Assembly: GCF_004786015.1 (NCBI RefSeq) | Contig: NZ_CP032096.1 | Coordinates: forward strand, 1,364,001-1,428,000 | Length of the DNA stretch: 64,000 nt | Direction: 5' to 3' | Source: Hydrogenovibrio crunogenus | GTDB lineage: Bacteria > Pseudomonadota > Gammaproteobacteria > Thiomicrospirales > Thiomicrospiraceae | Shown: in pieces, positions 1-64,000 of the stretch | How positions within the stretch are numbered: the stretch's first letter is position 1 | Layout of the letters: each line of letters opens with the position of its first letter | Program-made: the position numbers and the translations under genes | The notes under the pieces: model-generated | The model's database searches: none | What the model was told of the DNA's origin: nothing | What the model saw: the letters and a program-made list of their open reading frames with translations, nothing else

Positions 1-103
1 TGGCAAGTGTTGTAATGCCTTTTTCCTTGGCAAGATCTACTAATGCTTTGGGTGTCAACGCCCCATCAGAAATACTGGTGTGACAATGAAAATCGACTTT
101 CAT
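1..103 (-). CDS. PHP-domain phosphoesterase, N-terminal fragment (RNase AM/TrpH-like)
   Basis: Only the first 34 residues lie in the window; the rest runs off the left edge. The peptide begins MKVDFHCHTSISDGALTP, the classic metal-binding HxH-containing N-terminal motif of PHP-domain phosphoesterases. An AGGAGCC ribosome-binding site sits just before the ATG at 101-103. In E. coli the homologous protein YciV (RNase AM) removes nucleotides from RNA 5' ends and also degrades adenosine 3',5'-bisphosphate. It is divergent from the septation-protein gene next to it, an arrangement seen in many gamma-proteobacteria. The family assignment is firm; which PHP subfamily is an inference from the neighbourhood. 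Confidence 0.7.
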   Translation of the reverse strand, partial: MKVDFHCHTSISDGALTPKALVDLAKEKGITTLA

Positions 104-290
104 AAGGCTCCTAAGAAAAAGGGAATACAGAGTAAAAGCGTGACTAAAATCGTAAAACACTCGGCTTTACCTTTCTTTCACGGGCAATCCCATATAAAAT
201 GCTGCTTTATACTCATTGAGAGAGTTGTCAGACTTTAACGAAAAACCACTCTTTTTATTATTCTATCAAACACAGCACAAAAGTATTCCA

Positions 291-935
291 ATGAAACTAT
301 TATTTGACCTTTTTCCCGTCATTCTTTTCTTTATCGCCTTTAAGCTTTACGGCATTTATGTCGCGACTGCCGTCGCAATCGTTGCATCAATTGTTCAGGT
401 AGCCTACGTTTATGCTAAAAACAAACGCGTTGAAAAGATGCACATTATTACGCTGGCACTGATTGTGATTCTCGGTGGCGCGACCTTAGTTCTGCAAGAC
501 GAAACGTTCATCAAATGGAAACCAACCGTCGTTAATTGGGGGTTTGCTTTGGTTTTCTTGGGCAGTCATTTTATTGGACAAAAACCGATTATCCGTCGAA
601 TGATGGATCAGGCGATTTCTTTACCAGATGCAGCTTGGATAAAACTCAGCTACATGTGGATCGCTTTCTTTATCTTTTCAGGAATTGCCAATATTTACGT
701 GGCTTATCAGTACGATACAGATACCTGGGTCAACTTCAAACTCTTCGGGTTGATGGGGTTAACACTGGCCTTTATCTTAATTCAAGGGGTGTATATCAGT
801 CGCTTCATAAAATCTACCGACACAGATCAAGTGGATGAAACGGAAGAGAAGATTATGGACAACACCATTGAAACCCTTGCTGAAGTGGAGCTGGACTCTG
901 TGGTTGAAACGAAACATGATTCTAAAAAGTCATAA
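291..935 (+). CDS. yciB: Inner-membrane septation protein A (YciB/IspZ family)
   Basis: A 214-residue polytopic inner-membrane protein. The start MKLLFDLFPVILFF matches the family N-terminus, so the ATG at 291 is preferred over an in-frame ATG at 216, whose extra 25 residues look unlike the family. About five to six hydrophobic segments are visible between residues 1 and 180, and family motifs such as LGSHFIGQKPIIRRMM and the W-rich loop before it are present. The C-terminal 35 residues are an acidic, hydrophilic tail that is longer than usual. Known members take part in cell-envelope synthesis and septation, but the biochemical activity is unclear. It is followed 28 bp later by the yciI-like gene, probably co-transcribed. 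Confidence 0.9.
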   Translation: MKLLFDLFPVILFFIAFKLYGIYVATAVAIVASIVQVAYVYAKNKRVEKMHIITLALIVILGGATLVLQDETFIKWKPTVVNWGFALVFLGSHFIGQKPIIRRMMDQAISLPDAAWIKLSYMWIAFFIFSGIANIYVAYQYDTDTWVNFKLFGLMGLTLAFILIQGVYISRFIKSTDTDQVDETEEKIMDNTIETLAEVELDSVVETKHDSKKS

Positions 936-963
936 TTTAGACCGTCGTTAGAGGAAAAACCCT

Positions 964-1263
964 ATGTTATATTCTATTTTTGCTTATGATGTTGAAGACA
1001 GCTTACCATTACGTGCAAAAGCACGCCCAGGCCATATCGCTCGCTTAAACGAAATGGCCGAAGCCGGCCGCTTGGTTTTGGCGGGACCTAATCCAGCCAT
1101 TGATTCTAACGAACCAGGCGAAGCCGGATTTACTGGCAGTTTAATTGTGGCGGAGTTTGACTCTATCGAAGAAGCTCAGGCCTGGGCAAATGCCGACCCC
1201 TATTTGGCGGCAGGCGTGTATGAAAAAGTGGAAGTCAAACCCTTTAAAAAGGTGCTTCCATAA
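964..1263 (+). CDS. yciI: YciI family protein
   Basis: A 99-residue soluble protein with the YciI fold signature: an N-terminal Tyr and Asp ([13 protein letters not shown]), the ARPGHIARL segment with the conserved His, and a C-terminal [15 protein letters not shown] stretch. The fold is a ferredoxin-like alpha/beta dimer related to muconolactone isomerase-type proteins; the exact function of YciI is unknown, although a His-Asp pair suggests an enzyme. It follows the yciB gene by 28 bp, as in many gamma-proteobacteria where yciA/yciB/yciI cluster. A near-copy of the window's recurrent palindrome (TCAGGCCTGG) encodes the Gln-Ala-Trp in the C-terminal half. Confidence 0.9.
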
Positions 1264-1319
1264 TCTTGTTTTTCCCGCTATGATGATACTCTCATTCAAG
1301 TTTTAAATAGGATTTAACC

Positions 1320-1781
1320 ATGTCGAATGTTGCTTATCTTATTCCCAAACGTAATCAAAAATTACAACTGGAAGCCGCTGATCCCGTTGAGTTGGTGGAA
1401 TATGATTTTGTACAGGTTCCTTTACTCGGGTGGACTTCCGCTGGGGAACCCATTCAAATGGAAATGGATTACGACACGGTTTCCGTACCTCAAAGCATGG
1501 TCCGCAAAGAAACCTTTGCCCTTCGCGTCAAAGGGAATTCCATGATTGAGGAAAACATTGAAGACGGAGACATTGTCATCATCGAACGCCGTTCAACGGC
1601 TGAAAATGGTGAATCCGTCGTGGTTCGCATCAATAATGAAGAAGTCACAATGAAAAAGTTTTATATTGAAAAAAACGGTATTCGACTTCAACCAGCCAAT
1701 GCTGACATGGAACCGATCTACATTACTAATGAAAATATAGAAATATTGGGCATTGTCACTGGTATTTTACGTCAACCTTAA
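1320..1781 (+). CDS. Stand-alone LexA-type S24 autoprotease domain (UmuD-like)
   Basis: The 153-residue protein aligns to the C-terminal half of LexA. An Ala41-Gly42 pair in the context SAGEP matches the LexA self-cleavage site, Ser74 in KGNSM is the nucleophile and Lys112 in VTMKK is the general base. The spacings (33 residues from Ala to Ser, 38 from Ser to Lys) are close to those of E. coli LexA (35 and 37). The 40 residues before the cleavage site are too short for the winged-helix DNA-binding domain and do not look like one. Size resembles UmuD, but no umuC lies nearby and the cleavage pair is Ala-Gly rather than Cys-Gly. It could be a UmuD-like factor or a RecA-responsive protein; function is unproven. 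Confidence 0.8.
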   Translation: MSNVAYLIPKRNQKLQLEAADPVELVEYDFVQVPLLGWTSAGEPIQMEMDYDTVSVPQSMVRKETFALRVKGNSMIEENIEDGDIVIIERRSTAENGESVVVRINNEEVTMKKFYIEKNGIRLQPANADMEPIYITNENIEILGIVTGILRQP

Positions 1782-1823
1782 ACTAACTTTTTTCAACTTT
1801 AACGAATTTAGTTTCCAAACCGA

Positions 1824-2333
1824 ATGAAAGCATCTCCTCAACCTATTACACTTCTAGTCACTGGTGGCACTTTGGACAAAGATTATCAGGCCACCAGCGG
1901 TGAGTTGATTTTTTCTGAAACCCACTTACCTAAATTACTGGAAGAAGCGAACAGCACCCTGCCAATTAAACTGAACGTTTTAATGCTCAAAGACAGCTTG
2001 GAGATGCTGGACTCAGATCGACAGAAAATTCTCGACGCTTGTCTGGAAAGCGCCACGGATAGAGTGGTTATTACTCATGGAACCGACACCATGACCGATA
2101 CCGCCTTATTCCTGAAAAACTCGCGTCAACTGACAGATAAAACCGTGGTTTTAACAGGAGCAATGCGCCCTTTTCAGCTTAATCAATCGGATGCTTCTTT
2201 CAACCTTGGCACAGCATTAATGGCTGCCCAACTCGCTTCTTCAGGGATTTATATTGCAATGAACGGTGAATTATTTGAAGCCAGCCAAGTCAGCAAAAAC
2301 CGACAACAAGGTATTTTTGAGCTACACACCTAA
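1824..2333 (+). CDS. Short asparaginase-domain protein
   Basis: A 169-residue protein holding only the N-terminal domain of L-asparaginases. The first catalytic Thr motif (LLVTGGTLDK, residues 10-19) and the second (THGTDTM, around residues 85-91) are both present, followed by TVVLTGAMRP and a conserved SDASFNLGTAL segment. The usual enzyme is about 330 residues, with a C-terminal domain helping to complete the active site between subunits. No continuation of that domain is evident after the stop, and short versions of this kind are known in proteobacteria, so it is probably not a recent truncation. Whether it hydrolyses asparagine cannot be told from sequence. Confidence 0.8.
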   Translation: MKASPQPITLLVTGGTLDKDYQATSGELIFSETHLPKLLEEANSTLPIKLNVLMLKDSLEMLDSDRQKILDACLESATDRVVITHGTDTMTDTALFLKNSRQLTDKTVVLTGAMRPFQLNQSDASFNLGTALMAAQLASSGIYIAMNGELFEASQVSKNRQQGIFELHT

Positions 2334-2413
2334 AAACTCTTGCTTTAAATCAACCCGAAATTAACTTTTTATCTTTCAAAGACCTATTTAGTGACAAGGA
2401 TTTTTACATTTCA

Positions 2414-3319
2414 ATGAAAGTGGCATTGGCTTATTTTGCAGTCATTTTAATTTGGGCAACAACGCCGTTGGCCATCCAGTGGAGTGGTCATGACAACTGG
2501 TTCGTCGGGGTGGCTGGTCGCATTTTAATCAGTGCAATTCTGATTATCCCGATTCTGATATGGATGACTCGTGTTCGCTTTTCTTTCCATTGGCGAGACA
2601 TCAAAATCTATTTGGCAGCGACCTTGGGGATGCTGGGAGGAATGACACCGATGTATTATGCTGCCCAGACCATGCCTTCTGGCTGGATTTCGCTTATTTT
2701 TGGCTTGACCCCTATCTTAACCGGAGTGTTTGCTTTCATTTTGTTAAAAAACTTACAACTGACATTGAGCAAATACATCGGCATACTGGTGAGCTTCGCA
2801 GGACTGTCAATTATTTTTATCCCTAAACTCAACTTTGCACCAGATCAGCAACTCTTGTTAGGCATGAGCCTGGCGGTATTAGGTGCGAGTTCTCATTCCC
2901 TCAGCACTGTGCTGGTCAAGAAACTGAACCATGGCGTGCCGAACACTCATATTGTCGCCGCCGCAGTCTGGCTGACGAGCTTTGTTTATCTACTGATTCA
3001 CCCGCAGTACCTTTATCAGTTACCCCAGTTATCTGAAAAATCTTTTTGGGCCATTACTTATCTTGGTGTGTTTGGCTCTTTGGTCGGATTTATTCTTTAT
3101 TATTATGTGCTCAAGCGCATCGATGCCATTCGGCTAGGGCTAATCACACTTATCACACCGATTATGGCGCTCTTTTTAGGCTATTTATTGAACAATGAAC
3201 CGCTTAATAGCCGTATCCTAACCGGTGCAGGCCTGGTAATTTTTGGCTTAATTTTGTTTGAATTCGGGCACCGTATTTCAAAAGAAAATTTAAAGCTATT
3301 AACATCCAGAACGCTTTAA
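2414..3319 (+). CDS. EamA/DMT-family transporter
   Basis: A 301-residue membrane protein with about ten hydrophobic segments in two EamA repeats (roughly residues 5-135 and 150-285). The opening ILIWATTPLAIQWSG and the second-repeat GVFGSLVGFILYYYVLKR segment are typical of the drug/metabolite exporter family. Members export amino acids, nucleobases or other small metabolites from the cytoplasm; the substrate here is not evident. It is followed 30 bp downstream by a small DUF3817 membrane-protein gene, so the two may be co-transcribed. Confidence 0.88.
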   Translation: MKVALAYFAVILIWATTPLAIQWSGHDNWFVGVAGRILISAILIIPILIWMTRVRFSFHWRDIKIYLAATLGMLGGMTPMYYAAQTMPSGWISLIFGLTPILTGVFAFILLKNLQLTLSKYIGILVSFAGLSIIFIPKLNFAPDQQLLLGMSLAVLGASSHSLSTVLVKKLNHGVPNTHIVAAAVWLTSFVYLLIHPQYLYQLPQLSEKSFWAITYLGVFGSLVGFILYYYVLKRIDAIRLGLITLITPIMALFLGYLLNNEPLNSRILTGAGLVIFGLILFEFGHRISKENLKLLTSRTL

Positions 3320-3349
3320 ACAAACAGATTAAAACCACAAGGAAACAGG

Positions 3350-3652
3350 ATGACACTGGTAAGATGGATGGCGATATTGGAAGGAACTTCTCTACTGGCT
3401 TTGCTGTTTATTGCCATGCCATTAAAGTATCAATTCGGTTATCCGGAAGCGGTACGTTGGGTTGGACAAGCACACGGAATACTCTTTCTTGCCTTTAATG
3501 CTGTGTTGTTTGGTTATGCCTTAAAAGGGGGTTTAACAGAAATTCAGGCCTTTAAGGGTTTTCTTGCCTCATTCATCCCTTTCGGCACGTTTGTTTATAA
3601 AGCCACGACACTGAAAACGATTCGCGCGCAATCCACAAGACCTGAAGGTTAA
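3350..3652 (+). CDS. DUF3817 small membrane protein
   Basis: A 100-residue protein with three probable membrane segments (residues about 7-24, 42-60 and 70-85). The pattern MTLVRWMAILEGTSLLALLF followed by a central VGQAHGILFLAFN motif and an F-P-F-G-T segment is typical of the DUF3817 family, whose function is unknown. It follows the EamA transporter by 30 bp and precedes a convergent gene, darP. Confidence 0.8.
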   Translation: MTLVRWMAILEGTSLLALLFIAMPLKYQFGYPEAVRWVGQAHGILFLAFNAVLFGYALKGGLTEIQAFKGFLASFIPFGTFVYKATTLKTIRAQSTRPEG

Positions 3653-3662
3653 CGCGCCTCTC

Positions 3663-3680
3663 GAGTGGTGCTTACCACTC
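3663..3680. terminator. Short inverted repeat between convergent genes
   Basis: A perfect 7-bp stem (GAGTGGT/ACCACTC) with a 4-base loop spans the end of darP (minus strand) and the gap to the DUF3817 gene. No T-run follows on either side, so intrinsic termination is only possible, not clear. Confidence 0.35.
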
Positions 3681-4217
3681 AAGACCTTTTAGATATTGGA
3701 AAATCGCTCGGTAAGATTTCGGCGGTTTATTTTGTTCCGATTCTTTTTGAGCATTTCGAATCCATTGGCGCAGTTGCGTACGATCCGCATGGGTATACAA
3801 CTGCATGAATTCATTCAACGCTTCATCTCCTTCGGAGACCAGACGATCACGCCATTTCTCCAAACGATGGAAATGCGCCGCTTGTTGTTTGGATTTTTGC
3901 TCTATTTCAAATAAACGCTGTTTAATTTGAGTGATTAAATCTTCATTTTTTCTTAAGTACTTACCGATATACAATTTTTGGCGCTTAATAGCCGGTCCGT
4001 TTCTCATTTCTTTCAGTAACAAGATAGCTTTAAGCAAATCATCCGGCAAGTTAAACGTCTTTAAAGTTGAAGGGGAATACTCCGATAACTGCTCACCTAA
4101 ATCGGTAACCGCCTGGGCAGCTTTTTTGATATCCGTTCGGCTTTCAAACTCTTCTTGTTCCCAATCAGGTGTTTCTTTTTTTTGTTTGGTTCTGTTTACG
4201 TTACGAGGTCTGACCAT
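3672..4217 (-). CDS. darP: Ribosome-associated protein DarP (YjgA)
   Basis: A 181-residue, highly charged cytoplasmic protein, close to the 183 residues of E. coli YjgA. The N-terminus is a basic/acidic tail (NRTKQKKETPDWEQEEFESR), followed by a helical domain with the family signature KTFNLPDDLLKAILLLKEM. The late-assembly factor DarP binds pre-50S particles and aids 23S peptidyl-transferase-centre maturation in E. coli. The gene is followed by a convergent neighbour and sits 70 bp downstream of ligA on the same strand. Confidence 0.88.
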   Translation of the reverse strand: MVRPRNVNRTKQKKETPDWEQEEFESRTDIKKAAQAVTDLGEQLSEYSPSTLKTFNLPDDLLKAILLLKEMRNGPAIKRQKLYIGKYLRKNEDLITQIKQRLFEIEQKSKQQAAHFHRLEKWRDRLVSEGDEALNEFMQLYTHADRTQLRQWIRNAQKESEQNKPPKSYRAIFQYLKGLEW

Positions 4218-4287
4218 ATCGGTTCCATTATTGGGGTTATTTATATTTATAAGCGATCAAAGATAAGACGGTTTAAGCGTTTTAACT

Positions 4288-6312
<2,025 letters not shown>

Positions 6313-7221
6313 TTATATGGCTGAAGATTCATAAGCCACCGCGGCATCGCGCATGGCTTGCAAGTCAGATTCTTTCAATAAGTGTCGATTTGCATCATAA
6401 AGACGCCCATTCAAACGCTGCGAAATCTTGCGAGACATCATAATCATGTCATGCATTACTGCTGGAGCTTTAACGGTAGTTGGTAATTCCAATATCAAAA
6501 CCACGCCTACTGTTTTAAGCTCACTGTTGGTAGGCTGATCTAACGGGAAAGTTCCAGGCTCTATCAAATTGGCTACACGGATTATCTCATTTCCCATCGA
6601 GTCATTTTTAACAAAAATACCTGTCTCTGAAGGTACCAGCCCAACCCCTTGTAAGGTTTGGTTGACTTTCGGCCACAGAAAATCATCCGTTCCCATGACA
6701 ATAATGGCAAAAACTTGAGGCTCTTTTTGCTCAACATCAGCGTCAGACTCCGCTTTTTGAATACCTTCTTCAGGTATCCCAAAGCTGGGCTCATAGTCAG
6801 AAGCAGAAGCTGGTTCGCCTTCCGAGCCAATTGGCTTCATGTCCTCAACTTCCAACACCACATGTTTTGGCTTACGATGAGTCTCTATGTCGGCTTCCGT
6901 AGCGCCTTCTGCCGCCTTACTTTCCTTAGGCTTTTCTACCTCAAACTCTTGACCGAACGACAAGCCTAGCTGGGACTCTGGAACCTGCTCTGCCTCGTCT
7001 TCAACATGTAAACGATTTTGTGTTCGACTGGAAAGTGGAATGTGTGCTTCCCCCAACTCCTTTAAGGCGTTATAAGCATCTTGACGGGACGTGTTTTCTT
7101 TCGTCTCCGTCTCGTCTTGTGCTGTGTTATCGCTGTTGCGAGCTTTGACTTTTTGTAAAATATAAAGCCCAACAATGACAATAATTGCAAATATCAATAA
7201 TACTTGTTGCAATTCGTTCAT
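6313..7221 (-). CDS. zipA: Cell-division protein ZipA
   Basis: 302 residues in the normal ZipA layout: an N-terminal single membrane helix (LQQVLLIFAIIVIVGLYIL, residues 4-22) without a signal peptide, a long charged low-complexity linker (about residues 25-155), and a globular C-terminal ZipA domain (about residues 165-300) that binds the FtsZ tail. The C-terminal domain shows EPGTFPLDQP and GVVLILELPTT, as in the family. ZipA anchors the FtsZ ring to the inner membrane. It is upstream of ligA on the same strand and divergent from the FGGY kinase gene. Confidence 0.93.
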   Translation of the reverse strand: MNELQQVLLIFAIIVIVGLYILQKVKARNSDNTAQDETETKENTSRQDAYNALKELGEAHIPLSSRTQNRLHVEDEAEQVPESQLGLSFGQEFEVEKPKESKAAEGATEADIETHRKPKHVVLEVEDMKPIGSEGEPASASDYEPSFGIPEEGIQKAESDADVEQKEPQVFAIIVMGTDDFLWPKVNQTLQGVGLVPSETGIFVKNDSMGNEIIRVANLIEPGTFPLDQPTNSELKTVGVVLILELPTTVKAPAVMHDMIMMSRKISQRLNGRLYDANRHLLKESDLQAMRDAAVAYESSAI

Positions 7222-7304
7222 CCAGCACTTCCCTTAATTTTTTTTGAGTTGATAGAATACAATCTGAATGTAGAAAATTTTACTTTAATTTCACCATAAA
7301 GAAA

Positions 7305-7337
7305 AGTGAAGACACCTTTTAATCTGGTGTCTTCACT
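7305..7337. promoter_or_regulatory. Perfect 12-bp inverted repeat in the divergent zipA/FGGY-kinase spacer
   Basis: Arms at 7305-7316 and 7326-7337 (AGTGAAGACACC and its exact complement) with a 9-base loop. On the plus strand a T-rich run begins about four bases after the second arm (7341-7347), so the hairpin could act as an attenuator in the leader of the kinase gene, or as an operator for either divergent gene. A possible sigma-70-like pair (TTGATA, 16 bp, TAGAAA) lies upstream near 7248-7275. Function is inferred. Confidence 0.5.
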
Positions 7338-7351
7338 GATATTTTTTAAAT

Positions 7352-7367
7352 AACGTGGGAAGACGTT
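7352..7367 (+). promoter_or_regulatory. Small hairpin with the ribosome-binding site in its loop
   Basis: AACGT at 7352-7356 pairs with ACGTT at 7363-7367; the loop GGGAAG is the ribosome-binding site of the FGGY kinase gene, whose ATG is at 7370. The stem is only 5 bp, so it may be chance or a weak thermosensitive or structural control. Confidence 0.3.
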
Positions 7368-7369
7368 GA

Positions 7370-8680
7370 ATGCATAAATCCTCAAACCATTCTGAATTTA
7401 TTTTAGGAATTGATGTCGGCACGTCTGGTATGCGTGCGGTAGTTGTTGAATCAAAAGGTTTTTCTGAAGAAAAGATTGTATTCAGCACCACCGTCACCAT
7501 GCCATTTCCAGAACGGACAAGCAACCAAAGTGAACAAAATCCAGCAATTTGGTTAATGACGTTAGAAAAATTATTTTCTCAATTACAAAGCTTCAACAAC
7601 GTTTCCAAGATAACCAAACTGGTTTTAGATGCGACCTCCTCCACTGTTTTATTGTGCGATCAGAATGGCACACCGAAAACGCCCGCCTTGATGTATGACG
7701 ATAAACGGGCACAAACACAAGCGAACCTCATCAAAAAAGCGGGGCCAAATGAAAGTGGGGCTCATGGTGCTTCCAGCACTTTGGCTAAGGTCTTGTGGCT
7801 GGAAAACCATCTTCAAGCCACTCAGAGTCAACAGGACTTAAATGCATATTTCATTTGCCATCAAATTGATTTCTTAAATTATTTTTTGACCGGAAAGACA
7901 AACATAACCGATGAAAACAATGCCCTTAAGTTAGGCTATGACTCGATGCGCCAAGGTTGGCCAGAGTGGGTCAAAAAACTTGTCTCTATTCCGCTTCCCG
8001 ATGTGGTCGCCCCGGGCACAGAATTGGCTAAAATTCAACCAGGCCTGACTCAGCAATATGGATTTAACCCCAATCTGATGGTATACACCGGCACCACCGA
8101 TAGCATTGCCGCTTTTCTAGCCTCTGGCGCAAATCAAGTAGGCGATGCGGTCACATCTTTAGGATCCACATTAGCCATCAAACTTCTATCAGACCAGCCT
8201 GTTTTTGCCCCTCAATATGGGATCTACAGTCACCGCTTAAAGGGACAATGGTTAGTTGGTGGAGCTTCAAATGCAGGCGGTGCAGTATTGTTAAAATATT
8301 TTGCATTAGACACGTTGATTGAACTCCTCCCACAGATCCACATCGACAAACCAACACACTTACATTACTACCCATTGCTAGAACCAGGAGAGCGTTTTCC
8401 CATCTCGAATGCAAAGCTTCCACCCAAATTAACACCCAGACCGGATTCAGATATTGAGTTTTTACAGGCCATTATAGAAGGGTTAGTAGAAATTGAGGTG
8501 TTGGCTTATGAACGACTCTCTGAACTGGGAACCCCCAAAGTAAAAAGAATTTTTACCGCAGGTGGCGGATTAAAAAATGCAGTTTGGATGACGCTTCGAG
8601 CGCAACAACTCGCAGCTGAAATTGAACCGGCCAACAACACTGATGCCGCTTTCGGGGTCACTCGTTTAATCTCCAAATAA
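7370..8680 (+). CDS. FGGY-family carbohydrate kinase, possibly D-ribulokinase
   Basis: 436 residues, shorter than typical xylulokinases (about 490-520). The N-terminal phosphate-1 motif is FILGIDVGTSGMRAVVVE (residues 10-27); the substrate/adenosine region includes TGTTDSIAAF, SLGSTLAIKL and the C-terminal GGGLKNAVWMTLRAQQLA. The closest remembered relatives of this length are the short D-ribulose kinases of cyanobacteria and plant plastids, which would make ribulose 5-phosphate, a Calvin-cycle intermediate; this is inference. The minus-strand gene just after is a CbbY-type phosphatase, consistent with a Calvin-cycle setting. The leader carries hairpins (7305-7337 and 7352-7367). The ATG follows a GGGAAG ribosome-binding site. 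Confidence 0.8.
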   Translation: MHKSSNHSEFILGIDVGTSGMRAVVVESKGFSEEKIVFSTTVTMPFPERTSNQSEQNPAIWLMTLEKLFSQLQSFNNVSKITKLVLDATSSTVLLCDQNGTPKTPALMYDDKRAQTQANLIKKAGPNESGAHGASSTLAKVLWLENHLQATQSQQDLNAYFICHQIDFLNYFLTGKTNITDENNALKLGYDSMRQGWPEWVKKLVSIPLPDVVAPGTELAKIQPGLTQQYGFNPNLMVYTGTTDSIAAFLASGANQVGDAVTSLGSTLAIKLLSDQPVFAPQYGIYSHRLKGQWLVGGASNAGGAVLLKYFALDTLIELLPQIHIDKPTHLHYYPLLEPGERFPISNAKLPPKLTPRPDSDIEFLQAIIEGLVEIEVLAYERLSELGTPKVKRIFTAGGGLKNAVWMTLRAQQLAAEIEPANNTDAAFGVTRLISK

Positions 8681-8712
8681 AAAAGCCCTTCTACAAAATA
8701 AAGGGGCTTTTC
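8681..8712. terminator. Bidirectional intrinsic terminator (FGGY kinase / CbbY)
   Basis: Arms AAAAGCCCTT and AAGGGGCTTTT (one mismatch/bulge) with a 10-base AT-rich loop lie between the two convergent genes. The stem is flanked by A- and T-runs on both sides, so it can stop transcription from either direction. Confidence 0.85.
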
Positions 8713-8747
8713 TATACCAAACTCTGAAAGTTTAGAAAACTTGAACT

Positions 8748-9509
8748 TTAAACTTCGGCAATCATTTTAACCAAGTCTAAATCCAAATAGGTTTTACCTT
8801 TGGCGTCACCCGATAATACCTCAAATGGTTCATCAGGCTCCCCCATATGATTCAATACCAATTCCGCTTGTGAAAAATCATCATTTTTGGTGTATTCATT
8901 AATTGTGACGATGGTACGGAGATTCGCTCCAGCAGACGACAAAATCCCGTTATAGGAATCTTCAAAAGCAATCGCTTGTTCTGGCTTCAAATTCATCTGC
9001 TCTAACGCCCAATCATAAATGTCCGGAGCTGGTTTTTTCGCAGGAACAATATCTCCCGCTGCAATCACTTCAAACCATGATTCTGAATCCGGTCCTAACG
9101 TATTCGTCAACAATGCAGTGACATTCTCAGGGGTAGTGGTTGTTACCACTGCCATACGCATACCGGTTTCCCGCGCTTCATTAATGAGACGTTCAACGCC
9201 TGTTCTTAAAGGAATTTTACCTTCACCCATTAACTGCGTATAAAACTTAGTTTTAGCCGCATGCAAGTCTTTGACAAACTGATCGTAATCATCCGGCTTT
9301 TGAAAAGCGGTATTAAATTTTTCTAAATAAAAACGAATACGTTCTTTACCACCTGTAACGGCTAATAATTCTCCATATAGACTTTCTGACCAATCCCAGT
9401 CCAGCCCAGCTTCTTCAAAAGCCATATTAAACGCAATTCGATGTCCATCCCTCTCTGTATCGGAAAGAGTCCCATCCACGTCAAACAACAAAGCTTGTAG
9501 TTCTGCCAT
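8748..9509 (-). CDS. cbbY: CbbY-type HAD hydrolase
   Basis: 253 residues from the ATG at 9509 (MAELQALLFDVDGTLSDTE); an upstream in-frame ATG at 9515 leaves too little space for the AAGGA ribosome-binding site. HAD motifs are complete: DVDGTLSDTE near the start (Asp10, Asp12), the VVTTTT motif II, the Lys in AKKPAPDIY, and EDSYNGI motif IV. The cap insert carries ERDGHRIAFNMAFEEAGL typical of CbbY. In Rhodobacter, CbbY is a xylulose-1,5-bisphosphatase that removes an inhibitor of Rubisco. No other Calvin-cycle gene is in the window, so an autotroph is suggested but not proven; some CbbY relatives act on other sugar phosphates. Confidence 0.85.
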   Translation of the reverse strand: MAELQALLFDVDGTLSDTERDGHRIAFNMAFEEAGLDWDWSESLYGELLAVTGGKERIRFYLEKFNTAFQKPDDYDQFVKDLHAAKTKFYTQLMGEGKIPLRTGVERLINEARETGMRMAVVTTTTPENVTALLTNTLGPDSESWFEVIAAGDIVPAKKPAPDIYDWALEQMNLKPEQAIAFEDSYNGILSSAGANLRTIVTINEYTKNDDFSQAELVLNHMGEPDEPFEVLSGDAKGKTYLDLDLVKMIAEV

Positions 9510-9619
9510 TATCATATTCCTTATATTTTTTAAGTATTTAAATTTTAAAACTGCGCCTATTAAAGCGTATTTACACAAATTTGCAACATTGAATTCATTT
9601 AGATATAAAAAAAATTATG

Positions 9620-9648
9620 TTGTCACTTTTTTTAAAAGTTGGTATAAA
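9620..9648 (+). promoter_or_regulatory. Sigma-70-type promoter of dksA
   Basis: A -35 box TTGTCA (9620-9625) and a -10 box TATAAA (9643-9648) are separated by exactly 17 bp. They sit about 45 bp before the dksA start. Confidence 0.75.
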
Positions 9649-9693
9649 ACGCAGTTAGATTTTTTAATAAGAACAACAAAAAAAGGGAAGGTT

Positions 9694-10122
9694 ATGGAAA
9701 GCTCAAGTGATTTTATAGAAGACTATCCTCAATACGAAATGAAGCCAGGTGAGGAGTACATGAGTCCTGAAATGCTGGAGCATTTCAAGAACAAGTTACT
9801 GGCATGGAAAAAGCAGTTGATTTGGGAAGCAACCAACACGGTTCAACACCTAAGATCAGACTCTTCAACGCCTGCTGACCCAAGTGACCGTGCATCTCAA
9901 GAGGAAGAATTTGCACTGGAATTGCGTACGAGAGATCGTGAAAGAAAGCTAATTTCTAAAATCGATAAATCGTTAAAAGACATTGAAGATGGTGATTACG
10001 GTTATTGCAAAATGAGCGGTGAAGAAATCGGCTTAGCACGTATGGAAGCCAGACCAACAGCAACTTTGACTGTTGAAATGAAAACCAAACAGGAAATGCG
10101 TGAAAAACAAGGGATTGCTTAA
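9694..10122 (+). CDS. dksA: DksA-family RNA polymerase-binding factor lacking most zinc cysteines
   Basis: 142 residues from the ATG at 9694, preceded by AAGGGAAGG. The coiled-coil tip motif (ADPSDRASQ, with Asp, Asp and Ala in the DxxDxA spacing) and the helix RDRERKLISKIDKSL are like E. coli DksA, which binds the RNA polymerase secondary channel and potentiates ppGpp. The C-terminal globular part keeps EEIGLARMEARPTA and ends KTKQEMREKQ, but the zinc site is broken: the four Cys of E. coli correspond here to Cys, Ser, Thr and Met, so only one is left. This resembles the zinc-independent DksA2 class. Inserted between two unrelated genes, it has its own promoter and terminator. Confidence 0.93.
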   Translation: MESSSDFIEDYPQYEMKPGEEYMSPEMLEHFKNKLLAWKKQLIWEATNTVQHLRSDSSTPADPSDRASQEEEFALELRTRDRERKLISKIDKSLKDIEDGDYGYCKMSGEEIGLARMEARPTATLTVEMKTKQEMREKQGIA

Positions 10123-10150
10123 CCCCTAAATTTCCCACAACCTTCTTGAT

Positions 10151-10174
10151 GCCTGCTTTCATGGCAGGCTTTTT
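10151..10174 (+). terminator. Intrinsic terminator of dksA
   Basis: GCCTGC and GCAGGC form a 6-bp stem with loop TTTCATG, followed directly by a T-run (10170-10174). Confidence 0.85.
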
Positions 10175-10221
10175 ATTCTCTAATCAAAACGTCTAACATA
10201 TTAGACAAACCCTAAAAATCT

Positions 10222-11790
10222 GTGAATTTATCTTTTTTATTTGACGAACTTTCCTGCTCAAAGCTTTACCCCCATGCCGTGGAGGTCATTACCACGATCG
10301 AAACGCATATTTCCATTATCTTTTTAACCGGTGAATTTGCTTACAAACTCAAAAAGCCCGTCGATTTTGGTTTTCTGGATTTTACTGACCTAGCTGAGCG
10401 CAAGCGATTTTGCGAACTTGAAATCAGCCTCAATCGTCGAACAGCGCCTGACTTATATTTAGACGTCTGCCCTTTGTACCTGAAAAACGATCACTTACAA
10501 TTTACCCCGCATGGCGAACCGGTTGAATATGTGATTAAAATGACGCAATTTGATCCAAACCTTGTGCTCGGTCGCTATTTGAAAGACCACACATTAAACC
10601 ATTCACAAATAAAACAATTGACAGAAAGCATCGCACATTTTCATTTATGCGCTGAAAAAGTCTCTGATGACCTAGCATTCGGACATCCTGATAATGTCAT
10701 CCATCCTATGTTGGATAATTTTCCTTCCTTATTAAAAACATTTACTCATCCAGAGCAACAGTATCGACTACGACAATTGGCCGATTGGACACACTTCACG
10801 CAAAAAACGCTCTTTAGAGCGTTACTGGAGCGAAAAAAACAAGGTTATATTCGAGCCTGTCATGGTGATATGCATCTTGATAACATCACATTATTAAATG
10901 AAAAACCAACCTTGTTCGATGGCATTGAATTCAACGAACAATTTCGCTGGATTGATGTAATGAATGACTTGGCTTTTTTAATGATTGATTTGGAAAACCG
11001 TCATCAGCTTGGGCTAAAGCGACAATTGTTAAGTTATTACATTAATTTAACAGGTGACTACAATGGGTTGAATTTACTGACATTCTACCAAGTTTATCGC
11101 ACAATGGTTCGCGCTAAAATCACCGCGTTAAGATACCACCAGTTAGAGAAAAACAGCTTCGAAGCCGAACATTATTATGCATTGGCATTGACGTATCTGA
11201 AACAGGCCGAAGACACCGCTTATGCCCTACCGGAACCCAAACTGATTTTAATGCAAGGTGTATCTGGATCGGGTAAAAGTCATTACGCTCAGCAAATCCT
11301 ACAACACCTCGATGCGATTATTATCAGCTCAGACATTGAACGCAAACGATTGTTTGGGATTTCCCCACTGCAACGTGTTTCTAAGGCAAAACAAAAATCA
11401 TTGTATTCGCCGGAAATGAATCGTCGAACCTATCAAACACTGTTGGAGCTGGCGAAAACCACCTTAGCATCCGGTTACAGTGTCATTATCGACGCCACTT
11501 TTTTAAAGGAAGCTCATCGACGTCCTTTTCAAAAGCTGGCTCAAAAGCAGGATTACAACTTTTATGTGTTTTCCATCCCCCACCATGACCACGTATCGAT
11601 CATTGAAGACAGTCTGGCTCAACGAATACAGACAAATGACAACCCGTCTGATGCCGACATCAGCGTGATGCAACGTCAACTAATACAGTATGAAGCGCCA
11701 GATTATGGACCAGAACAAGTATTCACACTTACTCCAAAAGAAGAATTGTCCAATGAAGCCCTCAAGAACTGGTTAAACCTGCCGTTATAA
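10222..11790 (+). CDS. Aminoglycoside-phosphotransferase-like kinase fused to a P-loop AAA/kinase domain
   Basis: 522 residues, with a GTG start at 10222. The N-terminal half (about 1-320) is APH/protein-kinase-like, with the catalytic loop ACHGDMHLDNI near residues 212-222 and a LFDGIEFNE metal-binding segment. The C-terminal part (about 335-522) is an AAA/zeta-toxin-like P-loop domain with GVSGSGKS at residues 346-353 and a later IIDATFLKE segment. The fusion is a known conserved architecture in proteobacteria (COG0645 with COG2187) with no established substrate. The gene lies between the dksA terminator and a secreted protein gene. It could phosphorylate a small molecule or protein; nothing in the sequence settles which. 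Confidence 0.8.
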   Translation: MNLSFLFDELSCSKLYPHAVEVITTIETHISIIFLTGEFAYKLKKPVDFGFLDFTDLAERKRFCELEISLNRRTAPDLYLDVCPLYLKNDHLQFTPHGEPVEYVIKMTQFDPNLVLGRYLKDHTLNHSQIKQLTESIAHFHLCAEKVSDDLAFGHPDNVIHPMLDNFPSLLKTFTHPEQQYRLRQLADWTHFTQKTLFRALLERKKQGYIRACHGDMHLDNITLLNEKPTLFDGIEFNEQFRWIDVMNDLAFLMIDLENRHQLGLKRQLLSYYINLTGDYNGLNLLTFYQVYRTMVRAKITALRYHQLEKNSFEAEHYYALALTYLKQAEDTAYALPEPKLILMQGVSGSGKSHYAQQILQHLDAIIISSDIERKRLFGISPLQRVSKAKQKSLYSPEMNRRTYQTLLELAKTTLASGYSVIIDATFLKEAHRRPFQKLAQKQDYNFYVFSIPHHDHVSIIEDSLAQRIQTNDNPSDADISVMQRQLIQYEAPDYGPEQVFTLTPKEELSNEALKNWLNLPL

Positions 11791-11819
11791 ACAATATCCA
11801 ATTAAAAGTTCAAACCATT

Positions 11820-12401
11820 ATGTTAACGACTGTTTTAAAATCGGTTCTCATTATCAGCTTTATGCTCATTCTGCCTGGAAACGTTTCAGCGGCAGAAGAC
11901 CGCCCGAAGCCTATTGATAAGGTCACCCTATTGGGGTTGGATTTAACTCAAAGTGATTTGGATTCCGTACGTCAACAACTATGGGACATTGGCGGCTTTA
12001 AGCAAGCACGCTCCACGGTCAGGCAACGCAATGTTGATAAATTCTTTGCCGTTTCACGCTTTAAAGACAGCTATTATGTTGAGTTTCGTTACGATAATGC
12101 GGGAAAAGTGACATCTGCTTACCAGCTATTCGAGTATCGAACGATTGAATTTCAAAATCGCAGAACCCCAGTACAGACTCGAGCGGTCGCTCTTGAAATT
12201 ATGAAACAAATCGGACAACCGACTCAAGTACTTCGTAAAGGCTGGGGAGGCATGCCGGACTATAATGCTTACATTTGGAAAAATGATCTCATGACCGTTG
12301 AAGTGGACCGAGAAGGCAGTGAAATCTTAGGCAATGTATTTGTCAAATACACTGTCAACAGAGACCCTTATTTTGTTGCAGATAAAGATAAACCGCAGTA
12401 A
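11820..12401 (+). CDS. Secreted protein of unknown function
   Basis: 193 residues. An N-terminal signal peptide is visible: a basic start (LKS), a hydrophobic core (VLIISFMLILPG) and a likely cleavage after VSA near residue 24. The mature protein is mixed alpha/beta with no motif that I recognise; it contains a tyrosine/aromatic-rich middle and the segment LRKGWGGMPDYNAYIW. The gene follows the APH-AAA kinase by about 30 bp and may be co-transcribed. It is probably periplasmic. Confidence 0.6.
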   Translation: MLTTVLKSVLIISFMLILPGNVSAAEDRPKPIDKVTLLGLDLTQSDLDSVRQQLWDIGGFKQARSTVRQRNVDKFFAVSRFKDSYYVEFRYDNAGKVTSAYQLFEYRTIEFQNRRTPVQTRAVALEIMKQIGQPTQVLRKGWGGMPDYNAYIWKNDLMTVEVDREGSEILGNVFVKYTVNRDPYFVADKDKPQ

Positions 12402-12448
12402 CATAAAGTTTAAAAGTTAAAGTCACAACAACAAACGGAAAAACCTTT

Positions 12449-12670
12449 ATGCAAGTTTCAAATTCAGCAGCGGCCTTTGCTTACCAAGGAATGCAAGATG
12501 GCTTTAACCGGCTGGCTGATAACAGTCAGCAATTAGCAAATCCAAATAACACCGACAAGACTGAAGCATTGGTTGATCTAAAACAGAACGAAACCCAAGT
12601 GCAAGCCTCTGCCAAATCGTTTAAATCTTATGATGACATGATTGGCACTCTAATCGATATCATGGCTTAA
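12449..12670 (+). CDS. Small helical protein resembling flagellar rod/hook ends
   Basis: 73 residues. The N-terminal half (SAAAFAYQGMQDGFNRLADN) is a helix and the C-terminal part (LVDLKQNETQVQASAKSF, then DDMIGTLIDIMA) echoes the conserved C-terminal helix of flagellar rod/hook proteins, whose ends read like LVxxxxxQxxxxANAK...TxDxMLGTLL. Similar small proteins are annotated in Pseudomonas. No other flagellar gene is adjacent, so function is uncertain. Confidence 0.55.
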   Translation: MQVSNSAAAFAYQGMQDGFNRLADNSQQLANPNNTDKTEALVDLKQNETQVQASAKSFKSYDDMIGTLIDIMA

Positions 12671-12690
12671 CCCGCCTACCCCTTTTGCAC

Positions 12691-13290
12691 TTATAAACAC
12701 TTGTTTTTTGCAACAAAAGAGCGCATTTCCGGCCAAGCCGGTTCCAAATGCTGAAAGGCATGATTCCCTTCTTTGAAAACCAATACTTTTCCAATGCTCT
12801 GATACTGCTGTTGTGCAATTTGGAAAGGAATCACTTCATCCTTTTCATCTAGTAATACCAAACTATCAATCGAGGTGTCCGGTGCCCGGTAAAATGATTT
12901 CAGTGCTTTTAAATATGGTGAATCAATTTTAAAAGACTCACCAGTTGCTTCATTCACATGACTGCCAGAATATGGTTCAAGCAATGGTACAGGGTCTAGT
13001 GCCGGGTTAATCATCACCAAAGGCACTTGATATTTCTGCGCCAAATATTGACCATAAAATCCGCCCATTGAAGAGCCAAAAATACACCAGGCCTGATCAG
13101 GATTCGATTCGACATGCGGTAAAATGGATTCCTGAATAATAGATTCTATGAATGCCACTGAATGCTCAGGAAAATCAATCGGGTAAGTCGGGGTCAACAC
13201 CTCTGTTCCCAGGGCGTTGAAATGCGCTTTAACCCACTGCCCTTTATAACTATTTCCCGAGCTTAAAAAGCCATGCAAGTAAAGAATCAT
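12691..13290 (-). CDS. yqiA: YqiA-family alpha/beta-hydrolase esterase
   Basis: 199 residues, close to the 193 of E. coli YqiA. The oxyanion-hole segment LYLHGFLSSGNSYKG and the nucleophile elbow GSSMGG (Ser74) are present; a late Asp (LLDEKDEVIP) and the His near the C-terminus (GNHAFQHLE) complete the triad. YqiA acts as a carboxylesterase on short acyl esters; physiological substrate unknown. It is divergent from recJ with only 14 bp between starts. Confidence 0.85.
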   Translation of the reverse strand: MILYLHGFLSSGNSYKGQWVKAHFNALGTEVLTPTYPIDFPEHSVAFIESIIQESILPHVESNPDQAWCIFGSSMGGFYGQYLAQKYQVPLVMINPALDPVPLLEPYSGSHVNEATGESFKIDSPYLKALKSFYRAPDTSIDSLVLLDEKDEVIPFQIAQQQYQSIGKVLVFKEGNHAFQHLEPAWPEMRSFVAKNKCL

Positions 13291-13304
13291 GTTAAAATTT
13301 CACC

Positions 13305-15098
13305 ATGCTTAAATATCCCAAAAAACCGCTCATTACCGAAAGAACACCATCCGATAAAATATACCAGGCCGCCCTCTCGCTTGGGTTATCAGAATTACAA
13401 GCCAAACTGGTAGCCAACCGGTTAACCGAAGCGGATTTCAGTCATGATAACATGCTCGAAGAATTGCAAAAAATCGTTTTTCCGAAGCTGCAGTACCTAC
13501 AACACCCAGAACAGCTAAAAAATGCCAAACAAGCTGCCGAGCTAATCGCTGATGCCGTTGAGTCGGACGGTAAAATTGTCCTGGCAACCGATTACGATAC
13601 CGATGGGGTTACTTCCGCCTGGGTTGCAACTCGGGCGCTCATTGATTATTTTGGCGTGTCACCTGAACGCATTGAACACATGATCGGTGAGCGTAAAGAA
13701 GGCTATGGAATCACTGAAGAAGTTGTGAATCGTATTTTAGCGATTGACGGAACGATTGATTTGGTCATTTCAGCAGATCAGGGGTCCAGTGACGAACCAA
13801 GAATTAAGCGGCTGGCCGATGCCGGCATTAAAGTCTGCGTAACAGACCATCACCAAATGACGACAGAAGGTGCTCCAGCAAGTGCCGCTTGCACAGTCAA
13901 CCCACAGCAAACGGGCTGTAACTACGATAAAACCGTTGCGGGGTGTTTTGTTATCTTTCTGGTGATGGGACAAACGCGCGCGGAATTGATCCGCAGACAG
14001 GTCATTCCCGAGAGCACGCCTTCTTTAAAGGATTTAACGCAGAATATTGCATTAGGCACAGTGGCAGACAGCGTCAGCCTGAAAAGTGTGAATAATCGTG
14101 CCATTGTCCAAGCCGGTTTGGCTGCCATCAATCAGTTTACGCACCCTGCCTGGCAAGCTCTGCAGAAAATGAATGACAATCAAGGGCAACCCTTTAATGC
14201 CGAATACCTTGGTTTTCAGGTGGCCACCCGAATCAATGCTGCAAGTCGCGTCAGCGATGTGACCACAGCATTTAAATTCTTAAATGCGCCCAACCTCGAA
14301 CAAGCGACCCCATTGCTGGCACAATTGGATCAAGACAACCTAGATCGCCGAAGCCAGCAAGAAGGTATGTTAAAGCAAGCCCGTGAAACGGCTGAAGCCT
14401 TGTATCACGAAAACAAATTTACTTTAAGTATTCGAATGACCGGCAATGCCGGCATCCAAGGGATTATTGCATCTCGAATTGGAGAACAATACGGTGTACC
14501 GACCATTGCGATGACGGACCTGGAAGATGGCTACTTGGCAGGAAGCGGGCGCGGTATTGTGAGTAATATTGATTTGCGAGAAGCATTTCAAACAATGGCG
14601 GAACGCCATGCGGGCTTGTTCAAATCCATGGGAGGTCACAAAGGCGCTGCAGGCTGTATGATTCCCATTGAAAAGTTCGACATTTTTTCAACGCTGTTTG
14701 AAGAAACGATTCAAGAACAACTGAACCATACCGTTCCAACACCGACCATTGAAACTGATGGTCAATTAGCCGGATGGCAACTCACGCCTTCGCTTATTCA
14801 AGAGCTGAATTTATTAGAACCCTATGGAAGAGAATGGCCTAAGCCCTTGTTTTCAGGATTTTTTGAAATACAGGATTTGCGCCCTGTCGGACAAACAAAA
14901 ACGCACTTATCATTTAAATTGCGTTCCGACGACCACCAAATAATCTCAGCGATATTCTTTAATGCCAAACCCAATGCTGAAGCGCCAGATGGCTTTTCGA
15001 TCGGTGAAAACGTGGAATGTGCTTACCAACCCAGTTTAAATACTTTTTATGGAAAAACATCTCTACAACTCAAAGTTGTTGCGATGAATCCTTTGTAA
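13305..15098 (+). CDS. recJ: RecJ-like DHH single-strand exonuclease
   Basis: 597 residues, similar to RecJ (577 in E. coli). Motif I TDYDTDGVTS (residues 94-103, with Asp96 and Asp98), the DHH triplet VTDHHQ near residue 180, LGTVADSVSL, RINAASRVSD and the DHHA1-domain GGHKGAAG glycine-rich motif are in order. RecJ is a 5' to 3' single-strand exonuclease in mismatch and recombination repair that needs divalent metal. The start follows a short upstream region from yqiA on the other strand. It is next to thrC, hom and an RpfE-like gene, as in Pseudomonas. Some motifs deviate from E. coli RecJ (TDYDTDG rather than GDFDADG), so a RecJ paralogue is possible. Confidence 0.85.
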   Translation: MLKYPKKPLITERTPSDKIYQAALSLGLSELQAKLVANRLTEADFSHDNMLEELQKIVFPKLQYLQHPEQLKNAKQAAELIADAVESDGKIVLATDYDTDGVTSAWVATRALIDYFGVSPERIEHMIGERKEGYGITEEVVNRILAIDGTIDLVISADQGSSDEPRIKRLADAGIKVCVTDHHQMTTEGAPASAACTVNPQQTGCNYDKTVAGCFVIFLVMGQTRAELIRRQVIPESTPSLKDLTQNIALGTVADSVSLKSVNNRAIVQAGLAAINQFTHPAWQALQKMNDNQGQPFNAEYLGFQVATRINAASRVSDVTTAFKFLNAPNLEQATPLLAQLDQDNLDRRSQQEGMLKQARETAEALYHENKFTLSIRMTGNAGIQGIIASRIGEQYGVPTIAMTDLEDGYLAGSGRGIVSNIDLREAFQTMAERHAGLFKSMGGHKGAAGCMIPIEKFDIFSTLFEETIQEQLNHTVPTPTIETDGQLAGWQLTPSLIQELNLLEPYGREWPKPLFSGFFEIQDLRPVGQTKTHLSFKLRSDDHQIISAIFFNAKPNAEAPDGFSIGENVECAYQPSLNTFYGKTSLQLKVVAMNPL

Positions 15099-15108
15099 AA
15101 AAGTCAAA

Positions 15109-15134
15109 AAAAATGACCAGGCCTGGTCATTTTT
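15109..15134. terminator. Bidirectional palindromic terminator with a CCAGGCCTGG core
   Basis: A perfect 26-base palindrome between recJ and thrC (convergent). The arms run AAAAATGACCAGG and CCTGGTCATTTTT, so each strand sees a stem followed by a T-run. The centre is one exact copy of CCAGGCCTGG (15117-15126), the overrepresented palindrome. Confidence 0.8.
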
Positions 15135-15164
15135 AAATAGAGTCAAATTTGAAAAAACATTGAA

Positions 15165-16640
15165 TTAACCCAAAAAGTTAAGAATTTCCTGTTCAATATC
15201 CGTTTTATCAATGACCGTTTTCTGAGTAATTTCTTTATCAAACAACGCCGAAATTTGATTTGGAATCTTTACATCGGCTTTTTCAGAAATCATTTGTAAC
15301 GCATCTCGGTCATGTTCAAACTTTTGTCCCGTCAAGGCATCTGCAATCACTGGTGAGAACTTGGTCCATTCAGCCGTCGAGTAGGCAATTGTTTTAATGG
15401 ATTGATCCTCACGACAGGTATGATAAGGTTTGAAACAGGTTGCTGTGTGAGGACACATTAAATAACCCTCAGCAAAGGCTTCACGAATATATTGCTTCCC
15501 TTCTTCATCGGTACAGAAATCCGCCGCAAAGATGGACTGAATTTCTTTCAGTTCTGATTCAGTCAATGCGTAATACTTATCTGTATCCAACTGCAGCATC
15601 AGTTCTTTCGTTCTTTCAGAACCAAACAAATCAAACAAGATACGTTCAATATTAGATGACTTTAGAATATCCATCGCAGGAGACGTTGTTGGAATGACCG
15701 ACGCATCACGCAAGTCATATTGCCCCGTTTTAATAAAATGCGTGAGCACATTATTTTGGTTGGAAGCGATATGAATCTGCTTAACAGGCAATCCCATTTT
15801 ATAAGCATAATAACCGCCTAATGCATTTCCGAAGTTACCGCTGGGAACATTCAAATAAACTTGCTCACCCATTTGAATTGCTTTGACGCGAACCAGCTCT
15901 AAATAACTGTAGATGTGATAGATGGTTTGAAAAATAATACGACCAAAATTGACTGAGTTCGCAGCTGACAAAGAAATATGATTTTCTTTTAACTTGTCAC
16001 GGAAAGTATCTGAAACCAACAAAGTTTTCAATGCCGTTTGCGCATCATCAAAATCGCCATGAATCCCGATGACTTTCAGGTTATCCGCATCTTCCGTTAC
16101 CATTTGCAAACGTTGTACATCAGAGGTTCCCCCATCAGGATACAAACAAACCACCTGAACGTTGTCACGGTTTTTAAAGGTCTCTAGAGCGGCAGGCCCC
16201 GTATCCCCACTGGTTGCCGCCAGAATTAGATATTTTTCCTGATTCGATTGCGCTACGGAAGACAGCACTTTACCAAATGGCTGCAATGCCATATCTTTAA
16301 AGGCACGCGTTGGGCCATGATACAACTCACTGACATACAAATCATCGTACACTTTCACAACCGGTACAGGATTACTTGGATCATCGAATTGATCATATAA
16401 GCTCAGGGCATCATCAATGACTTTTTCATCAATATCCACTTCAAACAAACTTAGGACATCTTTCGCTAATTTTTTATAACCGGAATCCACATGACTGTTT
16501 AAAAATTCGGCATCAAATACCGGTAATGATTCAGGTGAATAAATACCACCAAAAGAGGACATTGGACTTAAAATAGCTTGTGAAAAAGTAATCGATGGTG
16601 CTCTTTGACCGTCATTACCACGCGTTTCAATAAAGTTCAT
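15165..16640 (-). CDS. thrC: Threonine synthase
   Basis: 491 residues, a long gamma-proteobacterial-type threonine synthase. The N-terminal segment MNFIETRGNDGQRAPSITFSQ is the family start; the PLP-binding Lys is in HGPTRAFKDMALQPFG, and the TSGDTGPAAL loop binds phosphate. It makes threonine from O-phosphohomoserine. It lies downstream of hom on the minus strand, with an RpfE-like gene between them, and convergent with recJ. No threonine attenuator is visible. Confidence 0.95.
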   Translation of the reverse strand: MNFIETRGNDGQRAPSITFSQAILSPMSSFGGIYSPESLPVFDAEFLNSHVDSGYKKLAKDVLSLFEVDIDEKVIDDALSLYDQFDDPSNPVPVVKVYDDLYVSELYHGPTRAFKDMALQPFGKVLSSVAQSNQEKYLILAATSGDTGPAALETFKNRDNVQVVCLYPDGGTSDVQRLQMVTEDADNLKVIGIHGDFDDAQTALKTLLVSDTFRDKLKENHISLSAANSVNFGRIIFQTIYHIYSYLELVRVKAIQMGEQVYLNVPSGNFGNALGGYYAYKMGLPVKQIHIASNQNNVLTHFIKTGQYDLRDASVIPTTSPAMDILKSSNIERILFDLFGSERTKELMLQLDTDKYYALTESELKEIQSIFAADFCTDEEGKQYIREAFAEGYLMCPHTATCFKPYHTCREDQSIKTIAYSTAEWTKFSPVIADALTGQKFEHDRDALQMISEKADVKIPNQISALFDKEITQKTVIDKTDIEQEILNFLG

Positions 16641-16728
16641 GCTGTTTCCAGTAAATTAGTATGCTTTTAAATAACGGCAAATTATACAAAAATTAGGTTA
16701 GAAAATCCTTGTAAATCGGCGTCTAAAA

Positions 16729-17781
16729 TCAGACTTTTGTTAATGATTTTTTAAATCGCCAAAATCGCTTGAGATGTTTTGGGGTCAAGTAATAACGCTT
16801 CTGATTGCCTAAATCAATAAACAAGGACGTAATTTCTTTCTGACGTAACGCCTTAAACAACTCTGAAAACCACTGTTCTTCCAGCTCAAGTAAAAATGAC
16901 TGCCACTCTTCTTTACTACTGTTCTGTAAGGTTTGATATGGAGGTTCAAGATGAATCAAATGGTGTTGGGTTTGCGTTTTATCCGCCGATTCTACCCAGG
17001 CCTGGTAGTTTTTAGGTACCTCAAAAGCAGAAGCATTCGTAAGCTGCGCCATTCCTTGTAAGTATGGGTGCTCCGACCAAATACAGGCGTTATCACGCGG
17101 GGTTAATCGATCGGCTTTGACCTGCCCTTCTCCCCAAATCCAAATACTGTTGATTTCTGGCCAACCTTTTTCACGGCGCGCTTCATTTACAGGATGGGTA
17201 TAAAACAACATTTGTACTTCGTTCATCATTTGATGCCAGTAGGTACCAGCATTGCCTTGAGGATAAAGCCCGTCCACACTTTGGTAAGCCGCTTGTTCTA
17301 GCGGCACCGTCTGTATATCAATCGGTTGCGCAATTCGTAAATACCAATCCTGCGGAGAACCATATTCCAATTGCACTCGATCCGATTCAAAATGTGCATT
17401 AAATGCGCTGATTAAAGCCTTAGATTCGGCTTCTGTGATTGCCAGGTCTTGTGGAGGAATCAATACCAGCGTATCTCGATCCGCCACCATTTGCAATGGT
17501 TCGACCCGCAACCAGAACGCAGTGGAATCATAATCGGTTATCTGGGTAGCGGCCATGGTTGAGGCCACTGGCAAACACTCAGGTTGATGGAATAAATAAC
17601 TTGCTTGCTGATGAAATGTGGCTTTTTTAGCCGAAAACACATCCGCTTTACTTAAAAGTGTCTGTAGGTGAGGCAATGACATGGATTTGATTAAAGTGGA
17701 ACCTTCATCACTTTGAATAGGATGTAATAGTTCTGGAAGCCAGAACGTAACCGCTTGACCAACACCTTTTGATTGTGTCAT
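16729..17781 (-). CDS. RpfE-like protein related to phosphoglycerate mutases
   Basis: 350 residues. I match it to the COG4255/RpfE-type family, which has weak similarity to cofactor-independent phosphoglycerate mutases; the clearest family-like part is WGEGQVKADRLTPRDNA. Xanthomonas keeps this gene next to recJ, as here. No catalytic metal cluster typical of active iPGM is obvious, so the enzyme activity is doubtful. It sits between hom (minus, upstream) and thrC (minus, downstream), and a rho-independent terminator precedes it at 17804-17829. Confidence 0.6.
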   Translation of the reverse strand: MTQSKGVGQAVTFWLPELLHPIQSDEGSTLIKSMSLPHLQTLLSKADVFSAKKATFHQQASYLFHQPECLPVASTMAATQITDYDSTAFWLRVEPLQMVADRDTLVLIPPQDLAITEAESKALISAFNAHFESDRVQLEYGSPQDWYLRIAQPIDIQTVPLEQAAYQSVDGLYPQGNAGTYWHQMMNEVQMLFYTHPVNEARREKGWPEINSIWIWGEGQVKADRLTPRDNACIWSEHPYLQGMAQLTNASAFEVPKNYQAWVESADKTQTQHHLIHLEPPYQTLQNSSKEEWQSFLLELEEQWFSELFKALRQKEITSLFIDLGNQKRYYLTPKHLKRFWRFKKSLTKV

Positions 17782-17803
17782 CCATATTTCCTTTTTTAAG
17801 CGC

Positions 17804-17829
17804 TAAAAAAACCGGGTAAACCCGGCTTT
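17804..17829 (-). terminator. Intrinsic terminator downstream of hom
   Basis: On the minus strand AAAGCCGGG pairs with CCCGGTTTT around a TTTA loop and is followed by a T-run (17804-17811). It would separate hom from the RpfE-like gene. Confidence 0.85.
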
Positions 17830-17850
17830 ATCATTTAAGACTAAGCGACT

Positions 17851-19167
17851 TTAATCTAAAGAATCCACACGAATACGCATGATTTTACCATCAATCGCAT
17901 CCAGGCTTTCTAAGGCCTGAACCGCTTTATTCAATGCCGTTTCTTTAACCGCATTGGTAATCATCACCAACGTTGCATCATCTGGATTTTGACTTGATGG
18001 TTCTTGGTGTAACAATTCAATATTAATTTTAAACTCCGCCAAAATTGAAGTGACCTTTGCCAGCACCCCTGCATTATCTTTGGCAAAACATCTCAAATAA
18101 TAGGCAGTTGTAATTTCATCGATTTCAACCACCGGCGCGTCTTCCAATTTCTCTTGTGCAAATCCAAGCGCGGGCACACGATAAGCATCGGACTGTTCTT
18201 CTGCACGGATAATATCGATAATATCCGCCACAACGGCACTGGCTGTTGGCCCAGCCCCTGCGCCCGGACCATAATACATCGTTGGCCCTACATGATCCCC
18301 ACTCACCATCACGGCGTTCATCACCCCATTCACTTGAGCTAACAATACAGATTGCGGCACCAGAGTTGGGTGCACTCTCAGTGAATAACCATTTTCTGAT
18401 CGGCTAGCCACCCCTAAGTGTTTGATTTCAAACCCTAACTGATTTGCAAATTGAATATCTTCTGCCGTAATCTGGCTTATGCCTTCTGTGTAGACACGAT
18501 CAAATTGAAGTTTAATGCCAAAAGCAATTGATGCCAAAATGGTCAACTTATGCGCCGCATCGATCCCTTCTACATCAAAAGTAGGATCGGCTTCAGCATA
18601 TCCAAGCTCTTGTGCGGTTTTCAAGACTTCTGCAAAATCGGCTTCGGGCTGTTTCATTTCGGTCAGAATATAATTTCCTGTCCCATTTATAATGCCCGCA
18701 ACCCATTCAATTTTATTGGCAGATAACCCTTCTCTAAGGGCTTTAATAATTGGAATGCCACCAGCCACTGCCGCTTCATACGCAATCATGACTTGATGTT
18801 GCTTCGCCAGCTTAAAAAGCTCATTACCATGCTCGGCAATGAGTGCTTTATTCGCGGTAACGACATGTTTTCCGTTTCGAATAGCCGTTTCAATGCAGTC
18901 TTTTGCCAGGGTTGTTCCCCCCATCAGCTCAACCACAATATCGACGTCAGGATTATTGACGACATCCATCGGACGGACGGTCATCTGCATACCATCAGTA
19001 TCCACAGCACGTTGACGAGCTAGATCTCGTACAGCCACCTGGACGATTTCAATGGTCGCCTCCCCTCCCAATCTTCTTTCAATTTCTGGGAGAGTGTTGT
19101 TTAAAATATTGGCAGTGCCACCGCCAACGGTTCCAAATCCTAATAATCCTAACTTAATCTGCTTCAC
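17851..19167 (-). CDS. hom: Homoserine dehydrogenase
   Basis: 438 residues, the monofunctional class with an ACT domain. The Rossmann motif LGFGTVGGGTANIL is at the start, catalytic-domain segments include VTANKALIAEHG and INGTGNYILTEM plus the GYAEADPTFDVEG motif, and the C-terminal ACT domain (about residues 350-438) suggests feedback control by threonine. It reduces aspartate semialdehyde to homoserine. It overlaps nothing but is only 14 bp downstream of the aminotransferase gene, so both may share a transcript. Confidence 0.97.
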   Translation of the reverse strand: MKQIKLGLLGFGTVGGGTANILNNTLPEIERRLGGEATIEIVQVAVRDLARQRAVDTDGMQMTVRPMDVVNNPDVDIVVELMGGTTLAKDCIETAIRNGKHVVTANKALIAEHGNELFKLAKQHQVMIAYEAAVAGGIPIIKALREGLSANKIEWVAGIINGTGNYILTEMKQPEADFAEVLKTAQELGYAEADPTFDVEGIDAAHKLTILASIAFGIKLQFDRVYTEGISQITAEDIQFANQLGFEIKHLGVASRSENGYSLRVHPTLVPQSVLLAQVNGVMNAVMVSGDHVGPTMYYGPGAGAGPTASAVVADIIDIIRAEEQSDAYRVPALGFAQEKLEDAPVVEIDEITTAYYLRCFAKDNAGVLAKVTSILAEFKINIELLHQEPSSQNPDDATLVMITNAVKETALNKAVQALESLDAIDGKIMRIRVDSLD

Positions 19168-19181
19168 TACAACTCCAACGT

Positions 19182-20372
19182 TTAACCAATCAAACCATCT
19201 TTACGAAACATATCGCGAATACCACGAATAGCCTGACGAGTTCTGTGTTCATTTTCAATCAAACCAAAGCGGACATAGTCATCCCCGTAATCTCCAAATC
19301 CAATACCAGGAGAAACGGCTACTTTGGCTTCTGTTAATAATTTTTTTGAGAATTCCAGCGATCCCATTTCACGATATGCTTCAGGAATTGGTGCCCAAAC
19401 AAACATCGTTGCCTTAGGCGGTTCCACTTCCCAACCTATACTATTCAGTCCTTGGCATAGCACATCTCGGCGCACTTTATACATGTCACAAATTTCCTGC
19501 ACACACTCTTGCGGCCCTTCCAATGCGGCTATCGCAGCCACTTGAATCGGCGTAAAAGTTCCATAGTCCAAATATGACTTCATTCGTTTGAGTGCGTGAA
19601 CTAAAGTAGGGTTTCCAACCATAAAACCAACACGCCAACCCGGCATGTTATAACTTTTTGACAAGGTATAGAATTCAACGGCAATGTCTTTTGCTCCTTC
19701 CACCTCTAAAATAGATGGGGCTTTATACCCATCAAACACGATGTCAGCATATGCTAGATCATGAATAACCCAGATGTCGTGTTCTTTGGCAATTGCAATG
19801 ACTTTTTCAAAAAACTCTAAATCGACCGTTTGGGTAGTCGGGTTACCAGGAAAGTTTAAAACCAACATTTTAGGCGTTGGCCATGATTCTTTAATCGCTT
19901 TCTCCAGTTCATCAAAAAAGTCCACATCGGGCGTCATACGGACATGGCGAATATCAGCACCGGCAATAACGAATCCATAAGGATGAATCGGATATGCAGG
20001 ATTAGGAACTAATACCGTATCGCCCTTCTCAACAGTGGCCAGTGCTAAATGAGCCAAGCCTTCTTTCGAACCGATGGTAACCACCGCTTCAGTGTCCATA
20101 TCCAAATCGACATCGTATCTGTTTTTATACCAGTTACAAATTGCTTTTCGTAAACGTGGAATCCCTTGAGAGACTGAATAACGATGCGTACCTTCACGCT
20201 GTACCACTTCAATTAACTTGTCGACAATATGTTTTGGAGTATCTTGATCTGGATTCCCCATACCAAAATCGATGATATCTTCGCCCCGACGTCGGGCTTC
20301 TGCTTTTAAATCACCTACAATATTAAACACATAAGGTGGGAGCCGTTTAATTCTTTGAAAGTCGCCAGTCAC
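19182..20372 (-). CDS. alaC: AlaC-type class I aminotransferase
   Basis: 396 residues. Fold-type I PLP enzyme: [17 protein letters not shown] near the N-terminus, [17 protein letters not shown], and the PLP Lys in [19 protein letters not shown]. The sequence is of the subfamily annotated as glutamate-pyruvate aminotransferase AlaC, which in many proteobacteria is directly upstream of hom, as here. It probably interconverts alanine and pyruvate with glutamate/2-oxoglutarate, although related enzymes accept aspartate or LL-diaminopimelate. Confidence 0.88.
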
Positions 20373-20686
20373 TTATTTATAACCTTTAAATTGTTCTGTT
20401 ACGGAGCTTAGATCAGAGTTTCTGATGCAATTAACCTGCTTTTGAATAAAAATTTTCAAACTGCTTTTTAATCGATAAAAACACGTGTATTTCAAGCAGA
20501 TTGAATTGACTCATTCGAAAACTCGACATTAAACTTCTTACTAACTATTTTTAGCCGAAGTTCAAGGCTCCAAGAGCAGAAAGTGTGTTGAGATTTTAAT
20601 CTGTTAATGATACAGAAACATTTTTTTTCGTCAATTGAAATGTACGATATAATCACGCTAAAACGTGGTTAAAAAAGAGCGAATAC
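20373..20686. other. 314-bp AT-rich divergent intergenic region
   Basis: Between alaC (minus) and the Mth938-like gene (plus). It is AT-rich with no ORF I would support. A TATAAT -10 box lies at about 20648-20653, some 35 bp before the downstream start, but its -35 partner is not clear. No strong hairpin or repeat is seen. Confidence 0.6.
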
Positions 20687-21079
20687 ATGAAATTTACCGA
20701 ACATAGAGATTCCAATATTCTCTCCGTGAAAAAATATCAACCAGGCCTGGTTAAAATTAATGATATCGATGTTCATTCAAGTTGTTTTCTAAGTCAAATC
20801 GAATTAAAAACGGACTGGCCTTGCCAACATATTTCAGAGCTAACAGAATCTCACCTGGATCAACTTTTGGAGTTGACACCTGAAGTGATTATTTTGGGAA
20901 CAGGTGAACATCAAACCTTTCCAGCACCAAAGTTCTTTGCTTATTGTGCTCAAAAAGGAATTGGGCTTGAAGTCATGGACAATGCAGCTGCTTGCCGGAC
21001 GTATAATGTTTTAACAACTGAAGATCGAGAAGTCGTACTGGCATTAATTTTATCGGAAAGCACTTCACCCGAAGGTTAA
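20687..21079 (+). CDS. Mth938-like domain protein (DUF498/NDUFAF3 family)
   Basis: 130 residues with the Mth938-like fold signature: VKINDIDVHSSCFLSQIEL, then EVIILGTGEHQTFPAPKFF and IGLEVMDNAAACRTYNVLTT with the conserved Cys-Arg-Thr-Tyr-Asn. In mitochondria the homologue NDUFAF3 helps assemble complex I; bacterial roles are not established. An exact CCAGGCCTGG (20741-20750) encodes residues near 19-21. It is convergent with nlpD, with 21 bp between stops. Confidence 0.85.
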   Translation: MKFTEHRDSNILSVKKYQPGLVKINDIDVHSSCFLSQIELKTDWPCQHISELTESHLDQLLELTPEVIILGTGEHQTFPAPKFFAYCAQKGIGLEVMDNAAACRTYNVLTTEDREVVLALILSESTSPEG

Positions 21080-21100
21080 CACCGATTCAACGAATGGAAA

Positions 21101-21820
21101 CTATTGCGAAAATAGCTTTTCCACATCTACCTTACGCCCTCTATAACGGGCTTCTAAATATAACTGAGGTTTGGTAACGCTACCTGTTTTTCCAAGCGTC
21201 GCGACTAATTGCCGTTTTTCGACTCGCATACCTTCCCGCACTCTCAAGGTCTGGTTGTGTGCATAGACGGTTAAATACTCATTATCATGCTTAATAATAA
21301 CCATATTACCGTAATGGGCAATACCATTTCCGGCGTAAACTACATGCCCCGCTTCAACAGCATAAACATTTTCACCAGGCTTGCCATAAATCACCAACCC
21401 ATTAATACCTGCACGATCAGGGACATATTCATATTTCAGTTTGGTTTTCACAGGCCAGGAAAACGCCGTCTTTTGACCTTTTGAGGTAGGCATTGCCTGC
21501 GTTGAACGGGTGTTACCAGATGGAATAACTAACTCTTGTTTAACAAACAACCGATAAGGAGGCACGAGGTTATTACGATCCGCCAGTTGGTACATATTAA
21601 CACCACAGCGTTGTGCTATCACACTGAGCGTATCACCACTTCGTACAACATAAGGATTAGTGCAATGACCACTCGAACTTGATGAAGAAGAATAAGAACG
21701 ACTGCTTTTTTCAAAATACATATCACCATCATCCCAGCCACGGTATTTTGCAGGCGCACAACCCGTTAAAATCAAGGAAAGTTCAATCAATAAAAAGACA
21801 GCGATCAATTTTTGTATCAT
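21101..21820 (-). CDS. nlpD: NlpD-like lipoprotein with LysM and degenerate M23 domain
   Basis: 239 residues. A signal peptide ends in the lipobox LTGC at about residue 21, so it is a lipoprotein. A LysM domain (CTNPYVVRSGDTLSVIAQRCG, from about residue 53) and a C-terminal LytM/M23 domain (about 125-239) follow. The metal ligands of active LytM enzymes are absent: the HxxxD region reads NGLVIY and the HxH region reads QLYLEAR. This is the same degeneration as in E. coli NlpD, which activates the amidase AmiC. The gene ends the surE-pcm-dedA-nlpD series, in which rpoS usually follows; here a convergent unrelated gene follows. Confidence 0.92.
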   Translation of the reverse strand: MIQKLIAVFLLIELSLILTGCAPAKYRGWDDGDMYFEKSSRSYSSSSSSSGHCTNPYVVRSGDTLSVIAQRCGVNMYQLADRNNLVPPYRLFVKQELVIPSGNTRSTQAMPTSKGQKTAFSWPVKTKLKYEYVPDRAGINGLVIYGKPGENVYAVEAGHVVYAGNGIAHYGNMVIIKHDNEYLTVYAHNQTLRVREGMRVEKRQLVATLGKTGSVTKPQLYLEARYRGRKVDVEKLFSQ

Positions 21821-21839
21821 GCGTTACACTTTTTAACCA

Positions 21840-22418
21840 TTACAGCTGTTTTACCACCAAATAAAAGACAATTAAAGCAATCGTGCCATAGCCAATCCAA
21901 TCCACTGAGTGGCGAATCTTTGATTCGTAGCGTTCTCCACCGATTTTCATCAATGCCGCCACTAAAAAAAACCGAGCGCCTCTTCCTACAAAAGACGCCA
22001 GCAAAAAAGGCAAAATCGACATACTTGTCGCGCCAGCAGAAATTGTAAACAATTTATAAGGGATTGGGCTAAAGCCAGCTAAAAATACAATCCAAACACC
22101 ATAATCCGCAAAAAAACGCTCAACTGCTCGATATTTATCTACATAATTTAATGATTCAATGATAGGCCAAATGGCATCTAAAAGCCAATAACCGATGGCA
22201 TACCCTAATACCCCTCCTAGCAAGGAAGTCACCGTCGCAATCCATGCGAAGTAATAAGCCCTATTAGGTTGAGCCAGACTCATCGGTGCCAACATCACAT
22301 CAGGTGGAATCGGGAAAAAAGAGGCTTCTGCAAAACTCATCCCTCCTAAATATTTAGTGGCTTTAGGGTGTTTTGCCCAAAGTAATGCTCGATCATAAAG
22401 AGCAGTAAAAATTTTCAT
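21840..22418 (-). CDS. DedA/VTT-domain membrane protein (YqaA-like)
   Basis: 192 residues with about four to five hydrophobic segments. The opening TALYDRALLWAKHPKATK, then FAEASFFPIPPDVMLAPMSL and the amphipathic VFLAGFSPIPYKLFTISAG motif are typical of the YqaA branch of the DedA/VTT superfamily, which includes lipid-scramblase-like proteins such as UPF and TMEM41B relatives. The gene sits between pcm and nlpD, as in many gamma-proteobacteria. Confidence 0.9.
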   Translation of the reverse strand: MKIFTALYDRALLWAKHPKATKYLGGMSFAEASFFPIPPDVMLAPMSLAQPNRAYYFAWIATVTSLLGGVLGYAIGYWLLDAIWPIIESLNYVDKYRAVERFFADYGVWIVFLAGFSPIPYKLFTISAGATSMSILPFLLASFVGRGARFFLVAALMKIGGERYESKIRHSVDWIGYGTIALIVFYLVVKQL

Positions 22419-22445
22419 TCAATCTTCTTTCCATTTCAGTTCTAA

Positions 22446-23144
22446 TTAAGACTCGATGCCTTTCAACATTGGGACAAACATGACTTCCCCCAAACATTCT
22501 TCTGTATAGCCGGTGGATGTTTTGACATAACCATATAGAAGTTGCTCTTCAGAGCCAATGGGCATTACCAATCGACCATTTTCAACCAGTTGGTCGAACA
22601 ACTCTTCAGGCACTCTTTCCGGAGAAGCGGCCGACAAAATACCATCAAAAGGTGCATAAGAAGGTAATCCCCAGTACCCATCCGCTAGCGAAAACATAAC
22701 ATTTTCAAGTTCAAGTTTTTTTAAAACCTGTTCCGCTCTGATTAAAAGCGGCTCAATCCGTTCGATCGTATACACCTGTTGAGCCAGTAAAGCTAAGATG
22801 GCTGCTTGATACCCAGAACCTGTTCCGATATCCAATACCCTGTTCAAGGATCCTTTAGCATTTAACCAGGACGTCATTTTGGCCACAACCCAAGGTTGTG
22901 AAATGGTCTGTGAATACCCAATCGGCAGCGCGGTGTCTTCATAAGCTCGGCTGGCCATGGCTTCATCTAAAAACAAATGACGAGGTGTCACCCTCACCGC
23001 ATTCAGAACGTCAGGATCAGTAATACCTAAAAAGATTAATCGCTCAACCAGCCGGTTCCGAGTACGCTGTGAGGTCATTCCAACCCCTTGGTTGGCCTCA
23101 TAGGCTGGATTCGGGTAATGAACCGGATCTTGTAAAATACTCAT
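22446..23144 (-). CDS. pcm: Protein-L-isoaspartate O-methyltransferase
   Basis: 232 residues with the SAM-binding motif LDIGTGSGYQAAIL, the PHLFL(D)EAMASRAYEDTALPIGYSQTISQP segment shared by the family, and VERIEPL after it. It methylates isoaspartyl residues that form spontaneously in ageing proteins and starts their repair. The start ATG overlaps the end of surE by four bases (23141-23144), so the two are translationally coupled. Confidence 0.96.
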   Translation of the reverse strand: MSILQDPVHYPNPAYEANQGVGMTSQRTRNRLVERLIFLGITDPDVLNAVRVTPRHLFLDEAMASRAYEDTALPIGYSQTISQPWVVAKMTSWLNAKGSLNRVLDIGTGSGYQAAILALLAQQVYTIERIEPLLIRAEQVLKKLELENVMFSLADGYWGLPSYAPFDGILSAASPERVPEELFDQLVENGRLVMPIGSEEQLLYGYVKTSTGYTEECLGEVMFVPMLKGIES

Positions 23145-23896
23145 ACAACTTTATTCTCAAACCAGCCTTTTAAAACAGCCTGCATTTCATAGTGAGTCAG
23201 GTCAATCTTTAAAGGAGTGATAGAGGCATAGCCGTTTTCGACTGCATGAAAATCTGTACCTTCTGATGCATCTTCAGCCTGACCGGCAGGTCCAACCCAG
23301 TATATTTGATTACCTCTAGGGTCTTGCGTGGTGACCACTTTTTCAGAGCAGTGTCGCTTACCTAAACGCGTAATTTGAATACCTTTTAAAGACTCATAAG
23401 GAATATCCGGCACATTGATGTTTAAAATGGTTGAGCTGTCCAATGGTAGTTCATGAAAGTTTTTAAACAACTCCAGCATAACTTGGCTGGCTGTCTCAAA
23501 GTGCTGTTGCCCGCAAAGAGAAACGGCAATCGAAGGTTTTCCTAAAAACCGCCCTTCCGTAGCCGCAGCGACCGTGCCCGAATAAAGAACATCATCTCCC
23601 ATGTTGGCGCCGGCATTAATGCCAGAAACCACCATATCCGGCTGGAAATCCATCGCACCATTAATGCCTAAGTGAACACAATCAGTTGGTGTCCCATTCA
23701 CACTGTAAATATCATCACCATGATCAGTGATCCGTAAAGGTTCCATTAAGGTCAAAGAGTTGCTGGCTGCACTGCGGTTTCGATCCGGTGCAATCAGCCT
23801 CAGTTCAGAGTGCAGATTCAGTTCCTTCAAGCAGTGCCATAAAGCTTGAATCCCTGGGGCTTTATAACCATCATCATTGGATAATAAGATTTTCAT
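23141..23896 (-). CDS. surE: 5'/3'-nucleotidase SurE
   Basis: 251 residues. The metal-binding start MKILLSNDDGY (Asp8, Asp9), GTPTDCVHLGI and SGINAGANMGDDVLYSGTVAAATEG motif are all intact. It dephosphorylates nucleoside monophosphates and short polyphosphates and is a survival/stationary-phase protein in E. coli. It is the first gene of a series with pcm, dedA and nlpD; its ATG is divergent from smr, with about 57 bp between. Confidence 0.96.
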   Translation of the reverse strand: MKILLSNDDGYKAPGIQALWHCLKELNLHSELRLIAPDRNRSAASNSLTLMEPLRITDHGDDIYSVNGTPTDCVHLGINGAMDFQPDMVVSGINAGANMGDDVLYSGTVAAATEGRFLGKPSIAVSLCGQQHFETASQVMLELFKNFHELPLDSSTILNINVPDIPYESLKGIQITRLGKRHCSEKVVTTQDPRGNQIYWVGPAGQAEDASEGTDFHAVENGYASITPLKIDLTHYEMQAVLKGWFENKVV

Positions 23897-23953
23897 ATAA
23901 TTACTTAGTTAGGGTAGAATATTTTATTTGTTTTATGATTGAACAATTATAGT

Positions 23954-24493
23954 ATGTCTAATATTTCAGATGAAGATAAATCCTTATTTGCTGAAGCCGT
24001 CCAAGGTGTGCAAAAACTTAACCAAGACAAAAAAGTGGTTTCACATCAAACTTCATCGCTCAAACCTAAAGTACGCCGACAGCCCTCTTTGAACGACAAA
24101 TCGCCTTATGGCCACTCAATAGAAACCTCTTTTTCGCAAGTAACAGCGCATGAAAGCTTAACATATCAGCAACCCAGTGTGCATAGTCAGGACATGAAGC
24201 GTTTAAAAAACGGAAAATTTCATACCCATTGGCAACTAGACTTGCACGGCTACACCGAAGAGCAAGCTGATAAAATTTTGAAAGATTTTTTAACCGACGC
24301 CATACAACAACAGGCTCGTTACCTTATCATTGTTCATGGAAAAGGATACAATTCAAAAACCGACTTCCCCATTCTAAAAAACTTGGTTAATCAAAGACTC
24401 CCACAAGTACCACAGGTGCTCGCTTATTGTAGTGCCCAACCTAAAGATGGCGGTACTGGAGCGGTATATGTCTTTTTAAAAAAGAAGAGCTGA
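23954..24493 (+). CDS. Smr-domain protein
   Basis: 179 residues from the ATG at 23954 (an upstream TTG would only add five residues). The N-terminal 90 residues are polar and low-complexity; the C-terminal Smr domain (about 95-178) shows LDLHGYTEEQADKIL and the IVHGKGYNS signature, with LPQVPQVLAYCSAQPKDGG near the end. Smr domains are nucleases or nucleic-acid-binding modules related to MutS2. Divergent from surE and convergent with ftsB. Confidence 0.88.
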   Translation: MSNISDEDKSLFAEAVQGVQKLNQDKKVVSHQTSSLKPKVRRQPSLNDKSPYGHSIETSFSQVTAHESLTYQQPSVHSQDMKRLKNGKFHTHWQLDLHGYTEEQADKILKDFLTDAIQQQARYLIIVHGKGYNSKTDFPILKNLVNQRLPQVPQVLAYCSAQPKDGGTGAVYVFLKKKS

Positions 24494-24533
24494 ACTCAAA
24501 ACCAATTCAAACGCTTCAATCAACTCTGAAGGG

Positions 24534-24869
24534 TTATTCTTGACTCTGTTCTGCTTTATCATCAGGACGATCTAAACTACCCGGATCTGTGTTTTTGGGT
24601 AATTCAATCACTTTAATAAATGCCTCGTCTTTAGCAATCATACCCAACTTTTGTCTTGCAATCGTTTCAATTGCTTCAGTACTTGACTGTAAGTCTTGCA
24701 CCTCTTTTCTAAGCAAGGCATTGTTATCTTCTAAGGCATCAATTTTGACATGAAGCTCATCGAGCTTATTTTGTAAGGAAAGCAATTCGCCTACGCCTCC
24801 ATCGGAGGACAATAAGCGAATTTGTAAAATCAGAATAAAAACGGCGAGAACAATGTAAATTGCTTTCAC
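24534..24869 (-). CDS. ftsB: Cell-division protein FtsB
   Basis: 111 residues: an N-terminal membrane helix (MKAIYIVLAVFILILQIRLL), then a coiled coil (about residues 28-75) and the family motif ETIARQKLGMIAKDEAF. It links FtsQ and FtsL in the divisome. It is directly downstream of eno (14 bp), the standard position, so it should be co-transcribed. ispD, which often follows, is absent. Confidence 0.93.
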   Translation of the reverse strand: MKAIYIVLAVFILILQIRLLSSDGGVGELLSLQNKLDELHVKIDALEDNNALLRKEVQDLQSSTEAIETIARQKLGMIAKDEAFIKVIELPKNTDPGSLDRPDDKAEQSQE

Positions 24870-24883
24870 ACCTTTATCCTTGA

Positions 24884-26176
<1,293 letters not shown>

Positions 26177-26319
26177 CTATTTACTTTTATTCTAAATTCT
26201 TTGAAGTTTACTCAGCAAATTCCCGCCGAGACTATTATTTGGTTAACAGACCAATATCAGTTTAATATGCTTGTATGGCAAAAGGATGACAAATAAATAC
26301 CTACCTTTAAAAAACCTTA

Positions 26320-27153
26320 TTACGATTGATCTTCAATGAAGCCGTGTCTTTTAACAACCTCATCTAATTCTTTCATTGTTTCTAGCAACGGCTTCAAACG
26401 GTTGATAGGCCACATATTAGGCCCATCTGACAATGCATTTTCCGGATCGGGGTGCGTTTCCATAAAGACGCCAGAAATCCCAGCTGCAATCGCAGCACGA
26501 GCAAGCACAGGCACCATTTCCCTTTGCCCGCCTGAAGTGGTTCCTTGGCCACCAGGTTGCTGTACGGAATGCGTTGCGTCAAAGACGACAGGGCATCCTG
26601 TTTGTCTCATAGATGCCAGCCCTCGCATGTCTGAAATTAAGGTGTTATAACCAAAAGAAGTTCCTCGATCACAGACCATAATTTGATCATTACCGACTTC
26701 ACGTGCTTTTGCAACCACCTGGTCCATATCCCAAGGTGCTTGAAACTGCCCTTTTTTGATATTGACTGGCAATCCTTGTCGACACACATTTTGGATAAAA
26801 TTGGTTTGACGTACCAGAAAAGCCGGTGTTTGCATAACATCCACTACGGAAGCAACCTCATCTAAAGGCGTGTCTTCATGCACATCCGTTAAGACGGGCA
26901 CGCCAATCTCATCTTTAACTTTTTGTAAAATTCTTAAGCCTTCTTCAACTCCAAGCCCTCTAAAGCTTTTAGTCGAAGAACGATTGGCTTTATCATAAGA
27001 AGACTTATAGATAAACGGAATACCGAGCTCATCAGTTAATTCTTTTAACTGACCCGCTGTCTCAATGGCAAGTTGCTCTGACTCAATGACACAAGGCCCT
27101 GCAATCAAAAATAAAGGCTGGTCAATCCCAACGTCAAATCCGCATAAATTCAT
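26320..27153 (-). CDS. kdsA: 3-deoxy-8-phosphooctulonate synthase
   Basis: 277 residues. The AGPCVIES motif, [16 protein letters not shown], and [13 protein letters not shown] are typical. It condenses arabinose 5-phosphate with phosphoenolpyruvate to make KDO 8-phosphate for lipopolysaccharide. It lies 15 bp downstream of pyrG, the usual gamma-proteobacterial order. I cannot tell the metal-dependent from the metal-free class with certainty. Confidence 0.97.
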
Positions 27154-27168
27154 AATACAAAAACCTTC

Positions 27169-28809
<1,641 letters not shown>

Positions 28810-28938
28810 TTAGTTTAGACTTAATTCAGCAAATTGAGAGCTTTGTTTTGAGTAAAGCACCCACCAGAATTGGGTAATAAGAATGGAAGCAAATTATAAC
28901 GGATTATCAAGGGTTGAGCAATCTTTCATTACAGATTA

Positions 28939-30201
28939 TTAAAATGATTTTTTCGTATAAAACCCTAAAATTGCAACCATCTGCCCTTCTTTTTCTAACA
29001 CAGGCCACCGTTGACGATCCCACTCTGGAATTTTATTCTCTTTAAACCATTTCTTCAGCGCTTTTTTTTGCTCTGACAAACTTAAATCATCGTTTTGTAG
29101 GGGGCGTACAATCGCTCCTTCCAGCTTTTCTTTTTGCTCCAGTGAAAACTGTTCAGAAAAACGCAATGCGTTAAAAAACTGCAATGCACCCGCGTCAAAC
29201 TCATCAAAAGCCAACGAGTAGTTCATTTTCAAATCTTCAAAATAATACAAAACATGGTTGTAAAATCTCAATTCTCCATGAGCCAATAGCATTTTCGGTT
29301 TGGCTTGAGGATTCTTGTTATTCAAACATTCTTGCAACCATTGATATATTTTGGCATTCAACCTAAAACCTGACAGATAAAACTGTGCCCAGTACCGAGT
29401 CATATTTTTGATCCGAGACCATTTGAGCTCTTTGACATGAGTGAACGACAAATAAAAATCACTGTAATCAGAACCTTGTAAATCAATTTCAGCCAACTCA
29501 TTCAAAAGCGCTAAACTTTCATTTAAATGCTGCGCCGATTTGGCAAAATTAGCATCTGAAAACGGCCAGGCCTGGCGAATTTTAGGCAACACCTCATGCC
29601 TCAGGTAATTACGACGATAATCAAGCTCCTGATTCGATGAGTCTTCAACCCAATCAAGCCGATGCTGTTTTGCGTAGTCCCGAATAGCATCATAATCCAC
29701 ATTTAAAAGAGGTCGACAATGCTTTAGAATCTGCCCATTCCAATGAGTTTCTTTCGCATAAGGCATACCGGATAATCCTGCAATCCCTGCCCCTCTTGCC
29801 ATATTAAGCAATAACGTTTCGGCTTGATCTCTTTGATGGTGTGCCGTCAAAAGCAGCGTATCTTTTGTCGTTCTGTTATAAAGCGCTTCGTAACGCTTTT
29901 GACGCGCCACCGATTCAATTCCTTGGCGTAACACCTCTGACACCTCAACATCAACACTTTCAAATGTAACACCTAATCGTTCACATACCTGTTTGCACAC
30001 GTCGGCCCATTGTTTTGATTCGGGTTGTAACCCATGATTGACGTAAACGGCATGAATTGAGTGAAGTGGAACCTTTTTACAAAGCGCGTCTAACAAGACG
30101 GTAGAGTCAAGCCCACCGCTGAAGGCAACCAAGAATTGAACGGAAGAAGGATAAAGGTGAATTAGCTTTGAGATGGCTAACTCAACCTTTTGATAAGACA
30201 T
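28939..30201 (-). CDS. tilS: tRNA(Ile)-lysidine synthase
   Basis: 420 residues with the PP-loop signature SGGLDS (residues 28-33). The middle carries the LLLTAHHQRDQAETLLLN and RNYLRHEVLP segments typical of TilS, and the C-terminal third is the less conserved substrate-binding part. It makes lysidine at position 34 of tRNA-Ile(CAU). It is 20 bp downstream of accA. An exact CCAGGCCTGG copy (29566-29575) encodes a Gln-Ala-Trp. Confidence 0.95.
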   Translation of the reverse strand: MSYQKVELAISKLIHLYPSSVQFLVAFSGGLDSTVLLDALCKKVPLHSIHAVYVNHGLQPESKQWADVCKQVCERLGVTFESVDVEVSEVLRQGIESVARQKRYEALYNRTTKDTLLLTAHHQRDQAETLLLNMARGAGIAGLSGMPYAKETHWNGQILKHCRPLLNVDYDAIRDYAKQHRLDWVEDSSNQELDYRRNYLRHEVLPKIRQAWPFSDANFAKSAQHLNESLALLNELAEIDLQGSDYSDFYLSFTHVKELKWSRIKNMTRYWAQFYLSGFRLNAKIYQWLQECLNNKNPQAKPKMLLAHGELRFYNHVLYYFEDLKMNYSLAFDEFDAGALQFFNALRFSEQFSLEQKEKLEGAIVRPLQNDDLSLSEQKKALKKWFKENKIPEWDRQRWPVLEKEGQMVAILGFYTKKSF

Positions 30202-30221
30202 GAAAATCCTATAGAACCGGT

Positions 30222-31178
30222 TTAGGCAACGTCAAAGTTACCATATTGCATATAACGCTGGTAACGAGCTTCAAGCAGTTCATCAACAGGTTTGTTTTTC
30301 AATAATTCTAACTGTCTTAAAATCGCATCTTTTAAAGAAGAAGCCGCGGCTGAAGGATTACGATGTGCGCCGCCCAAAGGTTCCTCAACAATTTCATCAA
30401 CCAAACCAAGCTCTTTTAACCGTGGCGCCGTAATACCCAAAGCGCTGGCCGCATCTGCTGCATTGGCTGCATCTTTCCACAGAATAGAAGCGCACCCTTC
30501 AGGCGAAATCACAGAATAGGTGCTGTATTGCATCATCATCGTAACATCGCCCACACCGATCGCCAATGCACCACCAGAACCACCTTCACCAATAACGGTA
30601 CAGATAACCGGAACTTTCAGCTCTGACATTTCAATCAAGTTACGTGCAATGGCTTCCGACTGACCACGCTCTTCAGCATTAATCCCCGGATAAGCCCCAG
30701 GGGTATCAATAAAGGTCAAAACAGGCAGACCGAACGTCTCAGCCGTTTTCATTAAACGCAGCGCTTTTCGGTACCCTTCAGGACGAGGCATCCCAAAATT
30801 ACGACGAATTTTTTCTTTGGTATCTCGGCCTTTTTCTTGACCAATCACCATGACCGCTTGACCATTAATACGTGCTAGCCCGCCAACAATCGCAGCATCA
30901 TCTGCAAAGGCTCGATCACCGTGCATCTCTTTAAAATCAGTAAACATTTCTTTTAGATAATCCAGCATGTATGGACGCTGTGGATGACGCGCAACTTGTG
31001 CAACCTGAACATCAGACAAACGATTAAAAATTGACTGGGTTAAATTTTTACTTTTTTGCTCTAACGCAGACACTTCTTTAATCAGGTCCATATCTTGACC
31101 ATCCAAGTGACGCAACTCATCAATTTTGGCTTCCAACTCTGCAATTGGTTGTTCAAAATCTAAAAAATCTAATTTCAT
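30222..31178 (-). CDS. accA: Acetyl-CoA carboxylase carboxyltransferase subunit alpha
   Basis: 318 residues, the normal length. [15 protein letters not shown], the [23 protein letters not shown] segment and the [12 protein letters not shown] region are typical. With AccD it transfers the carboxyl group to acetyl-CoA for fatty-acid synthesis. It is upstream of tilS. The usual upstream neighbour in Pseudomonas, dnaE, is missing here; ycaO lies 154 bp away instead. Confidence 0.97.
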
Positions 31179-31332
31179 AGGTGTTCCTGTTCAAGCCAAA
31201 CCCAATGTTCAGCTCTTTTGATTAAGTTTTATAAATATCGTGCTATTTTAACAAATTTAGCAACCCTTGCTCATAAAACTGATACGCGTTCTTTCTAAAA
31301 AGCACGTACACATTCGAAACCAAGCTGAAACC

Positions 31333-33087
31333 TTACTGGGTGTTCACAAAATGTTTAACTTGTTGTACCTTTTGATAGACGGTTATCAAAGCCTGATGAT
31401 TTTGGCTGTTTTCAAACGCAGACATTCCAATTTCTAACCCGCCAAAAACCTCTTCACCATTAATGTTTCGCCAAACTTTTTCAACCACTTCCTCACCAAA
31501 TAATTGAGATTGCACAGACAGCGGGAATTCCGTCAGCGTGTCTTCCAGCAAGATGTCTAACGCAAACCCCAGCGCCTTGTACAAAAGAGCCATTGCTTCA
31601 TCATCGACAAAGTAATGGCACTCCTGCAGTCTTTCATAAGCCATTTCATAGTCTTTAACGGCCAGTAACAACCACATTTGTAGCTCAACGATTTTAAATT
31701 TTTTCCAGTAAGAATTTGGATCAGGCAACAAACCAATTAAATTGGCGACACCTTGATGCTCTGAAAACCCCATCATTTCAACTTGTTCCAAAGCGTTTTC
31801 AAATCGATTCGCTTTATTTGATTGAGAAAGTTCCAATAAAATTTCTCGAAGTACACGACCTCTGTTTTGGTTATTATCTACCAGTTCGTGCATAGGGAAT
31901 ACTTCCGACATTTTGGGCACAACAATACGACAGGCATTGATACCAAAATGTTCATAATGAGCAAAATAGACTTCGGCGCCCTGCTCATGCACTTTCTTAA
32001 CCAAAAGCTCATATTGTGCTTGTGTGTCACCTTCAAAATCCCACTCATTAAACTCAAAGTCATACTGATGGGAAATAAATTTCGCATGAATCAATCCACT
32101 GGAGTCAATGAAATGATTTTCAATATTTTCATCATCTGCAACAAGCGCTTCATCAAAAACAGGTAACTGAAACCCATCCAACATATCCAAGCTGCGCCCT
32201 TGTAAAGATTCTGTTAAGGTTCTCTCCAACGCCACTTCAAAAATAGGATGCGCGCCAAAGGAAGCAAAACAACGACCGGTTTTCTGCTCAAACAAAGTGA
32301 CATTCATTACAGGAAATTGCCCCCCTAAAGAGCTGTCTCGAATGGAGACGTCGATTCCTTGTTCTTGCAACGCTTTTCTTGCTTTAACAACCGTGGGATA
32401 ACGCTGCACCACCGCTTCTGGCACTTCAGGCAAACATAAATTTTCTGTCAAAATCTGCCGCTTCACCCAGCGCTCAAAAACCTCTGACAACCCTTGGACA
32501 AGCGCTTCTTCAGGTGTATTACCTGCACTCAAACCATTACTGGCATACAAGTTACTGAACAAGTTCATCGGAAAATAGACGGTATCAAGAGTAGAAGCAT
32601 TCGTTAAAGGCAAACAACGAATTTTTGATGAAGCATCATTTAAACTCAATAAATCTTCTGCAACCATCTCTTCTTCAGGATCATAAATTTCCCATAAATC
32701 AGGACTTAAGCACTGGCGAAATTCTGACAGCTCGAATGATTTTTCATTTGGGAAGTACAACCCCTTTTCATCCCATGAAAACTCACCCTGCTCATTTACC
32801 AGAGTTTCCTCCAAATAAAAATCGGAAAAGAAGTAATTTGTTTCTAAACGTTCGAAAAACTCACCTAAAGCACTAGCCAAAGTGGCTTTTCGACTGGCAC
32901 CTTTACCATTGGTAAACAAAGCTGGACAATTTTTGTCTCGAATATGAACAGAATAAACATTCGGAACTGGGTTTAACCAAGAAGCCTCTTCAATATCAAA
33001 CCCTGCCTTGCCTAGTAAGGTTTGCATTTTATTAATGGAATCCTCTAAGCACGCATCCTTACCTTTAATAAACGTTTGTTCTACCAT
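31333..33087 (-). CDS. ycaO: YcaO-domain protein (ribosomal S12 methylthiotransferase accessory factor)
   Basis: 584 residues, close to the 586 of E. coli YcaO and alike along its length. The opening QTFIKGKDACLEDS, then NPVPNVYSVHIRDK, and the ATP-binding KATLASALGEFFERL and LVQGLSEVFERW segments are those of the YcaO ATPase core. In E. coli YcaO helps RimO modify ribosomal protein S12. Because no azoline-peptide precursor or dehydrogenase is near, a RiPP role is not favoured. The ATG follows an AAGGACGGAAC-type ribosome-binding site. Confidence 0.92.
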   Translation of the reverse strand: MVEQTFIKGKDACLEDSINKMQTLLGKAGFDIEEASWLNPVPNVYSVHIRDKNCPALFTNGKGASRKATLASALGEFFERLETNYFFSDFYLEETLVNEQGEFSWDEKGLYFPNEKSFELSEFRQCLSPDLWEIYDPEEEMVAEDLLSLNDASSKIRCLPLTNASTLDTVYFPMNLFSNLYASNGLSAGNTPEEALVQGLSEVFERWVKRQILTENLCLPEVPEAVVQRYPTVVKARKALQEQGIDVSIRDSSLGGQFPVMNVTLFEQKTGRCFASFGAHPIFEVALERTLTESLQGRSLDMLDGFQLPVFDEALVADDENIENHFIDSSGLIHAKFISHQYDFEFNEWDFEGDTQAQYELLVKKVHEQGAEVYFAHYEHFGINACRIVVPKMSEVFPMHELVDNNQNRGRVLREILLELSQSNKANRFENALEQVEMMGFSEHQGVANLIGLLPDPNSYWKKFKIVELQMWLLLAVKDYEMAYERLQECHYFVDDEAMALLYKALGFALDILLEDTLTEFPLSVQSQLFGEEVVEKVWRNINGEEVFGGLEIGMSAFENSQNHQALITVYQKVQQVKHFVNTQ

Positions 33088-33395
33088 GTTCCGTCCTTTG
33101 AATATGTGATATTAACCGCGTATTTTATCTGACTTTATATCATTCGGTTGTTTAATCCCATCTTTGAGTGATTTTTTTAAGAATAACACCCAGACCTGGC
33201 TATTTTTTCACTTCAAAAACGATTCAAAAACCTTAAAGTCACACGAAAAATATGAGATATAAAATCATTCTAAATTCCTATAAAAACATTTATATAGATT
33301 TATTTCTTAAAGCAGTAAAATGAAATAGATTATTAGTAGTATTCATTAATTGTAAGTCCGATTTAATTCATAGTTATATGATGGAGGAAACCCCA
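33088..33395. other. 308-bp AT-rich divergent intergenic region
   Basis: Between ycaO (minus) and the small cytochrome gene (plus). Very AT-rich in the half next to the cytochrome gene. I can see no confident promoter pair, hairpin or repeat; TTGTAA followed by an 18-bp spacer and TTATAT near 33351-33380 is a possible but weak promoter. A GGAGGA ribosome-binding site ends it at 33384-33389. Confidence 0.55.
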
Positions 33396-33686
33396 ATGAA
33401 GCTCGTTCACAAAACCGTATTAACCACAATTTTATGCTCTCCCTTGACCGTTTTAGCAGAAGTACATCCTGGTAAGGTATTACATGATGAAGCAAACTGC
33501 ATGAAGTGCCACAGCACGCTTGGATACAACAAACCCAACCTGAAAAAAATGGCGCCGAACAATTATAAGGATCTTCAGAAAGCGGTCGCTTACTGCGACC
33601 AGAATTTAAATGTTGGTTGGTTTGATGAGGAACGTGAAGAAGTGGTTGATTACTTAAACAAAACCTATTATCAATTTTCTAAGTAA
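33396..33686 (+). CDS. Small periplasmic monohaem cytochrome c
   Basis: 96 residues from the ATG at 33396, placed eight bases after GGAGGA; an ATG at 33378 would add six residues before a normal signal peptide. A Sec signal peptide (LVHKTVLTTILCSPLTVLA) with cleavage near residue 21 precedes a single haem site CMKCH (residues 35-39). A possible axial Met is in KKMAPNNY. The protein resembles short class I cytochromes c that shuttle electrons in the periplasm. It is transcribed alone and converges with a secreted protein gene. Confidence 0.8.
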   Translation: MKLVHKTVLTTILCSPLTVLAEVHPGKVLHDEANCMKCHSTLGYNKPNLKKMAPNNYKDLQKAVAYCDQNLNVGWFDEEREEVVDYLNKTYYQFSK

Positions 33687-33699
33687 CCAACAAAAATAT

Positions 33700-34560
33700 T
33701 TACTGTATTTTGCCTAGGTACTTAAGCTGTTCTTTTAAGCGCTTAAGTGCCTTTGAATCAGCTTTTTCAATCCCCTCTTCATTTAATAGAAAATAAGCAT
33801 CATCAACCGCTTTATCAATGGCATCAATTAGAAAGTACGTTTCCATACTTTGATTAATTTTTGCCCAATCTCTTTTTTTCGCTCTCCAAAGCTCATTAAG
33901 CTCAGGTCGACTATCCAGTAAAGCAATCACATGATCCATCAATTTGATTAAATGCGGCACGCTTTCATAAGGCCAGTAAGGACGGCCATTACTTGAATCA
34001 AAATAGCTGGCACGATCCAGTTTGGCAATCTCAAAAGCGGGAATCATTCCAGAAATGTTTGCATATCTGGCTTCTGCCTCAGCACTTTCTAAACGATCAA
34101 TTGACATGACCGGCACATTCGATTTCCAACGGGAGTAAGTGATGTAAACATTATAACGATCGATAAAGTTCATTTGACCTTTGGCTAACTTGACCACCTT
34201 ATCGGCAGGCACGATATATTGCAAGCCATTAGAGGTCAACTGCTTAGTGTTATCCCACATTTCCCAGCCAGATTGACCCGTTTCATTTCCCGCTGAATCA
34301 ACTGCAATCGGAACACAAGACAACCCATAATCATGCCCTTCAACAAAATCTCTGACGGTAATCTGATAATTGCCTTTCGGCGTAATTTTTTGAACAACAC
34401 CGATGATATAGGCGTCATCTTTAATATTCGTTGCAGGAAAACCGACTAGAACGGTATCCCCTACTTTAAATTGGTGAGACATCATGTTATTAACTGCCCA
34501 AGCAGTTGACATTGCACTAAAGCACACCGTTATAAAAAACAGTTTAATCAATCTTTTCAA
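33700..34560 (-). CDS. Secreted protein of unknown function
   Basis: 286 residues with a clear signal peptide (KRLIKLFFITVCFSAMSTAWA, cleavage near residue 22). The first 100 mature residues look like a beta-rich, SH3-like domain (HQFKVGDTVLVGFPATNI, then YIIGVVQKITPKGNYQITV), a possible KOW- or agenet-like fold. The rest is helical with a repeated aromatic pattern (SRWKSNVPVMSIDRLESAEAE cut short here). I recognise no family. It converges with the cytochrome gene. Confidence 0.55.
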   Translation of the reverse strand: MKRLIKLFFITVCFSAMSTAWAVNNMMSHQFKVGDTVLVGFPATNIKDDAYIIGVVQKITPKGNYQITVRDFVEGHDYGLSCVPIAVDSAGNETGQSGWEMWDNTKQLTSNGLQYIVPADKVVKLAKGQMNFIDRYNVYITYSRWKSNVPVMSIDRLESAEAEARYANISGMIPAFEIAKLDRASYFDSSNGRPYWPYESVPHLIKLMDHVIALLDSRPELNELWRAKKRDWAKINQSMETYFLIDAIDKAVDDAYFLLNEEGIEKADSKALKRLKEQLKYLGKIQ

Positions 34561-34749
34561 AACAACGCTCCAAAGCCCGTATCACGGTCTATTTAACTAA
34601 AATCAAACAATGCCATTATCCTCTAAAGTGCTCCTGCAATCTATACACAGAAGTTGTGGATAATTATGTGTGCAACATTTCAACAAAAACAAAAAACTGA
34701 ATAAAGTCTTACACATCACCTCTATTGCTTAAAAAACAGGCAATTTAAA

Positions 34750-35421
34750 TTATTTCATGGCCGCCGGTTTATCAGCAACATCGTTTCGCAGGTAAACAGG
34801 CAAAGGAATCTCTTCGTCAAGCATTTTTGCTTGACCTAAACGCTGCTGAGTAATATCAGCAATTGCTTCTGCTGAAGGATAAGCACTTTGCCAGGTTTCA
34901 AACACACTTACCACGTCGGGATATTCCGTATCGATATCTCCCACACCATTTTTTATAGCACTGTTTTTTAAAGTTTCAAGTAACTGTTCTTGAGAAAGCA
35001 GTTGTGCCTGTGTTGACATTAACTGCCCCGCTTCTATATGACAGGATTGCACGTAAATTTCTTTCATTCGTGCATCTAGGCAGGCAAGCCACTCCGTCTG
35101 GTGCGTCTCCTTATAAGCCTGCCAGGCCAGTGCTTCCAAAGTTGAAACAGAAAGCACTGGCTTTTCCCATCCTAACGCAAGCCCCTGTGTCACCCCTGCT
35201 GCAATTCGAATTCCCGTAAAGGCACCAGGTCCTTCACTGAAAGCCAAGGCATGAATGTGGTCAGGCGTGACACCAGATTGATTTAACACCTTTTCAACCA
35301 TCGGAAGCATTAAGTTAGCATGACGCTGTGGTGCCATTTCAAATTCAACATAGACTTTATCACCCAGCTTCAAGCAAACCGAGCACGCTTTCGTCGACGA
35401 CTCAACTGCTAGTACATTCAT
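34750..35421 (-). CDS. tsaB: tRNA threonylcarbamoyladenosine biosynthesis protein TsaB
   Basis: 223 residues. The ASKHA-fold N-terminus MNVLAVESSTKACSVCL and the FSEGPGAFTGIRIAAGVTQGLA motif are characteristic. TsaB partners TsaD and TsaE to make t6A37 in tRNAs reading ANN codons. Its ATG overlaps the end of the yoaA-like helicase gene by four bases; this pair is also kept together in E. coli. Confidence 0.94.
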   Translation of the reverse strand: MNVLAVESSTKACSVCLKLGDKVYVEFEMAPQRHANLMLPMVEKVLNQSGVTPDHIHALAFSEGPGAFTGIRIAAGVTQGLALGWEKPVLSVSTLEALAWQAYKETHQTEWLACLDARMKEIYVQSCHIEAGQLMSTQAQLLSQEQLLETLKNSAIKNGVGDIDTEYPDVVSVFETWQSAYPSAEAIADITQQRLGQAKMLDEEIPLPVYLRNDVADKPAAMK

Positions 35422-37328
35422 AATAATTTCTCTTTTGCTTCGTTCACATCATAAACCCATTTAAAACTCGGAAAGCTATTAGTAATAATCTTACCATACG
35501 ATTTTTGAGTCAACCGTGGGTCACACAACATCAACACCCCTTTGTCGGATGAATCTCTTATCAATCGACCAACTCCTTGCTTAAGGGCAATCGTTGCCTC
35601 GGGAATTTGAAAATTAAAGAAACCACTCAATCCCTTTTGTTTCAAAAAAGATTCTCTTGCTTGTACGACTGGATCATCTGGTGGAATAAATGGGATTCGA
35701 TCGATTAAAACCAGTTTTAATGCATCTCCTTTCACATCCACTCCTTCCCAGAAACTGCTGGTACCTAATAAGATCGCATTATCTGTTTCTTTAAATCGCG
35801 CAAGCAACGTCGTTTTCGGGCCATCTCCCTGAACCATCAAAGTTCCTTCCCAGTGCTGAGAAAGAATGACTTTCGCTTCTTGTAATGCCTTATGACTGGT
35901 AAACAATAAAAATGCTCTTCCTTGACTGGTAAGCAATAACGGCCAAGCCGCTCTTAAACAGATCTTAATGTAATCAGGGTGTTTTGGATCCGGCAGACCG
36001 ATTGGATGATAAATGACTGCTTGTTGATCATAATCAAAAGGACTCTCCCATTGATGGGTGCGCGCAGATTCTAAGCCCAGGCGATGAGCAAAATAATCAA
36101 AACTTTGATTCACACTGAGCGTGGCTGAAGTAAAAACCCAGGCCCCGCCCAATGCATCACGCTGTCGGCTAAATGGTGCAGCAACACTTAATGGCGTAAG
36201 ATTGAGTTTAAATCTTGCTTGTGAAGATTCTATCCAGCGTATTTGATTTTCTGAGGAAGCCTTTAACCAGGTCTCAATTTGTTTTTCAAATTCCTGCGTT
36301 CTTTTGTACAAAGCCGACAACAACTTGCCTCGATCAGTAAGAGGTTTAATCACGTCAGCCAATAACGACAGTTGGTTCCGCAAGTGCTCAAGTGTTTTAT
36401 GACCGGTTTTGGCCTCAGAAAAACTCTCCCAAGTCCAACGCTTTTCCCATTTGCCTAATGCTTCATTAAAAATGCGGACTTTGTCTTCCACTGCTTTTGC
36501 TTGATCCGATAGCTCAATGCTTTCTGGCGATTCTTTTTTATAAGCCAACCGAACATCTCTGACCAATTCGTCTAACTGAAATCGACTCACACTAAACCCT
36601 AAAAACTGGGCTGCTATATCTGGAAGTTGATGCGCCTCATCAAAAATATAAATATCGGCTTCTGGCAAAATTTCACCGAACCCCTGCTCTCTTAATGCTA
36701 AGTCAGCACAGAATAAATGGTGATTCACGATTAAGATTTCTGCATCTGTGGCTTGTTGTTTTACGCCAGGGTAAAAACAGCCATTATCACCTGTACATTC
36801 ATTTGCCTGACAAAACTCCATGCGCGCGCAAACTCGACTCCATAGCGGATCATTTTCATCCAATGACGTGAGTTCCGATTTATCACCAACCAGTGTTTTT
36901 TCCTGCCAATCATGAATCAGTGACAACTTTCGCCAGACTTCTTTGGTATTTTGCTCTGCCGTTTCGGCAATTTCTAAACGTTGAGGACAAATATAATTTT
37001 CACGCCCTTTTAAAATCTTGGCCGTGCCTTTTGCATTACAAATATCCATCAAAAGAGGAATGTCTTTACTTAATAATTGATCTTGCAATGTCTTTGTGGC
37101 GGTTGATACGATGACTTTTTTGCCTGACAGTAATGCAGGAATGAGATAAGCAAAGGTTTTCCCAGTTCCAGTACCGGCTTCTGCAAGGAGTGTTTGGCTT
37201 TCTTCAATCACATCAGCAACGGTTTCTGCCATCTCGACTTGGGCGTGGCGCACTTCATAGTCTGGTGTATTTTGAGAGAGTTGCCCGTCTTTTCCAAGGA
37301 TTGACTGAATTTGTTTTTTTAATGACAT
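35418..37328 (-). CDS. yoaA: YoaA-like XPD-family iron-sulfur DNA helicase
   Basis: 636 residues from the ATG at 37328, exactly the length I recall for E. coli YoaA; an upstream TTG would add eight residues that do not look conserved. Walker A is EAGTGTGKT, the DEAH box is in IFDEAHQLPD, and a cluster of Cys (CPQR, CARMEFC, CTGDNGC) fits the XPD-type 4Fe-4S site. The later VQGDGPKTTLLARFK and LIRDSSDKGVLMLCDPR segments are typical of helicase motifs IV-VI in DinG/YoaA. It acts in DNA-damage tolerance. Slightly overlaps tsaB. Confidence 0.9.
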   Translation of the reverse strand: MSLKKQIQSILGKDGQLSQNTPDYEVRHAQVEMAETVADVIEESQTLLAEAGTGTGKTFAYLIPALLSGKKVIVSTATKTLQDQLLSKDIPLLMDICNAKGTAKILKGRENYICPQRLEIAETAEQNTKEVWRKLSLIHDWQEKTLVGDKSELTSLDENDPLWSRVCARMEFCQANECTGDNGCFYPGVKQQATDAEILIVNHHLFCADLALREQGFGEILPEADIYIFDEAHQLPDIAAQFLGFSVSRFQLDELVRDVRLAYKKESPESIELSDQAKAVEDKVRIFNEALGKWEKRWTWESFSEAKTGHKTLEHLRNQLSLLADVIKPLTDRGKLLSALYKRTQEFEKQIETWLKASSENQIRWIESSQARFKLNLTPLSVAAPFSRQRDALGGAWVFTSATLSVNQSFDYFAHRLGLESARTHQWESPFDYDQQAVIYHPIGLPDPKHPDYIKICLRAAWPLLLTSQGRAFLLFTSHKALQEAKVILSQHWEGTLMVQGDGPKTTLLARFKETDNAILLGTSSFWEGVDVKGDALKLVLIDRIPFIPPDDPVVQARESFLKQKGLSGFFNFQIPEATIALKQGVGRLIRDSSDKGVLMLCDPRLTQKSYGKIITNSFPSFKWVYDVNEAKEKLL

Positions 37329-37424
37329 GAAACTACTGTTTTCCCAACCCAAGCAAAGCTGTTTTTAAACTGAATAGAAAAAATTTCTCTAAGCCCTATT
37401 AATCGATATAATCAACGGCACCAG

Positions 37425-37442
37425 ACTCTTTTATAAAAGAGT
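37425..37442. repeat. Perfect 18-bp palindrome upstream of rpmJ
   Basis: ACTCTTTTA at 37425-37433 meets its exact complement TAAAAGAGT at 37434-37442. It lies just before the rpmJ promoter and after the yoaA start. No T-run follows. It may be a regulator binding site or a structural element. Confidence 0.45.
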
Positions 37443-37462
37443 TGGCATTCTAACAAAAAAAC

Positions 37463-37491
37463 TAGACAAACCATCAAAAAATCAGTAGAAT
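37463..37491 (+). promoter_or_regulatory. Sigma-70-type promoter of rpmJ
   Basis: A -35 box TAGACA (37463-37468) and a -10 box TAGAAT (37486-37491), each one mismatch from consensus, with a 17-bp spacer. They lie about 60 bp before the rpmJ start. Confidence 0.7.
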
Positions 37492-37553
37492 CCACGCTTT
37501 CAAATTTGAACTCGTTGATCAATATCAACCAAAAATAATATTGGATATCTAAT

Positions 37554-37679
37554 ATGAAAATTTTATCATCATTAAAATCAGCAAAAACACGTCATAAAGA
37601 CTGTCAAGTTGTTAGACGTCGTGGGAAAGTTTATGTAATCAACAAAACAAACCCAAGATTTAAAGCTCGTCAACGTTAA
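37554..37679 (+). CDS. rpmJ: 50S ribosomal protein L36, zinc-free type
   Basis: A 41-residue ORF starting [16 protein letters not shown] and ending with the RFKARQR tail of L36. The usual zinc-ribbon form has three Cys and one His; here only one Cys remains (RHKDCQVV) and the VIC position reads VIN, so the ribbon cannot form. This matches the C-minus (YkgO-like) L36, a zinc-independent paralogue. It has its own promoter and terminator, away from the ribosomal-protein operons. Whether the genome also has a zinc-ribbon L36 is outside this window. Confidence 0.92.
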
Positions 37680-37700
37680 TTTAAGACGACTTTAAACTAA

Positions 37701-37730
37701 AAAGGCACCTGATCAGTGCCTTTTTTTATG
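37701..37730 (+). terminator. Intrinsic terminator of rpmJ
   Basis: AAAGGCAC and GTGCCTTT form an 8-bp stem with loop CTGATCA, followed by a T-run up to 37727. The T-rich side favours the plus strand. Confidence 0.88.
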
Positions 37731-37751
37731 TCTGAAATTTAAAAATGACGG

Positions 37752-38729
37752 CTATTTTTTATAATATTTTTCCTCAATCTTCTTAATTGTTTCTACAATT
37801 AAGTTCGTATCAACCTTTCCAACGAAATGATCCGCTCCCATATCAAGGACTTCTCGGCTGTTATTTTCACTGGTCATAGAAGTATGAACAACAATCGGTA
37901 TATTTCGTGTTTTGGGATTTGCCTTCAATTCTTTAATAACCGTATGTCCAGAGGCAACAGGCATCTCCAGGTCTGTAAAAATCATCGAAATGTCATCCAT
38001 ATTCTCAAGAGAATCAACATAATCCATTAATAAACGACCATTTTCAAACCCTTGATATCTTAAACCTAACTGATCAAATACCATACTCATGTATTGTTGA
38101 ATGGATTTACTGTCTTCCGCGAAAAGAATCTGGCGGTTTTTCACTTCCTCTGTAAACTCATGTGCGCCCGAGTTCACTTCTTTAGCAGATGAAAAAATCT
38201 TTTCGGCCATTGAAGGCATCGCTTCAATCAATAGTTTTTCAATATCAAGAATAAAACAAAGCTGATCGCTGTTTTCCAAGTAAGTATGATTAATAACCTG
38301 ATTGGTGTTCACATCAACGTTATAATTCGTGGCTGGCTTAATGTCTGTCCATTCTTTTTCTTCAACGCCGTGAATGTGAGCGACTCGCATACCGATAAAG
38401 TTATGGCTGAAATCTGACACAATGATAATGGATTTTTCCCGTTCTTCTTCAGTCATCTCAAACCCCATCCACTTAGGAAGGTCGATGACAGGTAGATAAA
38501 CCCCTCTTAACTCTATCATCCCTTCAATTAATGGGTTCGCATCCGGCATATCGGAGAGTTCATAAACACGCGCCTCTAAAACCTCTCTCACCTTGAAGAC
38601 ATTCATGCCATAGTAAGGAGGTGAAGACGCCCCTTCCCTAGGAAACTGAACCTGAAAAATCATTAGGCTCATCTGGTTGTTTTTGCTTAGCTGGGCCGTT
38701 TTTTCAACTTGCTCTAAAGTCGTACTCAT
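37752..38729 (-). CDS. cheV: Chemotaxis protein CheV
   Basis: 325 residues: an N-terminal CheW-like domain (about 10-165, with LIEGMIELRGVYLPVIDLPKW) and a C-terminal receiver domain (about 200-325). The receiver's phospho-acceptor is the Asp in MIFTDLEMPVASG, with acidic residues in LFAEDSKS and the Lys in VGKVDTN. CheV couples chemoreceptors to CheA and lets the array adapt through phosphorylation. It is a single gene convergent with rpmJ; no other chemotaxis genes are adjacent. Confidence 0.93.
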   Translation of the reverse strand: MSTTLEQVEKTAQLSKNNQMSLMIFQVQFPREGASSPPYYGMNVFKVREVLEARVYELSDMPDANPLIEGMIELRGVYLPVIDLPKWMGFEMTEEEREKSIIIVSDFSHNFIGMRVAHIHGVEEKEWTDIKPATNYNVDVNTNQVINHTYLENSDQLCFILDIEKLLIEAMPSMAEKIFSSAKEVNSGAHEFTEEVKNRQILFAEDSKSIQQYMSMVFDQLGLRYQGFENGRLLMDYVDSLENMDDISMIFTDLEMPVASGHTVIKELKANPKTRNIPIVVHTSMTSENNSREVLDMGADHFVGKVDTNLIVETIKKIEEKYYKK

Positions 38730-38875
38730 AACATTTCCTAGTATGTATTTGCCACTATCGCAAATAGAATTTCATTTAAGGTTCTATGTAAAAAACTCTA
38801 ATCTAAATCCCGATTTATCTCAAATTAAAATTCTATATAACTTGATTACCGAAAAGCTACCACCCAGATATAAAC

Positions 38876-39505
38876 TTATACCTTAGGTAAGATTTGCATA
38901 ATATTCTTAACCGGTTTAAATGAATGGCGATAGCCTGGAATCAGACCATGTTGAGACAATTTTTCTAAATGAAGCTTAGTCGGATACCCTTTATGAGCAT
39001 CAAATCCATAATGGGGATAAGCCTCATGTAGTGTCTGCATTTGTTGATCTCTATGCACCTTAGCTAAAATAGAGGCCGCACTGATAACAGGCACCTTTCC
39101 ATCCCCTTTGATAATTGCTTCGCACTCATAAGGAATATTCGGACAGCGGTTTCCATCCACCAAAACTTTTTCAATAGGTTTATTGATTCCTTCAACCGCA
39201 CGCTTCATCGCAAGCATGGTTGCATGGAGAATATTTAATGAGTCAATCTCTTTCGGGGAAGCTGTTGCAACGCAAAAATCAATAGCTTCTTGCTCTATCT
39301 GAAGAGCAAGTTGTTCTCTTTTAGTTTCTGATAACTTTTTAGAGTCTTTTAATAACAGTTGACAGCCTTTCGGTAAAATAACAGCGGCAGCGACAACATC
39401 GCCTATTAAAGGACCTCGTCCAACTTCATCTACACCAACAATAAATTCCTCTGAAATATCATATCGTGTAAAATCCAAACACCCCTGCATACTACTGCTA
39501 TCCAT
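38876..39505 (-). CDS. rnhB: Ribonuclease HII
   Basis: 209 residues with the RNase HII active-site pattern: [20 protein letters not shown] (Asp and Glu), the central VLVDGNR Asp and the later [15 protein letters not shown] and [15 protein letters not shown] motifs. It removes single misincorporated ribonucleotides from DNA. Overlaps the end of lpxB by eight bases, as in the E. coli lpxB-rnhB pair. dnaE, often next, is not here. Confidence 0.95.
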
Positions 39506-40679
39506 TCTTTAACTTTGCCCACTTAACAATCGCATCAGACGCTAACTCGGAAGCATTTTGATTAAGCACCTCGTATTGTTTTTTAAACTCTGTTAATTGT
39601 GCTTCGCGCATATTTTCATCCGTAATCAACTTACCTAAAGCCAAAGCAATTGTATCTACGGTGGCATTTTCTTGAATTAATTCAGGCACAATACATTTTC
39701 CTGCCAACACATTAGGAAGCCCTACCCACTTCGTGGTCGCCAATCGCTTCATAATCCAATATGAAACAGGGTGTAACTTAATCGCCAAAATGAGAGGACG
39801 TTGCATGAGCGCAGCTTCTAATGTAGCCGTTCCAGAGGTAACAATTAATTGATCAGAAGCCGCCATTGCCAATTGTGCTTGCTGATCTAACAATATGAAA
39901 TCTATCCCATTACCGTATTCTGAAATAGATAAGGCTACTCTTTCTTTAGCCGACTGATTAATACAAGGTATAACAAATTTCATTTGGGGGTATGTATGAT
40001 GCAGTTTCACCGCAGCTTGAACATAAACATCAATCATCAAGTTGATTTCACTAGATCGAGAGCCGGGTAAAATCCCCGTAACAGGAGTACCTGTCGCCAA
40101 CCCGAGTTGCTGACGTGCAGAGTCTTTATCCGGACTGTTTGCCACTTGATTTGTTAAGGGGTGACCTACAAATTTTGACGGGATGCCATATTTATCATAG
40201 TAAGCCGTCTCAAAAGGAAACAAAACCAACACACCATCGACTTGCTTACGGATTTTTAACAATCTTTTTTCACGCCAAGCCCAAACAGAAGGACCGACAT
40301 AATGAATGGTCGGAATAGCACTTTCTTTTAGGATTCCTTCCATTTTAAAATTGAAATCAGGCGCATCAATACCGATAAAAACATCTGGTCTTAATTGCAA
40401 TAATCTTTGAATAAGTTCTTTTCGGAGGCGTAATAAACTGGGTAAGTGTTTTAATACTTCAAAAAAACCCATAACGGAAAGTTTTTCAAGGGGATACCAG
40501 GATTCAAACCCATTGGCGATCATTTTCTGACCGCCAATTCCTACAAATCGAGCATTAGGAAAACGTTTTTTTAAAGAGAGGATTAAGTCAGCCCCTAATG
40601 TATCACCTGAAGCTTCACCTGCAACCATTGCGATAACAGGAGGTTTTTTACCAGGTTGCAATTTATCTGACAATGCCAC
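39498..40679 (-). CDS. lpxB: Lipid-A-disaccharide synthase
   Basis: 393 residues. [14 protein letters not shown] near the start, [17 protein letters not shown] and [18 protein letters not shown], plus LPGSRSSEI, are LpxB-typical. It joins UDP-diacylglucosamine and lipid X in lipid A synthesis at the inner-membrane surface. Its start overlaps the end of lpxA by 17 bases and its end overlaps rnhB, so the three are likely translationally coupled. Confidence 0.97.
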
Positions 40680-41433
40680 GACTAGACTGTTTTAAAAAGC
40701 TAACAAGTGATCCCAGCGTATCTCGCTCATCATTAATGGCATCGATTTCATAAATGGCTTCTTCTAATCGATACCCTGTACGATAGAGCGCTCGATAGGC
40801 TTTTTTAACCAAGTGAATCTGGTCTTTATCAAAGCCTCTGCGTTTTAACCCTTCAACATTTAAGCCTCTCGGGCCTGCAAGATTACCTGAAACAGTGACA
40901 AAGTTAGGCACATCTTGATTAATAACACTTCCCATGCCACAAAAAGAGTGCTCTCCAATATTACAAAATTGGTGTACTAACGTATAGCCTCCTAAGATAG
41001 CCCAGTCATTTACAATCACATGTCCAGCAAGGGCAGAAGCATTCGCAAAAATGGCATGATTTCCAATAACACAATCATGAGCAATATGAACACCAGCCAT
41101 TACCCAATTATCATTACCGATAGTGGTTTCACCTCGGTCTTGTGCTGTACCGCGATTAACCGTTACATTTTCTCTAAATGTATTATTATCACCAATCGTT
41201 AAACGAGTGGGTTCATCAGCATATTTCTTATCTTGCGGAGCAGCGCCTATAGAACAGAATTGATAAAAACGATTATTATTTCCAATCGTTGTTGGTCCTG
41301 ATATAACGACATGGGGACCAATAACAGAACCAGACCCAATCGATACATCCGCCTCAATAATTGAATAAGCGCCGATTTCGACATCTTCTCCAATTGTTGC
41401 ACTAGGATCCACAATGGCTGTTGAATGAATCAC
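40663..41433 (-). CDS. lpxA: UDP-N-acetylglucosamine acyltransferase
   Basis: 256 residues. A left-handed beta-helix of hexapeptide repeats is visible over residues 1-180, with the catalytic His at residue 119 in HIAHDCVIGN (equivalent to His125 of E. coli). A helical C-terminus follows. It puts the first 3-hydroxyacyl chain on UDP-GlcNAc in lipid A synthesis. It sits between fabZ and lpxB. Confidence 0.97.
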   Translation of the reverse strand: MIHSTAIVDPSATIGEDVEIGAYSIIEADVSIGSGSVIGPHVVISGPTTIGNNNRFYQFCSIGAAPQDKKYADEPTRLTIGDNNTFRENVTVNRGTAQDRGETTIGNDNWVMAGVHIAHDCVIGNHAIFANASALAGHVIVNDWAILGGYTLVHQFCNIGEHSFCGMGSVINQDVPNFVTVSGNLAGPRGLNVEGLKRRGFDKDQIHLVKKAYRALYRTGYRLEEAIYEIDAINDERDTLGSLVSFLKQSSRGIVR

Positions 41434-41463
41434 ATTTAACCCTTTCTATCTTTATTTACTTAA

Positions 41464-41910
41464 TTAAACTTTACGTTCAGCACACAACATATCACAAGAA
41501 GCGATTAATTTACCATCAACACTGGTTGTACATTCAAACTTCCAGATGCCTTTTTTATTGTTCACGGTTTTCACTTCAAATTCCAGCTTGTCACCAGGAA
41601 TGGCTGGTTTCCTAAAACGACAATTATCAACCGCTGCAAGGTAATACATTGAGGTACCATCAGGTTTAACTTCTTGTGTTTTAAAAGCAAGAATACCTGT
41701 ACATTGCGCCATCGCTTCAATAATCATAACGCCTGGCATGATAGGATTATCAGGAAAATGTCCCGTGAACTGCGGCTCATTATAAGTCACGTTTTTATAG
41801 GCTTTTAAGGATTCGCCCGATTTAAATTCAGTCACACGATCTACTAATAAAAAAGGATATCTATGAGGAAGATATTCAAATATTTCTTTTACATTCAACA
41901 TGTTAGTCAT
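41464..41910 (-). CDS. fabZ: 3-hydroxyacyl-ACP dehydratase FabZ
   Basis: 148 residues in the hot-dog fold. The catalytic His51 is in [12 protein letters not shown] and Glu65 in IIEAMAQ. It dehydrates 3-hydroxyacyl-ACP in fatty-acid elongation, competing with LpxA and LpxD for the same acyl-ACP pool. Overlaps the end of lpxD by eight bases, showing coupling. Confidence 0.97.
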
Positions 41911-42946
41911 TTTCCAATTTAGATTTTAATTCTTGTAGTTCTTTTTCTAAGTGTTTTATCTTTTGAGCCATTTTATTCAGTCCTTTCGACCGAACCATAT
42001 TTTTTTGCCATTCTGGTGTTGGAATCGCTGGAAAACCAGAATAACTTCCTGGTTCTTTAATACTATGTGTTACACCTGATTTTGCAGCAAAATAGCTTTT
42101 GTCGGTAATGGAAATATGACCATTAATACCTGCCTGCCCAGCAAAAACGCAATATTTCCCAACAGTGGTACTCCCCGCAAAACCAACTTGGCTAGCAATT
42201 GCCGACCCATAACCGATTGAAACATTATGGGCAATATGAACCAAGCTATCAATAATACAATTTGATTCAATAACAGTGTCATTTATGGCACCGCGATGGA
42301 TATTTGCATTCACTCCCACAAAAACTCGGTCTCCAATCACAACTCGACCAATTTGTGGAATTTTATGCCATTCTCCTTGTTCATTAGCAAAACCAAAGCC
42401 CTGTCCACCTATGACACAGCCAGGATCCAAGTAAACTTCTTTACCGATTATACAGTCATGCATCACTGTAACATTGGCAACTAAACGCGTCTTTTGACCG
42501 ATGACGGCGTCATCCAACACAACCGATCCTGGACCAATAAAACAATGATCTTCAATCGTGACTCTTTTTCCAATAACCACATTTTCACCAATCCATGCTG
42601 ATTCTGCAACTTTGGCAGAATCATCCACAACCGCAGAAGCATGAATGCCTGCTGAAAAACTTTCTGGGTTAAGCAACTGAGACACTTTAGCAAAAGCAAA
42701 ATATGGATTGTCAACCAACAAGCGCGTCGTGGTGGTTAGGCTTTCAAATTTCGGATTGATCAAAACGACACCTGCAGAAGTTGTCTCCAACTCATGGAGT
42801 CGTTTTGAATCGGATAAAAAACTGATGTGATTTTGCTGTGCTTCTACCAAGCCTGATACTTGGTCGACATTAATAGAATCATCACCTTTTAATTCGACGT
42901 CGATGCCTGCTTCTTTAAGGTAATTTACAATATTTTTTAACTTCAA
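41903..42946 (-). CDS. lpxD: UDP-3-O-acylglucosamine N-acyltransferase
   Basis: 347 residues: a UDP-binding N-terminal domain (about 1-100), a long hexapeptide beta-helix (about 105-310) with the catalytic His region [12 protein letters not shown], and a C-terminal coiled coil ([13 protein letters not shown]). It adds the second 3-hydroxyacyl chain in lipid A synthesis. It is 17 bp downstream of skp. Confidence 0.97.
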
Positions 42947-42963
42947 ATTAAACGCTCAACTTA

Positions 42964-43497
42964 TTATTTATTAAAGTTAGCACGTTTTTTTCGATACTCT
43001 TTTTCAAGATATTCTAAAACTTCCTGTGTAACATCCAAGCGATTGTTGGTATAAGCAATCCCTTCATATAGTATCAAATCGAACTTCTGCTGCTTGCCAA
43101 TTTCTTTAATGGCTTGATTCACTAAGCTTTGAAGACTGGCCAACTCTTCATTCCGACGAATATTCACCAACTCTTGTATATCATTTCGTTTACGTTGAAT
43201 ATCTCTTGTCAGCATGCTGATTTCTCTTTCTGCAGCCACCTTCTGAGAGTCAGACAATATCAATTGATTTTTTTGATAATCTTGTTGTTTTTTTTCAAGT
43301 TGCTTCGCTAATTTTTTCAACTCGGTTTGCTGAGGACCGAACTCTTTTTCTAGGTTCTTACCAGCTGCCTGCGCTTGTGGGGCCTTTTCCAATAACAAAC
43401 CTACATTAACCACACCTAATTTAACGGGTTCCGCTAGCGACTGGCTTGATAAAATGGTTAAAACACCCGCTAAAAAAACCTTTAGCAACTTACGCAT
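42964..43497 (-). CDS. skp: Periplasmic OmpH/Skp-type chaperone
   Basis: 177 residues with a signal peptide (KLLKVFLAGVLTILSSQSLA, cleavage near residue 22). The rest is mostly long helices forming the tentacle arms (about residues 45-140), with the conserved VNVGLLLEKAPQAQ start. Skp holds unfolded outer-membrane proteins on their way to BamA. It is between bamA and lpxD, the standard position. Confidence 0.93.
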   Translation of the reverse strand: MRKLLKVFLAGVLTILSSQSLAEPVKLGVVNVGLLLEKAPQAQAAGKNLEKEFGPQQTELKKLAKQLEKKQQDYQKNQLILSDSQKVAAEREISMLTRDIQRKRNDIQELVNIRRNEELASLQSLVNQAIKEIGKQQKFDLILYEGIAYTNNRLDVTQEVLEYLEKEYRKKRANFNK

Positions 43498-43609
43498 AAA
43501 AACGATCCTTACGAAAAAATATATATGGAAATTATTGTATCCGATTTAATAAAATTTTTTAATCATTTTACTGATCTATTCACTTCTACCCAGCGGTTTA
43601 AAACCATCC

Positions 43610-45901
43610 TTACATCGGAACACCTAAGTTAAATTGGAAAACTTGTGTTCTATCGGTATCTTGATAATTAAGCGCTTTAGCCAAACTAAATGCTAAAGGT
43701 CCAACCGGTGTAATCCAAGCAACCCCTAACCCTGCTGCTGACCTAAATTCAGGTAATTTGACGGCACTTGCATCACTAAAGACATTCCCAGCATCCACAA
43801 AAAGACTCAAGCGTAAATTTCCAGAATCTTCAACAAAGGGCATCGGGAAAGTCACTTCTGCATTTGTCACAATTCTTAGACTCCCCCCTATAGGGTCCGT
43901 TGAACCATCGATTGTGGCATCATATCTTGGGCCCAAAGAATTTGGCTCAAACCCTCTAACGGTTCCAATTCCACCCGCATAAAAGTTTTCATAAAAGGGC
44001 AACTCGTCATGATCACCATAACCATCTCCATAAGCCACATCCCCTTTAAGCCTTAGCGTAAAATATTGTGAAAGTGGTTGGTACAGGGTTTCTTCTAAAT
44101 ACAACTTATAAAAAGAAACATCAGAATTTGTAGGCATCACCAACTCACCACTCACACTGGTTCTCTGGCCATCGGTAGGAAAGTAGAAAGCATTTTTAGT
44201 ATCATAACTCCAGCCCATGGTATAGCGAACAGAATTAAAGTGACGGCCATAATTACTGGTATATGTCTTACAGGCTGTAAATGTATCAATACATTTTAGA
44301 GTTTGATCATCAAACTTCAAACCATAACTCAAGCTACTCCACTCACTGGTTGGATAACCGACATTCACTCTTAACCCGTAGTTATTCGTTGTATAGTTTG
44401 ATACATTTAACTCTTGGGCATCGATTTCACGATAATAAAGCCCACCACCCAATGAAACGCCATCTGCGGTGAAGTATGGGTTTGTCACACCGATGTCAGC
44501 AGACTTGGTAGAGGCACTATAAGTTCCATTCACATTGGCCCGATAACCTGACCCGATCACATTTCGCTCAGTCACCCCAATAGTGAAACTGATACCATCC
44601 AGCTGAGAATACCCTATACCGGCATTAAAGGCACCAGTTGACTGTTCTTCCACTTTCACTACAAGATCAACCTGATCTTTTGAAATACGATCCGTATCAA
44701 CCTTAGCCGTTTTAAAATACCCTAAACGATTAAGGCGGGTATTGGAGCGACGCACTGCCTTCAATGAATAAGGAGCGTTTTCAAACTGGCGTAATTCTCT
44801 TCGAATCACATAATCTCTCGTCCGGGTATTCCCTTCAATACGGATACGTCGAACATAAACACGGCTTTTCGGTTCGATCCGGAAATCCAAGGACACTAGA
44901 CGATTATTCTTATCAAGCTGGGTAATGGGTTCGATTTCAGCAAATGCATACCCCTCTTCACTCAGACGGTCACGAATCGCATTCACCGTTGCGACAATCT
45001 GACTTCTTGAAAAGAAATCCCCCTCATGAATTTTCAACAAGCTCTTCAGTTCATCTTGTTTAACAATGGTTTCTCCGGTGAATTTTATGTCTGAAACGGT
45101 ATACTGCACGCCTTCTTTCATATTGATAGTAATATAGACCTGCGTTTTATCCAAAGACAAACTCACTTGAGACGACGCCACTTTAAACTCCGCAAACCCT
45201 CGGTCCATATAATAGGAACGTAAAGTTTCGATATCGGATTGTAGCTTCGGTTTTGCATACTTATCAGAGTCACCTATGATTGCGGATTCTGATAGCAATA
45301 AATTTCCTTTTAGGCGTGCATCATCATAAGTTTTATTGCCCACCAAAGTAATTCGACCAATACTGGCGGGCTTTCCTTCTTCGACTTTGATTTCAAGAGA
45401 CACACGGTTACGAGGTAACTCTTTGACTTGAATATCAATTTCAGCTGCATAATACCCTTGGTTTTGGTAACGCCTTCTTAAATCCAGGATGATGCGTTCC
45501 ATCTGGGTGTCATTAAAGATACGCCCTTTTTTAACGCCCATCGTATTCAGAGCTTGTGTCATATCTTCTGTTTTAATCAGCTCATTACCTTCAATACTGA
45601 TATCTGCAATAGAAGGTCGTTCAAGCACTCTAATTTTTAAAATACCATCTGCTTCTTGAAAGAAAGCAATATCTCTAAAAAATCCAGTTTGATAAAGCGC
45701 TTGAATACTTTTTTGCACTTTCGAGCGGGAAAGCTCATCCCCTACTTCAATCGGTAAATAACTACGAACCGTTTCAAAACTGATTCGTTGATTTCCTTCT
45801 ATTTGGATCTTATTAATTTGAAAATCCGACGCCTTCACAACAGAGAGATTAAAGAGCAGTAAGAATGCAAGAAGAGAAGATTGAAGAAACTGTTTAACCA
45901 T
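43610..45901 (-). CDS. bamA: Outer-membrane assembly factor BamA
   Basis: 763 residues from the ATG at 45901, which begins a normal signal peptide (FLQSSLLAFLLLFNLSVVKA); a start at 45934 would add 11 residues before it. Five POTRA repeats (about 25-420) and a C-terminal 16-strand beta barrel (about 430-763) follow; the VRGF-like motif of loop 6 appears in GIGTVRGFEPNSLG. The last residue is a Met after the hydrophobic FNLGVP. It inserts beta-barrel proteins into the outer membrane. Its start overlaps the end of rseP by eight bases. Confidence 0.96.
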   Translation of the reverse strand: MVKQFLQSSLLAFLLLFNLSVVKASDFQINKIQIEGNQRISFETVRSYLPIEVGDELSRSKVQKSIQALYQTGFFRDIAFFQEADGILKIRVLERPSIADISIEGNELIKTEDMTQALNTMGVKKGRIFNDTQMERIILDLRRRYQNQGYYAAEIDIQVKELPRNRVSLEIKVEEGKPASIGRITLVGNKTYDDARLKGNLLLSESAIIGDSDKYAKPKLQSDIETLRSYYMDRGFAEFKVASSQVSLSLDKTQVYITINMKEGVQYTVSDIKFTGETIVKQDELKSLLKIHEGDFFSRSQIVATVNAIRDRLSEEGYAFAEIEPITQLDKNNRLVSLDFRIEPKSRVYVRRIRIEGNTRTRDYVIRRELRQFENAPYSLKAVRRSNTRLNRLGYFKTAKVDTDRISKDQVDLVVKVEEQSTGAFNAGIGYSQLDGISFTIGVTERNVIGSGYRANVNGTYSASTKSADIGVTNPYFTADGVSLGGGLYYREIDAQELNVSNYTTNNYGLRVNVGYPTSEWSSLSYGLKFDDQTLKCIDTFTACKTYTSNYGRHFNSVRYTMGWSYDTKNAFYFPTDGQRTSVSGELVMPTNSDVSFYKLYLEETLYQPLSQYFTLRLKGDVAYGDGYGDHDELPFYENFYAGGIGTVRGFEPNSLGPRYDATIDGSTDPIGGSLRIVTNAEVTFPMPFVEDSGNLRLSLFVDAGNVFSDASAVKLPEFRSAAGLGVAWITPVGPLAFSLAKALNYQDTDRTQVFQFNLGVPM

Positions 45902-47264
45902 TGGAAATTCGTACCACATCATTAAATAAAGCAAAAAAAGTAAGCATCAAGATGAGAACCACACCGACTTTTTGAGCCACCAGCTCAATCGATTCTTTGA
46001 CCGGCGTTCCCTTAATCATCTCAATGACATAAAAGAAGAGGTGTCCACCATCCAATACCGGAATGGGGAGTAAATTTAAAATCCCTAGGCTCAAACTCAA
46101 CAGCCCTAATAAACTCAAAAAAGCGACCCATCCATTTTGTAAAGCCTGTCCAGAAAACTCTGCAATACTAACAGGTCCGGAAAGGTTTTTAATTGAGACT
46201 TCACCCAAGACCATTCTTTTAATCATATTAACGGTCATATCAAGTAACGCTAAACTATGTGTCCAACCTTTTTGAATCGACTCCAATACACCATAAGAAA
46301 CAGAAACTTTATAATCACTTAACAGCGTTTCATCTAAAAAAACCGATGCGCCTAAACTACCAACTTTTTGGCCATTAAAACTTTTTTCATCTAGCTGAAC
46401 ATCTTTTTGAAAAACAACATCATTTCGTTTAAAAGATAACTGTACCTTTTCATTCGGATGCTTTTGAACATACGCCACAAACTGATTCCAGTTCTCTACA
46501 GATAAGTGATCAATCTGGAGAATCAGATCTCCTTTTTCAAGGCCCAGTCTTTCAGCTGGAGAATTAGGTAAGATTTGGTCAATCATGGCCGGCATTTCAG
46601 GATATTTCGGTTTAAACCCTAATACCGAAAGCCATTTCTGTTTGGGCGTATTAATATCGAGTTCTGACAAGGGTAAAAAAATCGTTTTCGTGACTTGAGT
46701 ATCAACAGAAACCAGTCCAACTTGTATCGCTTGCTGGTTATTAACCAATGCTTGCAGTACATTATGATAAACGTCTTTCCAATCCAGTACGTCTTTCCCG
46801 TTAACACGCTCAACTTGCCAGGCCTGGTGGTTATTGGGTAAGGATTTTGATAAAACGGAATGTTGTGAAACTTCTTCAAAAACGGGCTTTAACCCAGTCA
46901 CGCCTGAAAAATAAATCAACGAAAAGGCAACCCAAGCAAAAAACAAATTCACTAACGGTCCAGCTGACACGACGGCAAAACGGCGATACACATTTTGCCG
47001 ATTAAAAGCTCTAGCCAAATCTTCTTGAGCTACATTCCCTTCACGCTCATCGGCAAACTTAACATAGCCACCCAAAGGAATGCTGCCAATTTGAAACTGT
47101 GTTTCGCCTTTCTGCTTAACATAAACGGGCTTACCAAACCCAATAGAAAAGTGCGTCACTTTAATATTAAACAGCTTAGCAACAATATAATGACCCCATT
47201 CATGAATGGTCACCAATAATCCCATTGCAATAATGAAACCGATAATGGACCAAAATAATGTCAT
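45894..47264 (-). CDS. rseP: Intramembrane site-2 metalloprotease RseP
   Basis: 456 residues. The HExxH motif is His21-Glu-Trp-Gly-His25 in a first membrane helix; two PDZ domains lie in the middle, and PVLDGGHLFFY near the C-terminus carries the third metal ligand Asp. I prefer the ATG at 47264, which overlaps the cdsA stop by one base and has a GGGTGG ribosome-binding site; upstream ATGs would add up to six residues. RseP cleaves RseA to release sigma-E. cdsA directly precedes it, with no dxr between. Confidence 0.94.
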   Translation of the reverse strand: MTLFWSIIGFIIAMGLLVTIHEWGHYIVAKLFNIKVTHFSIGFGKPVYVKQKGETQFQIGSIPLGGYVKFADEREGNVAQEDLARAFNRQNVYRRFAVVSAGPLVNLFFAWVAFSLIYFSGVTGLKPVFEEVSQHSVLSKSLPNNHQAWQVERVNGKDVLDWKDVYHNVLQALVNNQQAIQVGLVSVDTQVTKTIFLPLSELDINTPKQKWLSVLGFKPKYPEMPAMIDQILPNSPAERLGLEKGDLILQIDHLSVENWNQFVAYVQKHPNEKVQLSFKRNDVVFQKDVQLDEKSFNGQKVGSLGASVFLDETLLSDYKVSVSYGVLESIQKGWTHSLALLDMTVNMIKRMVLGEVSIKNLSGPVSIAEFSGQALQNGWVAFLSLLGLLSLSLGILNLLPIPVLDGGHLFFYVIEMIKGTPVKESIELVAQKVGVVLILMLTFFALFNDVVRISNG

Positions 47265-48073
47265 CAGACCACCCATTGCCATACAAAATAAAACATAGGA
47301 AGAGCAACCAACAAGCTATCAGCACGATCTAACACACCACCATGTCCAGGCAATAACTGACTGCTGTCTTTAAGATTGGCTTGACGCTTCAAGAGACTTT
47401 CAAATAAATCCCCAAAGATTGAGAAAAGCCCTATCGCTGTAAAAACCAAAGCGGTGCTCAAAAAAGAAGTTTGCAGCGCAGGCTGAAGGATAGACAAACC
47501 AATTAAAGCAATTAAAAACGCAAGTAGCCCGCCACCGTAAACACCTTCCCAAGTTTTACCAGGGCTGACATGATGAGCCAGCTTATGTCGACCAAAACGC
47601 CTACCTGAAAAATAAGCTCCGGTATCAATGGCCCAGATCACAAACAAACTTAACAGCACAATGCCTGCTGAATATTCGCTGACAAAAAACAGCAAAACAC
47701 TGCCAAAGTTCATTATGACCAAAAGACCTAATAATAAAATTATTAAACGGTTTCGAATTTGAAAATGCCCTGCACGGCGCTGATATAAAACCACCGTCAT
47801 CGCCATAATAAGCATAACCAGCAATGTTAACAGCATGAATACCCCAGAACTGCCAACAAACTTAACGCCAACAAAGACAAGAGTTGCCACAACAGCACTA
47901 TATAACACACGAGGAATGATTTTCTCGGAACCTGTAAACCCAAACCACTCCCAAGCTGAGATAAAGCTCACACCGAGTGCAAAAAGTAACCAGGCCTGGT
48001 CATTGTTAGCCCATAATAAGCCAGCCACCAATAAAAATAACAGACTGGCGGTGATGACACGTTGCATTAACAT
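47264..48073 (-). CDS. cdsA: Phosphatidate cytidylyltransferase
   Basis: 269 residues, with about seven to eight membrane segments. The C-terminal signature FGDLFESLLKRQANLKDSS and GGVLDRADSL is complete. It makes CDP-diacylglycerol from phosphatidate and CTP for phospholipid synthesis. It overlaps the end of uppS by seven bases and the start of rseP by one. An exact CCAGGCCTGG copy (47990-47999) encodes a Gln-Ala-Trp near the N-terminus. Confidence 0.95.
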   Translation of the reverse strand: MLMQRVITASLLFLLVAGLLWANNDQAWLLFALGVSFISAWEWFGFTGSEKIIPRVLYSAVVATLVFVGVKFVGSSGVFMLLTLLVMLIMAMTVVLYQRRAGHFQIRNRLIILLLGLLVIMNFGSVLLFFVSEYSAGIVLLSLFVIWAIDTGAYFSGRRFGRHKLAHHVSPGKTWEGVYGGGLLAFLIALIGLSILQPALQTSFLSTALVFTAIGLFSIFGDLFESLLKRQANLKDSSQLLPGHGGVLDRADSLLVALPMFYFVWQWVV

Positions 48074-48801
48074 TGGGCTACCTGCTCACTTGTTTTGCCA
48101 AAACGTCTTTCTCTTTGTTGAAAAGACGCTATTGCACGATCAATCGATTCTTCATTAAAATCCGGCCAGAGTTCATCACAGAAATAAAACTCAGCGTACG
48201 CCATTTGCCAAATTAGGAAGTTACTGATTCTTTGCTCCCCACCTGTACGGATCAGCAAATCTGGCACAGGCTGATCAGCTAAAGAAATATAATGACAAAT
48301 ATCCGATTCCGACAGGTCTGACACCTCTTTGGTTGGATTCGCTTGATGCCACCTTTTTACCGCATCTACGACATCCCAACGCCCGCCATAGTTAGCGGCA
48401 ATATTCAAAGTCAAACCGGTATTATTTTCGGTCAGCTGTTCCGCTTGTACGATATGCGCTTGTATCTCTTCATTAAAGGCATCTCGGTCACCAATAATCC
48501 GCAAACGCACCTGGTTTTCATGAAGTTTAGAGACCTCTTTTTGTAAAGCTTTTAAAAAAAGCCCCATCAATTTATTCACTTCCTCTTCAGGTCGCTTCCA
48601 ATTTTCCGTGCTGAAAGCAAACAAAGTTAACGAATCCACTCCCAGTTCTGCGCACCGACTCACCACCCGCTTAACAGCATTCAACCCTTTTTGATGCCCT
48701 ACAAAACGAGGTAACATCCGTTTTTTTGCCCAGCGTCCATTACCATCCATAATAATGGCAATATGCTTTGGAATAGTGGGAGAAGTGGATTTAGAGCTCA
48801 A
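48067..48801 (-). CDS. uppS: Undecaprenyl diphosphate synthase
   Basis: 244 residues. The catalytic Asp19 is in IIMDGNGRWAKKR, and SLTLFAFSTENW and PDLLIRTGGEQRISNFLIWQ motifs are typical of cis-prenyltransferases. It makes C55-PP for peptidoglycan and O-antigen. It overlaps cdsA and begins about 120 bp downstream of frr, after a terminator. Confidence 0.97.
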   Translation of the reverse strand: MSSKSTSPTIPKHIAIIMDGNGRWAKKRMLPRFVGHQKGLNAVKRVVSRCAELGVDSLTLFAFSTENWKRPEEEVNKLMGLFLKALQKEVSKLHENQVRLRIIGDRDAFNEEIQAHIVQAEQLTENNTGLTLNIAANYGGRWDVVDAVKRWHQANPTKEVSDLSESDICHYISLADQPVPDLLIRTGGEQRISNFLIWQMAYAEFYFCDELWPDFNEESIDRAIASFQQRERRFGKTSEQVAQC

Positions 48802-48830
48802 AAATTATCCTAAACGTTCATTACTTAAAC

Positions 48831-48867
48831 AAAAACGGCCTCTCAAGGCTTTCGCCAAGACAGGCCG
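48831..48867 (-). terminator. Intrinsic terminator downstream of frr
   Basis: On the minus strand CGGCCTGTCTTGGC and its partner GCCTTGAGAGGCCG close around a GAAA tetraloop, with two mismatches; a T-run follows (48831-48835). It would separate frr from the uppS-cdsA-rseP group. Confidence 0.85.
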
Positions 48868-48918
48868 CTGTCTACAACACATCATGTAATTATGCCGTAA
48901 AAACAAAAGAATTTCAGC

Positions 48919-49476
48919 CTAAATTTCCATCAAGCTTTCTTCTTTCTTAGCAAGCATTTGATCTACTTGAGAAACATGCTCGTCCGTTGCTTTTTGAATC
49001 TGATCTTCTGCTTGGCGAAGCTCATCATCGGTAATATCTTTATCTTTATTGAGATTTTTAAAATCAGCATTCGCGTCACGTCGAATATTACGGATTGCCA
49101 CTTTGGTTTGCTCCGCTTCTGATTTAGCTAGCTTGATAAATTCTTTACGACGTTCTTCTGTTAAAGGCGGCATAGGGATACGCATCACATTACCTGTCGT
49201 CACTGGGTTAACGCCAATATCAGAAGTCATAATCGCCTTTTCGACCACAGACACCATTGACTGTTCCCACGGCTGAACCGTTAACGTTCGTGCATCTTCA
49301 ACGTTTACGTTTGCAACTTGGCTGACCGGCACTTCAGACCCGTAATAATCCACCTTAACCGCATCCAGAATACTTGGGTGCGCTCTGCCTGTACGGATTT
49401 TTGCAAAATTACTTTCTAAATTCTCAACCGATTTTGTCATCCGGTCATTTGCATCATCAAAAATTTCATCAATCAT
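48919..49476 (-). CDS. frr: Ribosome recycling factor
   Basis: 185 residues, the usual length, from the ATG at 49476, which follows AGGAGAAAAAC; a start at 49506 would add ten residues. [15 protein letters not shown] and the [16 protein letters not shown] motif are typical. It separates ribosomal subunits after termination with EF-G. It is 40 bp downstream of pyrH. Confidence 0.97.
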
Positions 49477-49515
49477 GTTTTTCTCTCCTGTGAATTCAAG
49501 CGTCAAACAGCTAAT

Positions 49516-50226
49516 TTAATGTACCAAGGTTCCTTCATCTTCACCTTTAACGATTCGAATAACGGCATCTTTCTTGAACATATCAAATACACGAATCGGC
49601 ATTTTGTGATCACGACATAAAACAAATGCCGTCATATCCATTACCTGTAAGTTTTTCTGAATGACATCATCATAAGTTAACTCAACCAAACGCTGGGCAC
49701 TTGAATCCTTGGCTGGATCCGCCGTATAAATTCCATCAACTTTCGTCGCTTTTAAAACGATATCTGCGTCAATCTCAATACCTCTCAAGGCAGCCGCTGT
49801 GTCTGTTGTAAAAAAAGGACTGCCCGTTCCTGCTGCAAAAATAGCTACCTGCCCTTCTGCCATCCCTTTTTTGACATGATTGGCATTAAACCCATGAGAG
49901 ACACCTTCAATCGCCATGGCTGAATAAACAACTGATGACATCCCCATATCTTCAATCACATCGCGGAGTGCCAAAGCATTGATCACTGTCGCCATCATCC
50001 CCATATGATCGCCTGTTGTACGCTGAATTCCAGCGCCTTCAATTTGAGCCCCTCTGAAAATATTGCCGCCGCCAACAACCAAACCGACTTCAACCCCCAA
50101 ATTACGCAAGGCTTTCACCTCTGAAACGACCTGACGCAACGTCTTAGAGTCCAAGCCAAATTGCCCTTGGCCCATCAAGGCTTCACCACTAAATTTCAAC
50201 AATACTCGAGCGTATTTTAACGACAT
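49516..50226 (-). CDS. pyrH: UMP kinase
   Basis: 236 residues. The amino-acid-kinase fold motif VLLKFSGEALMG, VVGGGNIFRG and MGMMATVINALALRDV segments are complete. It phosphorylates UMP to UDP. It is between tsf and frr in the conserved rpsB-tsf-pyrH-frr order, with a terminator in the gap to tsf. Confidence 0.97.
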   Translation of the reverse strand: MSLKYARVLLKFSGEALMGQGQFGLDSKTLRQVVSEVKALRNLGVEVGLVVGGGNIFRGAQIEGAGIQRTTGDHMGMMATVINALALRDVIEDMGMSSVVYSAMAIEGVSHGFNANHVKKGMAEGQVAIFAAGTGSPFFTTDTAAALRGIEIDADIVLKATKVDGIYTADPAKDSSAQRLVELTYDDVIQKNLQVMDMTAFVLCRDHKMPIRVFDMFKKDAVIRIVKGEDEGTLVH

Positions 50227-50324
50227 GCTATACCTTATACTTTCTTAAACTTATTTTGAAAACCAACTCAATGCAACGCATTATAAAGTGTCTTTCAAAA
50301 TAAGTTTTAAATTATAGTTAAAAA

Positions 50325-50361
50325 AAAACCATGATAAACAAGCTTTGCTTATCATGGTTTT
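50325..50361 (-). terminator. Intrinsic terminator downstream of tsf
   Basis: A perfect 13-bp stem AAAACCATGATAA and its complement, with an 11-base loop, in the tsf-pyrH gap. On the minus strand it ends in a long T-run (A-run at 50321-50328 on the plus strand). Confidence 0.88.
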
Positions 50362-50442
50362 AATTCAAAGATTTAAAACCTTTTTAGAAATGCGACATTT
50401 CTTTTTAAGCAAAATCAAAAATTTCGATTCAGAAATTCTGAC

Positions 50443-51327
50443 TTACCCTTTTACTGCAGCTGCAGCCGCCGCCACTTCATCAGCGAAGTTTGTTTCTTCA
50501 ATTTCAATCCCTTCACCCACTTCTAGGCGAACAAAATTAGAAACTGACGCATCAGCAGCTTTCAACAATTTCTCAACTGTTTGATCAGGGTCTTTCACAA
50601 ATGCTTGACCTAGTAGCGTAATTTCTTGCAAATACTTACGCATACGACCATCAATCATTTTTTCAATGATTTCAGCTGGCTTACCAGAATCTTGCGCTTG
50701 CTCGATTTGGAACTTACGCTCTTTTTCCAACATCTCTTGGTCAACATCATCAGCAGAGATTGCAGAAGGGTTCGCAGCCGCAACATGCATTGCAATATCA
50801 CGTACTAGTGCATCATCACCACCATTCACAGCAACAACCACACCGATTTTCTCACCATGTTGGTATTTACCGATAGTACCATTTGATTCAACCAACTCAA
50901 CACGACGTACCGCCATGTTCTCACCGATTTTACCAATCATTTCACGACGCTTTTCATCAATCGTTTGACCATTTGCCATTTTTTCATTCATTAGCGCGTC
51001 AACATCAATTGTGCCTGTCGCTAATACAATCGCTGCGATTTCATCTGCGAATGCTTTAAAGTCATCACCTTTTGCAACGAAGTCTGTTTCACAGTTCACT
51101 TCAACAATTGCGGCTTTTTTCTTATCATCAGAAACTGCAATTGCAATCACACCTTCTGCTGCAGTTCTACCTGCCTTTTTATCTGCCCCTGCCATACCTT
51201 TCTTACGAAGAAACTCAATCGCTTCTTCCATGTTTCCATCAGTTTCAGCAAGTGCTTTTTTACAATCCATCATGCCTGCGCCAGTTGCTTCACGCAGTTC
51301 TTTTACCATAGATGCAGTAACAGCCAT
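50443..51327 (-). CDS. tsf: Translation elongation factor Ts
   Basis: 294 residues. TGAGMMDCKKALAE and VEVNCETDFVAKGDDF are the family motifs. It exchanges GDP on EF-Tu. Between rpsB and pyrH. Confidence 0.98.
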   Translation of the reverse strand: MAVTASMVKELREATGAGMMDCKKALAETDGNMEEAIEFLRKKGMAGADKKAGRTAAEGVIAIAVSDDKKKAAIVEVNCETDFVAKGDDFKAFADEIAAIVLATGTIDVDALMNEKMANGQTIDEKRREMIGKIGENMAVRRVELVESNGTIGKYQHGEKIGVVVAVNGGDDALVRDIAMHVAAANPSAISADDVDQEMLEKERKFQIEQAQDSGKPAEIIEKMIDGRMRKYLQEITLLGQAFVKDPDQTVEKLLKAADASVSNFVRLEVGEGIEIEETNFADEVAAAAAAVKG

Positions 51328-51361
51328 TTTTTAGACCTCAAATAAGTTTAATAAATTGAAA

Positions 51362-51386
51362 GGCCTGGAAAGAATTCACCAGGCCT
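51362..51386 (-). terminator. rpsB-tsf intergenic hairpin made from two CCAGGCCTGG-like units
   Basis: On the minus strand GGCCTGG (51379-51385) can pair with CCAGGCC (51362-51368) across a 10-base loop, followed by TTTC. Each arm is part of a palindrome unit: an exact CCAGGCCTGG at 51379-51388 and a partial copy at 51360-51369. In E. coli this gap holds a partial terminator that lowers tsf expression relative to rpsB, so the same role is plausible. Confidence 0.55.
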
Positions 51387-51418
51387 GGTTGTTTTTGAAA
51401 GGGCGTACCGTTTAAAAA

Positions 51419-52153
51419 TTAAGCTTCTGCTTTCTCTTCAACGAACTCATCACCTTCCACTGCTGTTGTAATAGAACCTTTACCTTCATTAATCGCATCT
51501 GCAGCGGCAGAAAGGTATAAAGATACAGCGCGAACAGCATCATCGTTACCAGGAATAACGTAATCAACACCGTTAGGATCATTGTTTGTATCAACAACAC
51601 CAACGACTGGAATACCTAGGTTCTTCGCTTCTTGAATCGCAATTTTTTCATTACCTGTATCGATAATGAAGATCGCATCAGGCATAGCGCGCATATCTTT
51701 AATCCCACCTAAAGAAAGCTCAAGCTTCGCTTTTTGGCGTGAACGCATTAACGCTTCTTTTTTCGTGATTTTTTCAAACGTACCATCTTGCTCTTGAACT
51801 TCAAGGTCTTTCAGGTTCTTGATTGACTGTTTGATTGTTTTGAAGTTAGTCAACATCCCACCTAACCAACGGTGGTTGACATAAGGCATACCGCAACGCT
51901 GTGCTTCTTGAGCAACTAGATCGCCTGCTGCACGTTTAGTCCCTACAAATAAAACCGTCCCTTTTTTCGCAGCGATACCACCTAAGAAGTTCAATGCATC
52001 ATTGAACATTGGCAATGTTTTTTCTAAGTTAACAATGTGAATTTTGTTACGAGCACCAAAGATGTACTCACCCATTTTCGGGTTCCAATAACGCGTTTGA
52101 TGTCCGAAGTGAACACCCGCTTCTAGCATTTGGCGCATAGTGACTTTAGCCAT
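51419..52153 (-). CDS. rpsB: 30S ribosomal protein S2
   Basis: 244 residues from the ATG at 52153 ([13 protein letters not shown]), which follows ATGGAGAAAATC; an in-frame ATG at 52165 adds four residues. RPSB motifs [18 protein letters not shown] and [19 protein letters not shown] are complete. The C-terminal tail is acidic. Its long leader can fold into three helices (52181-52243). It begins the rpsB-tsf-pyrH-frr series and is divergent from map. Confidence 0.98.
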
Positions 52154-52180
52154 GATTTTCTCCATATTGGGTTATGCCTC

Positions 52181-52243
52181 CGCCTGCCCATCAAACGAAC
52201 CAGATTAATGAAACTGGCACCCCGTTTGATGTGTCGGCAGGCG
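52181..52243 (-). ncRNA. Structured leader of rpsB, possible S2 autoregulatory element
   Basis: In the 5' untranslated region of rpsB, three nested helices are visible: CGCCTGCC/GGCAGGCG (8 bp), CATCAAACG/CGTTTGATG (9 bp) and CCAG/CTGG (4 bp, loop TTTCATTAAT). The internal loop on the 5' side of the innermost helix contains GGGGTGC. The structure ends about 28 bases before the start codon, close to the ribosome-binding site. Autogenous control of rpsB-tsf by S2 through its leader is known in E. coli and related bacteria; identity as that element is inferred. Confidence 0.65.
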
Positions 52244-52354
52244 TGTGGATTTTCTGTTAAAATTACCTTCATTCGAAAGGCGGCGCATTTATACCATGAA
52301 AGCGCGAAACCTTCAAGTATTATTGAATTTTACAATCACTTTTTTGGAAGCTCA

Positions 52355-53161
52355 ATGGCAATTAAGATTAAAACGAAACAAGAACTGGAAAAACTTCGTA
52401 TCGCCGGCAAACTGGCTGCCGATGTACTGGTAATGATTGAACCTTATGTAAAGCCCGGTATTTCTACTGGCGAGCTTAACGACATCATGGCAAAACACAT
52501 GACTGACGTGCAAGGCACGACTTCCGCAACTTTAGGGTACCATGGCTTCCCTTCTGAAAGCTGTATTTCAGTCAATGACGTTGTTTGTCACGGCATCCCT
52601 GAACATGACAAAAAACTTAAAAAAGGTGATATCGTCAATATTGATGTCACGGTTATCAAGGATGGTTATTTTGGTGACAACAGCATGATGTTCGAAGTGG
52701 GCGAAGTAAAGCCTTTCGCACACAAGCTTTGCCAAGTCGCACACGAATGTTTATGGTTGGGCATTGAAGCTGTCAAGCCAAAAGCAACGCTTTACGATAT
52801 TGCTTATGCAATTGAAACCCATGCGCACAACAATCACTTTTCCGTGGTAAAAGAATATTGTGGACACGGCATCGGATCAGAATTCCATGAAGAACCTCAA
52901 GTCGTTCACTATACCCAACCAGAATTAAAAGATATTATCCTAGAAGAAGGCATGGTTTTTACCATCGAACCGATGATCAACCAAGGTAAATCAAACGTTA
53001 AAACACTTGGGCCGAATAAAAAATACCCAGAAAACACGATCTTCCCAGTCAAAACAGCCGATCGAAAACTTTCTGCACAGTGGGAACACACTATTGCCGT
53101 AACCAAAGAAGGTTATGAAGTGCTGACCCTTCGCCCCAACGAAAAGCCGGTACTTCCATAA
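52355..53161 (+). CDS. map: Methionine aminopeptidase, type I
   Basis: 268 residues from the ATG at 52355 (MAIKIKTKQELEKLRIAG); a longer reading frame upstream overlaps the rpsB leader and is unlike the family. Metal ligands are found in the NIDVTVIKDGYFGDNS, GHGIGSEFHEEP and FTIEPMI motifs. It removes the initiator Met from nascent proteins. It is divergent from rpsB, as in many gamma-proteobacteria, and 27 bp upstream of glnD. Confidence 0.96.
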   Translation: MAIKIKTKQELEKLRIAGKLAADVLVMIEPYVKPGISTGELNDIMAKHMTDVQGTTSATLGYHGFPSESCISVNDVVCHGIPEHDKKLKKGDIVNIDVTVIKDGYFGDNSMMFEVGEVKPFAHKLCQVAHECLWLGIEAVKPKATLYDIAYAIETHAHNNHFSVVKEYCGHGIGSEFHEEPQVVHYTQPELKDIILEEGMVFTIEPMINQGKSNVKTLGPNKKYPENTIFPVKTADRKLSAQWEHTIAVTKEGYEVLTLRPNEKPVLP

Positions 53162-53188
53162 GTCACCGCAACCACAAGGAACTCAAGT

Positions 53189-55855
53189 ATGGCAACCTTA
53201 TCAGACAAGCAAGCTTCACCTCACTCTCCAAGCTTTGTCTATAACCTAGACCATGAAGACCGAAATACCTCATTAAAAAGTGGTCGCGCCGTATTGACAG
53301 ACTTCAATGAGCAACAGTTTGTAAAATTCGACAAGGGTTGCTCAATCGAAACGCTGCTCAAAGAAAGAACATCTTTCATTGATCAACTGCTTAAAAAGAT
53401 TTGGGAACATTTTTTCTCCAAAGAAGAGTGTGAACAGCTTACACTTGTGGCTGTCGGTGGTTATGGGCGGGGTGAACTCCAACCTTACTCAGACATTGAC
53501 TTATTGATTTTGGGTGAAAATTTTGCCGATTTACAACCCAAAATAGTTGAATTCATCACTTATCTTTGGGACATTGGTTTTGAGGTTGGTCATGCAGTAC
53601 GAAACCTGGAAGACTGCATTGAAGCTGGTCGAGAAGATGTCACCACAGCCACGAATTTACTGGAAGCAAGATGGCTTGCGGGAAAGTATGAACAGTTCCT
53701 GTCGTTACAAAACCTGTTTAACCTAAAATCATTTTGGCCCAGCCATGAGTTTTTCCAAGCCAAGCTGGAAGAACAGGAAAAACGCCACAAGCGCTACAAT
53801 AATACCTTGTATCAGCTTGAACCCAACATCAAAGAAAGCCCGGGCGGATTGAGAGACATTCAGACCATTCTTTGGGTTGCAAAAAGACACTTTGGTGCCA
53901 GCTCATTGCAAGAGCTGATGCAACACAACTTCATCGCTTTACAGGAATATAAAGAAATCCAAGCGGCTTATCTTTATTTAAACCGTATTCGATTCGCATT
54001 ACATCGTTTGAAAAAACGCCATGAAGACCGCTTGTTATTCGATCACCAACAGCAATTGGCTGAATTACTCAACCATGATGACCGACCTGAACACAATGAT
54101 AGCATAAAAGCAGTTGAAGCCTTTATGAAGCCCTACTATCGAAATGCGCATATCGTGGCCAGACTGAATGAAATTTTATTACAGCATTTTAAAGAAGAAA
54201 TCTATCACTTCTCTGAAGACAAAATCGAACCGATCAACCCACGCTTTCGCATCATCAACAATTATCTGGATGTGGTGAAAGAGAATCTTTTTGCCAAAAA
54301 CCCAACGGCACTGCTTGAGATTTTCATCATTATTGAAAATTACCAGCACCTAATTCAAGGCATTCGATCTCGCACCATTCGTTTGATTCGAAACCACCTA
54401 CACTTAATTGACGACCAGTTTCGGTCAGACCCAATCAATAAGGCGCTATTTATCGAGATTTTTCGTCAACCCAAAGGGGTAAATGCGGCCGTCAAACGTA
54501 TGTATGCTTATGGCATTCTAGGAGCATATCTACCAAGTTTTAAGAAAATAACCGGCTTGATGCAGTTTAATATCTTTCACGCTTACACAGTAGACGAACA
54601 TACCATTCTCGTGATTCGAAATCTGAGACGGTTTTTCATTAAACAACATGCCTACGAATTTCCAACCGCACATCAGATCGCAACCCAACTATGTAAGCCA
54701 GAAATCTTACTGCTTGCCGGTTTGTTTCATGACATCGCCAAAGGCCGTAATGGCGCCCATGAAAAACTAGGAGCGGTAGACGCCAAAGCATTCAGTCAAA
54801 AACACAACCTGAACAAAAACGACACCGACTTACTCAGCTGGTTGGTTTTACGGCACCTGGACTTTTCTTATGTTGCCCAGAAAAAAGATCTTTCCGATCC
54901 AGAAATTATTCAGCAATTTGCCGAAAAAGTCGGCACACAACAACGACTGGATTATCTGTACCTGTTAACCCTTGCCGATGTCAGATCAACCTCGGATGAA
55001 GTTTGGAACGACTGGAAAAACCAACTTTTCTTACAGCTATATCACAATACCACCCAAGCATTAGACAGCTCTTCAAGCCAACCTAGAGATCGGGTAAAAC
55101 AAGCCATTTTCAACAAAGAAAAAGCCAGTGAATTGTTGAAAAAAAGAGGCTTAATTCCAATGCACTTCCAAGGATTTTGGCAAGCGTTTGAGCAAACCGA
55201 TTTTTTCAATCGTCAAAGCGCGGCAGAAATTGCTCGAATTACCCGAGTGCTTTTTGAAGAAGATCATGAAGCGATTAATATTCATCTTCAACCCACCACT
55301 TCTCGTGGCGCGACCGAATTAATTATTTACATGCATGATCGTGACTATCTATTCGCCCAGTTCACTCAAATCATAGACAAACTTGACCTGAATATTGTGG
55401 AAGCCAAAATCTATTCAGGTGAAGATGATATGACACTGGTCATTATCTATCTCTTAAACCGAGAAAGTACCAGTATTACCGATCCGATGATTTTGGCTGA
55501 AATTGAAGAAACATTGAAACATCAACTTTTCTTGAAAGACGACACCACCCCGCCTACTCAACCGGAACCCAGACGTATTCGCGTCTTTGAAATGCCCACG
55601 CATATTCAGTTTCAAGAGATTAATGAAGAGCTGACCGAACTAAGCATCAGCACGAAGGACATTCCAGGCCTGCTCGCCAAAATTGGTCAAGCATTCAAGT
55701 CCTGTAAAATCCGTGTTCATGATGCCAAAATCAATACCGTGGGGGAAAAGGCTGAAGACACCTTTATGATCAGTTCAACGACGAATGAATCCATTCATAC
55801 TCGTCACAGCCAGGAAGAATTAAAACAAGCCTTACTGAATAACATTGAACAATAA
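53189..55855 (+). CDS. glnD: Uridylyltransferase/uridylyl-removing enzyme GlnD
   Basis: 888 residues, the expected length. The nucleotidyltransferase motif is VGGYGRGELQPYSDIDLLIL (about 88-107), the HD domain is LFHDIAKG near residue 512, and two C-terminal ACT domains lie at about 705-780 and 815-888. It adds UMP to PII proteins when nitrogen is low and removes it when glutamine is high. Downstream of map in the usual order; dapD follows further on. Confidence 0.97.
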   Translation: MATLSDKQASPHSPSFVYNLDHEDRNTSLKSGRAVLTDFNEQQFVKFDKGCSIETLLKERTSFIDQLLKKIWEHFFSKEECEQLTLVAVGGYGRGELQPYSDIDLLILGENFADLQPKIVEFITYLWDIGFEVGHAVRNLEDCIEAGREDVTTATNLLEARWLAGKYEQFLSLQNLFNLKSFWPSHEFFQAKLEEQEKRHKRYNNTLYQLEPNIKESPGGLRDIQTILWVAKRHFGASSLQELMQHNFIALQEYKEIQAAYLYLNRIRFALHRLKKRHEDRLLFDHQQQLAELLNHDDRPEHNDSIKAVEAFMKPYYRNAHIVARLNEILLQHFKEEIYHFSEDKIEPINPRFRIINNYLDVVKENLFAKNPTALLEIFIIIENYQHLIQGIRSRTIRLIRNHLHLIDDQFRSDPINKALFIEIFRQPKGVNAAVKRMYAYGILGAYLPSFKKITGLMQFNIFHAYTVDEHTILVIRNLRRFFIKQHAYEFPTAHQIATQLCKPEILLLAGLFHDIAKGRNGAHEKLGAVDAKAFSQKHNLNKNDTDLLSWLVLRHLDFSYVAQKKDLSDPEIIQQFAEKVGTQQRLDYLYLLTLADVRSTSDEVWNDWKNQLFLQLYHNTTQALDSSSSQPRDRVKQAIFNKEKASELLKKRGLIPMHFQGFWQAFEQTDFFNRQSAAEIARITRVLFEEDHEAINIHLQPTTSRGATELIIYMHDRDYLFAQFTQIIDKLDLNIVEAKIYSGEDDMTLVIIYLLNRESTSITDPMILAEIEETLKHQLFLKDDTTPPTQPEPRRIRVFEMPTHIQFQEINEELTELSISTKDIPGLLAKIGQAFKSCKIRVHDAKINTVGEKAEDTFMISSTTNESIHTRHSQEELKQALLNNIEQ

Positions 55856-55865
55856 AATCACACTT

Positions 55866-56237
55866 TTAAACTTCAAACAACTCAAAAGCATTATTATCCA
55901 AATCCTTAATAAATAAGGCTTTTCTACCCGATTGACTTTTGGTATACACCCAATCATTCTGCTGTAGAAAAGCTTCATATTCAGCAACCGAATCCACCCT
56001 CAAAGCAAAGTGATAATCTCGCCCGCCATGCTCAGGCCTGGTGGTTTTTTCATTTGGATTAGGAAGCTGCATGATATGCAGACTTTGTCCGCTCAATAAG
56101 TCCAACCAATATCCGGGAAACCCTAAATTCGGTCGTTCAAGCCGTTCCAATCCAAGCAATTCCTGATAAAATTTCAACGCCCTTTCAGCATCTTCAACAA
56201 TAATACTGACATGATCAAAACCCAACACTTTTGCCAT
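55866..56237 (-). CDS. VOC/glyoxalase-fold protein
   Basis: 123 residues in two beta-alpha-beta repeats. The first carries LGFDHVSIIVEDAERALKFYQ with a likely metal His, the second ends in LDNNAFELFEV with a Glu. The family includes glyoxalase I, dioxygenases and resistance proteins; the substrate is not evident. Inserted between glnD and dapD on the other strand. Confidence 0.85.
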   Translation of the reverse strand: MAKVLGFDHVSIIVEDAERALKFYQELLGLERLERPNLGFPGYWLDLLSGQSLHIMQLPNPNEKTTRPEHGGRDYHFALRVDSVAEYEAFLQQNDWVYTKSQSGRKALFIKDLDNNAFELFEV

Positions 56238-56321
56238 GATAAATTCCTTAAAAATGCTATAATTGTAAAAATTTTTAAAATTTAAATTAACTGAATAGAA
56301 TTAAAACAAATAGGAAATCAA

Positions 56322-57149
56322 ATGTCAGCAGATTTACAAAAAGTCATTGAAGAAGCCTTTGAGCGTCGTGCCGAAATCACACCAAAAACCGTTGATGCTG
56401 AAACCAAAGAAGCCATCAACGAAGCCATCATGCTTTTAGATTCAGGGAAAATGCGTGTTGCAGAGCAAAAAGGCGTAGGTGACTGGCAAGTTAATGAGTG
56501 GCTAAAGAAAGCTGTTTTACTGTCTTTCCGTACAGAAGAAAACACGGTTATGAATTCTTCTGAAACACGCTATTTTGATAAAGTGCCTTCAAAATTTGTT
56601 GACTGGTCTCAAGCGGATTTTGAACAAGCAGGTATTCGTGTGGTTCCGCCAGCAATGGCTCGCCGTGGATCCTTTATCGCGCCAAGCTCCGTTCTAATGC
56701 CATCTTATGTCAATATCGGTGCGTATGTAGATTCAGGTTCAATGGTCGACACCTGGGCGACAGTGGGTTCTTGTGCTCAAATTGGTAAAAATGTTCATCT
56801 TTCAGGTGGTGTTGGGATTGGTGGTGTGCTTGAGCCACTTCAAGCCGCTCCGACCATTATTGAAGATAACTGTTTCATTGGCGCTCGCTCTGAAGTGGTT
56901 GAAGGCGTCATCGTTGAAGAAGGTTCGGTTATCTCAATGGGTGTATACATCGGTCAATCAACTCGTATCTATGATCGTGAAACAGGTGAAATCCATTATG
57001 GTCGTGTTCCTGCAGGTTCGGTTGTTGTTTCCGGAAACCTTCCTTCTAAGGATGGAACTTACAGCCTATACTGTGCGGTCATTGTTAAAAAAGTGGATGC
57101 TAAAACACTTGGAAAAGTGGGCATCAATGAATTACTAAGAGATATTTAA
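56322..57149 (+). CDS. dapD: Tetrahydrodipicolinate N-succinyltransferase
   Basis: 275 residues. A left-handed beta-helix with [18 protein letters not shown] and [19 protein letters not shown] motifs is complete. It makes N-succinyl-2-amino-6-ketopimelate in the succinylase branch of lysine/diaminopimelate synthesis. It is followed by yffB-like and dapE genes, the common gamma-proteobacterial order. Confidence 0.97.
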
Positions 57150-57170
57150 TCTTATTTCAGTAATCCATTA

Positions 57171-57195
57171 AATCCCCGCTCCTGCGGGGATTTTT
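57171..57195 (+). terminator. Intrinsic terminator of dapD
   Basis: AATCCCCGC and GCGGGGATT form a 9-bp stem with loop TCCT, followed by T's. It lies between dapD and the ArsC-family gene. Confidence 0.88.
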
Positions 57196-57224
57196 GCATC
57201 TACCTTCTCAATTTAGGACTTTTT

Positions 57225-57569
57225 ATGAATAAACTATTCGGTATTTCAAATTGTGACACGGTTCGCAAAGCGAAAAAATGGCTTGAAGCAAACCAGATTG
57301 ATTTTGAATACATCGATTTTCGAAAAGATCAATTTTCCAAAGAAGACATTGAAGCTTGGCTGAAAAAAATCTCCTTTGAAGACATCGTTAACCAGCGCAG
57401 CAAAGCATGGAAAGCATTAACAGATGAACAAAAACATGATTTAATAGAAAACAAACAGTTTGCGTTATTACTTGACACCCCAACATTGATTAAACGTCCA
57501 GTATTACAAACGTCTGAAACTATCCTCTTCGGATTTAAAGAAGCGCAATATCAAGAACAATTTGCTTAA
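57225..57569 (+). CDS. ArsC/Spx-family protein (YffB-like)
   Basis: 114 residues in a thioredoxin-like fold; the single N-terminal Cys is in GISNCDTVRKAKKWLE, where active arsenate reductases have a catalytic Cys. The rest (LDTPTLIKRPVLQ) also matches YffB. YffB has glutathione-dependent reductase-like features, but the role next to dapE is unknown. It lies between dapD and dapE, where this gene is conserved in gamma-proteobacteria. Confidence 0.88.
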   Translation: MNKLFGISNCDTVRKAKKWLEANQIDFEYIDFRKDQFSKEDIEAWLKKISFEDIVNQRSKAWKALTDEQKHDLIENKQFALLLDTPTLIKRPVLQTSETILFGFKEAQYQEQFA

Positions 57570-57603
57570 ATTTTTATAAGCCATACTTATCTGGAAACAC
57601 AAG

Positions 57604-58740
57604 ATGTCAGAAACCATTCAACTTGCTCAAAAGCTGATTCAAACTGAATCGGTCACGCCAAATGACAACGGCTGCCAAAGCCTTATCGCCGATTACTTAA
57701 AGCCACTTGGCTTTGAAATCGAATCAATGCCTTTTGGTGAGGTCGAAAATTTATGGGCAAGAGCAGGCACAGATGGACCGGTTATCGTTTTTGCAGGCCA
57801 TACGGATGTCGTTCCAACCGGACCGGAAGAACGATGGACACACCCCCCTTTCTCTGCGCACATTGATGCCGATGGCATGATGTACGGACGCGGCACCGCT
57901 GATATGAAAAGTAGCATCGCCTGTTTTATGGTGGCAACCAAACAATTCATCACACAATATCCAGATTTTAAAGGTTCGATCGCCTACCTTATTACCAGCG
58001 ACGAAGAAGGCCCAGCGGTCAATGGAACCGTAAAAGTCATAGAAGCTTTGGAAGCCCGTAATGAAAAGTTTGAATATTGCCTGGTCGGAGAACCTTCCAG
58101 CAGCAATACATTAGGGGATTCAATTAAAAACGGACGCAGAGGTTCCTTAAGCGGACATTTGACAGTAAAAGGAATTCAAGGGCATATTGCTTATCCGCAA
58201 CTGGCTGAAAATCCGATCCATACCCTTTCGCCTGCCTTAAATGACATGGTAAACAAGGTTTGGGATCAAGGGAATGATTACTTCCCACCGACGTCGTTTC
58301 AGGTTTCCAACGTGCATGCCGGAACAGGCGCAACCAATGTAATTCCTGGGGATTGTGTCGTTGACTTTAATTTCCGTTTTTCAACCGAGCAAACACCGGA
58401 AAGTTTAAAAGCAGGCATTCATCACATCTTAGACTCACATCAACTCAACTATGATTTGGATTGGAATTTATCAGGACTACCCTTTATCACGCCTGCAGAT
58501 GGTGAGTTAATCCAAGCGGTCTCAAAAGCAATCGAACAGGAAATGGGAGCGGCTCCCGAACTTTCTACTGGTGGTGGCACCTCAGATGGTCGCTTTATTG
58601 CGCAGACAGGGGCACAAGTGATTGAATTAGGGCCTTTAAATGATACCATTCATAAAATAGATGAACGTGTCAGCGTATCCGATTTAGAAAAATTAACTCA
58701 AATCTATCTCAACACCCTGATTAACATATTGGTGAAGTAA
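57604..58740 (+). CDS. dapE: Succinyl-diaminopimelate desuccinylase
   Basis: 378 residues in the M20 fold. Metal-binding motifs are [19 protein letters not shown] and the [22 protein letters not shown] is typical of DapE. It removes succinate from N-succinyl-LL-diaminopimelate. The stop codon is immediately followed by the start of a small membrane-protein gene, so they share a transcript. Confidence 0.96.
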
Positions 58741-58950
58741 ATGCTTTCAATCATTCTACAAATACTCGCACTGGTTATTTTCATTGCTCTCATATGGCCG
58801 TACGTCAAGAAAGAGCGATGGAAAGAAAAATTTATCGACAATAAACAAGCCCGCACAGTGCTGATTGTTTTTGTTTTAATTCTATTATTTATGGTGGGGT
58901 TATCATTCTTTTTTGATACCCTTTACCCTATTGAACGAATTGATCACTAA
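58741..58950 (+). CDS. Small membrane protein of unknown function
   Basis: 69 residues with two hydrophobic segments (about residues 3-19 and 39-61) separated by a charged loop (VKKERWKEKFIDNKQ). Its ATG follows the dapE stop with no gap, so it is almost surely co-transcribed and perhaps coupled. I recognise no family. Confidence 0.6.
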   Translation: MLSIILQILALVIFIALIWPYVKKERWKEKFIDNKQARTVLIVFVLILLFMVGLSFFFDTLYPIERIDH

Positions 58951-58982
58951 TTCAAATTATTGACTTATTTAGGAGTTAAAGA

Positions 58983-59471
58983 ATGGCAAAAGCCGCTGAA
59001 AGCCAATTGATTTCTGAATCCGTACTGGGTTCAGATTTAACGCAAGAAGATTGTGAAATCTTGTCCGAGATTGTAAAACAAAAAAATCTGACAAAAGAAG
59101 AAGTGCTTTTCGAACCAGATACGCTGGATGGTAATCTGTATATCCTAGTAGAAGGTAAACTGGACATCTTAAAGGTGATCAATCCTAACAAGACCATTCA
59201 CATCAACACCTTGAAAAAAGGCTCTTTAATTGGTGAATTAAGCTTTATCGATGGCATTGCGCATACCATGCGCTTACAAGCTCGTAATGAGGCAACGGTT
59301 CTGATTATTCACCGTGATGAGTTTGAAACGCTCGGCGAGCACAATCCTAAACTCATGTTCAATGTCATGAAATCCATCCTTCGATTCTCGCACCATTTAC
59401 AACGCAGAATGCTGCAGGAAAACCTAGAGATGTTACGTCTCGTCCAAAGTGAGTATATGACGCAATATTAA
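58983..59471 (+). CDS. Cyclic-nucleotide-binding (CAP_ED) domain protein
   Basis: 162 residues, nearly all one CAP_ED domain: EEVLFEPDTLDGNLYILVEGKLDI leads to the cap region LKKGSLIGELSFIDGIAHTMRL, where a phosphate-binding GELSF segment is seen. No DNA-binding domain follows, so it is not a CRP-type regulator. A C-terminal helix may dimerise. It is 32 bp downstream of the small membrane protein gene. Confidence 0.8.
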   Translation: MAKAAESQLISESVLGSDLTQEDCEILSEIVKQKNLTKEEVLFEPDTLDGNLYILVEGKLDILKVINPNKTIHINTLKKGSLIGELSFIDGIAHTMRLQARNEATVLIIHRDEFETLGEHNPKLMFNVMKSILRFSHHLQRRMLQENLEMLRLVQSEYMTQY

Positions 59472-59492
59472 ACGTCGTTTGCTCATACTTTT

Positions 59493-59528
59493 TAAAAAAA
59501 GGATAAACAAAGTCTTTATCCTTTTTTA
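59493..59528. terminator. Bidirectional intrinsic terminator (CAP_ED gene / NSS transporter)
   Basis: AAAAAAGGATAAA and TTTATCCTTTTTT flank a short loop, with A- and T-rich ends on both strands. It separates convergent transcripts. Confidence 0.85.
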
Positions 59529-59544
59529 CTTCCCACCGTTCATT

Positions 59545-60900
59545 TTAGCCCGTGACGCTTTCGAAAAAGACAATAAAGACCAGAATCGGCGCAACCCACT
59601 TCACAATCACAGAATAAACACCAGACCATTTCGGCGGCATCCCCGTCTCGTTATTTCTCTGCTGAAGTGTCCAAACCCAACCCACAAACAACGCAGTAAA
59701 CATGCCCCCTAGTGGCAACATAATATTGGAAGTTAAAAAGTCGATGCTTTCAAAGAATGTTTTATCTTCCAAAAAGGTCTGTCCTTTCCAGAGATTAAAG
59801 GAAAAGACACTTCCTAGCCCTAAGAGCCAGGCAAATCCACCAAGCAACCAGGCGGCTTTTTTACGTGTATACCCCCAATTCTGCTCTAACCAACTGATGG
59901 CAGGCTCAATCATCGAAATAGAAGAGCTTAATGCTGCGAAAACCACCATGCCAAAAAACAAGGTTCCAAAAAACCACCCGCCACTCATTTGGCCAAAGGC
60001 AATCGGTAATGTTTCAAACAACAAGCCAGGGCCTGATCCGGCTTCCAATCCATTACCAAACACAATGGAAAAAATAACCAGGCCTGCAATCAACGCAATC
60101 ACGGTATCTGCGATCACAATCCACATACTGGCTTTAACAATCGAATAATTCTTCGGCAAATAAGACCCATAAACCATCATGGTTCCAAACCCTAAACTCA
60201 AGGTGAAAAAAGCATGTCCTAACGCAATTAGAACCGATTCGCTGGTCAAAGCAGAAAAATTAGGTTTAAACAGGAATTCAAAACTCTGTGAAAAGGCCCC
60301 TGTAGTGGTAGCATATCCCAATAGAATCAATAAAATAATCAACAGGCCGGGCATCATGATATTGATGGCTCTTTCAATACCACTGCGAACCCCTTTCACT
60401 ACAATCAAAACGGTTAGTAGCATCACAATCGTATGCCAAAATAAAACCGCTAATGGATTCGATACGAACTGATCAAAATGACTTTGAGCCTGAGCCGCAT
60501 TCATATCTATAAAAGCGCCGGAAATGCTTTCAATGAAATACGCAACCCCCCATCCTGCAATCACCGCATAAAATGATAAAATCAATAAACCACCTAAAAC
60601 AGCATTAAACCCTAAAAACACCCAGAGTTTATTCGCACCAGTGGTTTTAACAATATTGGCCATTGCTTGAGGGGGATTCGCCTGACCGGCGCGCCCCAAA
60701 CTGATTTCGGCAATTAAAATAGGCAACCCGATAAGGACAATACACAATAAATAAACTAAAACAAAGGCTCCACCACCGTTTTCGCCGGTTATATACGGAA
60801 ATTTCCATAGATTCCCTAACCCAACGGCAGAGCCAATTGCGGCCATAATAAAAACAGTTTGTGATGTCCATAACTGCGCCGAAACTTTTAACTGCGCCAT
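59545..60900 (-). CDS. Sodium-dependent transporter, NSS family
   Basis: 451 residues, with about eleven to twelve membrane segments. The NSS hallmark is in the N-terminus: FIMAAIGSAVGLGNLWKFPY and ENGGGAFVLVYL; later comes AFFTLSLGFGTMMVYGSYLP. LeuT-type symporters of this family move amino acids or related compounds with sodium. The substrate is not predictable here. It is divergent from murB with about 50 bp between starts. Confidence 0.9.
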   Translation of the reverse strand: MAQLKVSAQLWTSQTVFIMAAIGSAVGLGNLWKFPYITGENGGGAFVLVYLLCIVLIGLPILIAEISLGRAGQANPPQAMANIVKTTGANKLWVFLGFNAVLGGLLILSFYAVIAGWGVAYFIESISGAFIDMNAAQAQSHFDQFVSNPLAVLFWHTIVMLLTVLIVVKGVRSGIERAINIMMPGLLIILLILLGYATTTGAFSQSFEFLFKPNFSALTSESVLIALGHAFFTLSLGFGTMMVYGSYLPKNYSIVKASMWIVIADTVIALIAGLVIFSIVFGNGLEAGSGPGLLFETLPIAFGQMSGGWFFGTLFFGMVVFAALSSSISMIEPAISWLEQNWGYTRKKAAWLLGGFAWLLGLGSVFSFNLWKGQTFLEDKTFFESIDFLTSNIMLPLGGMFTALFVGWVWTLQQRNNETGMPPKWSGVYSVIVKWVAPILVFIVFFESVTG

Positions 60901-60951
60901 ACATTATTCCTTTATAATACCCAGACTTATTGCTTCAAAATTATAACAGAT

Positions 60952-61983
60952 ATGCATATTCACGCTAATTATTCCCTGAAAAACAGAAACACGTTTAAGA
61001 TCGACATCAAAACCCAATATTTTGTCGAAATCACCAAACAGTCTGATATTCCTGTTTTACGGTCGGATATCAAGTTAGCTGCCCTACCCTGGATCATACT
61101 GGGAGGAGGAAGTAATATTCTGTTCACACAAGACCTTGAAAAGGTCATCGTGACCTGTAAATTCGACAAAATCAAAGTCATGAAAGAAGACGAAGATAAT
61201 ATCTGGATTTCTGTCGGCGCAGGTCTGCCTTGGCAAGAATTTGTTGAATATACCGTTAAAAAGGGGTATTGGGGACTTGAGAACCTGGCGCTTATTCCTG
61301 GCACCGTCGGGGCAGCCCCGGTTCAAAACATTGGTGCTTATGGCTCTGAAGCCAGGGATACAATTACACGCGTACAAACCCTGAACTTATTTACGGGCGA
61401 ACGCCGGGAGTTTAGAAACACTGAATGTCATTTTGGTTATCGCACCAGTATCTTTAAACAGGAACATGAAAACCGATTATTGGTTCACAGAGTCACATTT
61501 CGTTTAAGAAAAGCACATGCCGGTCACCCAAACCTAGTCTACGATCCTCTAAAAGAAGCCATACAACACCATTTCCCTTCCATGGAAAATTTAACGCCAG
61601 AAGACGTCTTTAACACCGTCACCAAAATTCGTCAGGAAAAGATTCCAGATCCTCGTATTTATGGTAATGCCGGCAGTTTCTTTAAAAACCCTCTTATCAC
61701 AGAACAATATTTTAAAGAACTCTGTAAGATTCATGGAGAAGTACCACATCACCAAACCGTCAACAATGAATATAAAATTCCTGCCGCTTGGTTGATTGAA
61801 AAAACAGGCTGGAAAGGTCGTAAAATGAAAAATGCGGCTGTATCCGAAAAACATGCCCTAGTGCTGGTCAATCTTGGCGATGCCAAAGGGTGTGAAGTCG
61901 TGCACCTGGCTGAAGCGATTCAAGAAGATGTCGATCACAAATTCGGCATCCATTTAGAGCGAGAAGTCATCATTATGAAATAA
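60952..61983 (+). CDS. murB: UDP-N-acetylenolpyruvoylglucosamine reductase
   Basis: 343 residues, the E. coli-type (type I) MurB. FAD-binding GGGSNILF and VGAAPVQNIGAYGSEARD, the catalytic GNAGSFFKNP and the C-terminal third with AAWLIEKTGWKG are present. It reduces enolpyruvyl-UDP-GlcNAc to UDP-MurNAc. The stop codon lies inside a perfect inverted repeat (61971-62002). Confidence 0.96.
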   Translation: MHIHANYSLKNRNTFKIDIKTQYFVEITKQSDIPVLRSDIKLAALPWIILGGGSNILFTQDLEKVIVTCKFDKIKVMKEDEDNIWISVGAGLPWQEFVEYTVKKGYWGLENLALIPGTVGAAPVQNIGAYGSEARDTITRVQTLNLFTGERREFRNTECHFGYRTSIFKQEHENRLLVHRVTFRLRKAHAGHPNLVYDPLKEAIQHHFPSMENLTPEDVFNTVTKIRQEKIPDPRIYGNAGSFFKNPLITEQYFKELCKIHGEVPHHQTVNNEYKIPAAWLIEKTGWKGRKMKNAAVSEKHALVLVNLGDAKGCEVVHLAEAIQEDVDHKFGIHLEREVIIMK

Positions 61984-62002
61984 CGTTTGTTATTTCATAA
62001 TG
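61971..62002. repeat. Perfect 14-bp inverted repeat overlapping the murB stop
   Basis: Arms CATTATGAAATAAC (61971-61984) and its exact complement (61989-62002) with loop GTTT; the murB stop TAA is in the left arm. It lies between convergent genes. No T-run follows, so it is not a standard terminator but could protect the 3' end. Confidence 0.5.
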
Positions 62003-62016
62003 CAAAAACCAACTCA

Positions 62017-63291
62017 TCAAGCTTTTACAGCCTCATCTGACTTTTCTGTAACCCCTTCAACCTTAACGGCATCTTCAACATAGAGTGTACGCGTAGGAAA
62101 TGCCATCTCAGCACCATGTGCTTCAACAATGTCTGCCACCTTTAACAAAACATCCTCTTTAACTTCGTGAAACTTGACCCAAACGGTAGTTTTGGTAAAC
62201 GTATAGATCAGAATATCCAATGTGGATTGGTTGTACATATTAAAATTTACGATCAAGGTTTCATCACTGGCAATTTCAGGATGTTCTTGTAACATTTTTC
62301 GAATATCCGCGGTGATATTCGCGACCGACTTCACATCGCAATAACGCACCCCCACGGTTTCTTTAATACGACGATATTGCATGCGAGAAGGATTCTCTAT
62401 CGTGATATTGCTGAAAGTACCATTCGGAATATAAAGCGGACGTTTATCAAAGGTTCTGACAATGGTGATACGCCACCCTATATTCTCGACGGTGCCCTCG
62501 ATTTCCTTTTCAGGTGATCGAATCCAATCACCGACGACAAAAGGTTTGTCCCAATAAAGCATTAATCCACCCAACACGTTACTCACCATGTCTTTGGCTG
62601 CAAAACCAACGGCAATGCCCCCCATACCACCAAAGGCAATTAACCCGGTTAAATTAACCCCTAAAGAACTCAGAACAAATAACGCTGTTATGATAAAAAC
62701 AGTGAGCCTAAACACTTTACCTGCTGCCTCAACCGTCACTGAGTCCCAACGCTTATCTTTTCTCTCTAAGCGCTTCAAGTAGATCTCAATTCGGTGAACC
62801 CATCGAACAGAAAACCAAGCTACCGCAATCACACCTAAAGTGGATTTAAAGCTCGAGATATAAGGAATTAACTCTAAGAACAATTTGAATTGATTCATAA
62901 TCGTTGTTAAAGCTAATACGGAACCTGACAACCAGATATAAAACGAAATTGGACTGGTCAATGATTTTGGAATCGTTTGTAAGAAACGCTTTTTACGCTT
63001 ATCTAACAGGTAATCAATAAAGTTCACGACCAACCTGAAAACTAAATCGATAAGAAATGTGATCGATAAAATCAGTACCAGCAACATAAACCAGACTTGG
63101 CCGCCAAACAACTCAACTAGGAAGCGCCAGGTTTCTGGAAACAGACTAACTAATTGCCCCAAACTATTATTGGTAAAATTTTCAAATACTGTCGTCAACG
63201 AATCACTGCTAACATTTAAAAGCAAAGTAGTTTCAATACTAGTGACTCCTCCCAGAAAGCCAGTAAGCAACCCCTGAATCATTTGCAACAT
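62017..63291 (-). CDS. MscS-family mechanosensitive channel
   Basis: 424 residues from the ATG at 63291, preceded by GGTGGAGTATTT; longer starts upstream would overlap nagZ. About four or five hydrophobic segments in the first 220 residues, then the MscS core: AFGGMGGIAVGFAAKDM with the pore-lining Gly/Ala helix and VVGDWIRSPEKEIEGTVENIGWR in the beta domain. A C-terminal alpha/beta domain follows. It opens on membrane tension to release solutes. It overlaps neither neighbour after this start. Confidence 0.88.
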   Translation of the reverse strand: MLQMIQGLLTGFLGGVTSIETTLLLNVSSDSLTTVFENFTNNSLGQLVSLFPETWRFLVELFGGQVWFMLLVLILSITFLIDLVFRLVVNFIDYLLDKRKKRFLQTIPKSLTSPISFYIWLSGSVLALTTIMNQFKLFLELIPYISSFKSTLGVIAVAWFSVRWVHRIEIYLKRLERKDKRWDSVTVEAAGKVFRLTVFIITALFVLSSLGVNLTGLIAFGGMGGIAVGFAAKDMVSNVLGGLMLYWDKPFVVGDWIRSPEKEIEGTVENIGWRITIVRTFDKRPLYIPNGTFSNITIENPSRMQYRRIKETVGVRYCDVKSVANITADIRKMLQEHPEIASDETLIVNFNMYNQSTLDILIYTFTKTTVWVKFHEVKEDVLLKVADIVEAHGAEMAFPTRTLYVEDAVKVEGVTEKSDEAVKA

Positions 63292-63305
63292 AAATACTCC
63301 ACCAT

Positions 63306-64000
63306 TCATACCAAAAGTCCTTGTTGGTTGACACTGTTTAAAAATTGACTGACATGCGAGGCCCGTGATTGCCATAATGGATTATTATGCAACTGAGAAA
63401 ACTTGAGATGGCCTTTTCCATGCAACCGAATTAACCGGGCATGTGATAAGGGACCGGTTTCCCATGTCACCTGGCTTAACACCTCATCGGCGGCTATTGG
63501 ATCGTTGCACACTAAAACCAAATCACAGCCCGCTTTTAAAGCTGCGGTTACACGCGTCGGCGCATCACCAAACTCTGTTGCAGCATGCATCGACATATCA
63601 TCGCTGATAATCGCTCCATCGAAATAACATTTCTGCCTCAAGATATCCTGCAACCAAACTTTTGAAAAACCCGCTGGCAAATCATCCACTTGAGGATAAC
63701 GAACATGTGCGGGCATCACAGCATCCAATCCATTTTCAATTAACTTTAAAAACGGTTGAATATCTTTATGGGCTATCTCCTGGAATTCTCTATGATCAAC
63801 CGCCACCTCTAAGTGCGTATCGGCTTGAATATAACCATGTCCTGGAAAATGCTTAGCTACGGAAGCCATTCCTGCATCACGCATTCCTTTGACTAAAGCA
63901 CTTCCAAGCTTACCAACGATAACAGGGTCAGAATCAAACGCTCGATCTCCGATAACCCGGCTGTCACCATAGTCTAGATCCACTACCGGTGCAAAACTAA
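63306..64000 (-). CDS. nagZ: Beta-N-acetylglucosaminidase NagZ, C-terminal part
   Basis: The gene enters from the right edge, so the N-terminus is missing; about 231 residues are visible. The family signature KHFPGHG and the catalytic ISDDMSM with its Asp, plus FAPVVDLDYGDSRVIGDRAF, are intact. It removes GlcNAc from cell-wall recycling products in the cytoplasm. The stop lies 15 bp from the start of the MscS gene, so the two may be co-transcribed. Confidence 0.93.
   Translation of the reverse strand, partial: SFAPVVDLDYGDSRVIGDRAFDSDPVIVGKLGSALVKGMRDAGMASVAKHFPGHGYIQADTHLEVAVDHREFQEIAHKDIQPFLKLIENGLDAVMPAHVRYPQVDDLPAGFSKVWLQDILRQKCYFDGAIISDDMSMHAATEFGDAPTRVTAALKAGCDLVLVCNDPIAADEVLSQVTWETGPLSHARLIRLHGKGHLKFSQLHNNPLWQSRASHVSQFLNSVNQQGLLV

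Follow-up and report, generated by a model that had tools for sequence, protein, structure and literature searches.

DksA proteins that function without a four-cysteine (C4) zinc finger have been described in several bacteria. According to the available parts of four papers, R. sphaeroides, S. meliloti and Pseudomonas aeruginosa have working DksA homologues that lack the C4 finger (PMC9239242); P. aeruginosa DksA2 is a Zur-repressed second paralogue beside a four-Cys DksA1, which it is able to replace (PMC9213440); the C4 motif is absent from DksA paralogues that follow Zur sites (PMC2770081); and one row of a Zur-regulon table, which we read as P. aeruginosa from its PA tags, lists rpmE2 (L31), rpmJ (L36) and dksA together (PMC6103462). 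We compare these systems with the DksA encoded in a 64,000-nucleotide stretch of Hydrogenovibrio crunogenus DNA (bases 1364001-1428000 of the single-contig 2.45 Mb genome, hereafter the window).

The window DksA is another case of this known functional kind, the zinc-finger-less DksA. It shares with P. aeruginosa DksA2 (4ijj) a DksA fold, presumably zinc-less in the window protein as well, and a retained first Cys; in DksA2, Thr replaces C117, Ala replaces C138 and Glu occupies positions 119 and 137 (E. coli numbering here and below). By contrast, the window DksA is a sole copy of a different lineage, in a genome where no Zur-type protein was found and no Zur box was seen. The proteins of R. 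sphaeroides (RSP2654) and S. meliloti (SMc00469), which have zinc-finger-less, DksA-like function in the available part of PMC9239242, belong to another class and are likened here by description. The fold, the coiled-coil tip and the ppGpp-site residues are common to the window DksA, E. coli DksA (1tjl) and the four-Cys DksA of Ca. Thioglobus/SUP05, whereas the ligands C117, C135 and C138 are replaced in the window protein. Chlamydia trachomatis DksA (6ptg) reads C-S-T-S at the site by eye, like the window DksA, but is distant from it (E 5.9e-14; Z 10.1 over 86 residues). The three proteins of the Pseudomonas Zur set (rpmE2, rpmJ and dksA in the available part of PMC6103462) are likewise zinc-free here; the H. 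crunogenus genome differs in having single copies, without zinc-type partners and with no Zur-type protein found. Our literature search, which covered mostly papers outside subscription, found no mention of a sole zinc-site-less DksA in Hydrogenovibrio or Thiomicrospira. What is apparently new is the probable loss of the site in place across the order, as part of a zinc-sparing set that seems to be constitutive and together with repeatable substitutions. We regard it as likely that this sole DksA is the vertically inherited DksA of the order Thiomicrospirales, whose zinc site would have been lost in place within a wider zinc-sparing set. The features concerned are listed in Table 1.

Table 1. 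Features of the dksA locus and of the other zinc-sparing genes. Positions are those of the window unless another frame is named.
Feature	Position	Strand	Basis or remark
HAD-IA hydrolase, divergent neighbour of dksA	8748..9509	-	TIGR01509 51.1 bits, cut-off 29.4
Sigma-70-like promoter TTGTCA-17-TATAAA	9620..9648	+	Congener alignment
dksA	9694..10122	+	142 aa; matches to TIGR02420 and DksA_N; zinc site Cys-Ser-Thr-Met
Cys105 (E. coli C114), the one retained zinc ligand	10006..10008	+	TGC
Ser108, replacing C117	10015..10017	+	AGC
Thr126, replacing C135	10069..10071	+	ACT
Met129, replacing C138	10078..10080	+	ATG
Intrinsic terminator of dksA	10151..10174	+	Terminator scan
rpmJ (bL36), type B, one Cys	37554..37679	+	NF002021 92.3 bits, cut-off 70; outside the spc operon
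bL31, Cys-free type B, sole L31 match of the genome	L315:1492-1743; genome C1:140805-141053	-	Over NCBIfam cut-off
Fur, sole FUR-family match of the genome	L316:1474-1887	-	174.5 bits, cut-off 146

The dksA reading frame opens with an ATG at 9694, directly preceded by GGGAAGG, and closes with a TAA stop at 10120-10122. Its product matches TIGR02420 over the full length of the profile (1-110 of 110; 148.6 bits, cut-off 115.5) and DksA_N with 105.7 bits; against NF008045 (PRK10778), also named DksA, it scores 159.2 bits, below the cut-off of 289. An initial annotation had proposed that three of the four zinc-binding Cys are replaced, that the coiled-coil tip motif is kept and that this is a main DksA, not a decaying copy, and our analysis bears out all three proposals. 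C105, S108, T126 and M129 stand at E. coli C114, C117, C135 and C138, so that the four-Cys site that marks a C4 zinc-finger DksA is absent. The acidic tip motif DxxDxA is present, with the equivalents of D74 and A76. The genome search that the annotation had called for found no four-Cys DksA: a profile search of the whole genome returned a single PF01258 and a single TIGR02420 match, and the Cys-Ser-Thr-Met protein is the only DksA. Its working parts are kept, and pN (0.07) is far below pS (0.80-0.84) in comparison with two congeners, which fits purifying selection. The annotation's strong promoter and terminator fared unequally. The terminator is in the scan list; the promoter is missing from the consensus scan list because the scan wants a -10 element ending in T, where A stands here. 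The complete promoter pair aligns in four of the seven usable congeners, and the other three retain the -10 part with a poor -35. Upstream of dksA, no site resembling the Zur-box consensus scored better than shuffles.

On its 5' side, dksA is paired with the divergent hydrolase gene, whose product is presumably CbbY-like. On its 3' side (10222-11790, + strand) lies a gene for a 522-aa protein with a kinase-like C-terminal part (a weak Pnkp match, below cut-off) and, by eye, a phosphotransferase-like N-terminal part; this gene follows dksA in 22 of the 23 named loci of the order.

Loss of the zinc site is fixed throughout the order. A DksA over the family cut-off is present in 59 of 62 genomes (the other three are drafts of 140 to 520 contigs), and none of the 59 has the four-Cys site; the motif is C-S-T-M in 52 and C-T-T-A in seven. 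Because the site is missing from all 59 order assemblies with a readable DksA, a sequencing error that hides Cys codons is very unlikely; the same count, with pN far below pS, disposes of a decaying copy. Two genomes (G003 and G019) encode an extra short, low-scoring four-Cys relative besides the DksA of the order. Among the best 80 of at least 551 named loci, 23 belong to the order, the next is the metagenome-assembled genome (MAG) KhW_metabat.26 (hereafter KhW; C-T-T-A) and the remaining 56 are all four-Cys. We also surveyed the class with 143 genomes, one per family except for the window's own family (two). Nine without a DksA match and one with a weak match only (G099) were set aside. The 133 with a readable full-length DksA comprise 103 with four-Cys DksA only (judged on full-length matches among the matches listed), seven with both kinds and 23 with Cys-poor DksA only; a sole Cys-poor DksA is thus not rare. 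C114 is retained in every Cys-poor DksA listed from the order, the named loci and the class survey, distant ones included.

Other functional residues are equally stable: D71, D74, A76, R91, L95, K98, R129 and K139 are unvaried in all 103 Cys-poor alignment rows from the order and KhW, a count that includes duplicates. Of these, we take R91, L95, K98, R129 and K139 to be the ppGpp-site contacts of E. coli DksA. The genome encodes two RelA/SpoT proteins over cut-off, and the beta' subunit has the equivalents of the rim residues E677 and N680, which presumably contact DksA. These features suggest that the window DksA would bind RNA polymerase and co-regulate with ppGpp. An AlphaFold model (pLDDT 87.6) has the DksA fold, matching E. 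coli DksA (1tjl) with Z 17.3 and rmsd 1.7 over 139 residues and the zinc-free P. aeruginosa DksA2 (4ijj) with Z 14.6 and rmsd 1.9 over 128 residues; structure-search rows under Z 10 are mostly helical look-alikes. The window DksA is very likely zinc-independent, as judged from its sequence.

Three positions differ between four-Cys and Cys-poor proteins: (i) position 119 is V or I in 45 and E in three of 55 four-Cys rows, and E or D in 15/15 rows of the order and KhW and 26/27 other Cys-poor rows; (ii) position 137 is D in 50 and E in four of the 55 four-Cys rows, and E in 14/15 order/KhW rows and 21/27 other Cys-poor rows; and (iii) position 138 is A or M in 15/15 order/KhW rows and 22/27 other Cys-poor rows. 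We interpret these changes as compensating for zinc loss.

The DksA is accompanied by three further proteins without the usual zinc ligands. The rpmJ gene of the window is the only bL36 gene over cut-off in the genome; none was found at the spc operon, where 98 bases separate the presumed secY and rpsM reading frames. In relatives, L36 was found in nine of 13 stretches of 20 kb, and all nine are of the window's kind (one Cys, or two in a single locus, L412). L31 falls in the type B score range (108 bits or more) in 60 of the 62 order genomes; 13 of these proteins were read letter by letter and have no Cys, and the others were placed by score. The two exceptions are a fragment at a contig end (G074) and a genome without a match (G070). 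In the Fur protein, the stretch HDHLVCVKTG has only the first Cys of the CxxC motif, and the C-terminal Cys pair is absent. Of the 61 order genomes with a match, 30 loci were read, and the CxxC is missing in all 30.

No Zur-type protein was found in the H. crunogenus genome, where the single FUR-family match scores as Fur. A second FUR-family match occurs in 20 of the 62 order genomes. Seven of these second proteins were read, and all keep both Cys pairs and are Zur-like; for five of the seven that were scanned, the best NCBIfam family is Zur, below cut-off. Absence of Zur is therefore not order-wide. Nor is zinc-site loss general, since the Cys clusters of beta' are retained (by eye) and the LigA of the window has four Cys. 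For S14, only a 101-aa reading frame was seen at the expected place, which says little about zinc use because the E. coli form of S14 has no Cys either. We infer that the zinc-sparing set (DksA, L31, L36 and Fur) is made constitutively, and saving zinc would be the selective reason for it.

An alternative is neutral drift, with a dispensable site lost by chance and the co-occurrence of type B L31 and L36 a phylogenetic coincidence. Zinc-free DksA is functional in the available parts of PMC9213440 and PMC9239242, and the 23 of 133 sampled genomes with Cys-poor DksA only make such loss look common. However, the recurrent, directional changes at positions 119 and 137, the invariance of C114 and the association of L31 type with DksA type all speak against drift. 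Type B is the sole L31 in nine of 21 genomes with Cys-poor DksA only, against four of 106 others (Fisher p = 8.0e-6; p = 6.0e-4 if the four related genomes of the window's order, KhW and G108 are entered as a single case, kinship being otherwise uncorrected); the L31 of the remaining 12 of the 21 scores as zinc-type. The test leaves out two Cys-poor-only and four other genomes without an L31 match, and counts a genome with both L31 types (G199) as not type-B-only. For this comparison, 30 of the 137 genomes with an L31 match were typed by reading and the other 107 by score, including a few contig-end fragments (e.g. G130). Proteins read at 70 bits or more lack the CxxC pairs (zero to two Cys) and those below 70 bits have four Cys; L338/G045 was typed by score. 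A SUP05-like genome (G169) combines a four-Cys DksA with an L31 in the zinc-type score range. On balance, we consider drift unlikely, though it is the strongest of the alternatives.

A second alternative is adaptation to redox or sulphur chemistry, in which sulphide, persulphides and oxidation would make a zinc site of four thiolates (C4) disadvantageous and the retained Cys may be a thiol switch. Life with sulphide can be rejected as a sufficient cause, since relatives that we take to be sulphur oxidisers (Thioglobus, Thiothrix, Thiolinea and Thiomargarita-like bacteria) have a four-Cys DksA. Furthermore, L31 and L36 are also zinc-free, and we know of no redox-sensor role for either. The retention of C114 in every listed Cys-poor row speaks for the redox explanation, as it is unexplained by zinc loss alone, and in the available part of PMC8262869 the Cys residues of DksA from Salmonella undergo oxidation and are acted on by DnaJ. 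Taken together, these points make redox adaptation an improbable main cause.

We then considered ancestry. In a tree with the four zinc columns removed (97 rows, 120 columns), the order is nested in a four-Cys clade (99/99, from a bootstrap that had not settled). With covarying columns dropped too (55 rows, 118 columns), the order joins SUP05 and KhW (98/92), again within the four-Cys clade, and the position of SUP05 beside the order is weak (91/51). In this second tree, G050, a Cys-poor row named as outgroup, grouped with four-Cys rows; this may reflect either a further independent loss or the weakness of a short alignment. An AU test rejects a clade that unites the order with Pseudomonas DksA2 and related proteins (p = 0.0096). 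These alignments of 118-120 columns are compatible with a split that keeps every Cys-poor row on the same side (p = 0.30), with a clade of the order and a second Cys-poor group (p = 0.25) and with a group of the order, KhW and G108 without SUP05 (p = 0.37), so that one loss and two are both compatible with the data.

Gene order provides evidence that does not depend on the trees. The divergent HAD-dksA pair occurs in 21 of the 23 named order loci (of the other two, one starts too near dksA and one has no HAD match) and in KhW. The same pair is found at six four-Cys loci of the SUP05 group and at four-Cys loci of three other MAGs, as in-place loss predicts. In addition, the window DksA is 52% identical to E. 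coli DksA in a structural alignment, against 42% to a P. aeruginosa DksA2 fragment. The third alternative, that a zinc-free paralogue of the Pseudomonas type was gained or retained by the order while its four-Cys DksA disappeared, is very unlikely given the rejected DksA2 clade, the nested position in both trees, a HAD-dksA arrangement like that of four-Cys SUP05 dksA and these identities, despite a similar motif (C-T-C-A in P. aeruginosa DksA2), the same changes at 119 and 137 and the compatibility of a split with every Cys-poor row on the same side.

The initial annotation had called the protein DksA2-type. Descent with P. aeruginosa DksA2 is not borne out by the topology test, the nesting or the synteny, and the phylogeny it had suggested places the protein by ancestry in the ordinary zinc-binding clade, an outcome that the annotation had named as counting against its proposal; the loss of the site itself is real. 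Two further marks of DksA2 are missing: the genome has one DksA match, not a second copy beside a four-Cys DksA1, and Zur control is not apparent, the sole FUR-family protein being Fur. The most probable course is that the zinc site disappeared in place, as a loss parallel to that in DksA2.

Under this preferred reading of in-place loss, the ancestor of the order (Hydrogenovibrio, Thiomicrorhabdus and Thiomicrospira) would have lost the structural zinc site of its DksA where the gene stood. The protein would fold without zinc, its former C4 knuckle stabilised by Ser/Thr, Met/Ala and newly gained acidic residues, and the loss would have gone along with a sole type B L31, a sole type B L36 and a Fur without Cys pairs. 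More tentatively, the order might represent a Zur-type zinc-starvation switch fixed in the 'on' position: zinc-type DksA, L31 and L36 would be gone, Fur would be without its Cys pairs, and Zur would be missing from the window's genome and perhaps from 42 of the 62. The changes of 119 to E/D, 137 to E and 138 to A/M with C114 kept might then be a repeatable zinc-free recipe, and C114 may have a non-zinc, possibly redox, role.

The order is a natural experiment for asking what bacteria gain from a zinc-binding DksA: a free-living sulphur-oxidiser order very likely does without DksA zinc and has no back-up copy. Because the apparently parallel loss in this order and in DksA2 involves the same companion substitutions, the sites can be tested singly. 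Our results also suggest that ribosomal and regulatory proteins of the zinc-sparing kind, commonly regarded as emergency paralogues, can form a permanent set.
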